NCBI GenBank assembly: GCA_029959195.1
Contig: CP114120.1
Location: 1,922,001 to 1,986,000 of the forward strand
Direction: 5' to 3'
Source: Dictyophora rubrovolvata
Taxonomy: Eukaryota; Basidiomycota; Agaricomycetes; Phallales; Phallaceae
Length of the DNA stretch: 64,000 bases
A program made the position numbers and the translations under genes. The notes below the pieces were generated by a model that had not been told where the DNA came from, ran no database searches, and saw only the letters and a list, made by a program, of their open reading frames with translations. This document shows, in pieces, positions 1 through 64,000 of the stretch (positions are counted from its first letter, which is position 1; each line of letters starts with the position of its first letter).

Positions 1-1
1 G

Positions 2-2688
2 CGCGGAAATGGGATTTCGACACTTTCCAAAGTCCCCGACATTCGTAGGGGTTTTGTTAGAAACACTGTTGAAAATATTGAAGCACGAGCAGGGTCGTAC
101 GAACCTCCTCATGTGGATTTAGAAAAAATGGGAAGGATCGTGCAGAGGATGAAAACAAAGACAAAGGTTTGCAAAAGCTTTTCTGCATTTTTATTTAAAT
201 TATCAAAGAAGAGCTTTATTCTAGAATTCTGAAGAACTGAGAAGGACTCCAGCCGACGGACCCTCAACGGTTCCAAAACCCCCCTCCAAGCCCGATCGTG
301 AAACTTCCACCACCAAGTTCGTTAGAAAAGGTCTCGTAAAGGCCAGGAGCATCAGTGTTCCTCTGGCTGAGTATGTCTACGACGGTCGAGCTTCTACGAC
401 AACAGACGACGACCCACTTTCAGTCCGCTTCACTGAAAATGACATATCCATTTTTAATAAAGAATCTGTGGTTCATCAATTTCCCAATCTTTCGTTTAAA
501 CGAGTAATGGTCAGTTTTTTTTCGAAAGAATAAAATAATTGGTTTCATAAATAGCGTTTTCACAGCGTCCTTCTGAGCCTCTGGAATTCAAGTCCGTTTG
601 TATGGTCATCTTCGTGTTGGATTCGGAACAGGCCAAATCAAGTGCTGGCGATGGTTGGATTCTATGTATAAGTTGTTGTTTTACCCTCCTGATCTTTTAA
701 GCAGGTGAGATAAGACTCGGACTGAAACTCCAGCCGCTTGCGCATGATCGACTTCATACCGTTTGGGGATTGATCTTAAAGATCAGTCAAGGATGCAATC
801 AGGAACTAATAAAGCGAGTAAAAGATCATATCCTCAAGTACTATTCATAATGAAATTTATTTATAGCAAAGGAGTCCTACCTAAGATCTGGGCTGCCATT
901 TTAGACCCTGTCAACTCTCTGAACAGTTCTCCAATTTCAACAAGTTCCCCAATGAAGAGAGCGAAACCAAGAGCTATACCTATTCAGTATGTGTTCCAGC
1001 AATCACACACCTTTGATTACTGAATCTGTCTAGACGGCCTTCGACGAGACTATCGTCTCGTGGAGCTGGAGCACCATCCAATGATGCTAGCCGTTCCAGA
1101 AGATCACCATCGCCATCTCATGAGGAACTGTATGAAATGTTTTATCTTTTGCCATCCTTGCTTCGCTTATTGCACCCAGCATTCTCGTATACCCGCCGTC
1201 TGGCACTGGGGCGCTTAATATCACTTACGGAGACCTCAGGCGTTTAGAGCCCGGAGAGTTTCTTAATGATACTTTGATAGAGTTTGGACTAAAGTATGTT
1301 GCTTGTGGTGACAGGTGTTTCATAAGCTTATTGTCGATTTAGGTTGTGGCTGAACGATTTTCGTAGTCGGGAATCTGAACTTGCTGATCAAGTTCACGTA
1401 TTTAGCTCTTTTTTTTATACACAGCTGCATCAAAAGAAGTAAGTCGTGTTTTATGTTTGTTCATCGACTGAATTCGCTATTAGTCTCGAAGAAGGGTATC
1501 AAAATGTACGCAAATGGACGTCTAGAGTCGATATTTTCAAGAAGAAATATATTATTGTACCTATTAATGAAAAGTATGTCAAGCTTGTTTCATATCCTTC
1601 AACAATTTGATTCATACAATTAGTTTACATTGGTACTTGGCCATAATTTGCCATGCTGGGAGGATACTTCAAAATGAGGAAAGAAAAGCGACTTCACCAA
1701 CTGATGTGGATCGTTTACCACCGTCTGATCCTCATTCAACTGCTCAAGAGAAAAAGGAGGTTGAAATTCTAATGGATGCGAGTACTGCGAACGACGAAAA
1801 CGCCAACTTGGAACCGAGCTCTAACTCTACACTCGTCTCGCCTACATTGTCTCGGGGAGGATCACCCCCGGCCCGCTCCATAACTAGGTCGGTCTCACCA
1901 CCCGATCCTATCGATATAATTTCAGACCTGCCAGATTCCATGGATGTTGATGATCCTGTCGTAGGTATCACAGCGGAACCGACTTTGTCAGATGTGTATG
2001 CCATCCCGTCTTTATGAGATACTATCTATTCACCCATCATTTAGACCCCATATTTTCACCTTTGATTCCTTAGGCTCTAGACACCCTCATGTTCTAAAAA
2101 CGTTAAACTCCTATCTCCGCATGGAAGCAAAAGATAAGAGGGAATTTACAGTGACAACCAATGCCCACACCGCGCAGGCTCTAGTATGATCTGTATCCTA
2201 TCTAACGCGATCGGGTTTATTCATGCTCTTTCATTTTTGTCCAGGTTCCCACGCAGCCGAACTCTTGCGATTGTGGTGTATATTTATTGCATTTCGTGGA
2301 GCAGTTTATGTCGGATCCGGAACGGTTTATCAAACGTATCCTGGTAAGATCCCTCTAGTGTTTTTATGCTTTCCCCTGACGCATTCGGATATCAAAGAGT
2401 AAAACCCCCAAAAAATCTTGGCCGGCTGTTAAATCGGAACGTGAGCAGCTGTGGAATGCTGCGGAGGTGGCGGGAAAACGCCAGGCCTTAAAAGAGAAGG
2501 TTCTTACCTTATCTGCCGAGTGGAAACAAATTCGTAGGCCAGAAGACAAGGGTAAGGGCAAAGAGGAAACTCAGCCATCCGGTCCGTCGAAGGAGCGTGA
2601 TGAAGATTCTGATATAGAAGTACTTGAGGTTACAGCTGCGCCTAGCACGAGTAAACCGAGTAAACAAAAGGTCCAACGACTACGCTAG
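2..2688 (+). CDS. Ulp2-like SUMO protease (C48 peptidase), 5' end outside window
   Basis: A cysteine protease expected to cleave SUMO from conjugated proteins in the nucleus. The reading frame is already open at the window edge, so the N-terminus is missing. A basic, Ser/Thr-rich leader is followed by a segment ending near 700 and then the peptidase domain: GDLRRLEPGEFLNDTLIEF (about 1230-1290), a core exon ending YIIVPINE, the catalytic His in HWYLAIIC (near 1630), the Asp in FDSLGS (near 2065) and the Cys in NSCDCGVYLLHF (near 2260-2290). A long acidic, low-complexity insertion lies between the His and Asp segments. This insertion is characteristic of Ulp2/SENP6-7 rather than Ulp1. The C-terminal tail is rich in Lys, Glu and Ser. 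Several 45-70 nt introns are needed. It converges on the SUMO E1 subunit gene, with only about 120 bp between their stops. Confidence 0.85.
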
Positions 2689-2811
2689 CAATGATTCTCA
2701 TTTTTATTCGTTTTATTCGTCTTACACTTCAGCTCGTATTATTACACATTGTATTATGAAATCGCAATAATATATTCTCTTGCACGCCTTTAATCACCTC
2801 AGTTAGACTTG

Positions 2812-4236
2812 TCACGCTGGCATATTCAGACGAGACGTATTGCCGGTCCCTGTTCGACCATCAAAAACAAACAGGTTTGCGATAGGTTGATCTCTACCCC
2901 CTAACGTTTTGAGGATATCCTGTCCAAGAAAGCCGCCCAGTACAGCACAGACAGGAGAGAATTCGTGAATAGCCATAGCACTCAAGGTTCTATCACAGAA
3001 TAACTTAATATGGCCTTTGGCACGTGAACTCAGGAGCACCTACCGCATCAGGTCTTGCTGATTAGATTGCAGAACCCGTGAATCGATGTTCATGGATTGA
3101 GCCAACGAATTTGATAATGACACTAGCTCATCAGCTGAACTCGAGTCATATGGTAATGCATCGTGTTGCATTTGAAACTGCCACAAAGCTAGACGAGAAA
3201 GGGGGGCTCAAAAATCAAGCGTTATGGTACAGTATATACCTGAGAAAACCTACTCATTATATATAAAACTAGAGTAATATTTTGATGTCTAGCTTGTTTG
3301 GGAGTTAGCGTTTTCCAATCATGTTTCAAAGCTTCAGAAAGTGATGGATATATGACACGGTGTTTGTTTGGTCTGGGTTGATCTGCGTCCATTGCGGCGG
3401 ATCGATCTCTAAGAATACGGTATAGGTAAGGGGATTTGCAGGACACATTTCCAAAAAAAAAACAACCACACACGTTGATAAGTACTCATGGACGATAAGG
3501 TCGCAGAAGATGTAGCCTGTCAGGCCATATGAGCCACCAGCATAGAAAGCCCGATTGTGTTTCCGACAAAGGTCATCAAATCGGGCCTACGAAACGTTAA
3601 TTAAGAATTCTTGAAAGGTTAACAACTTACGATATCTTGTCGCGTCCCATCTGTAAGACAGAGTACATCGATTCGCTGCATTAAGACATCCCAATCATCT
3701 GGTTCGGTATATGTTTCGACCGCAACGAGAGGATTGAGAGCTTGAATTCGGGGTCGTGCAGCATTTATACGCTTTGTATTATGAGAAAAAATTAAGAATG
3801 TGAAATGAATGGTGTTATTATTCATACCAATTGTGTTATCTCGTTTTCGCGAAAAAAGAATCCAGCACCCAGGTCCTCTTCGGTGATTTTACTGGGATCA
3901 ATTACGATAAGGCGACCTATGCCAGCAAGAACGATATTTTTGATAACCTCGGTGGCCAGTCCACGTAAATTAATTATGCAAATTGTAGCATTACGCATTC
4001 TGATTTCGGTTTGATTGAATTGACATGAGAATTGTCGTTTGGGAAATAGCGAACTAACTTTTGTTGAGCCTCAAACCCCCATAATCGAATTTGTCGATCG
4101 TAGAGTGCAGCCTCATCTAGGAATTTTAGATTATTAATGAGTGTATTTCGTCAAATGAGCTTGACTGCTTTATACCTTCAGAAATATTTTGTGCAACACC
4201 GTTAGCTAAAGGTGTTGTCGGTTGCATGTCCGACAT
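2812..4236 (-). CDS. AOS1: SUMO-activating enzyme subunit 1 (Aos1/SAE1)
   Basis: The small subunit of the heterodimeric SUMO E1, which with Uba2 adenylates SUMO. I chose the ATG at 4236, which gives MSDMQPTTPLANGVAQNISE followed by the E1 opening motif in which Tyr-Asp-Arg-Gln-Ile-Arg-Leu-Trp is expected. Further exons read LRGLATEVIKNIVLAGIGRL (Rossmann nucleotide-binding segment), an acidic DP.KITEEDLGAGFF segment, then LNPLVAVETYTEPDDWDVL, and NDLCRKHNRAFYAGGSYGLT. The last exon ends IHEFSPVCAVLGGFLGQDIL...NLFVFDGRTGTG, a typical Aos1/ThiF-fold C-terminus. No catalytic cysteine is expected in this subunit; that residue is in Uba2. The gene is broken by many short introns. Its 3' neighbour on the opposite strand is a SUMO protease, so both ends of the SUMO cycle lie side by side. 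Confidence 0.85.
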
Positions 4237-4618
4237 AGTATTGAAGACGTCGGCGTTTGCCGAATATATAATAGGAAAAGTAAAATATACATGATTTTTG
4301 ATTATGTTAGTGATTTAAAGTGGATTACCCCAACGTAAAAATACAAAAAGATACAGTAATAAAAAATAACAAAATGGAGAGTAAAAAACCATTGGAATCG
4401 AGCTCCTACTAACAGATATGCACAGCTCCCGCGATCCGATTTGACCTGCAAAGCTCAGCTGACACTGAAGTCAAAAAAAGCGGCCTTTTTTAAAAAGTAG
4501 GAGGGAAGAAGAAAAGAAAAACTATGAAGTCCGTCGATCGGCTTTCCCTAGGCTCCTATTACACCTGCGGGTCCGTCTTGATCGTCATCCAATCTAGGAA
4601 CTTTGCTCAGCTGACGTT
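4237..4618. other. intergenic, no gene seen
   Basis: AT-rich sequence between the Aos1 start and the end of the Zn-cluster regulator. It contains A-rich runs near 4330-4530. I see no coding signal except the possible extra C-terminal exon of the regulator near 4551-4615, discussed under that gene. Confidence 0.4.
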
Positions 4619-7600
4619 TCAGCGTGGATAAATGTCTAATACGTACAAATAATTACGTTCAATTTCAGACAAAATAGAAAGAAAATCCCCTGTCAAATAG
4701 GCATAAGCAAAGGTACTAACTTGTAGCAATTGCCACCAACAGAGGTATGCATGGGCACGTGCCGCAGACGCAGGTGCTGTTTCCGCTTTTCTCACAGCAT
4801 CCAACAATGTCGAAGCGACGAAGCGCACTTTATGAACCTGAAGAGGGAAGAAAAAAGAAAAAAGAAGTGTCAATACAACAAAAGAAAAACAGACTAGCGA
4901 GATAAAAAGACCTACCAGGGATGGGCCATTAGTTGCAATCGATTGAATGGGAATGCTAATTGGCAATTGTGAGAAATTTTTGCGCAGCGAAAAGAAAAAA
5001 GGGGGTTTTTTATTTGTGTCACCTGTGTAAAACGTTCAACAGATCACTGGCGACCGCTTCACGATCTTCTTGTATTCTTGGCTCAGGTTCAATATGTTCA
5101 CCAATGGTGCTACGCATTGAGGTAACAAGTTCATCTCGATATTGTTCAATGACGAAACGAACAAGTTGCTAAATTGTGTGGTTTCCGGGGTTTAGAGCGT
5201 GATTCTATATATAGATTCTTTATGAAAAGTTATCTCACCTGTGTCACATACAAGTTGGCTTGCATAACAAGGTACGGATTTGACGCATTAGCGCGAGAAG
5301 CATTAGGGTTATCAAAGAAATCCTTGACTTCTGCGAAGGTAGCTTTAGTGAAGCCGGGACTATCGTAACTAGCGAATGACGGTTGTGATGCATTTTGTTT
5401 CTTGAGCTGCAAGGGTGGAGGCGCATGGGCCAAGGCAGTTACGATACGTTGATGTAATGATCGGATCTCTTCAAGCCGAGCTGTGGCAAAATGACCTTGT
5501 GGAGGAGATCGTTTGTCTACACGTATTCGGACGAGGATTTCACCCAGCAGTGCGAATATGCGCGAGATGTAATTCAAGCCTGAGATAATGGCGGTCTTGC
5601 CTGACGGTTGGGGTAGGATACCGTTTGGAGTGATACTTTAAGAGCACAAAACCAAAAGAGGAAGACGAATGTGAGAAGGAAAATTTTCGGTTAAACCTTG
5701 GAAATATACGCACTATTCATCATCAACCTCTTTTGGAAAATGAAGGGTGCAGTCTTCGTCCCTTAAGCAAATCGGGCGGCCCAATAGGATGGACATCGAT
5801 TTATCAGCTGCCCGCAATCCAGTCAGTCAAATAGATTCCGAGGGGATTGAAAAGAGAAAGCCGAAGACGAATAGAACCTCGCCATGTCAAAGAGAGATAG
5901 ACGCTAGGGACCAACAGTCTCCAAATTTGTCGAAGATGTGGCCCGAGCACCTACTTTTTTTGACAATCGAGGAAAAAAGAAACTGTGACACTCACCACCA
6001 AACAATAGCCAAAAGACGCGCCGACGTATTTCGCATTCAATTGGATCCAGTCCTTCGTATGACGCTTCCTCGTGCATATGTAGAGTCACTGCAATATGTG
6101 CAGCTTCACCGAAAGAAGCATGCGAAGTGGCGTCGTGGCCTTCGCAGAAATGATAGACGGTGTCACTGATTATAATAAAATAGAACAGAATAAAAAGAAG
6201 GGGGGAAAAAGGGCGTCGTCATCAGTCAAGAATACTATTTTTGAACTAGATTAAAAAAATGACTTACAAGTACCGAATAACAACGTGCATACTAGTTGGA
6301 GGATCATAACCAGCAACACTGATATGTCGACTGGCTTCATGACAAGTTTGTGCTAACTTACGGACCTCCCGGCGTTCTAACGGCAAGTAACTTCGGGGGA
6401 CCTGTACGCAAGTAGATGCAACTGTGCTCATAACAAGAGCAAAGAAGAGTGGATCGCGCTCCTCACGTCGCGATTGAAGATCGGCCATGAAAGATGGTTT
6501 ATGAATACAGGGAGTTAATGGATAAACGAAATCGAAGAAAAGAGAGATTATAAGCAGTATGGTTTCTCGAGGTGCTACATCTTCAATTCTGTGCGGTCGA
6601 ACATAATAAGACAGTGGAGGGAGAGACGGGGCATGTAATTGAGTATTCGCTGGAGCATGTTTGTATGGAGCAGACCAATTATACAGTGGGTATGGAGGAA
6701 ATTCAGGGGAACCGACGGCTCGGGAAAAAGAGTGAGAGCCTGAGTGATTTGAAGAGACAGTAGAGGCGCTGGAGGGACGACCATTGGGAAGAGGAGGTGA
6801 ATTCCCGCTTAGAGGATCTGAGAGGCGTGCGTCATATGGCATGGAAGCAGCAATTGGGGAGGGTTGAAGTGTATGATAGGTGTCCGCAGCGATGGGATAA
6901 CGAGAAGGAAGAAGTGGGAGATTGCTGTGGGCAGACGGAGAGACTGCATGAGCAAAGGAGTGTTGGTGAGATGTGTTAAGCGGGCTAGTAGCGTTGGCAT
7001 GTTGATCCATGAATGGGGAGGTCATTGTTGGGGATGAGAGATCGCTAGCTGAGATGGTGGGGGTTGTTTGGGAAGCAGAATGTAGGGTTGAATTATTCTG
7101 TGCAATTGATATTGAAAGCGGACCGTTTGAAATTTGACCATTTTCGGAAGCAGCTGCAGCTGCAGCGGCCTCTTGGAGCCGTCTCAAGTACCTTTTGATC
7201 ACGGGCACTTGTTAGATGGGGGAGAAGGAGAGATCTGGAGGGAAGAAGACATACAGATTTGGAGGACCTCTTTTCTTGGGCTGATATTCGTACGTGCAGG
7301 GAATTCCCAGTGAAATACAGTGTTTACAGGATCCTTGGGGGTCGTCTACGTTTTCTCTTGCACAGCGTACTTTCCGAGCGCGACAGGCATCGCAACCTAA
7401 CAGAAGCACAAAAAAAAAACACGCGATGTTCACATTTTAATGATCTGTGGAGATGGTGAACAGCGGGATTAAACCTCACTTTGTGATTGTCTCCTTTGCG
7501 GAAGGGAGAATTAATATAGAAGGAAGAGGGCTTAATATTATCGCTCACTTTCGTTTGGATTTGCCGTTCTCGTCCTTGTCTTTGGTCTCATCGCTCGAGG

Positions 7601-7646
7601 GAGACAAGCCGCGTGTATCGTCCTTCTTGGTGCGGGCAGCCGGCAT
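4619..7646 (-). CDS. Zn2Cys6 transcription factor with fungal-specific middle homology domain
   Basis: A fungal nuclear regulator. An N-terminal Lys/Arg-rich exon starting MPAARTKKDD (7646) leads to the binuclear zinc cluster GCDACRARKVRC...CKHCISLGIPC (about 7300-7400), with six cysteines spaced as in the GAL4 class. A low-complexity Ala/Ser/Pro linker follows. The fungal-trans domain (VAPRETILLIISLFFDFVYP, HKPSFMADLQ, then LHMHEEASYEGLDPIE and RRRVFWLLFGG) covers about 6270-5900. It continues as GRPICLRDEDC and a long helical C-terminal half to 4619. The target genes are unknown. An upstream in-frame ATG at 7808 is possible but would add a Pro-rich stretch. The zinc-cluster exon is preceded by at least one intron whose joins I could not settle. 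The stop at 4619 is provisional, because a reading frame encoding HLSTLKRQLSKVPRLDDDQ lies directly downstream. Confidence 0.8.
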
Positions 7647-8299
7647 CGATGTGGGGGACGTCGGTGCGAACGTCGTGGCCGTCGTCTTGGTCGTTGGCAG
7701 ATACTTGCGAGGAAGAAAGGTGAGCGGGGAGGGAAGAGAAAAGGGGAGTCGAGGGAAGCAGGGTTGAACTCGATTTTGTAGCTGTCCCAAAAAGACAGGC
7801 GTGACCAAAATATATATAAAGGCCGGACTTGATATGATATTGCAGCACGACGACAGACTGGAATATTATTATAAAATTAAAGAGAACGAATGCAGGTGTC
7901 CCAAAACTGAAGAACGTGGCAATTTCCTCGATAGTGATAACATCTTGTTCTTCCTGAATTCTTTGCAGAATTTTGTTTTTGTTTTTTTGTTTTGTTTTGT
8001 TTTTTTCTTTTTAGGCAATGTCGAAAAAAAAACACCAGATGGGTTTCCCATATTCGGTCTTGGCTTGCCATTGGAATCCCACATGTACGGCCAGACCCCC
8101 GCCACTGCCGATTAGCAACACTGCGGATCAACTTGTTATTTTTAAATGTCTTCATTATTCCCCATCATAATATTCTATAATGCTATTATACTGACAATTA
8201 TTTTAATTTTCATCACCTGTGAGTTGAGCTCCACGGCCAATTCCCCACGTCCGGTTTTTTTTCTATTCCATTCGACTTCCCCACAGCTGCAGTTTTTTC
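7647..8299. other. intergenic with T-rich tract
   Basis: The stretch holds the upstream region of the Zn-cluster regulator, including a TATATATAAA-like box near 7810-7819, and a low-complexity T-rich tract (runs of T broken by single G or C) at about 7971-8013. No convincing gene was seen. Confidence 0.4.
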
Positions 8300-10753
8300 T
8301 CATTCCCCCCCTCCGTTCCTCGTGCACAGAGATCGCCCTAATTCTCGTAACAGACGATCACGCTCAGGCGAGTCTAGGTTGCTTTCCTCTAATTGAGACC
8401 CGATTAGCTGCCGTAGTTTAACGGATTCGGGATCGTCCCATGACGTTCGATTTTTGACCAAGAGCTTCCAGAATTCAAAGGCCATCGCCGGTTCGCCCGA
8501 GGCTAGGGCAGCCGCTACATACCGTTCACCCATGCGAACAGAAAGTATATGCTGTTTACAATGATCCCGGTTTGGCCCCTCACTGGTAAAATACCGGATC
8601 ACCGTTTCGAGTAATTCTCTCAACGTCTCCAACCGATTCTGCTCTCGACCCTGCATCGTTTCGTCCATCGATTTAGCATGTGGTAATTCGGACTGAACAA
8701 TAACCGCTAAGCCTTTAGGTGTGAGTTGTGGATACCCAATTTCTCTTGCCCGTGCAATCAGTTTTCCGGCAATGTCCTCGTATCCCTGTTTAAAGGCCTC
8801 GTGAATCAGGGCGCTGAACCCAGATGCACTCGGCATAATGCCCATCGTTATCATATATTCTAGCACGCGGACCGCAGCCGGGACAGAATATATTGATATG
8901 GCCAGCAGAGCAATGTTCATGTCTTTGCTATCAGGGATATCGCCCCTATCCATAATAATAGAGAGCGTTTGAACGGCCTCGGGTATACGATCCAGAACCA
9001 AGTATGCACGAGCAAGCGCATTAATGTCCTGTTGCGACGCCTTATTGAGAGGTAGCTTCGTTTCTATATACTGCTGTACCACATGATTCGCAAACCTCCA
9101 GGCATCTGGCAAGACAGATTGTTTTCCTTTATTTAGCTTTGCCCTCTTGCGTGGCGACTTTTCCAGACTGTTATCCCAGGTTTTCTGCAGTTTTCGAAAC
9201 AATTTCACCACAGGAACAAGCATTTGTCCGCTTCCACAGACTGCGACTCGATCCGGCTCGTCGTCTCTAGTCCAAAGCTCATAAAAGTATCGAGTGTAAA
9301 AGCCAAATCCGCGACTAGCACAAACTGCTATGAACTTTCGTCGATCATTCACGGGAACTGAAACATTTCGCACAGCTATGTCTCGTAGAACGTTTTTGGC
9401 CATCCGAATATGTCCTTTCAATGGGGTAGATTCACCTTCCCCTCCACCGGTAAGACCCGGGTCCGCAAAATGTTCAAATAACCAAAACAGAGCGGGACCG
9501 CGGGGGGGTGGGTAATACTGCCTTTGCCGAATATAAGGGGAGTGAAAATAGGCATATAGGGCGCTCGCATCATTGATACGATCGTAGTGAAAGCAGTGGT
9601 CGTATAATGCCTGAATGTCACCATCGGGGATATCAACTGGTATCCAGTTCCGCAAAGAAGGTTGAGTAGAGGGTACGAGCGCTTGAACCAGACGTAAGGA
9701 GGATTCCAATTCCTTCTCTGAGGGTTCACGTACTACGACATGTAATACCTCTAAGGCTAACAAATTCGTGCCTTCATGGTCATAGTCTGTAGTAGATCGC
9801 GAGTCAAACCACCGAGGATCTTGGTATAAACGAAGTACCAGTTCAATACTGGTTATGTAATCATGAGCAAGTAGATGACCCAATATCAGGTATCGAGCCA
9901 CCGCGAGCTTGAAGCTACTGCCCTCGGAAATCTCATCCATTCCGGGAAGAAGTCGATTGTGGACGAATGGTTTGAAAAGAACCAGTGATTGTTCGTACAT
10001 ATCTTCCCCTTGCAATAGCATCTCTAGAACCAACTCCGACAGAAACCGAGGAATGCCTATGGAAAAGCAACCCTTCCGCTGGGACTGTTTCAAAAATGCC
10101 TCGCCGAGCGACTGAAGAGTGAAAACACACTCGTCTGGATAGAGGAGAGCCGCACTGTAGATTCCTTTCCAGACATCAAGCGATAAGTCAGGTAATTCTA
10201 CTAAGTCGATCATACAGAATGCATTATACAACGCAAGAGTCTGCGAAGGGTGAATGAACGGTGGTACGGCATTATTGAGAATAGCAGCAATGGCCTCAGC
10301 AAATTCGACTGGATTATGTTCTCGGGGAAAATATAAGAGGAGATCTTCGGCAAGAAATCTCATTAAAGTCTGATGGGTGAGAATGCTGAACTCTCGAGCA
10401 AGGATAGCATAATCAGAAGCCGAGAGCGTTTGAATAAAAGGTGTGTTTCGAAGTCGTTCATAGAGGCGTGAAACTGTACTGGAAGACAGCTTTTGGACCT
10501 TGACAAAATCAATTGCTAAAGTGCCCTCTTTACCCTTGGTCAAAAGAGTACGAAGTCGTTCTTCATCGGATGGCAGCTGGAACGGAAGATGGGGTGTGTT
10601 GGAGACAATATCGGAAGAGTATGATTGGGTACTTTGGCTGTAGACATGAGAAGGCCGAAGAGCTTGAATCAAAGTAGATTGGTATCTGAGCGTAAAAGTC
10701 CGACGAGTTAAAACGCGAATAAACTGGCGCGTTATACATGAACCAAGTGACAT
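8300..10753 (-). CDS. PPR-like mitochondrial protein, intronless
   Basis: A large single-exon protein of about 817 residues from the ATG at 10753. The same frame extends 20 codons further, to an ATG at 10813. I prefer 10753 because the protein then begins MSLGSCITRQFIRVLTRRTF, an Arg-rich, acid-free presequence typical of mitochondrial import. The body is all-helical. Towards the C-terminus it shows pentatricopeptide-like helical pairs, for example YLVLDRIPEAVQTLSIIMDR, then AVRVLEYMITMGIMPSASGF and GFSALIHEAFKQGYEDIAGK. PPR proteins bind RNA and act in organellar transcript processing or translation. The exact target cannot be told from sequence. I do not recognise an orthologue by name. Confidence 0.7.
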   Translation of the reverse strand: MSLGSCITRQFIRVLTRRTFTLRYQSTLIQALRPSHVYSQSTQSYSSDIVSNTPHLPFQLPSDEERLRTLLTKGKEGTLAIDFVKVQKLSSSTVSRLYERLRNTPFIQTLSASDYAILAREFSILTHQTLMRFLAEDLLLYFPREHNPVEFAEAIAAILNNAVPPFIHPSQTLALYNAFCMIDLVELPDLSLDVWKGIYSAALLYPDECVFTLQSLGEAFLKQSQRKGCFSIGIPRFLSELVLEMLLQGEDMYEQSLVLFKPFVHNRLLPGMDEISEGSSFKLAVARYLILGHLLAHDYITSIELVLRLYQDPRWFDSRSTTDYDHEGTNLLALEVLHVVVREPSEKELESSLRLVQALVPSTQPSLRNWIPVDIPDGDIQALYDHCFHYDRINDASALYAYFHSPYIRQRQYYPPPRGPALFWLFEHFADPGLTGGGEGESTPLKGHIRMAKNVLRDIAVRNVSVPVNDRRKFIAVCASRGFGFYTRYFYELWTRDDEPDRVAVCGSGQMLVPVVKLFRKLQKTWDNSLEKSPRKRAKLNKGKQSVLPDAWRFANHVVQQYIETKLPLNKASQQDINALARAYLVLDRIPEAVQTLSIIMDRGDIPDSKDMNIALLAISIYSVPAAVRVLEYMITMGIMPSASGFSALIHEAFKQGYEDIAGKLIARAREIGYPQLTPKGLAVIVQSELPHAKSMDETMQGREQNRLETLRELLETVIRYFTSEGPNRDHCKQHILSVRMGERYVAAALASGEPAMAFEFWKLLVKNRTSWDDPESVKLRQLIGSQLEESNLDSPERDRLLRELGRSLCTRNGGGE

Positions 10754-11302
10754 GCAGTTTACCTGATAAACGTCAATTGATATTAAAGTATTAGTAATGG
10801 GTCGACTTGCCACATTCCGCTTGGAAATAACGGTAATTAGGCCTTGAACCTCACTTCACAAAAAAGCTGTGGTAAGGAAACGATGGAAGTTTTCCTGCGT
10901 TGCTCCCGTATTACGTAAGCAATTTCGCCTGTGCTTCGAACAAGCTTCAAACTTTCTCCAACTGGCCTTTCAATATGACAAGTGACGTTCCGCGTTATTA
11001 TCATGAAATTTTTTTTTGTGGAATGATGAAAAAGAGACTAGAAAAGCGCACGCAAACCGATCTAGCTAACCGTGATTTATTGACTCGTTATTGGCCTTTA
11101 CAGCAACTTTACAGGCTGGAGATTACTATCTAGTATCATAACTCGGGCTATTCAATAGAACTGATTGGACTTCACGAACTAAAACTTAGTATCCAATATC
11201 TTAAGGTGAATTTCTTAGTAAACATAGATTTTGTCGCAGTGCTCCTTGCTTATACCGTGAGTAGGTGGAGGACACCAGTTGACTCACTTTCCCTCAGAAA
11301 AA
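10754..11302. other. intergenic, no gene seen
   Basis: The upstream region of the PPR-like gene and the 3' flank of the small 61-codon gene. No coding or structural signal was found beyond short spurious frames. Confidence 0.3.
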
Positions 11303-11601
11303 TTACGCTGTAATATCATCCATGAATTCGTCCATATGGTCCAAGACCGCCTCGTACAGGTCTAAGGTCATGTGAAGCAACAAGACAAAGATCTGTCGGT
11401 GTTAGTGTTTTACCATGGTCTCCGGCAGCTTATTTTGTCAAAACAATCATTCGTCTTTGAAATAAATATCATTTACAAAAATAATAAACACATGTGAGTT
11501 TCTACCTGGCAACGTCCCTTTTCAGCATAAGGCTTAATGACGCTACCCAGTGGCAGTGGCTTGCGCACGGTGACCTGACGTGAGGTATTTGGAGTATCCA
11601 T
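11303..11601 (-). CDS. small two-exon protein of unknown function (61 aa)
   Basis: Not recognised. The ATG at 11601 begins MDTPNTSRQVTVRKPLPLGS and exon 1 ends at Gln with a GTAGAA donor at 11505. A CACTAAC branch-point-like sequence and ACAG acceptor lie near 11395-11410. Exon 2 then continues in phase as IFVLLLHMTLDLYEAVLDHM and ends DEFMDDITA at a TAA at 11303. The join keeps the frame without adjustment, and both exons lie in otherwise gene-poor sequence. The protein has a basic first half and a hydrophobic-then-acidic second half that could form one amphipathic helix. It could be a small subunit of a larger complex, but nothing in the sequence says which. A spurious in-phase join is the alternative. 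Confidence 0.45.
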
Positions 11602-13901
11602 TCATGATGCATGATGCATCGTCATTGCAACCCCGCATCACGGTACTAAGGTATTATTAGAACTTTGTTTGAGAAACCTCGTGATAAATTAATTCTGGGG
11701 TAAGTGGCTGGCACTATTTACCAACGATGAACGTTTTTGAATTAATGGTACATGCGTTTCAGCGGCCCAGTGTTTTTTTTCGCGTTGAGAGACCAAGACA
11801 ATAACAGGGGCCAACTTTCCGTCCCGGAATCCCGCTTTTCGAAGTTGTGTAGTAAGTCTAATATTTTGTCCGAGCTTTATACCCGAGAATTGGTGTGGGT
11901 GATGATCTGTCTGTCTTCGTCAGAGGTCTTGTCAAAGCCACAAGAGTAATTGTGGTGTTTTTAGTATCCGTCGATTATTTTCGACAGCGTAGATCAACTA
12001 CAGGCGTCAATGATTATTTCCTAACAGGGTATATGGCCAAAGCGTTGCAGCCACAGTCCCTCAACCATCTGACCTCTCTTGACAGGTCATGAATAAGGAC
12101 TGATTCAACTTTAAAAATGGAAGAGGCAGCTTGTTCTACCTTTTTTTTTGGCTCGTGGGCATTTTCCCGGCATGTATTCGGATATCCTCGAGTATTTATT
12201 GGTTTTTTGACTTCGCCTCAAAGTCGATCAATGGTTTTTCTCCTTTGGGACGCATTATATCTCACAGGGGTTTCCGAGGGCACTGTATGGGTAACGGATT
12301 CATATACACCATTTTCATGAATTAAACTTTTATAACTCCTATCATTCATATTAAGAGACGACACTTATGCGGACAATACCGAGTTCTAGTGGACAAAAAT
12401 TGAAATAGCCACTGTAATCTTGGAAGAGTCAACACTCAAAGACAGCTGAAGCACTGTGAGTCTACACTTTATTCTCGTAGCCACGTTAATGATTATTTGA
12501 CTTTACAGAATCTAACATGACGTAAAATGGTAACTTCCGGTAACCTTCCGTTGGTTTCGTACCGTAGCGGAATCTTCTCTATCACCGACATTCAGTGATT
12601 AGCATGTTATAGCATAGAATCCTCCAAGAACGGCACCCTTGCGGAGAATTTGCTTTTAACAGCGTTCACTCCAATGATCACGAGCATGCATAAGTTATAA
12701 TAACTCAGATGAATGTCACATGGGTTGGTATATGATAATGCAATATTGCGTTACTTTTTCTAATTGGCGACGTGGAAGAGGTTGCGCTGATTCTCCCATC
12801 ATTCCTAGCTTCAAGTTTCTTAATTCTTGCTCAAGCCTGGTGGATCTAGAAGTTCATTGTAGGCTTACCTTCTCATAAACTCCGGTAATACTTTCTTTTA
12901 GCCCGGTTAGCCTATGACCGAGCATGTTCCGGTTGGGGAATGTCAATGAGTTTAGCTCCAAGGTTCGTTACCAATCGAGGTCTTTTCAGTTTCCAAATAG
13001 CATAACTTTGAGCTCAGCTTTTGATCACCGCGTTTGGTCCAGTACGACTTGGTGGCCTCCTTATGCAAACTCTGTAAAATCATCCTAAACAGGAAGTTCA
13101 AGTTCGTGCTGGCAATTCATCTCATTTTACTTGGGCCTGAGCGGTGATCACGCGCCTGGTGGCTTGCTGAAATTGAAAAGAAATTTTTTCCCTTGTTTAT
13201 GCAAAAATTGGCATTGGGCACACGCGTAAACAAAGAATAAACCCCTGAACAGGAAATTATTCTTCTAGAAACTAGATTTCAAACATTGGGGTTGGTCATG
13301 ACAGAAGCGACTTCTCTTTCTTGTGGCCTTTTTTTCAGAATATTCTCCGTTCGTTTGAAAGGGATCTATGACTCGATTTTTGCAGCGAGTTTATGCTTAT
13401 AAGGTTTCGAGTACTTGATAGACTCGTGACGATGCCATTGACTCGGACGGAGTATCCACCTTGGCCAAAGCATAGTTCCAAATCAGGGCGTGTTGCAACT
13501 CAAATTTCATGAGAAAAACAAAATTCCCTTGGTCAGGTCATCTGAATCGCCTCCAATATTAACTTTCCTTTCAAATTAAACCCGGTCATAACCCTTTTCG
13601 AATATGAAACAGAAGTTAACTTATCAAAAAAGTTTATGCACTCTGGTCAAGGGGCTTGTTGAACTCCAATTCATTTGTTCTTGTGACACCTGGATAAAAT
13701 CAGTCGATCTCCTTGCTAAAACATACTTTTTCCATAAAGGGTTTTTTAATCTAAAAATCAAGAAAACAATCGAAAATTGTCTGTGCGTGGGTCCGACGCG
13801 GTGTCAAACCCAAGCAGCGCGGAATCAAAAACCAGCCAGGTTACCAAATCGCGTCAGTCCGACATACTAGCTAGTAACCACGGTTGGATTTCGTTAACTC
13901 C
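11602..13901. other. 2.3-kb gene-poor stretch
   Basis: Only short, unrelated open frames occur here, none with a recognisable domain or consistent introns. A short direct repeat (CATGATG CATGATG) lies near 11603-11617. I see no TIRs, tRNA or rRNA. The last few hundred bases should carry the GRASP promoter. Confidence 0.4.
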
Positions 13902-15166
13902 ATGGGTGCTGGTCAATCTCAAGCCACGGATGAGAAACCTTCACGTGGACTGCACATTCTACGCGTCACTCATTCATCTCCAGCCTCACAAACTGATTTG
14001 GAGCCCTTTTTCGATTTTGTTATTGGTCTGGAAGGAAAACCGTTTACGTCAGACATCGATGCCGCCGAACTGGAAAGAATAGTTGATTCCAATGAAAACA
14101 AACAAATTGCATTACTTGTATGGAGTTCGAAGACACAGCGCACTCGCCGTGGGTCGATTTTTTTTTTCACGGAGGATATCTTAAAATACTTATGAACTCC
14201 TTTTTCAAGCTAGTCGTCAATATAACACCTTCCCGGGTGTGGTCTTCTGCGCCCGATGATATTGACCATGCCTTATCTGATAAGCCCTCCTTGCTTGGTT
14301 TGAGCATGCGGCTTTGTGAACCAGAATCTAGCCTGGACAACGTTTGGCATGTGCTTGATGTTTTAGAAGGCAGTCCTGCTGAAAGCGCCGGATTGGTCCC
14401 ATATGGAGATTGGATCGTAGGATGGTCGGGTGGGACCCTTCATACCGAAAATGATTTCTACCAAGTGGTAGAAGCTGTGAGTAGTACTGCTCACGTTGTT
14501 TTTTTCTCTCCTAAAATACTTTGTTTAGCATGTTGACAAACCGCTTCGGGTATATGTCTATTCATATGACTTTGAGTACGTTCCGTTTCCTGTATTTGAA
14601 TTAACCGCTTATCATTCCCACAGCACCATCCGCGAAGTAGTTCTCGTGCCAAATCGTCAATGGGGAGGAGAAGGCCTTTTGGGTTGCGTCTTCGGGTCAG
14701 TTGTTTCCGGACTGTCATTCAGGTCTCGTCTCTGACCTGAGCAACTAGTTTTGGGTTTCTACATCGTATTCCAACTGTTGAACCTGGTTCAACCACCGAA
14801 GAACTAGTAGCTGCTCATGAGAATACAGAACTGGAATATGAAGAACCGGCATTGTTTGTTCCAGCCGATGAACACGCAAATACCGTCTTCAATGGTGACA
14901 GTATGTCGTGATACTCGCATAGGTATGTGTGTCGATTGACAGCCGCAGATAAAACATTACCCTTTCCACAAGAATCCATCGGGCCTAATTCGTCTGATCT
15001 CGCTTCGAGAATCAACCATCTATACATTGAAAAGGAAGACTCCTTTACCACTCCAACAAAATTCGTGAGACACCCTAAGGAATGGACTAATCTGGAAGGA
15101 GACGATGAGGACAATGGTTCTGTCAGCGCCGCAGAAACAACTGGAAGTATCACTAGCGTCGATTAA
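13902..15166 (+). CDS. Golgi reassembly stacking protein (GRASP55/65, Grh1-like)
   Basis: A peripheral Golgi/ER-exit-site protein with tandem PDZ-like GRASP domains. The start MGAGQSQA exposes a glycine at position 2, consistent with N-myristoylation. PDZ1 reads GLHILRVTHSSPASQTDLEP with FFDFVIGLEGKPF. After an intron near 14148-14212 come NITPSRVWSS, LLGLSMRLCEP and PDZ2 (VWHVLDVLEGSPAESAGLVP, YGDWIVGW). The exon junctions at 14477-14528, 14572-14623 and near 14698-14750 restore VYVYSYDFDTIREVVLVPNR and WGGEGLLGC, both hallmark GRASP segments. The tail is acidic and Ser/Thr-rich, ending TTGSITSVD. The family acts in unconventional secretion and Golgi organisation. Its stop lies 46 bp from the stop of the convergent capping-protein gene. 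Confidence 0.9.
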
Positions 15167-15211
15167 TGGGCTTCGCATTTATTTGTCTAGCATTACAACA
15201 GTTACATTATG

Positions 15212-16433
15212 TTAATTACCGAAAACACCTTTTGACCCAGCCAATTCAGCACCTAATTTATATCCCGTCACCTTCAAGGATCATATGTCAGTATTTTCAC
15301 TGTCAAACCAAGAATGTAAATACCTTTTCCCAGTCAATTTTCTGTCTGGTGATAGGCAATGTTCGTCTCAGTCCTTTGAATGTCTTTTCACTCATACTGT
15401 AGTAGTTTTGAATAAGGGCTTCTTGGTGTTCGTTTTCTCGCGCTTCTATTAAAGCGAGAATCTTGGAGGCAGACGACGCGTTTTGGGACGACACCGCCGC
15501 TGGTGGAAGATCGAATGCGGGAGTAAAAGTTGTAGCAAGTTGAACCTATGGATAATCAAAAACGATGTTGTTTCATGTATACGGCCTTTCGTACGTTGCC
15601 TTGTTCAAAGTAATGGACATTAACTAGGATCTTCCCTTGGACCTTTCCTTCCCCAATGTCAACCATGTACTCCGACCGCCATCTTCCGGACCTAATTCGA
15701 TACGTAAATTTCGACTAGATAGGAGATGAATATTTTACCAGAAATTAGCCGGATTGTACTTATTTGCAACGATTTGAATGACGTATCTAGATGCTGTTAT
15801 GGTATGTACGATAGACACTCCCCCAGAAAAGTGGTCCGCGGTATATGTAAATGTTGCCTTCTCTAAGGCAGAGCTGTAGTAAGTCAAGCTGAGCTATATC
15901 GTAGTAACCGGTATCGCAACAACTATTCTTACCGAAAAGGTTCTGTATCCTCGTCGGGTTCATAGGGTTGCACATCAGATACTTCCTTGATATGGTTTCA
16001 AAGGTACAAATCACATGGATGATAGGAATCACGTACTAGCCTTAGATGATCAAATCGAAACGTTTTCTTAGATCTGGGATCTTTAAACCGATCTTCTTCT
16101 CCTTCCACACGACCATTTTCACTGATTATAGCCTACATAAATTCGACGAGAGTGTATGTTTTCCAAGTATAATGACATACCTGATGCTCTTGTTCGGGAA
16201 TATCAACGACTATAAATTGCTCCAAATTATACTGTCTCAAAGCCGGTTGTATACCTTTCTGAAGCAGCTCGTCGTCTGAGACGATATTGCGGACGTCTGG
16301 AGTCAAAGCTCAGAGTAATCTTGGGGTTCCACCGATCTGAGTAAATAATACCATTCAAAACATCATTTATCTCCCCTGGGGGGCTTTGAAGGATGAATTT
16401 TGCAGCCACGGCCATTTGCTTGTCAGGATGCAT
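15212..16433 (-). CDS. CAP1: F-actin capping protein alpha subunit
   Basis: The alpha subunit of the CapZ heterodimer, which binds the barbed end of actin filaments. It starts MHPDKQMAVAAKFILQSPPG and continues EINDVLN, the family's N-terminal signature. Next comes an exon encoding a VRNIVSDDELLQKGIQPAL-type segment and a VVDIPEQEHQ-type segment, and then one ending in DPRSKKTFRFDHLR. The central exons carry the beta-sheet core. The C-terminal region reads ALIQNYYSMSEKTFKGLRRT, LPITRQKIDWEK. A 52-nt intron joins it to VTGYKLGAELAGSKGVFGN, giving the amphipathic actin-binding tentacle and stop at 15212. Without that last intron the frame ends early at FTFLV, which I reject. Confidence 0.88.
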
Positions 16434-16588
16434 TTCGGATACGATGATTACTTAGGCGCCGACTACTTTAGGAATTGCAACTCTATTAGCGCTCATTCCA
16501 GCCCATAGGTCAAATTGGCGTAGAGCGAATTAATATATTTAGTTACAATAACATTGCAACAAGTATTACAACAAAGCACATTGATGAA

Positions 16589-19250
16589 TTAGACGTTAAT
16601 GACTTCTGCTATCACACTATGATATATCCTATTCGGATCAAATACCTCTCTTACTTTCGAGAACCTCTGCAAACTCTGAAATATGTGCAGTGCGTTAGCC
16701 AACTGGCAGGCTTAAGAATGTTTCTCTCACCTCCTGATCTAGGTTTGGCACCGTCTGCCTTAGCACCTCTCGTGTATTTTTTGACCAATGCGGGCGAGCT
16801 GGAAATTCATTAATTAGTGTTTGAGCGAGTTTCGCGTCTGAGAAAGTCTTGAGTGAACATCTTTTTTTCTTCTCAAAGAAGCTCTGACTCACAGAATTCT
16901 TCGTTATATCGATGATGATCTCCCCCTGATGGCTGATATGTCGGAAAGTCGAACATGATAGCTCCCTAACAGGATATTTGTTTTAGACAGGGGCCCCCCT
17001 TTGAAAGGCAGGGCAAAACCTTTGACCAATCACCCCCAATTTCTCCGACTCGTTCCGTTGTTTGACCCAGGAAGCTATCAAATGCTTTACCGAATTTGAT
17101 ATTAATCCCACTACGGTATGTCGTTGTTACGGCTTTGCCTTCAGCAGCTGCTTCATCAAACAATTCACGAATTCGCTTCAAAAGGTCGTTCGCTTGGACT
17201 ACAGGAACTGCGATCTCAAACGTACGTCCATGAATACTAAAATCACCTCATCAAAAAAAGATCAAAGCTTTGGTATCACCCGTCCTTACTCATAATCCCA
17301 TTCGGGTAGTTGGTCTGGATATAAACCGCCGATTAAGACATCGTATGCCCATCCATACACGGGCCAGGACGTTAGTGGCTTATTTGTGATTTTATCTGTT
17401 TAATAAATCTATAGCTCGTCTTGTTTTCCTGTAGTTGAATTAAACCTACCATGGAAATTCGGAGCACACCACAATTCGTAAAAGACTTTCTCGGCAAGGA
17501 AGTTAGCCCAACCAAAGTTCTGCCCCAAATTCAAAAGCGATCTGCCGGTTTTACCTTCCAAAGGAGTGACGCTGAATGTGGACTAAACCATATCGATTAG
17601 AATAAGCCGAAGTATTGACGAAGCTTGAATCATCTACCTGGAATGCGTTTCCCTCAGTTCCTACGGGTACAACACCGTAAGTCCTGTGATGAAATTTCTT
17701 AAGACCTGGCCACCACTGTACAAGATCGTTTCATCCAGACAGCACACTTTGTTTTACTTTGATTAAACACATACCCAAAGATTTGCTGTGATATAAGGAG
17801 CGATTAAACCGTATATGTCCCCGCTCAGAACTTCATCTTCTTCGAGTCTAATGAAAATTCAGTGAATTCTAGGCAAACGATCGTTCTCAAACGAACATAG
17901 TTTGATTAGAATAGACTTTGAAATCCTTTACGACTGCCAGCTTTACGCGAGTTATAATGCCTAGTAAACCCAAGGAAGCAGTAGCTGAAAGCCAGACATC
18001 GTCCGATTGATCCCTTTTTACCCGCACAAGGTCCCCTAAAAAATTTAATGTAAAAAAACAACCAGGGAGAGAGAAAAACCTTTGCCATCCAGGATTTCGA
18101 GTTCCACCGCGGCAGAAGAAACCTGGGAATCTTGGCTCAAGGAAGATCTATGCGACCCTGTTGCAATCGAACCAGCTGTGAAAATAAATGAGCCTTTTAC
18201 AAACGTAGCCTTGAATTAGGGACCCACCTATGGTAATATTCCAATTCACCAAAGTGTAGCTCATGGAGGCACCTCGTTCATGCAACCAGTCTGCTCTAGA
18301 CACCAAAGTAATTATTTCAATGAATATTTTATGAAACCAACAACTTGCAACTGTAGAAATGTTACACCTGTATGAGTGAGTCAATAAAAAAGAAGGGGCG
18401 TTTTTTGTATTTTGATTCTTACCAGCTTCAATTTCGACAGACCCCTCGTCTCCTGCTATGTCTAAGTTACCAATCTTGTTCACACCGTCGGTGCGGATGA
18501 TAATGGTGTTGGGATTGTCCGAACACATCGTATCGTACCTTGCGAATGTAATAAACAAACCGCCAAGCAGCAAACAGGGAAAAAATTCACCACATGTGCC
18601 CGACCTATAATCCGGGGGAGATCATCATGTATAATCCAAAACAATTTTTTTTGCGCGTACACCACTAGCTCTGATAAGAGTTCCATTGTCGGCGCTGATG
18701 GCCTCTCTAACAATACCGACAATTTCATCGACTGTGGTGGGATAATGAACCTGGGCAACGGAATGGCAAGCCGGAAAGCCAGGTCCATCGAATGTATTGT
18801 AGGGGGATCCTGTGGGAAGTAGACGAATTCTAGATAGAATTCAAAGAAAGATGATAGAGGTCCACGTACCAGGCACATGTCTATTACGCGTTGAATTTAC
18901 GTTCCTAATTCGACAGAAATAAAAGGAACTTACGGTTGCTCTGAAGACACGCTTTGTGGCAGATAACTTTTTACATTGAGAGGCAGGTATGTACTCCCAA
19001 CTTGCAGACCCCGCGATGTCAAGTCGATGGCAAGGTGCCCGGCGAGAATTGTTACAATGAGACTTTTCGCCACTAAAGTAAGAGTGTAGTCCCGAGCAAG
19101 TTCATAGATAGCCTTTGTGTTCAAAACTGAAGAAAATAGAGGAAGCTGCATCGCTGCATCTATGACGGCAGGAACAGGCGAGTAAAGCCGTGTTCGGCCG
19201 CCGGCGGAGTCTGTTGACGCCAGTAGGCTGCCAACACGCTTATACGTCAT
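16589..19250 (-). CDS. FAD-linked oxidase, D-arabinono-lactone/gulonolactone oxidase-like
   Basis: A flavoprotein with an N-terminal hydrophobic segment (YTLTLVAKSLIVTILAGHLA) that may anchor it in a membrane. A PCMH-type FAD-binding domain follows: PYNTFDGPGFPACHSVAQVH, TVDEIVGIVREAISADN, then NIIIGG/AGSIATGSHRSSL and an LGLLGIITRVKLAV segment. The C-terminal half ends with the ALO-domain signature RPHWSKNTREVL. A last intron leads to RFSKVREVFDPNRIYHSV and a stop at 16589. Relatives oxidise sugar lactones or related polyols with O2, for example in erythroascorbate synthesis. The true substrate here is not deducible. At least eight short introns interrupt it. It is followed in tandem by Alg7 upstream on the same strand. 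Confidence 0.8.
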
Positions 19251-19342
19251 TTTTGAATATTCAATTTATATAATAATTAATTCAAGCACAGTGGTATCAT
19301 TAAAGTTTGGTCCTAAAAGTTTGGAATCCAATTTTTGTCATG

Positions 19343-21197
19343 TCATCGCCGATCACCGTCGTAAACAAGACCTGCTAGACCGTATCGGATTACAAAACCG
19401 AGCATACTACAAAAGATCTGTGCAAACAACAGGTCAGAAATTGCTACGGAAAATTTCAGGAATACTGACCTGTAATCCAATCATTACACACACTAATCCC
19501 TCCTCACCCAGCCTGATACCCAAGTCCTGTAAGTTAAATAGCAGAAAATTTAGTATTGTCAGATTAGTCGAAGCCATTATTATATTTGTCTTCTCGTGGG
19601 CAGTCAATCGCGTTAGTCGCAGTGCAGAAAGAATTCGGAGAGCGAAATTTGTCAATTTTGATGGAGGATGAGGAAATTCTGTCTCGGAAGGTTTCAGAAG
19701 CATTGTGGAAGGTTCTAATCTGAGAGAGCAATTCATAACTGGATGAAAGAAGCATGACGCGTAACTTACTTGGGTAACCGATGTCTTGGACAAGGTACAA
19801 CTCCAAACAGCTGGGGGCAACTGAGGACAAAATTGAAAATTTGGGGTATGAAGAATAAAAGCAATGTTTTCGAAAAATGCCCTTGAATACCGACTACTGC
19901 GAAAGCCATTCCACTGAAGTAGCATAATGTATCTCCAGGGAAGGCTCGGGCGGGATACCTGCAAACAAAGCTAAGAAATTGAAAATTTCACTGAGCGAAG
20001 GGGCTAACCAGTTGTGGTACATAAAGCCCAAGCAAACCCCAATTAGTGGAAGCATGAAATAGAGGCTGAGTAAATGCCGTTCGACCAATTCCTTACTGCC
20101 ATTGGCCAACCCAGCGGTGTATACGCCTCCGATGGTCCAGGTCCAGCGTTCGCCAACTATGTCTGGTGGACCTTAGTATTAATAAAGAATGTGTGCAACA
20201 ATGCTACGAACCGGATAGAGTCGAGGGAACAGGAATCTTTATTGTGAATTGCCTTGGCCACGGCAGATACAGTGCATCATTGATGCATACTGAAAGCGCA
20301 ATAATCAAAGATTGAGAAACTTCCAAACCGTTGAGTCCAGCAAGGATATTGATACTGTTTGTGGTAAACGTGGACAACATGGACATATAGATATAATACA
20401 AAGGTCCTACGGAAACATATTCATTCGCATTTATATTGAACCAAGTGAAAAGAAATATGTTTACCCAGATTAACAATATTTCCGAATAGCTGTCTAAAAG
20501 GTTTAGGGATAACAACAGCTGTGCCTCCTTGTTCGGCATAGTACACTAAAAGTAAAGGAATTGCGGCAATCAAAGGAATAGGAAGTTTGTGGCGCCATCG
20601 AATGTCGAAAAGGTCGTCAATGAATCCCAGGAGAGTAGCAATAAGGAGAGACAATATGGCTGAAAGGTATACTGAAAGCTTAAACCTTGTTGAGCAGCCA
20701 TATTTGAGAAAAAAGATAGCGGGAGAAGCATACTTGGGCCAACGAAAACTCCACTGCGGCAAGCCCTTCCTCTACAGGAGGCGGGAGCAAGAACGAGGAA
20801 AAGACAAACGGAATGAAATGGATGAGTAATAAAGTATACACTGATGCACATATCAATCCCATGCTTTCAGGTCTACGCACGTATTCAGCCTGAATCTCTT
20901 CATGTTCATGTTATACAAAACGCACATGTCCCCGCCGCCAATTTTCAAAAGATCGCGGCCTTTAAGCCCCACTTTGATAAATTTGTCTCCTACGGCTGGT
21001 ATAATCACGATAGTTGCCACGAACGCGAGGATTGCAAACCCGAAAGATGCGTGCAATGTCCCCATAGAAAGCGGCACAGCGAGAGGCCGAAATATAAGAA
21101 TTCCTGCTACAGGAACTAGGGCCAAAACCGGTAGCGATGGAACCGGACGTGTTTGCGATGTCATGACAGATGTAATAGGTGATGAAAATGTTTTCAC
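19343..21197 (-). CDS. ALG7: UDP-GlcNAc:dolichyl-phosphate GlcNAc-1-P transferase (Alg7)
   Basis: A multi-pass ER membrane enzyme that starts assembly of the N-glycan lipid precursor by transferring GlcNAc-1-phosphate to dolichyl phosphate; it is the tunicamycin target. It shows the first TM region ([20 protein letters not shown] with [14 protein letters not shown]), [16 protein letters not shown] in split exons, then [20 protein letters not shown] with the conserved Asp pair, [20 protein letters not shown], and [20 protein letters not shown] with the Asn-Ile-Leu-Ala-Gly motif. [18 protein letters not shown]-type exon follows. A final intron yields [20 protein letters not shown] and a stop at 19343. 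The start could be 21197 or the in-frame ATG at 21161; the extra residues are not informative. Confidence 0.9.
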
Positions 21198-21363
21198 AAG
21201 TGCATTCGGTTTTCAAAGAGTCTTCTTATTCAAAATGTCAACGTGTACCTTCGTGTCACGCACAGAGTCACGCTCATCGCATTCCTTCCATATTGACTAC
21301 ATACGGTGCTAAAGCAAATATTCTGTAGACAGGCCATATACTCAATCTCAATCTCTGGCTCTT

Positions 21364-23229
21364 CTACAGCTTTGTCTTGCTGACAAACTGAGCCTCTGTT
21401 ACACCCTTTCCCATAGCTGATGTTGAAGAAATGCCTCCCGTTACGGTCATTATGAGCTGGTCGATCAGCTCAGCACCAGACCACTGTTAGAATCGAAGTC
21501 AAAGTCGGAGTCGGTTATTTTTTTTTTTCAGAAAAGGAAACGTAGGACGTACCTTCTGATGTGTCAAGACATCACAACCAATGTCTCTTTCCCTTCGCTG
21601 GATCAACTCCACGTATGCCTTCATACCTTCATCTTTGAAAGCCTTGGCAAACAAGTCAGAGATATACGCCGTGGAGTGTAATCCAGCAAGCGTAATGAAC
21701 TGCCAGCAGAATCCTAGCTTGCCCAGTTCCCATACATAATCGCGCATGGTTTCTCCGTCGAGTCCAGCCGCATCCCAGTTGAAGCTTGGACTCAAATTGT
21801 ACGCAAGCCATTGTGTGGAATCAACAGCATGCACTCCTTCTGCGAAATTTTGTGCTTGCTTCAGAACCGGTTTCGCAGTTTCCATCCAAATTAAATCAGC
21901 GTACGGCCCGAATGCAATCCCGCGAGCAATACACATCGGTGTTCCGCCCCGAATTCGGAAGTACCCTTCTCGTGTGCGTGGATGGGTGGGACTCCAGAAT
22001 GGAAGTTTGGATTGAGGAAGATTGAACGGCGCGGACTGGACAATTAAACGTGCTTCTTGATAAGAAGATTTGCGAGTCGTCTCAAGGAAGCGTTCAACCA
22101 CATATGACGGTGATCCGTTGGCTTTCAAAGCATGCCCAAGCGCTTCCGAAAGAGTTCGCAAATTGGCTTCGGCTATCCAACTATCCTCAACAGCCTGCAA
22201 CGCAGACCCTATGATGCCCTTTGCCCCAGCCTTATGCATAACTTCAGTAAGTGGCTCTTGGGAAGGATTCGTCGATCCGAGGACAAATGCCTGATCCCTG
22301 GGGTCCACGTCGGACATGATGAGCGTTGCGGCATCGGCGTCCGTACGGGCAATAACGAGATTCTCGACTCCCATAATATCGAATTGTAACCTGATGGCGA
22401 CCAACCGGTCAATATGCTCCTGTGTAGGAACAAGGACTTTTCCAGCCATGTGTCCACACTTCTTGGTGCCAGGGGCTTGATCTTCTATGTGGATACCCGC
22501 GGCACCTGCTTCGACAAATAGCTTGGCTAGTTTGAACACGGCAGACAATCCACCATGACCGGTATCTGCATCAGCAATTATAGGCCGAAGATAGTCAATT
22601 TCCGGTTCAGCGTTCGGATTGGAAAGTCTCCCCGCGCGTTGCTTACGATCATGAAAGACCTGGGCGGAAAACAGATGGTCAACTTTATTCGGCACGGTAT
22701 TATATGGATAATCAGCCAGATCCGGACCCGGTTCGTTGGTTGAAGATGCAGTACTGCTGGACTGCCATCTGTATCGGGGGGCGAGCATTAAAAATAAGGG
22801 CTTCACGTGTGCAGTGAAATACGGAAACAACACATACCCAGAAACATAAACAGTTTCGAGATGTTTCGCCATCTGCGTGACCTGTACTGGGTCCAATCTG
22901 AAATTGGTGAGGAAATTATCTTTAAGACATCAGATCCCAAAAAATACTTACGCGCCATAGGTATGACTCGGTGTACGGTTCCTAAAGTGTTCTTCTAGTA
23001 TATGCCATAATTTTTTGGCCATAGCGTCCGAAGGGTATTGTACTCTAAGTGTGCCTCTCTTTGAGACGACATCTGCAGCAGTATATGGTCTCCTTGTGCG
23101 TGCAAATCGGGGAGACTGGAACAAATATTTAGGAGGGGATCCGGAGACATTGGAAAACTGAATCATCAGCTTCACCTTCCACCATTGCTCTACCTGTCTA
23201 ATTTCTTCTTGGAATGAAACATTTTGCAT
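21364..23229 (-). CDS. ICL1: isocitrate lyase
   Basis: A glyoxylate-cycle enzyme that splits isocitrate to glyoxylate and succinate. The N-terminus reads [40 protein letters not shown] and [16 protein letters not shown] follow. The long second exon carries [40 protein letters not shown] (catalytic Cys in KKCGH), [14 protein letters not shown] and [12 protein letters not shown]. The C-terminal splice at about 21486-21560 replaces a dead-end reading with [20 protein letters not shown] and ends in VSKTKL at 21364. The final TKL resembles a peroxisomal targeting signal 1. The insert and KKCGH context favour isocitrate lyase over 2-methylisocitrate lyase, though the two are close relatives. Regulation by C2 carbon sources is known for the family but no specific site is visible here. 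Confidence 0.9.
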
Positions 23230-23987
23230 GTTGTCTCGAGTAAGTGTCTATTAGTATTTCGAAACACCCGAGTGACTCGGTCATTTTATATACAATTTTC
23301 GATCGCTGGACTCGGGAGCTTCCTCTTGCACGTGATAACGTCAATGTCACATGTCACATGTCACAGCTCATTGGCGGAACTCCGTAAGGCATGGTGGCAT
23401 TCGGTATCTCTTATTTTCTTTGTTCTCCTGTTCTGTTGCATGGCTCACCACGAGACTGCGACCATATCAATCCAATTTATGTTCCCTACAACCTTTTGTA
23501 ACGAATCTTTATATCACCTACGTTCTCTCGCAAGTTGCGGGTGCCCGTAATTCCCCAACCCACCTCCGACTCATTCCGTTGATGTCCACTGTGTTCACTA
23601 CTGACCGGACTCCGATTACATTTCTGTGGAGGGTGCATAACGTCACTAGGGGAGCGCACCCTGTTATATGACCCTTCTGGTAATTTCTGTGTCCGAATCG
23701 GGTTTCGCTCTCCCTGTTGTCATTTGTTAAGATCTTCATGGTACCTCTTCTCTCCCAGTTCCGCGCGATTTCTTCCTCAAAGAAATCAGGCGGCTCTTCA
23801 CGGAATGATTCATGTTTTAAGCAGCGATGTTACATCGTGTCTAGTCCTAGGAAGACACCTAAACGCAGAAACTGGGGATACGAGCTGAGTGTATAATCGC
23901 AAGTCATGTTACAGCAATAGGAAGAGCCTATTTTCATCCAATCACCGTTATGATCGCTCGTTTATTCTTAACAGTCTATCATTAAGT
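23230..23987. other. intergenic, likely isocitrate lyase promoter region
   Basis: The upstream region of isocitrate lyase. A short tandem TGTCACATGTCACATGTCAC lies near 23345-23364. No gene was recognised; the open frames here overlap on both strands without domains. Confidence 0.4.
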
Positions 23988-25970
23988 CTAACTCAACCTG
24001 TGGTTTTCTTTCGATGCCTCCTCCCCTGGCTTTTCCGGCAGCAAATAGTGTGAACTCAAAGCTCCAAGTGTGCAGAGTACGCACGCCACAATGTATACCA
24101 ACTGGCCGTTCAAAAGATTGTATTGATTAGAAACGGCGAATAGCGACTAATAGACATCAGCCATATATCATTGAAAGAAAGGACTCCAAACTTACTGTTA
24201 TACCAGCAGGACCAAAAATCCCCATTGTGGAGAAAACAGTTTGGCCAACTCCGTTCGTCGTTCCGAGTAGTTCTTTGGTTGGTGCTGCGCAAGAAATAAA
24301 GATATACATGGCACTGAAAGCCGTATAGCTTGGTAACAGAAGGATGAAATGCAATGCCATAACGACCCAAACCCCTGGATATTCTATCCCATGTCGCCGA
24401 GCTAGCCAGCCCATTACAGGTAGGCATGCATACATGGGTACCATCAAGAGCATACAGAAGGTATATAGCGTTTTAGGGTCGATTCTTCGATACAAGGGTC
24501 CAAAGCAGAATGGCTGCAAAATTCCGTGAAAAAGGCCCATCCCTCCGATAAGAAGACCTATTTGAGAAATATTCAGACCCAATCCGCCCGACGCAATAGG
24601 TGTTCCCAAGAAAATAGCCAATAGGGCGACATAGGCTTGGTCAATGAACGCCAGGAAAACTTGATTGACTATGATGCCGAACATTCTACGGTTCAACAAG
24701 AGGGATAACCTGATATTTTCAGGTGAAGCTGTCGCGGTGGTTGTCGAGCTCGAGTCTTTTGAGCTCTTCCTACTACGAAAGCAGGGAAGCACTAGTTTTG
24801 GTTTGATGGGATGCGTCTAAAAGTTCAATCGGCTTCAAAGAAACTGAAATTAATTCGAACACGCGCACCTCGTCAACGACAATCGCTGTCGATAGAAAAG
24901 CAAAAAACGATACTAGCCCCGCAGCTATACATGGTAAAAGATATGGATATGTTCTCCAAAATACATTATCAAAGCCAGCAAGCCTTTCTGCCGGTTTTGC
25001 AAGGAGACCGCCGATTAAGGGGCTAAAAACCTGGCTCAGCACGACATCATACTTCGAAATATTTGCAAGATTATTTACCCAAATGTCGCGCCAGTGGCCC
25101 AGCTAATTGGTCTTTTAAGTTCATCTTTCACAACAAAAAATGGCAAAGAGCTAGTCATACAGAATAGGTGTAAAAGCGAAAACTTGGGCACGGTTGGAAG
25201 AATCTGTAATCTTCCAGACAAGGCGGTTAGTCAATTTAGTTAACAGTCATTAAGCAGTAGTGGCATTGAAAGTGGCACACCTCCGTCAACATTGCCCGTA
25301 CTACTCCGGTGTTACCATTTAAAGCTCCTTTGTTTCCGCTCGTCATTCAGATCTTTTTTTAAAACAAAGGGATCACTCACCTTGAAGAGCACGACTGGCC
25401 ATGACACCTAACAGCGTCTTCGAAAACCCGAAGCATATAACCGCCACAGTCAGACCCAGCGAGCCGAACATTATGACAGGTTTCCTGCCAACTGAATCAG
25501 ACGTTCGAGCCCATATGAGAACGCATATAGCTTCTGTCAGAAAAAAGCAGGACTCCTGGATAGGACGGTAGTTCTTTGTTGAACCAAACGGAAAGAGCAT
25601 CGAGATCTACTCACTATAAGGCCAGAATAATATCCAATCGCTTTTTCGTCTTGTACGACGTTCAGGTCCTTAACGAGCTATAAAGACACCGCTTAGACCA
25701 ATGAAAAGAACGTTGAGCTTATATATAGTTCACCTGAACCACAAAGGGATAAATCAGAGTTGATGTCAAGGACTCTGGTAGTAACACTAGAAGCAAGGCC
25801 GCCACTTGTAATTTCGGAAGAGGCGTCTGTTTTTCGCCGTCTAGATTGCCTATGAGAGGCGTTGTTTCTGAGATAGATATGGTAGAGCTTTCAGACCATT
25901 GGTCAGAACTCTGAGTCGCCAAGTACGGACCCTGGCTATCAGAAGTGTCGTGATCGAGGTGCCGATCCAT
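23988..25970 (-). CDS. MFS transporter (DHA1-like), first of a tandem pair
   Basis: A 12-TM major facilitator. A Ser/Thr-rich hydrophilic leader (MDRHLDHDTSDSQGP...ETTPLIGNLDGE) precedes TM1 (PKLQVAALLLVLLPESLTST). The exon with ICVLIWARTSDSVGRKPVIM carries the conserved loop between TM2 and TM3. Then come LGVMASRALQG, ALNGNTGVVRAML, a central loop, and the C-terminal half with NQVFLAFIDQAYVALLAIFL, LNISQIGLLIGGMGLFHGIL, and YTAFSAMYIFISCAAPTKEL. It ends LPEKPGEEASKENHRLS at 23988. The substrate is unknown; relatives export drugs, zinc chelators or small metabolites. It lies 585 bp from, and is clearly paralogous to, the next gene. Confidence 0.8.
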
Positions 25971-26554
25971 GCTTTGCTAGTAGTAGGGAATCTAATATGA
26001 GGTAACTGATAGCAGGCCATTTATACGAATGAAAGATCAGGTACATTTATAGGATCCCTTGGAGCCATTAATTTGTCATTTTTTGATACATACTTTAAGT
26101 CAGCAGTAAAGGCGATATCGGTCAATGACTGGCTGTAATCGAAAATATCACCTCTTACGCGATTCTATTGCCAAGATATGAAATTGCGCTCACCACCAAA
26201 GTGGCGCTAATTAGCGTTCCAATTAAGCACCAGATATGTATAAAGTTCCGCCAATAGACTTAAATCCTTCAAGCTCGCCCTCGCTACTACTAATAGCCTG
26301 AGGTTGACCGGCGTTCGAGCTGAAGCCACTATTAGCTACTGAAACACCGGTTGTACTTCTAGCCGAACAACGGTACCTGTGTTGAGCCTAAGTATAGCAT
26401 AGAGCGTCTTACAGCGAGTGATATATCTTAAAATTCTTTTTCGCGCCGCTGAGACAAGAACTTCGAGGTAAGACTGTTAATCCGATCCCTTAAACATTTG
26501 ATATATCTGAGAATACACTGGTAGTGAAATTACACAGACAAAGACTACCGATCC
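25971..26554. other. intergenic between the MFS paralogues
   Basis: The upstream region of the first MFS gene. No gene, repeat or structural motif was recognised. Confidence 0.3.
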
Positions 26555-28539
26555 TCAGTCATCGGTCCGGTGGTCCTGCTCAACTTCTTCCCCTGGCTTC
26601 TTCGGTAGTATATAGTGAGCTGAAAGTCCGGCTAAACATCCTATCGCACACATGATCAGGTAAACGAGATGTCCGCCCAATAGTTGTTTCTCATGTGAAA
26701 CTGCAAACAAAGACTAGACGGATATATTTCAGGAACCTTTCTTGGATTTCAAATTGGGTTTGTAATAATCTTACAGTTACCCCTGCCGGTCCTATGGCAC
26801 CCATCGAGGAAAACACTGTTTGTGCAATACCGTTTGTAGTCCCTGTCAAATCCTTTGTTGGAGCAGCGCAAGATATGAATATGAACATGGCACTGAAAGC
26901 TGTGTATGTGGGAAGAAGTAAGATGACTTGAAGCACAATGACGACCCAAATAGTAGGTGACTCGAGTCCCCAGATTTTTGCCAAGCCGTTGATTATCGGA
27001 AAACAAGCATAGGCTGGAACAGTCATGAACATGCAGATGGTGTATAGACGTTTCGGATCCATGTTATGATACAGACTTGCAAAGCAGAAAGGCTGTAGTA
27101 TACCGTGGAACAGACCTGTTCCACCCAACAAAAAGCCTATTTGTGATGGTGTAAATCCTAGTCCGCCAGAAGTGATGGGGGTCGCCAGAAAAACAGCTAG
27201 TAATGCGATGTAAGATTGGTCTAGAAGTGCTAATAATGCGTGGTTAAAAAGAATAGAAAGTAAGTGTCTGTTCCACAATAGCGATAATTTGATCGTGTCG
27301 GAAGATGGTAGAGCAGTGGAATCCACGTCATTGGCCCCACTTGAAATCATTGTTCCATTGGAGAGCTTTCTGCAACCTAGGACTCTGGTCAAGTAATACC
27401 TGAGAAACTTTCTCTGTGTCTAATGAAAGCGTGAAACTTAGCGATCCTCACATCACATAAAGTACGCATACAGGACTTACTTCATGAATACAGAAAAGAG
27501 TCAGGAAAAATGCCGAGATAGAAAATGACGCGGCTGCCAAAGTAGGAAGCAGATATGGATGTGTTTTCCAGAAGTGGTTCGAAAATAGAGAGAAACGATC
27601 TGCCGGTTTGGCCAAAGAGCCTCCGATGACGGGACTGTAATTCTCTCAGTTGACCAATGTAAAAATAAGAAAAACAAACCCTAAAGTGGCCCCTGTAGCC
27701 CATCTTATACGCATATCAGTACATGTGTTGTTCAGCATAAAATATCTGTACTTACATGACTGGTGTAAACGAGAAGGCCCATGCTCTATTGCTTTCATTC
27801 GTAACCTTATGTATTACGGTTTAACGAATAAGATAAAGACCGAGAAGAAGTAGTTATTCACTTCGGAAAGCATTGCTCTTGCTACTCCGATATTTCCGTT
27901 CAAAGCACCTAAACAAACGCATATCAGAAAATGAAAGAAAAAACAGGGCGGCAACGGGCCTTGTAATGCACGACTAGCCATGACGCTCCAAAGAGTTGTT
28001 GAGAAACCAAAAGCAAGCAAAGCTATGGCCAGTGACAGCGAACCGAAAAGCAATACGGGTTTTCTACCAATTTTGTCAGAAGTTCGGGCCCAGAAGAATA
28101 CAGCTATTGCTTCGGTGATGAAAAAGCACGACTCCTAGGTGAGAGAAAAATGACCAATTCAGCAGGAAGGTGAATATATGCTATTGAGACAAACTATTAG
28201 CCCAGAGTAATATCCTACTGCAGCTGGATCACCCTTGACTATGTTGAGGTCTCGTACGAGCTTTTCACCATTGCGTAACTTGCGTGATCATGAATCCTCT
28301 TTTATAAAATCCCTTACCTGGACTATGAATGGATAAATAAGAGTTGAAGCAACTGATTCTGGCAAAAGGATGAATAGTAAAACGAAGATCTGCAGCTTAG
28401 GAAGAGCATCAGTTTGTTGAGTACGTTGTGCAAGAAGTGGTGTTGTTTCTGCGCATGAGCTCAGACTTGCGAGAGTATCTTGGGAGTTTACGAGCGAATT
28501 CCTTGATTCCAAGCTCCTCGAACGATCACCGCTCCCCAT
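26555..28539 (-). CDS. MFS transporter (DHA1-like), second of a tandem pair
   Basis: A paralogue of the gene just downstream, with the same exon plan. I prefer the ATG at 28539 (MGSGDRSRSLESRNS) over an in-frame ATG 18 codons upstream. The leader ends ETTPLLAQRTQQTDALPKLQ. TM1 is IFVLLFILLPESVASTLIYP. The TM2-TM3 loop exon lies near 28050-28130. Then come LWSVMASRALQGPL, ALNGNIGVARAMLSE, and the C-terminal half NHALLALLDQSYIALLAVFL, FTPSQIGFLLGGTGLFHGIL and YTAFSAMFIFISCAAPTKDL. It ends LPKKPGEEVEQDHRTDD at 26555. The two proteins match closely in the second half and differ most in the leader and tail, consistent with local tandem duplication. Confidence 0.8.
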
Positions 28540-28593
28540 TGTCCTATGTAGAGACGAAGGAAGGTTGAGTGAAGCGGGCGCGTGACGTAACAC

Positions 28594-30322
28594 ACTTCAG
28601 TGTTTGCTGTTATCCAAGGTACTAGTCTGCTGCCCATCACTGTCCACCTGTTCAAGTTGGCTTGAAGCTCAGAATTTCTCCACGTCGATTAAACGTGAGA
28701 AGGACGTTCGTTTGGAATGGCATCACTGGTTTAGTACCCAGGCGCTAGTAATCCGGACAGCAGTCGTGGACTAGTATGCACAAGACTGCTCAGCCTGCCA
28801 AGGCTATACAGTATATTATGTCTCTATGCGCTACTGCAAGCCCAAGTTATGCGATCCGACAAGGCCATGAGATACGTTTCCCTGTGACGGAATCACCGGC
28901 TATCAACGGTGGGATGCTTGCCGTATGTACTGATCGTCGTTTTTACCAGAAGAAGAGGAATTTCCTGACAAAGAAAAAAATCAGTTGCCGTTCAGCTGCT
29001 GACTAGTAAATGATGGATGTTCTGATGGTGTATTTCGTGGAAAGGTCATCTCATCCTGTTGAACACTGTTAACGTCGTCAATTAATCTCGAGAGTCTGAA
29101 TCGGAATTAACAACTGACAGTGCTACAGATGATCAATACACGTATACATGGAAGGCTTGGGGCAACAAGTTTCTATTGACTTACGGTACTTATAGCGGGC
29201 ATTGGTCTGCAAAGCTCAAGATTTATACCCTGGTTTATCAGCCTCCCGCCGAAATTCATATCTTTTGATGTCCATTTCCAACGTGTGTTATGAACTGTCG
29301 TGTTCAGCTCTTACATTTACTCGGAAATGCTCTCCTTTAACGATTTCATTGTTCTTTTTGTCGCTGTTTTGCATGCGATATTTCCCAACCCTTCCTTCTC
29401 CTGATCCCCGAGGTGACTAGTTGTGTTGCGCTGTTATCAGTTTTCCTTCACCTGCAGATAATACGGTCAATGCACTCTGGATTTCGGACCATTCTTCCCC
29501 GTTCCACGGTCTAAGATTTAAATCCTGTCGTCGCGGTAGGCCATTAAAATTATCGGAAAGAATTAGAGATCTTCTGACCAGAAAAAAAGTTTCGTTATTG
29601 GTGAACTCTTTGAAACGAATCACAAAAACCTTGTTGGAAACAGCCTAAGCAACGTCGGCTGACGCGATTATTCTCGATTTACTATCAGCTATATCCCCGC
29701 CTTTATGGATTTTCGAGGATTGGCTGTGTGAACTGTGGACGTATTCTCACTCATTTATGGTGCGACCACCGAATCCTCGAATATCTAGTAGTGTCGGATT
29801 GGAGGGCTGAGAGCTCATTGTCGTTTGTAGGTAAGTAGTTGTCAGCCAGTTCAACGCATGTACATATATCATAGTTTTTGCACTTATATTTCATGATTCT
29901 ATATAGTGCACTGTCTGACGCGGTGTAACACCCGATAGACAATAAAATTCTGCGGCAACTGGGGGGGACTGATGGATGTCGCTGACAATCGACGACACTT
30001 ACTCTCCCAAACTCCTGACCGATATGATGTGGTCGGTCCATGGCCTGCGAATCTGCTTGAGGATTCCTAATGTGCGAGTTAAAGAGACGAAGTATGAACG
30101 GACGCAAGATTTTATGTAAGACTTTTACAACTTTTTTGGTCACATTTTCCTCCAGGCTTGAGCTGGGCTTTGTCAATGACAATATACGCGGACGCAAGTT
30201 TTTTGGAAATGCTCTTCTGCTACAGGCACATCTCGTCAGCGGGAATCCTGGTTAATCTGTTCTGATATAATGACACTGGCATCCAATTCAACCCTTGGAT
30301 TTAATAGTCACGCATCTTGCCT
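28594..30322. other. 1.7-kb gene-poor stretch
   Basis: It lies between the MFS pair and the repeat-rich region. One 148-codon frame on the minus strand (29751-30197) has no recognisable domain and overlaps other short frames. I could not support a gene. Confidence 0.35.
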
Positions 30323-31069
30323 TTGTCGCAAAAACCGAAAGGGGTTAATTAACCTTACACGTCTAATTTTCTGGAACGGAGGCTAATTTTGGTCTAATTA
30401 ACTACCAAATAATAATTGTCCAATAGCTTTCTACAATCTCACTCTAATCTTTGGACACTTCCTCCAATTAACAAGTTATATTCAGCATTGGTAGTGATCG
30501 GCTGAGGAGCTATTCATCGGGTAATCACAATATCATTGAATCAACGGGAAAAGACCATGGTCTGTGCGCAATTCATATTTCTTATATAAAGTGAGGACTT
30601 AGCTAAATTTTTCTGGCCTCTTTGTCGAGCCCCAGGCTCAACGTGCAAGCAAGTGCTAAGTCTTATAGATAGTAGTAGTAGTGATAGCATAGATTCATAG
30701 TCTTAAAATACAACTTGTAGTACTTGTAGAATATAACTTGTAGTACCTGTAGTATAACTTGCACTATGTATATAATCAGCATTTTCAATATACACAATGA
30801 TTTCAAAAACATACATACACTTGGAGTGAGCTTAAAAACTTGAATACCAAAGAAAAGTATATCTCATCTGTAGTTGAAAATTCCAGAAATCTCAAATTTG
30901 TGTCAAAGAGGGTTAATTTACTCTAATTCAGGAATTCAGGTTTTTTAGATGGCTATGAGGTATGTTGATCCTTTGAATGGTTAATTAACTCTTAATTATC
31001 CTGAGCTGCACCTCACCTGTCTCACATGTCTAGTTTGGGTTAATTAACCTGTTTAGGTTTTTGCGACAA
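30323..31069. mobile_element. 747-bp MITE-like element with 32-bp terminal inverted repeats
   Basis: The left end 30323-30354 and right end 31038-31069 are inverted copies matching at 29 of 32 positions. Each begins TTGTCGCAAAAACC and ends GGTTAATTAACC. The interior is AT-rich and non-coding, with repeated TTAATTAA motifs and two copies of an AACTTGTAGTAC-type unit near 30712-30765. No transposase and no clear target-site duplication were seen. It lies 270 bp outside the large TIR element and shares no end sequence with it. A non-autonomous DNA transposon is the likeliest reading. Confidence 0.6.
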
Positions 31070-31331
31070 TTTGTTTAATGACTGAAACAAAGTATTATAA
31101 ATATAAAACACATAATACCATCTGAAGAACGGAGTGCAAGTCAAACTCTGCAACAGTGAGAAAAAAAATCATCAAGGGGGTGGTAACGGCACACGATGCC
31201 CGTATGTTTATAAATGACTGTGGTTGTCGACGCAACCCGATGCAGGGTTCCCAGTACCAACAAATTATATAAGCTGACCAAATTTCCTATAAGGCTTTCA
31301 GGGACGCACAACCATCACCACCTTCCTTTCT

Positions 31332-31438
31332 CCCCTTCTATGGTGTACCTAACGCGCCAGCTTCAATTTTTGATTTTTGATTCTTGATATATGATCTGAT
31401 GAGCCCGGATATGCCCGTGTCTAAGTTTAGAGTAAACA
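31332..31438 (+). repeat. left 7-bp direct repeat plus 100-bp terminal inverted repeat
   Basis: CCCCTTC at 31332-31338 is followed by the 100-bp inverted repeat 31339-31438, which begins TATGGTGTACCTAACGCGCC. It matches the reverse complement of 38917-39016 at 99 of 100 positions; the one difference is T versus C in GATCTGATG/GATCCGATG. There are no gaps. Confidence 0.9.
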
Positions 31439-31611
31439 ATACTAGATAGCCCACATACAGAGAATATTCGAACTTGTAAAAAAAATGGGGGTAGCAATAT
31501 AATTGAAGTCAAATAGTACTAACACTACAGTCACGGACCAAAAATGTTTCTCCTCGGCGACTAGTGGCACCTAGTGCCCGAACTTTCCTAGCCTTAAGTT
31601 AAAAATAAAAT

Positions 31612-31690
31612 ATTGGTCGCTCGAGAATTGAACGAGCGGCGCACCATCGAAGTGTAGAGCACTTACCATTAAGACACAGCAATTCACGTA
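31612..31690 (-). other. tRNA-like (pol III A-box/B-box) sequence inside the left TIR
   Basis: On the minus strand a B-box-like GTTCAATTC (31625-31633) lies downstream of an A-box-like TGTCTTAATGG (31666-31676) with tRNA-like spacing. The T-arm and acceptor stems do not pair well, so this is a tRNA-derived relic or SINE head rather than a working tRNA gene. Confidence 0.4.
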
Positions 31691-32838
31691 TGTTAGCTTA
31701 ATTATGGGCCTTTTGAAGGTATGATTAGATGGTATTAGATGGTATATGGTAATTGTGGATTTACGTTGAAATGATTCAGCCGGCTTACAATCTATTCCTA
31801 GGAAATAATTTAAGCGTAACTACATGTATTTATAGTTGAAATTTAACTGTCTTGTCTTCCTATATAATTATAAATAGTATTTGCTGTAAGTGTTGGATGG
31901 AACACGGCACTAGCGTCAAATGTATTCCACTTGAAGACGTTGGGTAGATTCAGATCGCAGTTTATTCAGAAAGAAATAAAGAGAAAATAACGCTGAATTA
32001 ATTGTTATGTGTAGCCTCAATTTTTCTGCATATTTGTCATCAGAATTAGTTGCTTGCCCTCGCTCCTTCAACGTATTCTACTCGCCACTCACCCTAACTC
32101 ACATTTTACACCTCTACTCAATTCGCCGTCATGAGGTTTATATTTGTCACAAGAATATTGCAAATCCCGTTATATTTCTCCCAAAACCTATACAATTCGC
32201 ACCGTAAAACACCCGGCCTCCTCAATTACCTACAAATGTTCGTCAAAAACAATACAAACAAGCTTAATTATATACACGCTAAGCAATTACAATTATTGGG
32301 AGTTGTAAACCGAATTATTACCCGATTTTCTGGTTTATTTCATTTTGAGAAATGATTTCCATGTGTCCGCGACCGACTCTCATTCTCACCTCACCCTAAA
32401 CACAATTTCTGTTGATAAAAACCGTCGTTTGGTCAGGACTAACACCATCCACATATACGGAAATCACGATTCTGCCTGGGGTCCTCCCTGTCATTTGTTG
32501 AGGATTTGGAATAGAGGGAGAAAGGCCCAGCACTCTGTGCCATCAAAGGGGTGGCCATAAATATTTAAATACTAATGTTTTTTTGAATTTTTCATTCGAA
32601 TAGCTTGTAGTTTGAGTAATTATTATGATTCAACGAGTAATTATGTAGCATACACTGTGTTTTATTTAGATAAACATTGTAGCCTTCGTCACTAGTATCA
32701 GCGCTCGGATAGACAAGTCCTAAATTTATTTAAAGTTGTACTATCTGCCGTCTTTGTATCTACTGTAGTACTTATTTAAAGAATATCTTGTAACTAATTC
32801 ATCTGAGAAACAGCTCTAAATCCAAGAGCAGTACAAAT

Positions 32839-35800
32839 TTATCCGCATTGGTATTTTTTATTCCAATACATTATCCCAGCCGCTTCGAAATTATGTGGGA
32901 AATATGTAACAACAGCAGCCAAGCTTTCTTCATCTTCACGCGAGATCTCATGTTGACTGAATGACTAGTATAAATATCTCATAAAGTCAAGAAATTAAAA
33001 TCACTTACTCATGTGTCATTGCTGCAATGATTCTTGCGCAACTATCCGCTGTTCTCATATCTAAAAGACTTGAATGTAAGCTAATATACTATTAAGAATA
33101 GTCACATACAAGCCCATGACGTATGAACAAGTCCATTGCTGAAATGTTCATACAAAAAATGCAAGAAAGCTTCAAGCGTATCATTGATTAGTGCATTTTC
33201 TGACTCTGTATCAAAATCTGCATAGAACACTTGAGAAACAGCCAGTATGGGAGCACAGAGCCATTCCATGGCATTGTGGACTTCTGAACGAATACGGATA
33301 AGTTTATAATCAAAGCCAAGCTCTACGAATATCATAAGGAATCGCAACGTTTAGTGATTAAATTACTTACTCATAATCTCGACATTTCTGGACTTGGTGA
33401 GTGTTTCGAACTCTTCATATAATGACTGTAGATTGTGAAAGCGGTGTAGTTCAGCTATAATAGAGGTACCCTCAGGAGCTATCGCAATATGCGATGTATA
33501 TGCTGCTGCGACCTCATTTTTGGAAAATGTTACCTGGAAAACAATTTAGCGACAGAAATATAGTATGGATTTCTCTTACATTCCAAAATTTCGAACGATT
33601 CATGTTGTAAAGTTCCCCTTGATCAAGGGATATTCGGAGACTACCAGTGACCTCTTCACCCTTTTTAGGTATCATTTTGCCCTCGACAGGCTGACCATCA
33701 CCATCGACTTGCCGGCCCCAAAATGTAATCCCACATTGATAGGACTCTATTTCAAACCCTTGCTTCTTGGCGTCTTCCTTATTAGACAAGTGGGTTCCAG
33801 AGGATATGACACTTTGTTTTCGGGAACGCTTGCCAGATGAGATGGTGGTAGGAGGATACAAGGGATCTTGGGTTTCAGTGCTGATTGATGTGAACAATGC
33901 TTGCTACTCATTTTGGTACCCAAATCTAGAAAACGAAGGCTCTTGCAAAGCGAGTTACATGTATGCTGCTCTTTGAACTCTTCGACTCCCTTCTTCCCAT
34001 GATCTCCCAAACCCGAATTCCCATCATATCTGTCAATTTAATTCAATTGTTACACCAAACGAAAATTAAACCTTGAAGCCATACATATGTGTCATCAAAT
34101 CAAACAATGTAAGTAAATCTAACACATGGAAACCATCATGAAATTGCGGAGTCAGAATGCCTGTGTGATGTAAAACATTTCAAGTTCTGAATCATAGAAT
34201 CCTATTAACGAAACCTCTATACCTTGTATGTCCGTTAGTATTAGTTTTTCTTGAGTAGACACTAGTGAAAAATGCGCAAACACATCCATGGTTCGGCCTG
34301 GGATGGAATCATTGGATCCTGCAACCATAGTTCCTGAAAATTTGACAATGTTTTGTACAGATAACATCGGCGCCATTAAATAACACCATCCAGGATTTGT
34401 ACCCTGCTTAACTACAGCAATCCAGCTATCAGAAAAAGTGAAATCTTCATTCAATTAGCAAGATTCTTATCAGGAATTATAAAGTTACCTACTCGTGACA
34501 GGAATGTTACTCCGTTGTGCATACTCCAAAAACTGTTTTCCAAGATTAGTAGCAATGACATGTCGGGAGAGTTCATTTTCTAGGTGGCGCCGATTATCAG
34601 TATTGGAGATGATATTGTTGGATTTTCCTAAGTCGTAAAAACACTTTGCTGCGAACACTTCCTTTCCCAATGTTGCCTGGTATGTTAACAGTTTCAAAAT
34701 CATAATAAGAATATTGTAGTCAATTGGGCTTACGCGGTATATTTTTTTAGTTGTCCCTGATTGTTGCGCCTCTATGCTAATGTTGAGAATTAATGGTGTT
34801 GATGCGATATCAGTGGTCAACTTGTTGTCAGAAGCCAAAACTATATCCAATCGCTCGACTATTACTCTGGTCGATTGCACAGGCTGGGTAATGTAAGGTG
34901 CAGCTATCATCGTTTGAAACGCTAATTATATTTAAATTTGGGGTTCAGCTTGAAAGTTAGAACATACCACTAGTTTGCATCTCCATGCGCTTTGACTCAG
35001 TTGATGGTACACCATGAGTACTCCGGGTGATTTCTTTGGCTGCCTTACGCCGTTGTTGTAATGATATCGCCTGTTCTTCTGTATATGTAACTACAGCAGC
35101 ACAATGCAATGTTGGGTGATTCTTCTGAGACTCATTTCATGTGAGGAAAGTATCTTTACGGGCTGGTTCACTAACACGCAACCAAAGATACCCCAATGAA
35201 CCTGTCATCCATTCATCAACAAAGAATGACATGCTGGTACCCTTTAAGCCACAGAGAACGATCTGGCTTCTGAGCGATAATGAATAAAAAATAAAATAAA
35301 AATAAAAAATACAATTTGAACATCACTTACTCGTCCACATCCATGCTATGGCGTTCTTGTACTTGCCGCTTGGCAATCCCCCTAAATGTTGCTAAAATGT
35401 CATCCCAACGCTTTTCATTAGGATACGGGCTTGAGCGAGAGACAAAAGGAATGGTTTCAGTCTTGGTTCCCACATGAACAACAATGCGATCTAACTGAAT
35501 AAAAATATCAATAACTAAATTATGGCATAATATCTAATTACTCACTGCTACAGTAATCTGAGCGGGTTTTTTCCCCCCCATTTTAGGTGCTGACGATGAG
35601 ACCTTCGGCCTTTGCAAATTCTCAGGATCATTCACAAAGTGACGGGCAGAAACATATGACTCTCGCAAAGCCGAAATAATTTCTGCAGATTGTTTTCTAT
35701 CCTATGAATGAACAGAGTCAGAGATCCTGAGAAATATCAGTAGATAATGATATACGGATGCATCTGTAAATGCATCTGGACTGAGAGAAGCCACAAAGCA

Positions 35801-36293
35801 TTGGAGATCTGGATGGTCTACACGCGGATTGGTCAGTTCTTTCATTATGTCCTTGGCGTGTTGTACGACAGCAGAGGCTGACAACAAGTAAGCTTGTGGG
35901 TTATCAACGAAGAAAATTGCACATACCTGATAAAGTCTGCGATGAAGACTGTGACTGAGAGGGAGTGCCGGGTGGGTCCAGCTCTCGCATGGCATAGTGT
36001 ATTTGCTTAACCATAGCACCAGACGGAGATGTTCCTACATAATTATTAGCATGTAACCAATGAAATAATAACAACATACCGTAACCATTTTGAAGACAAT
36101 AGCCACAATAGGCAGTATTCAAACGTGGAAACAGTCGGCCACATTCAATGCATTGCTTTCCTTTGCTCTCACCACCTGCATCGATATCTCTGCAAACTCC
36201 ACAGGTAGCACCATCAAGATGAGGAAAAGATGTTCCGCAGGATAAGCAGACTGTCACAGGTGATGAAGCAGGTGTGGTGTGTGATGCAGACAT
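32839..36293 (-). CDS. zinc-ribbon / alpha-kinase protein carried by the TIR element
   Basis: The start MSASHTTPASSPVTVCLSCG (36293) opens an N-terminal double zinc-ribbon-like region with CxxC pairs (CLSCG, CGVC, CIECG, CGYC). Several helical, Ser-rich exons follow. The alpha-kinase (MHCK/EF2K-type) domain covers about 34900-33950: VFAAKCFYDLG holds the likely nucleotide-binding Lys, and then come IVKFSGTMVAGSNDSIP, TMDVFAHFSLVSTQEKLILT with DIQG, and EFKEQHTCNSLCKSL with the zinc-binding HxCxxxC end. The C-terminal extension (Lys/Arg-rich linker, then a helical domain) seems to end at 32839. Alpha-kinases phosphorylate Ser/Thr in helical substrates. Some joins, mainly just after the kinase domain, are uncertain, and I cannot say whether the product is functional. 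It diverges from the integrase gene. Confidence 0.7.
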
Positions 36294-37048
36294 TACAGAC
36301 TTGAAAGCACAAATTTGTTGTTTCTGAAGACGCATATAAGACTCATTAATATTTATATGAAAGGGCGAATTGAAATTTTATTCTTTGAAGTGACTAAACA
36401 CGTTACACCGAATATGCGCTTGGTTGTTGGTTGTGCTAGGTGTGCCCTGAGTCGGCTTCAGGAATAATGGATGGGTTTACCTAAATGTACACGTGTTACC
36501 TATGCGCTTGGTTGTTGGTTGTGCTAGATGTACCCCGTGTCGGCTTCAGGAATGCTCATATCGACCTTATCTTTCATTTATCGCTGCAGGTTTGGACAAA
36601 ACCATGTGTCTAATAAAATGGGGTACAGCATATAACACTATACACGAGTGTATGCAGGGCTTGGTATAAGCGCACTTGTGTGTATGTGTTTGACTCACAC
36701 GATCGTAATGAACTCATATCTTACCACTCATTTATTGAGGTTTGGACAAAACCATGTGTCCAGGAAACGGGCTGTAACATACACGAGCCTGCGTCGGTCT
36801 TATTAGTACTACAACTCATGTATGAGTTGGCTGCCTCGTGCTCGCTCCTGTATGCATGTTTTTTTTTGGTTACTCATCTTTTTCTCAAACTTTCTATTAT
36901 GTTCCATTGCCCCCTTTTTTCTTTTTGTTTCTTAACTCCCCAATTGTTCCAAATTTTTTAAAACGGCACTCCTTTCATTGAGTGTTTGTTCAACATCCTA
37001 CTCCTCCCCTCAGCCCTGCCTGAGTCTCGCTGTTTGTATTGTTCCTCA
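36294..37048. promoter_or_regulatory. divergent intergenic region of the element, with direct repeats
   Basis: The only spacer between the two element genes, so it should carry both promoters. A unit of about 51 bp beginning ATGCGCTTGGTTGTTGGTTG occurs at 36414-36465 and again at 36502-36552 (88-bp period, a few differences). A second unit, GGTTTGGACAAAACCATGTG, occurs at about 36589-36608 and again at about 36738-36757. A pyrimidine-rich tract near 36840-37020 leads to the integrase start. Regulator binding is inferred, not shown. Confidence 0.55.
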
Positions 37049-38615
37049 ATGCCTCCTCACAATCCTACCGGCATTAATCAATATTCTGCTGTCCGTACGT
37101 ATTCTATCTTTTAAGAGTCTGTCATCCCAATATTCAAGTTGAGCATATTTACAAGGTTCTGAGGCTGCGCACTAGGTTCCTATCATCCAACGTTACCTTG
37201 ATCAGAGTGTGAAAGTCAAGGACTTGTCATCTAAAATACTTGAAGAACATGGCATTCTCATTAGGTGCGTATCAATGCTCACCTAGCTTTACTTGAACAC
37301 TTATATTTTGCAAGCACACGTTCTATTCAATGGATGATGTGGGAACACAAAGTTCGAAACGCACATCGGCCACGTCTTTCTATCAGTCAAATGATTGAAG
37401 CAGTCGTCAAAATTACCACAGAAGATCCTTTGAACAAATGGGGAATTCGTCAAATTCAGGAAGAGCTCAAATTAGATTCTATTCACATACCCAGGTATGG
37501 CAATATATTACTCTTTTTGTTCAAATGCACATATAAAAAATTACAGGGTGGTAATTCAAGCTCTTCAGAGAGCTCGAGATCCCGCAGAAGCTAGGCATCA
37601 TCGAAGTGGCCGCAGAAAAATTATTCGCAAGGCGTTGTTCAGTGCAGGACCAAATGAAGAATGGTGTATGGATGGCCATGAAAAGCTTAGTGACACAATG
37701 GGGATTGACGTCTGGGGCATTTGCAATAAATTTTCGCGCTATGAGCTGGGATTATGGGCGGTCCCTAATGCTCGTCTCTCTCAAGTTCCTGTAGCACTAT
37801 TCCTTCGTGTGGTGAAAGAATTAAAGGGTACAATGCTTTTAATTAATTAATTCCTTCCGATTTTGATTCTATTTATTAGGTTTACCACTGCAGCTGACCA
37901 GAGATAAAGGATCTGAGAATGGTAAAGTAGGTATAATGCAGACTGTTCTTTGGTATGTCAAAACATATTCTTTCGTCTTAATGATAATTAATTAGTGTAA
38001 CCAGCAGAACACATTGCTTACCTTCACTCTCAATTGATAGCCTCCCACCAGTCCGATACATACAAAGTGTGCGTAATATTACACAGGAAAGGGGATGGTG
38101 ACCATTATGGGAGAAGGATTTGAAGAATATTCTGGACGCATGGACAATGGGGCAAGTTCGAGTTGATTATCGAAATGGCAATCGTATTCATAAGTATGTC
38201 TATTTCCTTACATATCCGATTTTTATTACATTCATTTTGTAGGGAACTAGGAACTTGGCTCTGGGCAAAAGTTGTCCAGAATCGGTTGGATCACGCCCGA
38301 GAACGCCAGGTAGTCCACCATATCAGAATACAAAGAAGAATTCTCCTTCCGAGTGGGGGTACCTCTTATGAGTTTTATCATTATCCGAGGAAGTTTTGCG
38401 GCACAAATATGTTGATTAAGATACCAGATATGTTAGTTATTGATGACTTACTTCAGGAGTTTGCAGCTGAGGAACATCTTCGTTTTGGTGATGAAACTTC
38501 GAATGCATTATTTGAAGCCCTATTTATCAAGGTTGGAAGTCCTAAACTCTCTCTTAGAAACACTTGGGGAGTTTGGCGTCGAATGATAGATTTATTAGAG
38601 AATATGACCCAGTAG
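37049..38615 (+). CDS. integrase-core (DDE-type) protein, candidate transposase of the TIR element
   Basis: It starts MPPHNPTGINQYSAV. A helical N-terminal region (VEHIYKVLRLRTRFLSSNVT, LSSKILEEHGI) resembles a DNA-binding HTH. The next exon has KWGIRQIQEELKLDSIHIPR and a basic ARHHRSGRRKIIRKA. The RNase H-like core shows EEWCMDGHEKLSDTMGIDVW (first Asp), LTRDKGSENGK (second Asp) and VRYIQSVRNITQERGW (likely Glu). The C-terminal part, KELGTWLWAKVVQNRLDHAR to the stop at 38615, is the family's helical domain. The same integrase-core family, as I remember it, occurs in many mushroom and some animal genomes with no agreed transposon name. Short introns are consistent with GT-AG. At least one break in the frame is visible, so this copy may not be active. 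Confidence 0.7.
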
Positions 38616-38764
38616 CTAGAATTTCTTGGGTATATGACAATTGATTGAACATGGAATTCACTTTGTATATATTATTTATTATTTGGTAAAAAAAAAATCG
38701 CTACGTGTGTGAGATTTAAACATTGAAATTAGAAACAACAATGCAGAATGCCCATCCAAAAAAA

Positions 38765-38840
38765 TAGACTCAAAGGGAACCGAACCACGAAGCTTACCAA
38801 AGTAGTAGGGTCACACCCCGCTGAGCCACAACACCACCTG
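38765..38840 (-). other. tRNA-like (pol III A-box/B-box) sequence inside the right TIR
   Basis: On the minus strand TGGCTCAGCGG (38818-38828) resembles an A box and GGTTCGGTTCCC (38775-38786) a B box, spaced as in tRNA genes. Stem pairing is poor, so it is tRNA-derived rather than a confirmed tRNA. It differs in sequence from the copy near the left end. Confidence 0.4.
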
Positions 38841-38916
38841 CAATACTTGTTAAACAGGTATATATAACTAACTTTAACGAGATCTTAACTGCCACGGAGA
38901 CAAAAGCCAGGTAAGC

Positions 38917-39023
38917 TGTTTACTCTAAACTTAGACACGGGCATATCCGGGCTCATCGGATCATATATCAAGAATCAAAAATCAAAAATTGAAGCTGGCG
39001 CGTTAGGTACACCATACCCCTTC
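38917..39023 (-). repeat. right 100-bp terminal inverted repeat plus 7-bp direct repeat
   Basis: 38917-39016 is the inverted partner of 31339-31438 (99 of 100 identical), ending GGTACACCATA. It is followed by CCCCTTC at 39017-39023, identical to the 7 bp before the left end. Confidence 0.9.
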
Positions 39024-40168
39024 CATCACTCCCCCCCCCCCCCCCCCCCCCAATTTTTTGTGAAGCTCGAGACAGGGCGTCCCCTGGCATCCCTTGGGTT
39101 TAAGTACATAAGTGCTGAGTAGGTAATATATACCAATCCTTTAAATATGGCTCTAATTACTGTTACAGGATAATGGCCCTTCCCATTGTGCAGCTATGTG
39201 GTGTGTAAAACGTGAGTAAAGCCCGAAATTTTTGTCACCCTGACTAATGACAATACTAGACTTGCAGTAAAATTCTTAGTAGCCTAGTAGTGTAATTTTT
39301 GTAGTGTATATAACGTTCCCTTGTACATAGTTAAGGATTATGTAATTCATAATTCATAATACAAGTCGTTTTAACTTTAACATGAATTGTGCTAATTGCG
39401 CCATTTGAGCTGATACAATGAAAATGAAAATGATCTGCTAATGTATCTAGACCTGCGAGTTTCTCCCAGATCATTGCCATGCATTCCTGATACTGCTCAC
39501 CTCAACCTGACCAGTCCTGCACATTCCAGATCTAAGTCTTGAATCTGATCAGGTCCGTCAGGAGGGGTACTCCTGACGGAGCCTGAAGGCCAGATCAGAC
39601 CAGATCTGGCACTTTCGAATTTTGCGACATGGGTTTCGATCCTACAGCCGACCTACTAGACATTGCTTTAAGTGGATCTCACGATCTGTCACCCTAGCTT
39701 GCAGACTTCTCACAACAGCCAGTGGCTTTCGCGGGCCACGGGCAGAAGAAATTACGAATAGTCGAGTCGTTTTATACCGATGTGTCAGTTAAATTATGGG
39801 CGTTCTTCTTGCTCATTCAACAATGTGTTTCAGCTCACATTCTGTTGAGGACAGAGACCTGATAGGTTACTAAGGATTCAATATAGAGGCCACGCATGGT
39901 ACAAAAAGAACGCAAAAGGGCGACTTGGGGGATTCGGTGAATTTTTTAGTCGTGTCTATACTCTAGAAGGACCGTTGAACTCAGAGGTTGCCACTGACAG
40001 AAAACATTGTCGCCAAGATAATCAGGGGAGATGGTGATATAGCCGTATCTTGCCATTATACGCGAGATCAAACATATTGAAAATCCAATGCATATCTCTT
40101 GCGTTCCATGCGATATGAAGGAATCTATATTGTTCTAAAGAGTAAACAGTTACCCGCCCACAAACTCA
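39024..40168. other. gene-free flank with poly-C tract and hairpin
   Basis: No gene was seen. It holds an uninterrupted run of 21 C at 39031-39051 and, further on, an 11-bp stem hairpin at 39554-39580 embedded in a larger imperfect inverted repeat (CTGATCAGG...CCAGATCAG). The 3' end of the DHA1 transporter gene follows. Confidence 0.5.
39554..39580. repeat. perfect hairpin, 11-bp stem, 5-nt loop
   Basis: TCCGTCAGGAG (39554-39564), loop GGGTA, CTCCTGACGGA (39570-39580). Flanking AGATC/GATCAG motifs add imperfect pairing. No gene ends here, so a transcription terminator is unlikely. A MITE core or old palindrome is more plausible. Confidence 0.6.
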
Positions 40169-42575
40169 CTATACTACTTCCGCCTTTCTCGTACTTTCCG
40201 GACTCATAGGTCGACCGTCGTCAGCACCCTGAGAGCGTGATCGTTTCAGTTCGTCTAGAGCAGCTAATTTTTTCGCAAACGGAGACTTGGCTCGTATGGT
40301 TGCACCATAATAGTATAGTATGAATGGAGTCACTGCGAATGCCGTACCTGTACATGACATAAAACAAAGAATAAATTAGTGAGTTTCAATAAGCCGTACT
40401 TAAAGCAGCAAGCAGGGTCCCGGCCATATGAATTCCTAGACGATTGTATAAAGGTTCTGCTAAAACGGTGAACAGTGCACCAGATGTTAATCGAACGGCG
40501 GACTGTCCTCCAAGCGCACTCGATGCATAAATTGTATACGAATCAGTGATCTGTAGTATTGGTTGTAGGTCAGCTCGACGTGTCAACGATGGAAACATTT
40601 ACATAGTTGAAACAGGCGGTGCTGGGTTTAACCACAAGTCAACAAAAGTAGTAATTCAAGCTCAACATGAAATGAACCCACTATATTCCGAACATCTGCG
40701 GTCAAAATGTTCGAGTCAATAAGAGCTTGAAATTGAAGAGAGCGCTTACGGCTGCATATATGACGCAAATAGCAATGGCGGGAACGACCCACAAGATAGT
40801 CTTTGTACTTGTCCAAGCTTTCAAACCTTAACTTAGCATTTTCAGCGACATTGGAGCATACATACCATACATCCAACAACCTGATAAACGCTTGATACGG
40901 AGTTTAAACACTTTGTACGTTGTACTCACCAACTGGAAGAAGTATACCCGAAATCATGGCGATGTAGAGCCGCGCTTCAGGACCTTTCTTGGCAACATTT
41001 TTGTCGTACAGCTTGTCACATGCATAATTCATAACTTTAGATAGCATATAGCATGCATATCTCAAAAACTTCTCGAAAATAGGTCTTACCCATTCCAACA
41101 CTCGGACCAATGATCTGACCCATAAACATAAGCCCGTTCTCCCCAGAGTTGAAATCGTACAGCTCGGTGAAAACAATTGGAATAGCCTGTAACATCAGAT
41201 ACACTTCGAGGGGGGTCAGCGCCTAGCGGTTAAGTAGTATTATTATGTCCTCACGAATTCCCCAGCTGCAAATAAGGCATGACTATTAGTGAAGCTGCTC
41301 ATGGCTTATGTACATACGCGTATGTCATCCATAACTAGGGCAAATAGAGTAAGTAACGTCAACATTATCACGTTGGCAGTCAAAAATTCAAGAGGCGTGC
41401 GCACGGTAAAGGACAAGAGGACTGGCTCCCGACATAATAATCGAACTGGACGCGTCAATGAAATAGCAATTAATTTGTGAAGAGATGAGCGTTCTTCTTC
41501 AGCTTTGGAGCGGTAATTCTGGTTTCCGGTCTCACGTCGGAGACGCTTCGCTTTTCTAATCAGAAGCACCGAAGCTTCAATAAAAAGGCTCAGATGTAAA
41601 TTATACCCAGGTGATATTATCCACGTACATCTCGTCTCCTTTGCGAAAACTACGAGGAGGAACGTCACCAGACCTGATAGACCGAATAGTATCCAGTTGA
41701 CAAATTTATAGCCCAAAGACAGTTCTATGTAACCAAACATCACGGGCCCCAAACCTGTCCCAACGAAGGCAACATAGGAAAAAATTGCCTACGGTTATCG
41801 TGCGAACTTAGCTTTAGAATGTGTGCTATTTTGAAAGAAATACCATGGGAAGGCCACGCTCGTGCGTCTGCCAGATATCAGCCAACATACCCCCAACAAT
41901 AGAAACGGAAGTTGATGCTCCAACACCGCAGAAGAATCTTGCAACCAATACCGTCGCGATGTTCTTCCAAAAGTTATTTAGCATTACAGTAAGTGATTAT
42001 ACAAAAGAGATGATTACCTTGGCAAGAGGAACAGGCAAAAACGAAATCCAAAACAAAACAGCAGAAGCAATATATACGGGTAATCTTCCATATGTTTCTG
42101 AAAAGGGAGCCAAGACTAGTGGCGCCATTCCAAAAGCGATGGTGAATACCACAACTCCCAAAGATGCAGTAGGATCGGATACATGAAGAGCTAATTTGAA
42201 TATAGTCAATCATCTATGAATTATGGAATATGAAACAAAGTACCTTGTTCTAGCGATGGCTGGGAGATCGCATACCCCGCATTAGCCATGCCTCTGCGAG
42301 GGATAGTTTTCAGCTAGTGAGCACAAGAGGGCAAAACCTACAACTCACACTAATGTTAAAAACGCACCACCGATGGCATTGATGATCCATTTTCGAGTTT
42401 TTGACCAATTGAAAGGATTATTCGGGTCGCTGAGCAAAAGAAGTACATCATCGACTCAATCAGTTATTGAGAACATAAATAGAGCAAACGCATACTTTGG
42501 ACCATCCCAGCCAACGTAGATGATGGTGTCAGCGACGGAATGGTCTGTGTCGTGAAAAGTTTTTTGTGTATTCAT
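40169..42575 (-). CDS. MFS transporter, DHA1 family
   Basis: A 12-TM drug:H+ antiporter-type facilitator. The start MNTQKTFHDTDHSVADTIIY continues VGWDGPKDPNNPFNWSKTRK, the hallmark leader of fungal DHA1 (polyamine/fluconazole-type) transporters. Then come VVVFTIAFGMAPLVLAPFSE with TYGRLPVYIASAVLFW, FCGVGASTSVSIVGGMLADI, FVGTGLGPVMFGYIELSLGY and LFGLSGLVTFLLVVFAKETR. A charged central loop follows. The second half has TVRTPLEFLTANVIMLTLLT, YDFNSGENGLMFMGQIIGPS, DSYTIYASSALGGQSAVRLT and RLGIHMAGTLLAALSTAYAV. It ends in a charged tail RPMSPESTRKAEVV at 40169. The substrate is unknown. It is not a close paralogue of the MFS pair at 24-28.5 kb. Confidence 0.85.
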
Positions 42576-43974
42576 CTCAGAACGATAGAGAGGTGGCTGG
42601 TCCATCGAAGTTACAAAGAAGGGACGGAGAATCCGAAGGTTGATATAGAACTAAGTTATGCTGGGTTGGCTCAAAGCGAGAAACATGAAGAAAAGAAGCG
42701 AATGGCAGCAGACGTAATTTGAACGTGGGGACGATAAATGGGCTAGAAAGTAAACTATGAATTCGGCCGGTATTTTTAAAACACGTAGGTCGAGAAGGCG
42801 GCAGCGAGTTACGGCTAGTCTGCGAGGTAATGCCGGCTAAAAGCACATGATGAAATGCGTATGTAAGTACACGCATACAATGAGAAACCTACCTTTTTTA
42901 GAAAATCTCGCTACCCATAATATAGAATGACTCAGCCACTTTCTATATGACGCAGCATAACATGCACCCTTTGGGGGGGGCACTATTAAAGCAAGATTGT
43001 TCGATACGGGATTCGGAAACGCTCTTTACGTTTCGGCCAACCGAAACGTTCCGGAACGATAAAAATATATACCTCAAGGTTCGGCTTGTAGACTTCTAAT
43101 TCCATAAATGTACAGCGGGGTGTCATAAAATGACTTCCAGGCACATGACTGTCAATACGTCTGCCAAGAAAGATTGAGGAAATCATACATACCTTCAACT
43201 ACAGTTAGGATACTAATCAATCGCGTAAGTCACCGAAACCTGCGCTGGTCAGATAATTGAAAAAAAAATGGTTAAATTCCAGAAACGAGCTTTAATCAAA
43301 GTTGGCATGGGTTTAAGAGTCAAGGCCCTACCGGCATCTCTTGGCCGGTTCAGGATCGCACGTGGAGGTGATCACCAAATAATGTCCAATGGACATAGAA
43401 AAAAAATCGACCATGAGGCTCAAGCTTCAGAGCTGTTTCTGAGCGTCGTGCATTCAATTTCAAAATTGTGCATTGAAAAAAAAGATGGAGTAGGTATTGA
43501 AGTGCGAGGGAATTGCCGGATTTGCATCGAGTAGTACATAGGAAGAAAAAAAGTATGGAGTGACTTAAAAATAGAATGCCGAAGGTTTACTCCGAGTCTT
43601 GGCAATCGGAGGGGGTGGTAAACTTGTGAGCGTAATTTTCAGGGTCGAGATTTAAGGTAGGCTTGACTTGCCAGTGCCGCGATGCTAAAGGATGCTAACC
43701 ACCTGATATGAAACCACAATCGTCCAACAACCACACTGAAAAACACATCAATCTCGCTAGGGCAACAATGAACGTTGTGAAGAACGGTTATGAATATTAC
43801 AACGTCGATCTTCGGAGATCCGCAATAACGAGGAGTCATTCGCCACTTCTGAAAAAGTCCACGACTTGCCACAATACCCTTACTTTTGTTACGGAACTGG
43901 CTGATATGACAGATCTGTGAAAATCCGTACCAATGCCAGATGAACTAAACGGACCGACCAAGATTTACGCAGTT
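42576..43974. other. 1.4-kb stretch without a supported gene
   Basis: The DHA1 promoter region and the 3' flank of the SET-Tad3 gene. Open frames on both strands (for example 43268-43534 plus and 43639-43872 minus) have no recognisable domain and overlap each other. Nothing else was seen. Confidence 0.35.
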
Positions 43975-45748
43975 TCAAGCATCAATCCAAGGATCTATCC
44001 CTCCGTTGCCGTGTTTAATCCCTCGCCACTGCCAGATTTTAAACCTATGATTGATATTTTTGAGAGCCGGGATGCAGGCTATTCCACCGCAGCCGCCCGT
44101 TTGGGGCATCGGGTAAATATATACAATCTACAAATTTGACGATTTAGTTGTCCAAGGAGCACCAAGCATTTTCAACATGTTCTTACCTCTTTCACACGGG
44201 AGTGGACAAGCGCCATGCTGCAAGACACGCAAGGCTCATGTGTGGTAAATAGCGTCCTTGAGGTTAGCAGATAGTTATGGCCGTTTTCGGTCGAGGCGGA
44301 GGGTTCCGATTCAGGCCTTGATTCCCCCATTGAACGTACAAGATTAAAAATCGAATGCGCAAGTGGAGATTGGGTAGACTTTCTAGTGTCAAATGCAATA
44401 AGTGAGCGTGTTCCTAAAGATCCGTCTGATGGTATATAAGATACAATGGGTAGCTAAAGTAAAAAAAAACAACTTCTTATTAATTAGAACCGATAATGGT
44501 AAAAAGGTCACGAACTTCCCCAAAGGCCTGCACACGTTTTGCCTCTGTGTCTATGACGTTTATTGCCTCCCGGAACCACTGAACAGTTTCTTCTGTCCAG
44601 CGTTGTGATTCCTCCCGAAGTTCGCGGTGATTCTGAGCCTCGTAGACGACAGGCCAAATTGTCGCTTTGACTTTGGCTTGTTCTAAAGTCCTTGCAGGAA
44701 ACCGCGGTATTTTTGTAACGTAGGGTATTAAGTTTCCTGGAACGAATGGAATGCTAGCTTCGGCGACTGTCAGAAGAAGAGTAGTGACTATGACATAAAT
44801 ATCAATAGACGTCGAATCGACAAGTATGAATTAATTCTTTACTGCTTGAGCCATCATTGTTGAGTCTACGAATGTGTTTGGCATGTTTTAACGATGGATT
44901 TTGTAAGTCTGACTCTTTTAACCAACTAGAGGCAATGGTTAGACAAGTCAACCGATTGCATACTTACATGCCTTATGAGTCCGGCAACGTCATTGACGTT
45001 TGGAATGTCAACAACCCATGCATCAACTGTGTACGAGTTATCAACTTAATGGGAATTTATGGTAATATTTCGGAAAAAAGTATCACCTGTCTCAATTTCA
45101 TTATCGTCTTCTTCCTCTCTGATGCTAACTTTCTCAAAAGGCAGTTCTTCCTCGAAATACAAAGGAGGCTTTTCTATTCGTATATCTATATTTTCTAGGC
45201 CTGCCAAGTTGAATATTTCGGATTGCGGCGTCGTATTTTCAACAAGATTAGTGGCCAACGATGATTCGGCAGTTTCGAACCACAACGAATTGCCATAGTA
45301 TATGCAAAGTTCCTCATCGGGTTGTATCACTTTGATTGTAGTGAACTTGATGCAAGCATGTGCGTTATCCAGTTCATATGTTACATTTGGATTCGATGAG
45401 TGATTAAAGATGGAACCTGATGCGAGTAGCAAGACCGTTTGAAAAAAGAAATCCAGAGGTGTGACAAAGCAAATACCTAGACCCAGAGCAAGTGCCATAC
45501 GCCCATCCTTCCACTTGAAAGTGTATTGATCTAAAATCGTATGCCGGCCATGTTCCTTATATTCGGCTTTAGAAAAGAACAAAACGGGACTAATTTCGAT
45601 TGTCGTTTGCGTCGGAATGAGCTGGGAAGCTATTTACTTTTGAGCCACATGTTCACGAAAAAGAAATTTCATTACCAAAAACGCCCCTTCCTTTGGTTTC
45701 TGTCCATCTTATCTCACACTTATATGGATTCAAATGAGGCGTTTGCAT
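43975..45748 (-). CDS. SET-domain protein fused to tRNA adenosine deaminase subunit Tad3 (predicted)
   Basis: The N-terminal part starts MQTPHLNPYKCEIRWTETKG at 45748. An intron leads to PTQTTIEISPVLFFSKAEYK, and the SET core ends GSIFNHSSNPNVTYELDNAH and DEELCIYYGNSLWF. The C-terminal part reads AWVVDIPNVNDVAGLIR, WLKESDLQNPSLKHAKHIRR, PFVPGNLIPYVTKIPRFPAR, LAHSIFNLVRSMG and HEPCVSCSMALVHSRVKE (zinc PCxxC). It ends PQTGGCGGIACIPALKNINH...DPWIDA at 43975, the Tad3/ADAT3 pattern. Tad3 with Tad2 makes inosine at the tRNA wobble position. The Tad3 half has no in-frame ATG of its own; an intron (donor after GAGACAG, acceptor CACAG) links it to the SET half. One internal join, near 44930-44980, is out of phase as read and needs cDNA. 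Confidence 0.7.
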
Positions 45749-45867
45749 AAATATTCACACACATGAAGATTAAAGAAGAAGGAAAACGCGAAAACAAGCG
45801 CCGACGGAGCGCCTGTACGACACCGCGTACGCGTGTACATACATACCACATCACTGAGACTTTCTTC
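45749..45867. promoter_or_regulatory. 119-bp shared divergent promoter
   Basis: The start codons of the SET-Tad3 gene (minus) and the Rpn13 gene (plus) are separated by only 119 bp, so both promoters and 5' leaders must lie here. No specific motif was recognised. Confidence 0.5.
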
Positions 45868-47037
45868 ATGGCAAGCCCTTTAGTAGCATTTAAGGCTGGT
45901 CGTTTGCAGCGAAGAGGAGACACGAATTGGGTAGATCCTCAGCCTACGAAGGGAAAACTCCAACTTTTGGTCGCGGATGATGGACTATTACACTTTCAAT
46001 GGATGGATCGTACAACAAGCACGGTAGAAGACGTTCGTCTGCTTTTGTTCTCCGTTAATTTCTTCAATCTGATCCCGTTCTTGGATGTACAAAGGATTTG
46101 ATTATATTTCCCAGCGAAGCATTTTTCGAAAAGGTCTCTCAATCCTCTTCTGGGCGCACGTATGTTTTGAAGTTTACGTCATCCAATCAACGACACTTTG
46201 TGAGTGCACACGCACGTTTTCTTCATTTTTTGCTAGTAATTCATTGTTGTGCTCACTCGCCTTTTTAATCAATATAGTACTGGCTTCAAGTATGTACTCC
46301 GTTAAAGACTAGGATCTCTCGTGCTCACGCTCGTTGGACTTCAACAGGATGCATCTACAGACCATGATAACAATATAGCGAATAATGTGAATCGTTTGCT
46401 TCAGGATCCCTCATACACACCGGAATGGGGACTGCCTTCTGCGTCCCAGGCTCCTGAAGTATCTACGTCGGCGTATGTACATTACATGTTTCAAGATATG
46501 AAAGATTTCATATGACAGACCCGCAATCCAGCGCATCTTCGTCATCACAGCAGCCTAGACCAACGCCGGAACAACTAGCACAAATACGGAATATACTTCT
46601 TAGAATGGGCTCGGATGTGGGTGCTGAACATGCACCTCAAGCACCAGGTAGATTTGGGGAAATCAGTCTAGGAATCACCTTGTTCTAATAAATCTTTCCT
46701 AGAATTATCTCTCGCGGATATACTCACACCAACGAACCTTGCGCCAGTTTTTTCCTCTCCTGATCTTCTCCAGGCCATATTTCCTCATTTACCCTCCGAC
46801 CTTCCTGTACCGCCGTCGGCCGAAGTACTGCAACGGATCATTGAATCGCCCCAATTCCATTCTGCCGTGCGTTCACTTGATCAAGCCCTTGCTACAGGAT
46901 TGTTGGGAGGTCTCGTGCGAGGCTTGGGTCTTCCTGACGAAGCTGGAACAGGCGTTATTGCTTTTTTGAACGCGATCAAAGACCAAGCAGAACGAAGAGC
47001 GAGTGGTAGTGGCGATGACACTATGGAGACTGACTGA
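45868..47037 (+). CDS. RPN13: 26S proteasome ubiquitin receptor Rpn13/ADRM1
   Basis: A proteasome cap subunit that binds ubiquitin and recruits the deubiquitinase Uch37. The start MASPLVAFKAGRLQRRGDTN opens the Pru domain: KGKLQLLVADDGLLHFQWMD with RTTSTVED, then after an intron LIIFPSEAFFEKVSQSSSGR, YVLKFTSSNQRHFYWLQ. A linker (NNIANNVNRLLQDPSYTPEW, Ser/Gln-rich PTPEQLAQIRNILLRM) precedes the C-terminal DEUBAD domain: LSLADILTPTNLAPVFSSPD, LLQAIFPHLPSDLPVPPSAE, SPQFHSAVRSLDQALATGLL, GVIAFLNAIKDQAERR. It ends MEtD at 47037. Full-length for a fungal Rpn13 carrying both domains. Confidence 0.9.
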
Positions 47038-47762
47038 ATACAGAATTAATTGACTAATAGAAGCTCCTCTAAAGTATTAGTTCTGTATTATCCGTATACT
47101 GTGGCTGTATCAAATCACTTCTTCGAAGAAAAAATGAATGATTGTTCGCGCCCTTGAAGTAAATTGTCATTATTTGTGGTGCATGAAAAACATCATTATA
47201 GAAAAGCGCGAGTTCGGTAGATCTACATCTCCACAAGAAAAAAACCCTTCTTTTTGTATATTGATGTACATCTTCTGGCACTGCGTTTTGCAATTCGTCC
47301 GATCCGTTTCAACCCGTGACGATATACATATCTGTAGTTACCCAACGGTGCGTGTTTCCGAACCAGGTTAGTTTTTGGGTTTTGATGATCTATATGGAAT
47401 CACTAGACTACATCCCGATTCCGTAAATTGGCACAACAATGGGGGTGCTTTATTGAGTCACCCTGGCGTACCGCTAGCTAATCAAGTCAATCGTACCTAG
47501 CGGCACAAAAGAACAGAAGGAAGTGTGTCATAATAAAAGTAAGTTTAAAGAGTCAAGGAAGAAGAAGTTCACCGCAAGGCCTAAAGTTCTTCAAGACTTC
47601 ACATTGGTAGCAGCCTCTCCCTGACATGTATAGTATTTGTAATTTCTTGTTTAACCGACATTTACATGATTTATTGCTCCGTCAATCTGCGATCTGTTTC
47701 TCCTTTTGTATATCCTTCAAGATATCTTCTCACGTAAGGGTAAATAGATGGTACATTACATC
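47038..47762. other. intergenic, convergent 3' ends
   Basis: The 3' flanks of Rpn13 and Trm61. Short frames on both strands show no domain. Confidence 0.35.
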
Positions 47763-49545
47763 TCACGGACGGGGGTCCGAAATTACGGAAAGAATTTGTG
47801 AAGGGGATGTGACTGCAGCATCAGAGTCTGGTAATATGGAGGGAAGAAGACACGCGAAAGTGAGATAAGAAGTGTGTCCCCGAACCTCTTTAATCGACTG
47901 TGTGAGAATTAACTCTGTAGTGGAATTGAGTACATCTTCTTTGTTTGGCTTCTTCTGACCGCTACGGCTGCCATTAGCTTCTAAACTAGCACCAGCGATT
48001 CCGGGCAAAACAGGCGAGTTCTTTTTGTCGACCAAAGCTGTCTCTTCATGGCCACCGTCCTCCATTTTTATAGAGACTTTTTCTTCTTCTTTTTCTTCGA
48101 GCTTTATTAACTTTGTCAATTTTCGAGCTTCATCAGCAATGACGCAGTCGTTATTATTAGCATGCAATTCCAGCGAATCGTGCTTCCTTTTGAGAGCATT
48201 GCTGATAGTGCCGATAGGGTCAGGGGCAGTTTCCGAGAAAGACGTCTGGCTCTTCTCGGGCGGCTCTATTAGGTCATTTTGGATTTGCCGCTTAGCTGCT
48301 TTTGAAATAGCGATTTGATGCAAACGACGCTCTTCCTTGGTTTGTTCCGCGACTTGGAGCTTTTTGCGAATTGATTGGACAGAAAGGGGGGATGGCGAAC
48401 GACTAACTTCATAAGGACGTAGGAGGGTTTCGTACATGGTGACATCTGTTGTTTTTAAGCGAACAATTATGTTTTTTTTATGTGATAGGAGAAGTCAGCC
48501 CTTTGATAGATCAAGCTAAACCAAAGATCATCATACCCGTGAAACCATGTTCATTTAGGGAGGAGACTGTCCGCTGTACTTGTTCTATGCAGGGACTAAA
48601 GCAGCATATATGGACGATGCGATCTTTCTAAACAAAACAATGACTGAGCAAAGAAAGCGAATCAGTTAAGAAAATACATACGCGTGCAGCTTGTTTTGCA
48701 TATGGAACGGCGTCCCAAGGCATGGGGAGGTCGAGAAATACTTTTGAGTTTGTGGTAAGAAGGCTGACGCGAAAACAGCGAAAGGCGTATAAAGGCGTAC
48801 TTGCATCTACTGTATCAGTCAAACCGAAACCGTCCTTGCAAACGTTTCGATGTTCGAGAATAACATAATCCGAGATACCATGTTGTTGGAACTCTTCGCT
48901 ATGATCTGGAGTCAATTTCTAAGACAGAGCATCCGAAGACGCTGTGAACCTACCGAGCCTTTGTTGCACGTGTCTGGTGGAATTCAAAGGTGTAAATACG
49001 ACCAGTCGAACCGACAGTCCTTGCGACGGAGTGTGTAAAAGATCCCGATCCAGTGCCTGAAACCATAGATGATGAGAGCGGAAAGGGAATCAAAAAAATT
49101 TTTTTTGATCCAAAAGATGGGGGGTAAAAAAAAGGTGGGGTGTTGTTATACATACCTGCTTCTAGGACATGCATCCCTGGGCGAAGGCCTATTCGGGCGG
49201 TGATAAATGATATGTCTGCCAGATAGAGAATCTGAGTTCTGTGATACAAGGCCATTGTCCACAGCTCTGGGGTGGGTCTGAGGAGATGAACAAATCCTCT
49301 GCCATTGCGAGAGGCGACCTTGGAGCCATAGGGAACGCCGAGGAGATCAGAATGTCGATACGCCCCAAAGCGACAATTGAACTCGAGTCCTGGGGTGACG
49401 GTGACTGGGAGAAGCGAGCCTCGAGTCTGTTTGGTGCTAAAATAAGGCTCTTTTTGCTAGTTTTTTTCTTAGATTTGAATCGCGAGCTCACCAGCCATGC
49501 AATGACCAAATCGCCTTCTGCAATAGTGCGAGCCGAACTCCACAT
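47763..49545 (-). CDS. TRM61: tRNA (adenine-58-N1) methyltransferase catalytic subunit Trm61
   Basis: The catalytic partner of Trm6; it makes m1A58 in nuclear tRNAs, including initiator tRNA. The first exon MWSSARTIAEGDLVIAWL is followed by FGAYRHSDLLGVPYGSKVAS, GFVHLLRPTPELWTMALYHR with TQILYLADISFITARIGLRP. Motif I (GMHVLEAGTGSGSFTHSVAR) is rebuilt across an intron. Then come YTFEFHQTRATKAREEFQQH, VCKDGF, FLDLPMPWDAVPYA (the DLP motif) and IVHICCFSPCIEQVQRTV. A long charged insertion (about 47950-48400) precedes the C-terminal REVRGHTSYLTFACLLPSI-type motif. Full-length relative to yeast Gcd14, with a longer basic insert. Confidence 0.9.
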
Positions 49546-49814
49546 ACGGACAGTAAGCCGTGGGAAGGACGTGACTTGACGTTACGTTTATGTGTGACAT
49601 GTGACATTGTAGCATTGTTAACATGTGACAAACACGGAAGCAAAAAGAATCATTGTCATATTGACTGGGAAATCCAGGCCACTGAAACTAAAGAGGCCAT
49701 GACCACAAGATCACAATCGAGATGCTTTTCAAACTCTAGTGCATACCTCTTCCGGCGTTCCCCTCTCCTCCATCCTCCCTTCCTCTCGACTGTCTGCGTT
49801 TGCTAGCTTGCAGA
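49546..49814. promoter_or_regulatory. 269-bp divergent spacer (Trm61 / PAS protein)
   Basis: The only spacer between the two start codons. Near 49590-49630 the motif TGTGACATGTGACA and a further ACATGTGACA occur. A CT-rich tract just before 49800 precedes the PAS start. Regulatory use is inferred. Confidence 0.4.
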
Positions 49815-51283
49815 ATGGACACCTCAGAGAATGTCTCTTACAGTCAGTATCCTGTTTCTAATCCCGCTGCGTCGCTGCCTCTCACCTTAATTCTTTGTCA
49901 TTTCATTGTCGCACTAGTCATCATTCATGATCTCAGTCCGGAAGTGCGCCCTTTCTTCCCTCTCCACATTCTCCTTACTTTTATTAATTTCTTTTCTTTG
50001 TCTTTATTTTCCCTATCCGATTTCCGATGTTTGTCTGCAGGCCAGGATTCTGTACTTGTCCCCTTCCCTCACTGACGTCCTGGGTAAGCGCTCGTTGCTC
50101 TCGTCCTTTCTTCGTCCCTGTTCCTAATGCTTTTTTCGTACTCATTCAAGGTTTTGATCCTGATGATACCATGGGCACTTCCTCCTTTGACTGGATCCAT
50201 CCAGACGAGGTAGAGGCTGCAAGACAGCTTCATTAGTATGTCCCTGTGCCACTTCACTTCTTCCTATTTTTTCCGATAAGTTCACGTCTCACATTTCGCA
50301 TCCAGTGAAACTATTCGCGACGATAAGGCTGCTGCGGTTGCTTATCTACGTGTCAAAAATCAAGCCGATCGTTGGGTCGGCGTTGTCATAGTCAGTCTTC
50401 CACCCCCACCCCCCCTTTCTTGTCAACAGTATCTGACGTATCCATTCTGCGTTCCCTTTTCTTTTATTCTTATCAGCAACGGAGTGTTGTTCATAATGCT
50501 TTGATCGGAAGTCTTTCCTTTGCTAAGCCTGGCGCGAAAGCCATGCATACCGCTGCTACGGCTCAAGAAGTAGCATTTCTCAACCCAGCTGCATACCAGA
50601 CACAACTTGAATTCAGGGTTGGCGTTTTATCAAAGTTCTTTTATTTACTTTATTGACGCCTTTTCCCTTCCCCATAAATCAGAAATGGAATGACCCTAAG
50701 CCAAAGGCATCTATAGTCAATCCACGGGACATGAGCGTACCCTTTGAAACCCTTTTCAATGATATCCCTATTCCCTCTGAGCGCACCGGCCTTATCCTTA
50801 ATCGATATTCCCGCTTGTGCACTATTATGTACTGCACAAATAACTGTATATTTGACCCCATCAAGCTTAGGAACCGCAGTCTTTACGATTTTGTGCACCC
50901 AGACGATGAAGCTAACGTTCGACAGTGTATTGATGTCTCCAAAGGCTGGGGCGTTAGTGATTCTGGTCATCCAAGCGATGGAGGTTTCGTATTCGGTTCA
51001 TTCAGAACCTGTCTATCGGGCAGGGATAGCTCGGATGGGTAAGTCTTTTCTAATTCAGTTTATTTCGCTTGCCATGCCATTCATTTCATTTCATCTCCCT
51101 GTTTTCCCTCGTTTCTTCATTGTTCCGGATGCCATGGTAAATAGAATTAACATGCGTCATAGAAAAAGATCTGCCGTTTCAAATGGCTCTCTGGATCCAA
51201 GCGATATAGTCAGACTGGAAGCAATCTTTTCCGCTCATTCCGATGGTTTCATTGTCATTGTACGGAAGGCCCAAGACCAGTAA
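49815..51283 (+). CDS. PAS-domain protein of an agaricomycete family
   Basis: A signalling or sensory protein with two PAS-like folds. Exon 1 is MDTSENVSYS; a 194-nt intron (49853-50046) joins it in phase 2 to ILYLSPSLTDVLG. A further intron gives FDPDDTMGTSSFDWIHPDEV with EAARQLH, then ETIRDDKAAAVAYLRVKNQA. After another intron come VVHNALIGSLSFAKPGAKAM, TAATAQEVAFLNPAAYQTQL and FRKWNDPKPKASIVNPRDMS. The second PAS-like part carries ERTGLILNRYSRLCTIMYCT and SLYDFVHPDDEANVRQCIDV. It ends DIVRLEAIFSAHSDGFIVIV...KAQDQ at 51283. The light-binding GXNCRFLQ motif of WC-1 is absent, so it is unlikely to be a WC-1-type photoreceptor. The ligand is unknown. It diverges from Trm61. Confidence 0.75.
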
Positions 51284-53085
51284 TTGTGATCTATATTCTA
51301 TATCACTCGTCACCTTTTTTGTCTATTATTCCTTGTCGCTTATGCTTCTGTCTTCCTATCGAGAAGTAATCTTTATCAAAGAAGCCTTCTACATAGCTTG
51401 CTTTGAACCGTATAAGACAGATGTCGCTTCAAGCTCACGGTTGTTTCTTAACCAAAGTCATGTGCACTATTTCTTATCTTTTTTGTCGCAAGATTCGCAT
51501 CCTTTGGCAGGGACATTTCGGTATACGGTCTTTTCAGCATGTACATATAACGGTTCGGCTGTGAAAGTCATGGGACAAGAACTCGGTGGAGCTGCCCATG
51601 GACTTTGCAACATCTTAGGCCCAACTGTCAGGCTAGTTATTATCTTTTATCCTGTATTCTGTTGTTTTTTTGTTTCTTTTGTTTTGGATTAAAAACTAGC
51701 TTGGTAGTGTACAGTTACAAGGTGGAAGGCAGGAGAAAAGTAATACATATTTTTTTCGCCGACGCTTTTTGTTCGTTTCTGCTTCTCATAAATGAACTGG
51801 TTTGATACTTCTGTCTACTCCGCCGTTTGAAAGCGGACACCGACGACAAATTAATTGAAAAGATGGAGGTACGTATATGCGCGTAGTTCAAATATTCAAC
51901 AGTTCCTCCTGGACCATAGTTACTTGCACCAACTATAAAGACTCAAGTGAAAACTTGTTCTATACTAGAAGACTGTCAAATCCAGTCTTGACATATAATA
52001 TTATCATCATTGCGATTCGCATATATACTTTGACCGATGGTACTGTACCATAATAACTAAAAGCTTAAGTCGGCTGGTACTGGGACCGGATAATTTGAAC
52101 GTACCTCCGGGGATTAATGTAAAAGCTGTATGTCATGTGAATCAAGAAGCCCGCGTTAATGACAACGATAAATATCAAGGGGACTTCTAAGAATTGGCCT
52201 TCTATTGAAAGCTGGAACAAAGCTTGATGAATCCGCCAAAAATAGCGCATAAAGTTATTGTTTCAGGTGTACCAGCGAAGATTTCCTTTGTTATACAAAT
52301 TGCTTGAATGGAGGTGGGGTGGGCCGACAACTCCGAGCCAAAACTGTCCTGGTGATTGTGAACATCATGATAGAATATGTTAATGACAATCTGGTCGAAC
52401 AGCGTTAATGGACCGCATGATGTTCTCAACTGAAATTCGAAAACCGGAGAAGATGTCCATATTAAATTAATGTCAAAATCGATAGCACCATTGATCTTCT
52501 GTCTGGTTGTGCTTTGACTGATGCTGGTATTTTTCCCGGAGATATGGTTGGTCGTTTATATGCTGATCCCGGAAGTACAAAGTTATCGATGAAAAGAGGT
52601 TTCAATCATTCCTTATTGGTGTTCTAAAATCAGCTCCGATTCATACAGGGTTTTCTTACTCTTCTAGCATGGGAATACAAAGGCACGAATCATATATAGC
52701 CCATGTTCTTCGAAAATTGGCACGCATCATTGTGCAGCATCATGTCCCGAGATAACTACACGATATGCCAACCTGAAGAAATCAGCACAGTGTTCGTAAC
52801 CTGGTCGTTAATTGTATTGAAACAGGTACCAATACAGAATTTCTTGTAGAAAAAATGGAAGCCTATAGGAAGTGGCATGTACGTGAAGTCAGTGACGCAG
52901 GGTGCGGCATTACGATATTATTCAAAAAAGCATGTGACAGCGTGTCGTTGCTGTCAAACGCGAAGGTCAACCTGCTTGATATATATTTCATCTCAAAAGT
53001 GTCTGTTGGGACGTACGAAGCATGATGATTGATGGCAGTAGCTGAGGGCAGAATAGAGTTCGAGGTGATGTAATCAGCTTGACAA
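51284..53085. other. 1.8-kb stretch with coding-like fragments only
   Basis: No full gene could be supported. Two plus-strand fragments look coding-like: about 52475-52598 (IDSTIDLLSGCALTDAGIFP with GDMVGRLYADPGSTKL) and about 52669-52755 (MGIQRHESYIAHVLRKLARI ending at a stop). They are joined by nothing I can define. They may be remnants of a decayed gene. Confidence 0.35.
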
Positions 53086-54089
53086 ATGTGTCGCGCCAGC
53101 GCTTTTCCTTCGATGCAGCGGTCCTTGACCCAGCGTACACGCGCAATTATTTCCAGAAGATGTTATTCTACATCAAAAGGCTCACCAACAACTCACTTTG
53201 GCTATAGAGAAGTTCCAACAAATGAAAAAGAAAATCTCGTCAAAAACGTGTTTTCTTCGGTGGCAAGTTCCTATGATGTGATGAACGACGCCATGTCGTT
53301 TGGCATACACCGCCTCTGGAAAGACGATTTTGTGTCGTCTTTGAATCCTGGAAATGAAGTCGTTGGTGCGAAAACCAAATGCATCGATGTTGCTGGTGGA
53401 ACTGGAGATATTGCCTTGAGGATTTTGGACTGGGCCAGGGAGAAGCACGCTGACCGTGATTTGAACGTAGATGTCGTAGACATTAACTCTAATATGCTCG
53501 AAGAAGGCCGGCGAAGGTTCAGGCAGACAATGTATCATAACAGTGAGATCATTTTCAATACTACTAAATCACTTTATCATTTGTTTATCTTAATTAGCAC
53601 CGCAAATATCTTTTCATGTCGGTGACGCCCAATACCTGCCCAAAGACCAGTTTCCTTCAAATACATATGATTTATACACCATCGCTTTCGGTATTCGCAA
53701 TTGTACTTCCATTCCAGACGTTCTCAGCGAGGCATATCGCGTGCTCAAACCCGGCGGTACTTTTGCATGTCTAGAATTTAGCAAGGTTTCCAATCCACTA
53801 TTAGCCCAGTAATTATTCTTTCTTCGTCCCTCACCATTTCTGCTTGCTCATTCGTGCATTTCAAAGAGCATACGATACATATTCCTTTTCGATAATTCCA
53901 CTTCTGGGTTCGATAATAGCGAGTGATCGCGCATCATATCAGTACCTAGTAGAATCTATTCGCCGGTTCCCCCCACAAGAGGAATTTTCGGACATGATCA
54001 AAGCAGTCGGGTTTCAAATACCCAAGAAAGGAGGCTGGCGCGATCTTTGGGGAGGCATTGCCTCCATCCATACTGGCGTCAAACTTTAG
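53086..54089 (+). CDS. COQ5: 2-methoxy-6-polyprenyl-1,4-benzoquinol methylase (Coq5)
   Basis: A mitochondrial matrix C-methyltransferase of ubiquinone synthesis. The N-terminus ([20 protein letters not shown] from an in-frame ATG at 53113, or MCRASAFPS from 53086) is an Arg/Ser-rich presequence. [20 protein letters not shown] and [20 protein letters not shown] are the UbiE/COQ5 signature, followed by [20 protein letters not shown] motif I is [16 protein letters not shown]. After an intron near 53550-53600 come [34 protein letters not shown] and [19 protein letters not shown] last intron near 53810-53870 gives [40 protein letters not shown] and a final [11 protein letters not shown]. Complete for the family. 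Its stop is 217 bp from that of Rad4 on the other strand. Confidence 0.92.
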
Positions 54090-54306
54090 TTTGGTACATT
54101 TCATCCCAGTCTAACCTTGAAGAATTTCCTAGGGATACTGAATGATTGTATACTCTCTCTGGGTTAACCATTACAACCGTAATTTTATTTCCCTGCATGA
54201 TGCCGGCCAAGATTACAACAACCTATTATTGATTATATATTGGCACAGATGTAATAAGATAATACAAGTCACATCTCCTATCCAACATTCCATCCAAAAG
54301 GATTAA

Positions 54307-57300
54307 TTAGTCCAATAATGCAGATTCTATAGCATTTTCCTTTTCCCGTTCTTGACGCAAAGCCTCTTCGCTTTTAAGTTTACGCGGGCGTAGAACCCTC
54401 GTAGAAGGCGTGGCTGCCACGGGAGCTCTTTTGCGTCGACTTTTAGGAGGCGCATCCGAATCCTCATTACCCGATTCTTGGGATTCGGAACCCGACGATT
54501 CAGATCGAGGCCGCTTCCGTCGACGGGTCGATTTCGTCGTCGTCGACTTGGGTGTTTGTTTCCTCTTTCGTGGTGGGTTCCTACCTTGAAGCGGCTTTAC
54601 AGGAGTCACTGGTTGAACAGCCGGAATGCTCGTGTCTTCAACGGGCTGAAAAATCTCAGGATTCGCTTCGGCGATTTCTTGAAGGGTTTTGGGCATGACA
54701 GTGATGGGCTGAACGAACGGTTCCATCTCGGTGGCCATGATGGCTTCGTTGGCCACACCCTCTTCATCTATGACAACTCCTGGAAGTACATTAAAGGAGG
54801 ATTGGTCCTGAGGTTCTATTCCACCGTTCGGAATGCTATCATTGATAGATTGTGCCATGGGATAAGTTTGTTTGGGAAGTGTGAAGGCTTGAACAACATT
54901 ATCCGCCATTTCGATGAGGAAGCCCCCTGGTTCATGTTCACCCGTAACCTAAACGTATTATGAGCCGAATAGAAAGAATAGGCATAAGAACCTTACCTCT
55001 TGGTTATCAACCCCGTTTGCATTCTCGTTCCCGTCATTTGCATACTGTTCTTGCAATCGCTTTTTGACACGAAGACCATTAATGAATTTGGCCCATTGTT
55101 TGAGTAATCGGTTTTCTTTCTTCAAGTGTTCCGTTTCTTCAGCGTCTTTTGTAACTTCCCAGTAAGCCTGCGTGAGAAGTCAGATCTATCTATAGCGCTA
55201 TTAGAGAAAGGTAGACGCGCTTCAAGGAAAGCAGACTCATTCTCCGCCGCAATGACAATGCCAGTCAAGATCGGAAATGCACGGCGATTTTTGAATTCAA
55301 AACCAGTCTGTGATTGCGTTATACTGCGGCGTGGTCTGAACTAGCAACAAAACATACCACTGCTTCGGCGTAGTCGAAGCCCAACTCCTTCGCAATTTTG
55401 GCAGTTCCTTTAACTGACGAAAGATGAGCTGAGGCTACTGCAAGCAACAATGAAGATAGCCTACATGGAACATGAACGGCCCCTGGGGGTAACATCGTGT
55501 CAACATATAAATCAATGTTTCCGAAATCATTCTTTGGAACTTTGCCCTAAGCTAACGTGAATAAGATGTGTCTCTAAAATAGAATATAGACGTACATTAA
55601 CGACGGGTGGAGGAATATACAGTTCTGTCTGAAATTCCGCGTATAAACCTTGTGTGACACCACTGGTCGACACCGCGGTATCGGCTACTTCAAGTGCCCG
55701 TTTACGATTGATGGTAACAGGTCGGACCTTCGCAGTTTTCAACGGCTGTTCCCCTTCCTTTACGACACGCCCGGAACGCATCCAATTCTCAGACGTTTTG
55801 AGACCAGCCAGAAGATTAGCTCGAGAGAATACTGGCTCTCCACGGAAACGACCAATTTCAACCCTAGGATGTATAACTTGATCGCGAAGCACGTGTCGTT
55901 CGAGGATGTATCTAAATGTTGACGTAAATGAAGCATCGGGTCTTGTTCATTGAGGGACTGACAGTGGATGGTCCTTGAATGCCACGACGGAGGTTGGCAT
56001 GCCCTCGATGACTTGTTGTAACTGAAGTTCGGCATCTTCTAAATCATCTCGATGCTAGAATACAAAATCAGAAGGTAGCTCTGTTGAATGCAGAAAACTT
56101 ACTAAGCGGTAGGGTCTGGAAAGCAAAAACATTACCGCCTCCCACCATTCCTTTTTACCTTTACCTCCCAAACGAAGTTTTGAGGTCTTTGTGTTGAACT
56201 CGCGAGCGTATCTTACGAATGGTACATGAAAATAACTCGAAATATTAGTTAAGAGTGGTGCATACCTTTGCGTTACATCTCGGACGTACCCATCCTCTTC
56301 GAAAGCTAAAACATACACCATTCGATTTCTCCTATCATGCTTCGGAGGCTCGAACTTTCCTTTGTCGTTAAAATGTCCTCTTATCGGATCTATAGGAAAC
56401 CATCGTCCATCGGCTCTCGAGAAAACTTCAGTCCATTGAGTGGGCGGAAGGTCTTGAGACGGAGGGCTAGAAGCTGGTACTTTCTTAGATCGTCCGTACT
56501 ATATTACAAGAATAAATCATTACTCTTTTGACTCTGCCTAAGGGTCCTGCCTTGTGATCGTTGTTTTCGAAGCTTTACGGATGATACCTTTTCGGGGGTC
56601 CTACCGCTCAGTGTTTGACCAACACCAGGAAAAATTGCTTTAGCTTTGCCTTTCCTGTCAATTTGTGGTTGAGGGCTTTCCCTTTCGACAGCTTTGACGG
56701 AATCTTTCCCAAGACAAGCTTTCCATGGTACGCTTTGTATGCTTACGATCAGACGGGCAGGTATATCCAAGGCACGGCAGAGGGCGGTGAATAGTTGGGC
56801 GGAAACGTCTCGAGAACCCTCCTGTAGAAGAACATGCTTTTGAAGCGATTTACATGAGCGGATTATTTCACCCTCATCCTCGGACTCTGTTTCTCCCCGC
56901 ACGGACTCTGCAAAAATAGTCACATTAAATCAGTCGCAAGAGACAATGACAATGATGGTACTTTTGTGTTTGCGATTTAGTTCCCGTTGAACCTCGTCAA
57001 ATGTCCGATTCTGTATTTCGCCGCTGCCTTGAGGGTCTGCTTTGAAGAAGCTTTCACGCCACCATTGCGCAAGGCGTTTCACCGCATTTTCAAACATGCG
57101 ACCCCTTTGTCTGACATCAGGTTCTCGCTTTTTATGTATGTTACTGATGGCAAGCTGTAGTGGAAGGGGAATTAGAGACATCAGACGTGCCTGTTCGACA
57201 GGATTAGAATCAAGACTGCGAGAAAAGGAAAAAAAATTGCGCACATGAAGTAATTGGTCATTGAGGTATCGGTTCCGAGTTCGGCCGTTAGATATAAGAC

Positions 57301-57644
57301 AGATTGTATGTATTTTATGAACTTGGAGACGAAGAACACGCTCTGCATGGCTCATGACACGCTTCCTGCAGGTTAAAACTTAGCAGCGAAACGATGTGTA
57401 GTATAATTGACCACTACTTCAGAGTCTTCGGTTCATTTTCTTGATCATCCAACGTAATCTCCAATGATTTTGAAGGGCCTTCATTGGCAATTGGGCTGGT
57501 GAAAGGAATGGTTGTCGCGTCGCCAGCTTGAGCTTGATGGGTTGCTTCAAGGACATCTACTTGTTCCCAATCCATATCATCGTCGCTTGAAGAGTCATTT
57601 TCATGCTGACTGAGCGAGCTGCTGTTATCATCTTCATTATACAT
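54307..57644 (-). CDS. RAD4: nucleotide-excision-repair damage sensor Rad4/XPC
   Basis: Recognises helix-distorting DNA lesions with Rad23 and starts nucleotide excision repair. An acidic start (MYNEDDNSSSLSQHENDSSS, DMDWEQVDV) leads to the transglutaminase-like domain: RVLRLQVHKIHTICLISNGR, NDQLLHARLMSLIPLPLQLA, LAQWWRESFFKADP, and later VSAQLFTALCRALDIPARLI. Next are LPPTQWTEVFSRADGRWFPI, RRNRMVYVLAFEEDGYVRDV and the beta-hairpin domains: LRDQVIHPRVEIGRFRGEPV, then KNDFGNIDLYVDTMLPPGAV, KIAKELGFDYAEAVTGFEFK with RRAFPILTGIVIAAENE. The Lys/Arg- and Ser-rich C-terminal tail (NPPRKRKQTPKSTTTKSTRR...) ends NAIESALLD at 54307. The tail is long and lacks a recognised fold. Many short introns. Confidence 0.9.
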
Positions 57645-58396
57645 ATTGGTCTGAAGACCAGTGAAACCCGAGGTTCAATATTTCGTTGGTGCCAGATTCA
57701 TCAAGAGCGCGTGACCGTAACGCTGACTCAAACTAGGTCATCGGAGCCGGCTGCGACAGTACTTGAAAATCCTGGCGAGTCACGGTATTGTGAATAGAGC
57801 AGGAGACAAGGGTTAAATCACCGATGATAGCATCGCGATTTTTGTAATAAACAAAGATTTTTATAAAAAAGCTAAAACAAAAACAAGGGTGGCGCGTTGT
57901 GATCCAGAATTAGTTTTATGGAACAAGAGTCACTATGACTGGTGCTAATGATGTGTTAACGGCCGCCACAATGAAGCCTTTACGGCGAATGGCGCTCCCA
58001 ATACATGAGGCGAATGAACATGTGGTATATACTGACTTGCCACGTTTAGGAGGAAACTTGAAACAAAAAGTACATAGCATCAATGACTTGAATAATGAGG
58101 GAATCATCTGAAAAATCTCAAAACTGTAGATGAGAAATAAAAATGAGCCTGCAACCTCCTAACTTCTAGCTTACACTTTGATAGCCTTACTTTGCCGTAC
58201 AAACCCACACAGAACGGCTTATATCGGAAAGAGTTATGCCGATTCATTGCCCAAGATTGTTGTTGGTAATTAGGGGACATTTATTTGACATGATCGAAGG
58301 TGAATTTTTATTGATGTAATATACCTGATCAGTACCTTGAGAAAGCTCGTACCAGTAATGGCTATGAACCTACATGTAGCTTAAAATCATCGCTAA
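57645..58396. other. intergenic, no supported gene
   Basis: The Rad4 promoter side and the 3' flank of a small gene. A minus-strand frame at 57916-58107 (MIPSLFKSLMLCTFCFKFPP...) has no recognisable domain and no clear splice context. Confidence 0.35.
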
Positions 58397-58815
58397 TCAA
58401 TCTTTGCTCAACGGGTCTCCATACGCTGAAGTGATAATAAGAAATTGAAACGAGACAGAAGGGTTTGCAAAGTACCTTTTCTCATATACTCTACAACATA
58501 CATGTCCACAAGGTCGTCCTTTGCCTTCGAGGAAGTAGCGTATTCACCGCGCGATTCCCATGAGCTGCCACGGACTAACTTCAAGACGTCCTCTCTCTCT
58601 CTTTCTATTTCTTTTCTTCTGGATTTATTTTCGCGTCCCTCCCGGGCGATGATGTGCGCAGATGAGGATGAAGGAAGGCGTCGCTTAGTTTGATTGGGTG
58701 ACAAGTAAGAGGAAGCTATTTGGGCCGCTGTTTGGGATGTGACCTCTTCAGGCGGAGGAGAACTAGAGCTCGGACTTGATGGCGATGGCGAAAGTTCTTC
58801 AGGTGGCGAGTTCAT
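58397..58815 (-). CDS. small charged protein, unknown function
   Basis: Not recognised. Exon 1 starts MNSPPEELSPSPSSPSSSSP, with a Ser/Pro-rich, disordered leader, then TAAQIASSYLSPNQTKRRLP, a Lys/Arg/Glu helix (RRKEIEREREDVLKLVRGSS) and ATSSKAKDDLVDMYVVEYMR. A GTACTT donor and CTTCAG acceptor join it to AYGDPLSKD and a stop at 58397. Reading through the donor instead gives a less plausible tail ending at 58408. About 120 residues, with one amphipathic helix likely. No transmembrane or signal segment. Confidence 0.55.
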
Positions 58816-58898
58816 GGGTGCCTTTGAATTTGAGTAGCGCTCGTCTATTCGCCGCAGTTCAGCTCGTCACAAGCGCTCTTTTCGAAATCCAAATAACA

Positions 58899-61800
58899 TT
58901 ATTTCTGAGGAAAAGTTATTATTGTATTGCAATCTAACAATAAACTGTATATTCTAGAAAAAATTAAAACACTTCCAGCAGTTCCGCTTTTCTCGTTGCA
59001 AGCCCATTGAGTAATTAGAGATTCGTTTTTTAACTTCAAATTCTTAGATTCAATCGGACCTTGCTCGTACAGCTTCTCAATTTCTTGCCTATACATTTCG
59101 AACACCTCACGTCTCAAAAACAATGTCAGAAAGTCTTGGTTTCACATTATGTAATATAAAATCTGGTGTGCATACAGGGAGGACAACATGAGTCAAACAC
59201 TATACAGTAACTCCCAACATGGACTTTTTGTCTTGGATATTGCTTCTAAGGATAAATTAAAAGTATTGTATTATATCTCTATGAGATGAAAACTGAGTAA
59301 GGTCTGGAAAAAAGGGTAGAACAGTGTTGTAAAATAATGAAGTTATACCAGTAATAAGACAGATTATTTATGGCATGATCAGCATTGAAAATTTATATCC
59401 TATATAGACAATTATTTTTATCAATTTATAGAGCTAGTATCCTATGAAAATTATGGTAAGAGTCATACTTTTGCACCATTCTGGTGTCACAAGCAAAACT
59501 GTACACATGAACCCATGCCAAAAAGATGCGAATATCTTGAACACTGATGATTTTCACTTTTGACACCGATAATAAATATTTTAGATAATATATTCAACTA
59601 TCTATACGAATAATTTCAGTATTTGTACTATTTTATTTGACTGGTTATTACTGTTGCGCGCGAAAAGTGACAATCGCATGTACAGTTTTGCGTCACTGTA
59701 CATATGTACATACTTCTCCGCGAGGGTTGGACTTATCATCACTGGTGTAGCCCATCAAGGGCACGTCCACAAGTTTGATTTCGCATGGTGGTTTGGGAGG
59801 TCCCACAGTGCCCGAGGCATTTGGGTCTCCGAGAGGCTGAGAGTCAGCGCGGAACTAGTTTCCGTTGTAGCATAACTGCCATTCATCTATTATAAGCAAG
59901 TCTACCCGTGAGTGTATAACACTCACCCTAAAAATTCAAATTAAATAATTGCATTTGTGACATAGATATACATACCTTCGCAAACGTTGCATGCAAAAGC
60001 AATCTTCATGAAATCAATGCAATCCGCTGCAACCGGTGCTGAACCGCAGACCATGTCACCGACTTTTTCCCCCGGAACAGCTTGTATCTTTAAAATATCT
60101 TATCAATGTATACGACGGTCACAGTGATTTAAAGATACTTACTCCCCTGAACACAAGCCTGTCCCACACGGGATGTTTCACTTCTCCCGTAGCATGTAAA
60201 TTTCTAAGCTTTTCCGAAACGGCCCTACGAAACATGCATCCTAATCGAATTAACGCATTATTTCCGGACCAAAAAAATTTGAAAAAAAGAACCTTTGAGA
60301 CCGGGAGCATCTGCAACTGAGTAGGCAGACACGTAGAGTCTTTGTATTATGCGAGGAACAACTGCTATAAAAGTAGGCTGAAGGATTTGAGCGTCTTCAA
60401 GAAGGCGTAGCGGATCGCCTGTGAAGTAGCCCACGCATATTCCACGCATAATCATAGTCATCTCGACCAATCACTACATAATGAAGCTAAGCACGAGTGT
60501 TGTTAAAACATAGTGAAAAAAGTCACCCCAAATACGTGTGCTAATGGCAGGTAAGATAGAAATCTTCCTGGGTATCCGAATGACACGTCTCCGAATGCCT
60601 TGGTAACAACTAAAGCCAGATTGCCATGGGTCAAAAGGGCTCCTGTTAGATTTATTAGCGAGAAAGGAATCAAGATGAATTACGGCATACCCTTAGGAAA
60701 TCCCGTTGTTCCCTGTGGTTTCGGAATTCCAGTTTCAGTTACATCGAATGTTAGACTCACAGAGGGCAACAGTGAACTCACGGATGTGTAGCAAATGGTG
60801 TATAATTGATTTGATGCAGGGGGTGTCTGTTGGCGTGGATTGGCTGCTCCTAGGGATTCAACTAAAAGGACGAGTTTAGCTGCATTTTCTTTTACCCATC
60901 ACAGCATTAAAAGGCTTACATTGTGAGAATGTGGAAAATTCGACATTACATCGCCTCGCCCAGGCAACGGCAAGTGAGAGAGCCTCCTCAGATAATTCGT
61001 CCAGAGAAACGACGATTCTGAGGAACTTAATTTGTTGCTTTATTTTGAGAAGTGTAGAAATGTGAGAAGCAGAAGCGAATACTATGCTGGCTTCTGAATG
61101 GTTGCAGCTTAGGAGGTGTAAACGGCTTAATGACTATTGGTTGTGTGAAAAAGAGAGGCAAGCAAGCATAGATGAATGCTGTAAACCTATTCAGTCACTA
61201 GATGTCTGGGATAAGTTGTGTAAACCCACCAACAGAAGCTTCGTTCAAAGCATCGTACAAAGACGTTGAGACTTTGGCATAAGCTTGAACAGCCAAGTCA
61301 ACTAACTGCTACTCTGTATTTATGGATAGTCAAAATTCGCACAAAATCGCGAGGTAAAAAACATTAAGCTTACCGGGTCGGTTTATACACCATATCCCTA
61401 TGCAAGGCAACTCACCGCCTCCTGCCGATCTGTTTGCCATAGGAATTCCAAAACACTTCCAATGTGATTTCGACGCTGTGCAACTTCACGATATGACATC
61501 CAAGTATATGAGTTGTCGAATTTGAGTGGATTGGCCGAAAGGACCTTTCGTACACCGAAACAGGGACTATCTGGTTCACGAGCGAATGTGTTCTCAAAGA
61601 TTTCTACGAGGGTTTTGGGAACACCTTCCGTGTTGATACCAACCAGACCAGGATAAGCCGCTGAGAGAATGATTAAAACTGACTGTGTAAGACGTCTTCT
61701 TCAAAAAAAACTTACCATGTCGATATACAGCTTCAATCGAATAAAAAAAGACAGCTGCGCGCGTGAAAACATCAGTTGGACCTGTTTCCGGAAATCATTT

Positions 61801-61902
61801 GAGATGGGCCATACCACTTGCACCAAGCTTTTTCGTTCCGGGAACTTCGATAGACTGTTTGGAATAGTCGAAATTGAGTGATTTTTTTCCAACAGTTTTC
61901 AT
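58899..61902 (-). CDS. long-chain acyl-CoA synthetase, middle part missing (probable pseudogene)
   Basis: The start MKTVGKKSLNFDYSKQSIEV (61902) joins by introns to VYRHAAYPGLVGINTEGVPK, SYTWMSYREVAQRRNHIGSV, GIWCINRPEWQLVDLAVQAY, and a P-loop YTS-GTTGFPKG rebuilt across an intron. Then come THGNLALVVTKAF, FTGDPLRLLEDAQILQPTFI with AVVPRIIQRLYV, GALFRRAVSEKLRNL, and YGMTETSS-like followed by DPNASGTVGPPKPPCEIKLV with NPRGE ending at 59714. The next expected part, about 150 residues around the TGD and GK motifs of the C-terminal lobe, is absent. AT-rich DNA with a MITE-like unit fills the gap. A short fragment, LRRREVFEMYRQEIEKLYEQ-like (about 59040-59115), resembles the family's C-terminus. 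Activity is therefore unlikely unless the assembly is at fault. Confidence 0.7.
59205..59698. mobile_element. 494-bp AT-rich MITE-like unit inside the acyl-CoA synthetase gene
   Basis: It begins CAGTAAC and ends GTCACTG, with TA on both sides, as in Tc1/mariner-type insertions. The inverted match is short and imperfect beyond about 8 bp. A further inverted pair (AGCAAAACTGTACA near 59490 versus TGTACAGTTTTGCG near 59680) lies inside. Its right edge is 15 nt from the end of the last intact synthetase exon. Non-coding. Confidence 0.35.
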
Positions 61903-62418
61903 GGTTCAAGCACCACAAATGTTACAAGATATGGACGGGATGAGCTGGCGGATTCGGAGGCTAGTACGTATATATATACATATATATCGAATACTCTCTG
62001 TTTAGGGCCATCCAAACATTTGCAGATTACAGATTACTATCCCTTCCCGTCTAATGGAATTCCAATTCTGTCTGTTGAACTCGCTCCGAAATAGCGTGGT
62101 TCACGCGTGTGTCAGGTATCGCGGGGTTCGGATGAACTAATTCGAATTGCTGATACCGAGTCCAGGATTAGTAAACTGGCTGAAACGCAAGAATCTTATG
62201 AAATCATATCGATTGCAGCTGAACGTTAGGAAATGCTCCATGCGAGAATACTGCATAATTTCACTGTTACTGAACTCGCAAGATGGTCACGGTCGAAGAA
62301 TAGTCAGTACTCAGTATGATTCAATGGCCGCCCGTGCGAGATTTCGCACGAGTTCGAATTTTCATATGGATAAGTACAATCAGAAAAGGTATTCATAATG
62401 CTCGTTTACGTTTACATC
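61903..62418. other. intergenic, no gene seen
   Basis: Upstream of the acyl-CoA synthetase. A (TATATA)-rich run near 61970-61987 may include core promoter elements. Nothing else was recognised. Confidence 0.3.
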
Positions 62419-63966
62419 TTAAAATTTATATCTTCTTTGTATACTTTCCGTCAACTCCTTTGCACGCACGAAGGGCCATAACCAACGAGCCCAAAGTGTA
62501 GGAGTCTCGTTTTCATTCTTGATATGCCACCTCTCATGCAAGGCAATCATAATCCATATGGTAACAATTGACAACGGAACCGCTGTTGCGACATAGTTTG
62601 GTATGGTACCAAAAGTACCAGAACTCAATACGTCAACATTCATTCCAAAGACCGTCTGGTATAGAATGTTTGAAAAAGGCAAAACTAACTTCAAACAAGT
62701 AGAAGACTCACTGCGGCGAATGATGCCGGTAGAAAGACCATTGTCAAGTATGAAATTTGTTTCATAGCCGCGCTGTCTCTGAGAGCAGCTTCAGATAAAT
62801 TTTGTGTATGTCGGCTGAAGGCCTATGAAATACGTGTCAACCGAAGTGTCGGTACTGGGGGTCTGAAGGTCCCTTTACCAAGTCCATGACATTCTGCAGT
62901 CGCTTTTCTTGCATATCCCGACTCAGCTCGAGTCGTCCGATCTCCGTTAACAAGTTATTGCATTCCCTTTGCAGAAGCTTCTGAGATATTTCTTTTGTAG
63001 CTTCGTCATAAGTATCCAAGCACGGATTATAAGTATCGCGAATGAACGTTATAGCATTCTTGAAATCCTCCAGAAGAGAGATATAATATAACACATGGGC
63101 TCGGATCTTGTGCAGCGATTGAGTGAACTCAACGTTTTGGGTCCTTAATACACTAATCTCCTTAAGACGAAAGTAATATCAGTAAAAACATCAGGACGAG
63201 AAAGAGAAGGGCTCACAAGCTCTCCGATATATTTCCAAAGCGTTGCCAGCGACTCATCCCACCCGTAAAGAGGGTACCAAAACATTGAAAGTAAAACCAG
63301 AGTTGGATCAGGAGATTGTGTAAAAATCTTCTGCCAGTAAACGCTTTTGCCAGCTAAGGCTACGCGCTTATGCAACAACTCAGCGGATGTCGAGCTATGG
63401 GGTGCATGGTATGATATCAGAGTACTGCTATCTGATCATATGAATAGCCAGAAGCTCCAGCAGAAGCGTTTCTTGCGGCTGAGTGTCTGGGTCCCCTTTG
63501 GATAATCTGTGGTCAGCGAGCAACGAAGAGGTTTTGTTCGAAAGGGCTAGTACCTCGGCGTAACACTAAAGCTCTTTGTGATCCAACGCTTTCACCATCT
63601 ACAAATCAGCCAGATATTCACATATGGCAATGGAGGGGCTTACAAAATGATCTTCGTGAATGTTTGGTTGCGCGTGGGGCTATAACTTTGCCTCGAATGA
63701 AAGGTAATGTTATTGTAATATCTTCGTTCAATGTGAATGATGGGTCAAATCGAAAGAGGAGACTGATAAGACTCACGATCTCCGACATTTGGTCGTTCGT
63801 CTTCCTGATATCTGCTCGGAATCCAATTCAGAGACGAAGAAAAGAAAAACGGCTCGATATGATATCTGCAATTTTTACGCTATCAGCTGAATGGCATTTG
63901 CAAATGAACCCAAAAAGCTTACTTTGTTCCTAACATTTGCATCACAGGAAGAGACAAGTTTTCCAT
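62419..63966 (-). CDS. CorA-like Mg2+ transporter-type membrane protein
   Basis: Starts MENLSLPVMQMLGTK at 63966, although an exon beyond the window cannot be excluded. It continues by short introns: YHIEPFFFSSSLNWIPSRYQ with EDERPNVGDH, ITITLPFIRGK, GESVGSQRALVLRR, NKTSSLLADHRLSKGDPDTQ with PQETLLLELLAIHMI, KSVYWQKIFTQSPDPTLVLL and a helical stalk (ISQKLLQRECNNLLTEIGRL, RDMQEKRLQNVMDLV). The C-terminus has AMKQISYLTMVFLPASFAA, VFGMNVDV (the GMN selectivity motif), YVATAVPLSIVTIWIMIALH and a charged tail ending QRRYKF at 62419. Family members are two-TM pentameric divalent-cation channels. The wording of the N-terminal domain matches a large mushroom-specific subfamily whose ion is not established. 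Confidence 0.75.
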
Positions 63967-64000
63967 AAATAGACCCCTAACTCGAGTGTTTTGGGGGCGC

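Follow-up and report, generated by a model that had tools for sequence, protein, structure and literature searches.

The window, a stretch of 64,000 nucleotides from Dictyophora rubrovolvata, contains a single inserted unit at positions 31339-39016. This unit is bounded by terminal inverted repeats (TIRs) of 100 nucleotides with a complementarity of 99%, one at 31339-31438 on the plus strand, starting with TATGG, and one at 38917-39016 on the minus strand, finishing with CCATA. The heptamer CCCCTTC abuts the element on the left (31332-31338) and on the right (39017-39023) as a 7-bp target-site duplication (TSD). A search of the window for the first 22 bases of the TIR, tolerating up to 3 mismatches, gives two matches, compared to a mean of 0.00 matches in 100 shuffles. 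The TIRs and flanking heptamers agree with an earlier sequence-only reading, according to which the whole stretch moved in as one unit. From left to right, the interior is comprised of a subterminal stretch of about 1.36 kb without a recognised gene (31439-32793), an alpha-kinase gene on the minus strand (32794-36293), a divergent intergenic region of 755 bp (36294-37048), a transposase gene on the plus strand (37049-38615), and a right subterminal stretch, likewise without a recognised gene (38616-38916). Four reading frames of the left subterminal stretch gave no Pfam match at E values up to 0.1, and the element contains no stop-to-stop frame of 180 amino acids or more. Short direct repeats are found in the intergenic region at 36413/36501 and 36588/36738.

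Just inside both TIRs lie tRNA-like stretches, which are called neither by ARAGORN in default mode nor by Rfam at E values up to 1. With lowered thresholds, calls appear, and the lowest threshold yields dozens of them across the element. The single weak match in Rfam, to HYMAI, has an E value of 0.43 and scores far under the gathering threshold; it spans the right TIR together with the poly-C run and is taken as chance.

The transposase shows the integrase core rva_4 of Pfam (PF24764) with an E value of 2.1e-07. Its approximately seven exons, placed by eye and therefore approximate, lie at 37049-37094, 37156-37264, 37315-37494, 37547-37827, 37880-37952, 38007-38193, and 38242-38615, and at least one premature stop interrupts the gene. 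The D, D, and E columns, which we take to be catalytic, align with those of relatives. Inspection of the translation by eye reveals no HHCC motif in the N-terminal part. The alpha-kinase gene has many exons, whose boundaries by eye are also approximate, and at least two premature stops. Its product matches Pfam Alpha_kinase (PF02816, E 1.2e-20) and shows an N-terminal Cys-rich part followed by the kinase domain and a C-terminal extension that is common to the kinases of Clathrus. The Lys and Asp residues, presumably catalytic, and the Cys/His residues align as well. The Pfam matches on opposite strands bear out the earlier description of an integrase-core gene and an alpha-kinase gene facing apart. 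The nearest protein matches of the element come from Phallomycetidae (Agaricomycetes), and a scan of viral contigs revealed no relative.

The genome (28.2 Mb, 11 contigs) was searched with the TIR, giving counts that are lower bounds: at least four matches, corresponding to at least two elements. The second element with both ends, G000:C6:2281804-2297008, carries the same two genes and the same TIRs, with the termini TACGG..CCGTA and the TSD GAGTGGT. The TIR search suggested by the sequence-only reading thereby recovered a second copy that brackets the same genes and is flanked by a different duplication, and the TSD is 7 bp long in two of two copies of this family. The two copies are 95.8% identical over 5.4 kb and 96.2% over 2.2 kb. 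Their differences amount to 288 transitions versus 5 transversions, and 204 CpG-type events account for 241 of the 293 mismatches, leaving 52. RIP at CpA was considered, as C-to-T changes at CpA seemed frequent, but these are mostly CpG sites hit on opposite strands. Decay through CpG methylation is preferred over RIP because CpG-type events explain most of the mismatches. Since the change between copies is mostly of this kind, neither the near-identity of the TIRs nor the identity of the copies is a good measure of age; the low number of transversions is compatible with a recent move. In both copies, each of the two genes is interrupted by one or more premature stops. The ratios of dN/dS between the two copies for four exons (0.38, undefined with a dS of 0, 0.83, and 0.30) rest on few changes and are uninformative.

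IS3EU has been listed in Repbase since 2013, and its members show TA..TA ends and TSDs that are "usually 6 bp" (Kojima and Bao 2023, PMC10045372, on IS3EU/GingerRoot). The available part of a study by Kojima (2025, PMC12730594) describes fungal IS3EU with TAYGG..CCRTA ends, long TIRs, and a 6-bp TSD rule, and with the transposase and an alpha-kinase in opposite orientation in those families that carry a TET/JBP gene. The window element shows the same ends, TIRs of 100 bp compared to more than 30 bp in IS3EU, a DDE integrase-like transposase that likewise lacks HHCC, and an alpha-kinase gene opposite the transposase. The sequence-only reading could name no superfamily; this part of its claim gives way to the match in ends, long TIRs, and divergent genes. 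Based on ends, TIRs, and gene content, the window element is very probably an IS3EU-type DNA transposon of the cut-and-paste class in a decayed state. The family belongs to an already known kind, and its unusual point is a TSD of 7 bp rather than 6 bp. This length is a deviation and not an exclusion from IS3EU because those authors write "usually" (PMC10045372). Three frames of the 755-bp spacer show no TET/JBP gene between transposase and alpha-kinase at Pfam E values up to 0.1; this gene marks the TET-positive subset only, rather than all IS3EU.

Other superfamilies fit the element poorly, in line with the earlier exclusion of Ginger and Polinton, with which both TSD length and domains agree. 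Polinton/Maverick elements carry DNA polymerase and capsid genes and generate 6-bp TSDs; no polymerase or capsid domain is found in 3 translated pieces and 7 further frames of the window element, and its TSD is 7 bp. Ginger1 and Ginger2, with TSDs of 4 bp and 4 to 5 bp (PMC10045372), are ruled out by the same length. Two fungal groups, hAT7 and Kyakuja (KDZ), do make 7-bp TSDs according to the available text of PMC12730594, so that membership in one of them would account for the heptamers. Kyakuja has CA..TG ends and no TIRs (PMC12730594), in contrast to the TA..TA ends and 100-bp TIRs found here, and a hAT domain is absent from the translated pieces; the only transposase domain at Pfam E values up to 1 is the rva_4 integrase core. 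The chance that the element belongs to either group is negligible.

Four other IS3EU-type elements of the same genome have both ends readable, and all have 6-bp TSDs, three of them exact and one with a transition mismatch. The closest relative found, G000:C7:2107888-2133484 (TSD CCTGAG), shares gene order and orientation with the window element, and the TIR ends can be aligned. Its integrase exons are 78% identical in protein to those of the window family over 149 codons. Unlike the window element, it has many nested-repeat interruptions; its integrase is cut short and its kinase is present as fragments only. For integrase exons 2-4 pooled against the C7 family, dN is 0.124 and dS 1.72, a ratio of 0.07 over 149 codons; when the three exons are taken singly, dS reaches saturation in two. 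The remaining three, C6:246238-254573 (TSD AATTAG), C3:388663-395472 (GTTACT), and C11:164734-172188 (GGAACC/GGAACT), are 6.8 to 8.3 kb long with the ends TATGGTGTAC. They also contain divergent integrase and alpha-kinase genes but differ from the window element in their 31-bp TIRs. Their integrases are only distantly alike, with profile E values between 6e-11 and 2.5e-9 when 42 six-frame translations are searched. A 180-amino-acid piece of the C11 integrase gave no Pfam match, yet the family profile matches this integrase. A search of the genome with the Pfam rva_4 family came back empty, which does not imply absence, as introns probably split the domain.

As the closest relative has a 6-bp TSD, the length must have changed within a close group. 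The contrast between 7 bp in both window-family copies and 6 bp in the four other elements could instead mark a separate, undescribed superfamily near IS3EU with merely similar termini and genes. This is very unlikely, given the 6-bp TSD of the C7 family and the retention of TAYGG ends and a divergent kinase in the more diverged families of the genome. It is equally improbable that the true TSD is 6 bp, as the IS3EU rule (PMC10045372 and the available part of PMC12730594) and the four relatives would suggest, with one extra flanking base kept or added at one end and matching by chance. Such a match in both of only two 7-bp copies would occur in about 1 in 16 cases. With symmetric TAYGG..CCRTA ends, however, the last six bases on the left and the first six on the right differ in both copies, and the extra base must differ between the copies yet match in both. 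The window family probably acquired its 7-bp spacing secondarily, since related families in the genome show a 6-bp stagger.

Among the matches listed, the alpha-kinase stands beside an IS3EU-type transposase at six of seven genome loci. Outside the window family, a sensitive profile search places a diverged integrase next to the kinase at four of five loci. At the C1 locus, the integrase is weak by profile (E 2.2e-4), and the DNA aligns with the other loci at about 67%; at C11:1638655, no integrase lies within the 9.9 kb read. In Clathrus columnatus, the locus tags of the kinases Clacol_009004 and Clacol_010508 are adjacent to those of the integrases Clacol_009005 and Clacol_010509, and the contigs of each pair agree in length. 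Among the Clathrus matches found, two of four integrases have a kinase partner, and the other two integrases and one of three kinases have none. The alpha-kinase is probably a conserved second protein of the element, rather than a passing captured gene. A host gene taken as cargo, without a role in transposition, would be compatible with IS3EU-type identity and with the occurrence of alpha-kinases outside transposons (relatives in the PDB), as well as with the one kinase locus of seven without a nearby integrase. This reading is rather unlikely: the pairing recurs in two diverged element groups of this genome, in Clathrus, and, according to the available part of PMC12730594, in rust IS3EU, and the single kinase exon tested, the first, has a low dN/dS of 0.22 against the C7 family (59 codons).

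In the proposed mechanism, the transposase would bind the 100-bp TIRs and excise the element, and the 3' ends would then be joined to the target at two phosphodiesters staggered by 7 bp, with host repair of the stagger producing the 7-bp duplication. The available portions of the IS3EU literature name no role for the alpha-kinase; its likely, though hypothetical, function would be to make movement possible by phosphorylating either the transposase or a host factor involved in silencing or chromatin. Both copies later decayed, chiefly through C-to-T changes at CpG sites, with cytosine methylation as the putative cause. They probably need an active relative for movement, if they are mobile at all.

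The broader proposal is a tentative one, held at somewhat less than even confidence: one IS3EU lineage changed the stagger of its strand transfer from 6 bp to 7 bp, close sister families in the genome stayed at 6 bp, and transposition strictly requires the alpha-kinase as a second protein. Superfamily filing uses TSD length, which here differs by a single base between sister families of one genome, and the 7-bp and 6-bp families form a natural pair for asking what sets the stagger in an integrase-like transposase. In the available text of two studies, the alpha-kinase family is "highly expanded in the rusts" (PMC4469406) and, under the heading "Protein modification", enriched 2.34-fold in wheat rusts compared to eight other basidiomycetes (PMC5295586). 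If the proposal is true, the fungal alpha-kinase "expansion" may largely reflect genes of transposons rather than of host signalling, and should rust alpha-kinases mostly be IS3EU genes, the reading of that expansion as "Protein modification" changes.

The fungal element Styx of Zymoseptoria offers a further comparison, drawn from the available part of its description (PMC10853768). Styx is derived from IS3EU and contains TIRs and a DDE transposase, as does the window element. Unlike the latter, it shows 6-bp TSDs and four coding sequences, two of which are restricted to Zymoseptoria, and the term alpha-kinase is absent from the available main text. Styx is about 7.9 kb long, and decayed copies of it were mobile.

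The element at 31339-39016 of the window ends in terminal inverted repeats (TIRs) of 100 nt each (31339-31438 and 38917-39016, 99% complementary). The target-site duplication (TSD) CCCCTTC lies immediately outside both, which bears out the sequence-only reading of this stretch as one inserted unit. A run of 21 C residues at 39031-39051 starts seven bases past the right TSD. A TIR search of the surrounding genome (28.2 Mb in 11 contigs, with the window at G000:C4:1922001-1986000) gives at least four matches, two in the window and one each at C6:2281804 and C6:2297008; the matches listed contain no ends of this family beyond these two copies. The second copy (G000:C6:2281804-2297008) measures 15,205 bp and shows 95.8% identity with the window element over 5.4 kb and 96.2% over 2.2 kb. 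Because it brackets the same two genes between the same TIRs with a TSD of its own, GAGTGGT, the check proposed by that reading, a further copy flanked by a different 7-bp duplication, is positive within this genome. The surplus length of the second copy is nested DNA sited between the transposase and alpha-kinase genes. A nested stretch of ∼7.1 kb (element positions 5366-12441) is built of two inverted arms of ∼2 kb that are 95% identical, is bordered by a near-duplicate of ∼40 bp of local sequence, and is followed by an additional insert of ∼400 bp. Degenerate tRNA-like stretches on the minus strand, with parts resembling A and B boxes by eye, lie just inside both TIRs of the window element (31600-31700 and 38757-38850). 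Neither ARAGORN in default mode nor Rfam calls them, and genome searches with 31595-31700 and 38750-38855 find only the two window-family copies among the matches listed.

The nearest related family found is represented by a 25.6-kb element on contig C7 (C7:2107888-2133484) with identical gene order and alignable ends but with a 6-bp TSD, CCTGAG. This element contains many nested repeats, its integrase is cut short, and its kinase is fragmentary. Several copies each of a ∼400-bp and a ∼2.3-kb repeat, many of them inverted, lie in and around it and the C5 element (region C5:1082500-1102300), and a frame resembling a tyrosine recombinase by eye is found in its nested part (C7 about 2131-2133.4 kb). 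A more diverged group has 31-bp TIRs (TATGGTGTACATTTC...), with both ends present in three elements that are 95-96% identical among themselves: C6:246238-254573 (TSD AATTAG, 6 bp), C3:388663-395472 (GTTACT, 6 bp), and C11:164734-172188 (6 bp, GGAACC at the left end versus GGAACT at the right, a single transition apart). An element near 423 kb of C1 and a solo end at C11:575843 also belong to this group. The TSD is thus 7 bp in both window-family copies, compared with 6 bp in all four other elements with both ends readable; the C5:1089174 relic, the C1 element, and the solo end, with an end missing or not read, are left out of this count. Comparison of the flanks of both window-family copies gives no 6-bp reading with symmetric ends. 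By parsimony, the 7-bp length is derived rather than ancestral.

The transposase gene (37049-38615, plus strand, about seven exons) encodes a DDE integrase core (PF24764 rva_4, E 2.1e-07), and the alpha-kinase gene (PF02816, E 1.2e-20) runs on the minus strand from 36293 down to 32794; exon boundaries of both were placed by eye. The kinase consists of a Cys-rich N-terminus, the alpha-kinase domain, and a C-terminal extension common to Clathrus kinases. Its PDB relatives (query residues 519-605) are myosin heavy chain kinase A, eEF2 kinase, and a TRP-related kinase (best E 2.1e-05). The Cys-rich part (36083-36293, minus) has weak, sub-cutoff Pfam zinc-finger matches, including PF10497 (E 0.038), a family also named among those enriched in wheat rusts in passages of PMC5295586. 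Pfam (E up to 0.1) matches nothing in seven additional reading frames outside the two genes. An exon-by-exon check of six transposase and thirteen kinase pieces, short of the whole genes, shows premature stops in both copies: at least one (transposase) and at least two (kinase) in the window copy, and at least four and at least one, respectively, in the C6 copy. In the window copy, exon 2 of the transposase holds a further stop codon that may alternatively mark a splice site. As assembled, both copies look non-autonomous.

The alpha-kinase is part of the element. A family search finds at least seven kinase matches in the genome, and an integrase of this kind adjoins six of the seven listed: the two window-family copies and, in a profile search over 42 six-frame translations, C3 (E 2.5e-9), C6:253k (1.2e-9), C11:171k (6.4e-11), and C1 (2.2e-4). 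The seventh kinase locus, C11:1638655, has no integrase in the 9.9 kb read; it lies between the two members of an inverted 164-bp pair that by eye look partly alike (C11:1634000-1643900). Neighboring locus tags on same-length contigs, rather than sequence, indicate the same pairing in Clathrus columnatus (integrase Clacol_009005 with kinase Clacol_009004, and Clacol_010509 with Clacol_010508); the integrases Clacol_003316 and Clacol_001047 and the kinase Clacol_004688 lack a comparable partner among the protein matches. Between the window family and the C7 element, integrase exons 2-4 pooled give a dN of 0.124 and a dS of 1.72 (ratio 0.07, 149 codons), and the first kinase exon gives 0.257 and 1.19 (ratio 0.22, 59 codons). 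These ratios, rough because dS is near saturation (it is saturated in integrase exons 2 and 4 taken singly), point to both genes having evolved under purifying selection between families.

The two window-family copies differ at 293 positions of their shared alignment, by 288 transitions and 5 transversions. CpG-type events, 204 in number, explain 241 of these differences, and the copies retain 125 intact CpG sites in common; the observed/expected CpG ratio is 0.75 in the element and 0.96 elsewhere in the window. Decay of methylated cytosines would leave such a pattern, and TIR identity is therefore unusable as a clock. Work cited in passages of Kojima 2025 (PMC12730594) detects no hypermutation in Agaricomycotina and finds CG methylation in Agaricus bisporus almost wholly confined to transposons.

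Of the mechanism, the termini, TSDs, gene content, and shared catalytic-type residues are directly observed. By analogy to integrase-type DDE enzymes, the transposase would bind the element ends and excise the element, followed by strand transfer into the target with a 7-bp stagger and repair by the host. As a guess, the kinase might target either the transposase or a silencing factor of the host.

Literature searches return no paper combining alpha-kinase with transposon, basidiomycete, and integrase, or with integrase core domain and Agaricomycetes; PMC12730594 is the one paper they return that names alpha-kinase together with IS3EU. Passages of PMC4469406 and PMC5295586 describe alpha-kinases as expanded or enriched in rusts. 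Titles, abstract openings, and passages among the 15 papers listed of 206 hold no 7-bp TSD for IS3EU, and Repbase may contain such a family. In the passages seen of Kojima and Bao 2023 (PMC10045372), GingerRoot and IS3EU form one lineage, and TA..TA termini are found in all complete IS3EU families, whose TSDs are usually 6 bp. Passages of Kojima 2025 (PMC12730594) describe fungal IS3EU families carrying a TET/JBP gene, with TIRs of >30 bp, TAYGG..CCRTA ends, 6-bp TSDs, and oppositely oriented alpha-kinase and transposase genes. No TET/JBP gene is recognized by Pfam (E up to 0.1) in the 755-bp spacer of the window element. The closest transposase proteins come from Clathrus columnatus and Gautieria morchelliformis, both Phallomycetidae, with the top four at 49-58% identity. 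The window element matches IS3EU on the features tested except for TSD length, which is 7 bp in contrast to the 6 bp of the TET/JBP-bearing fungal families.
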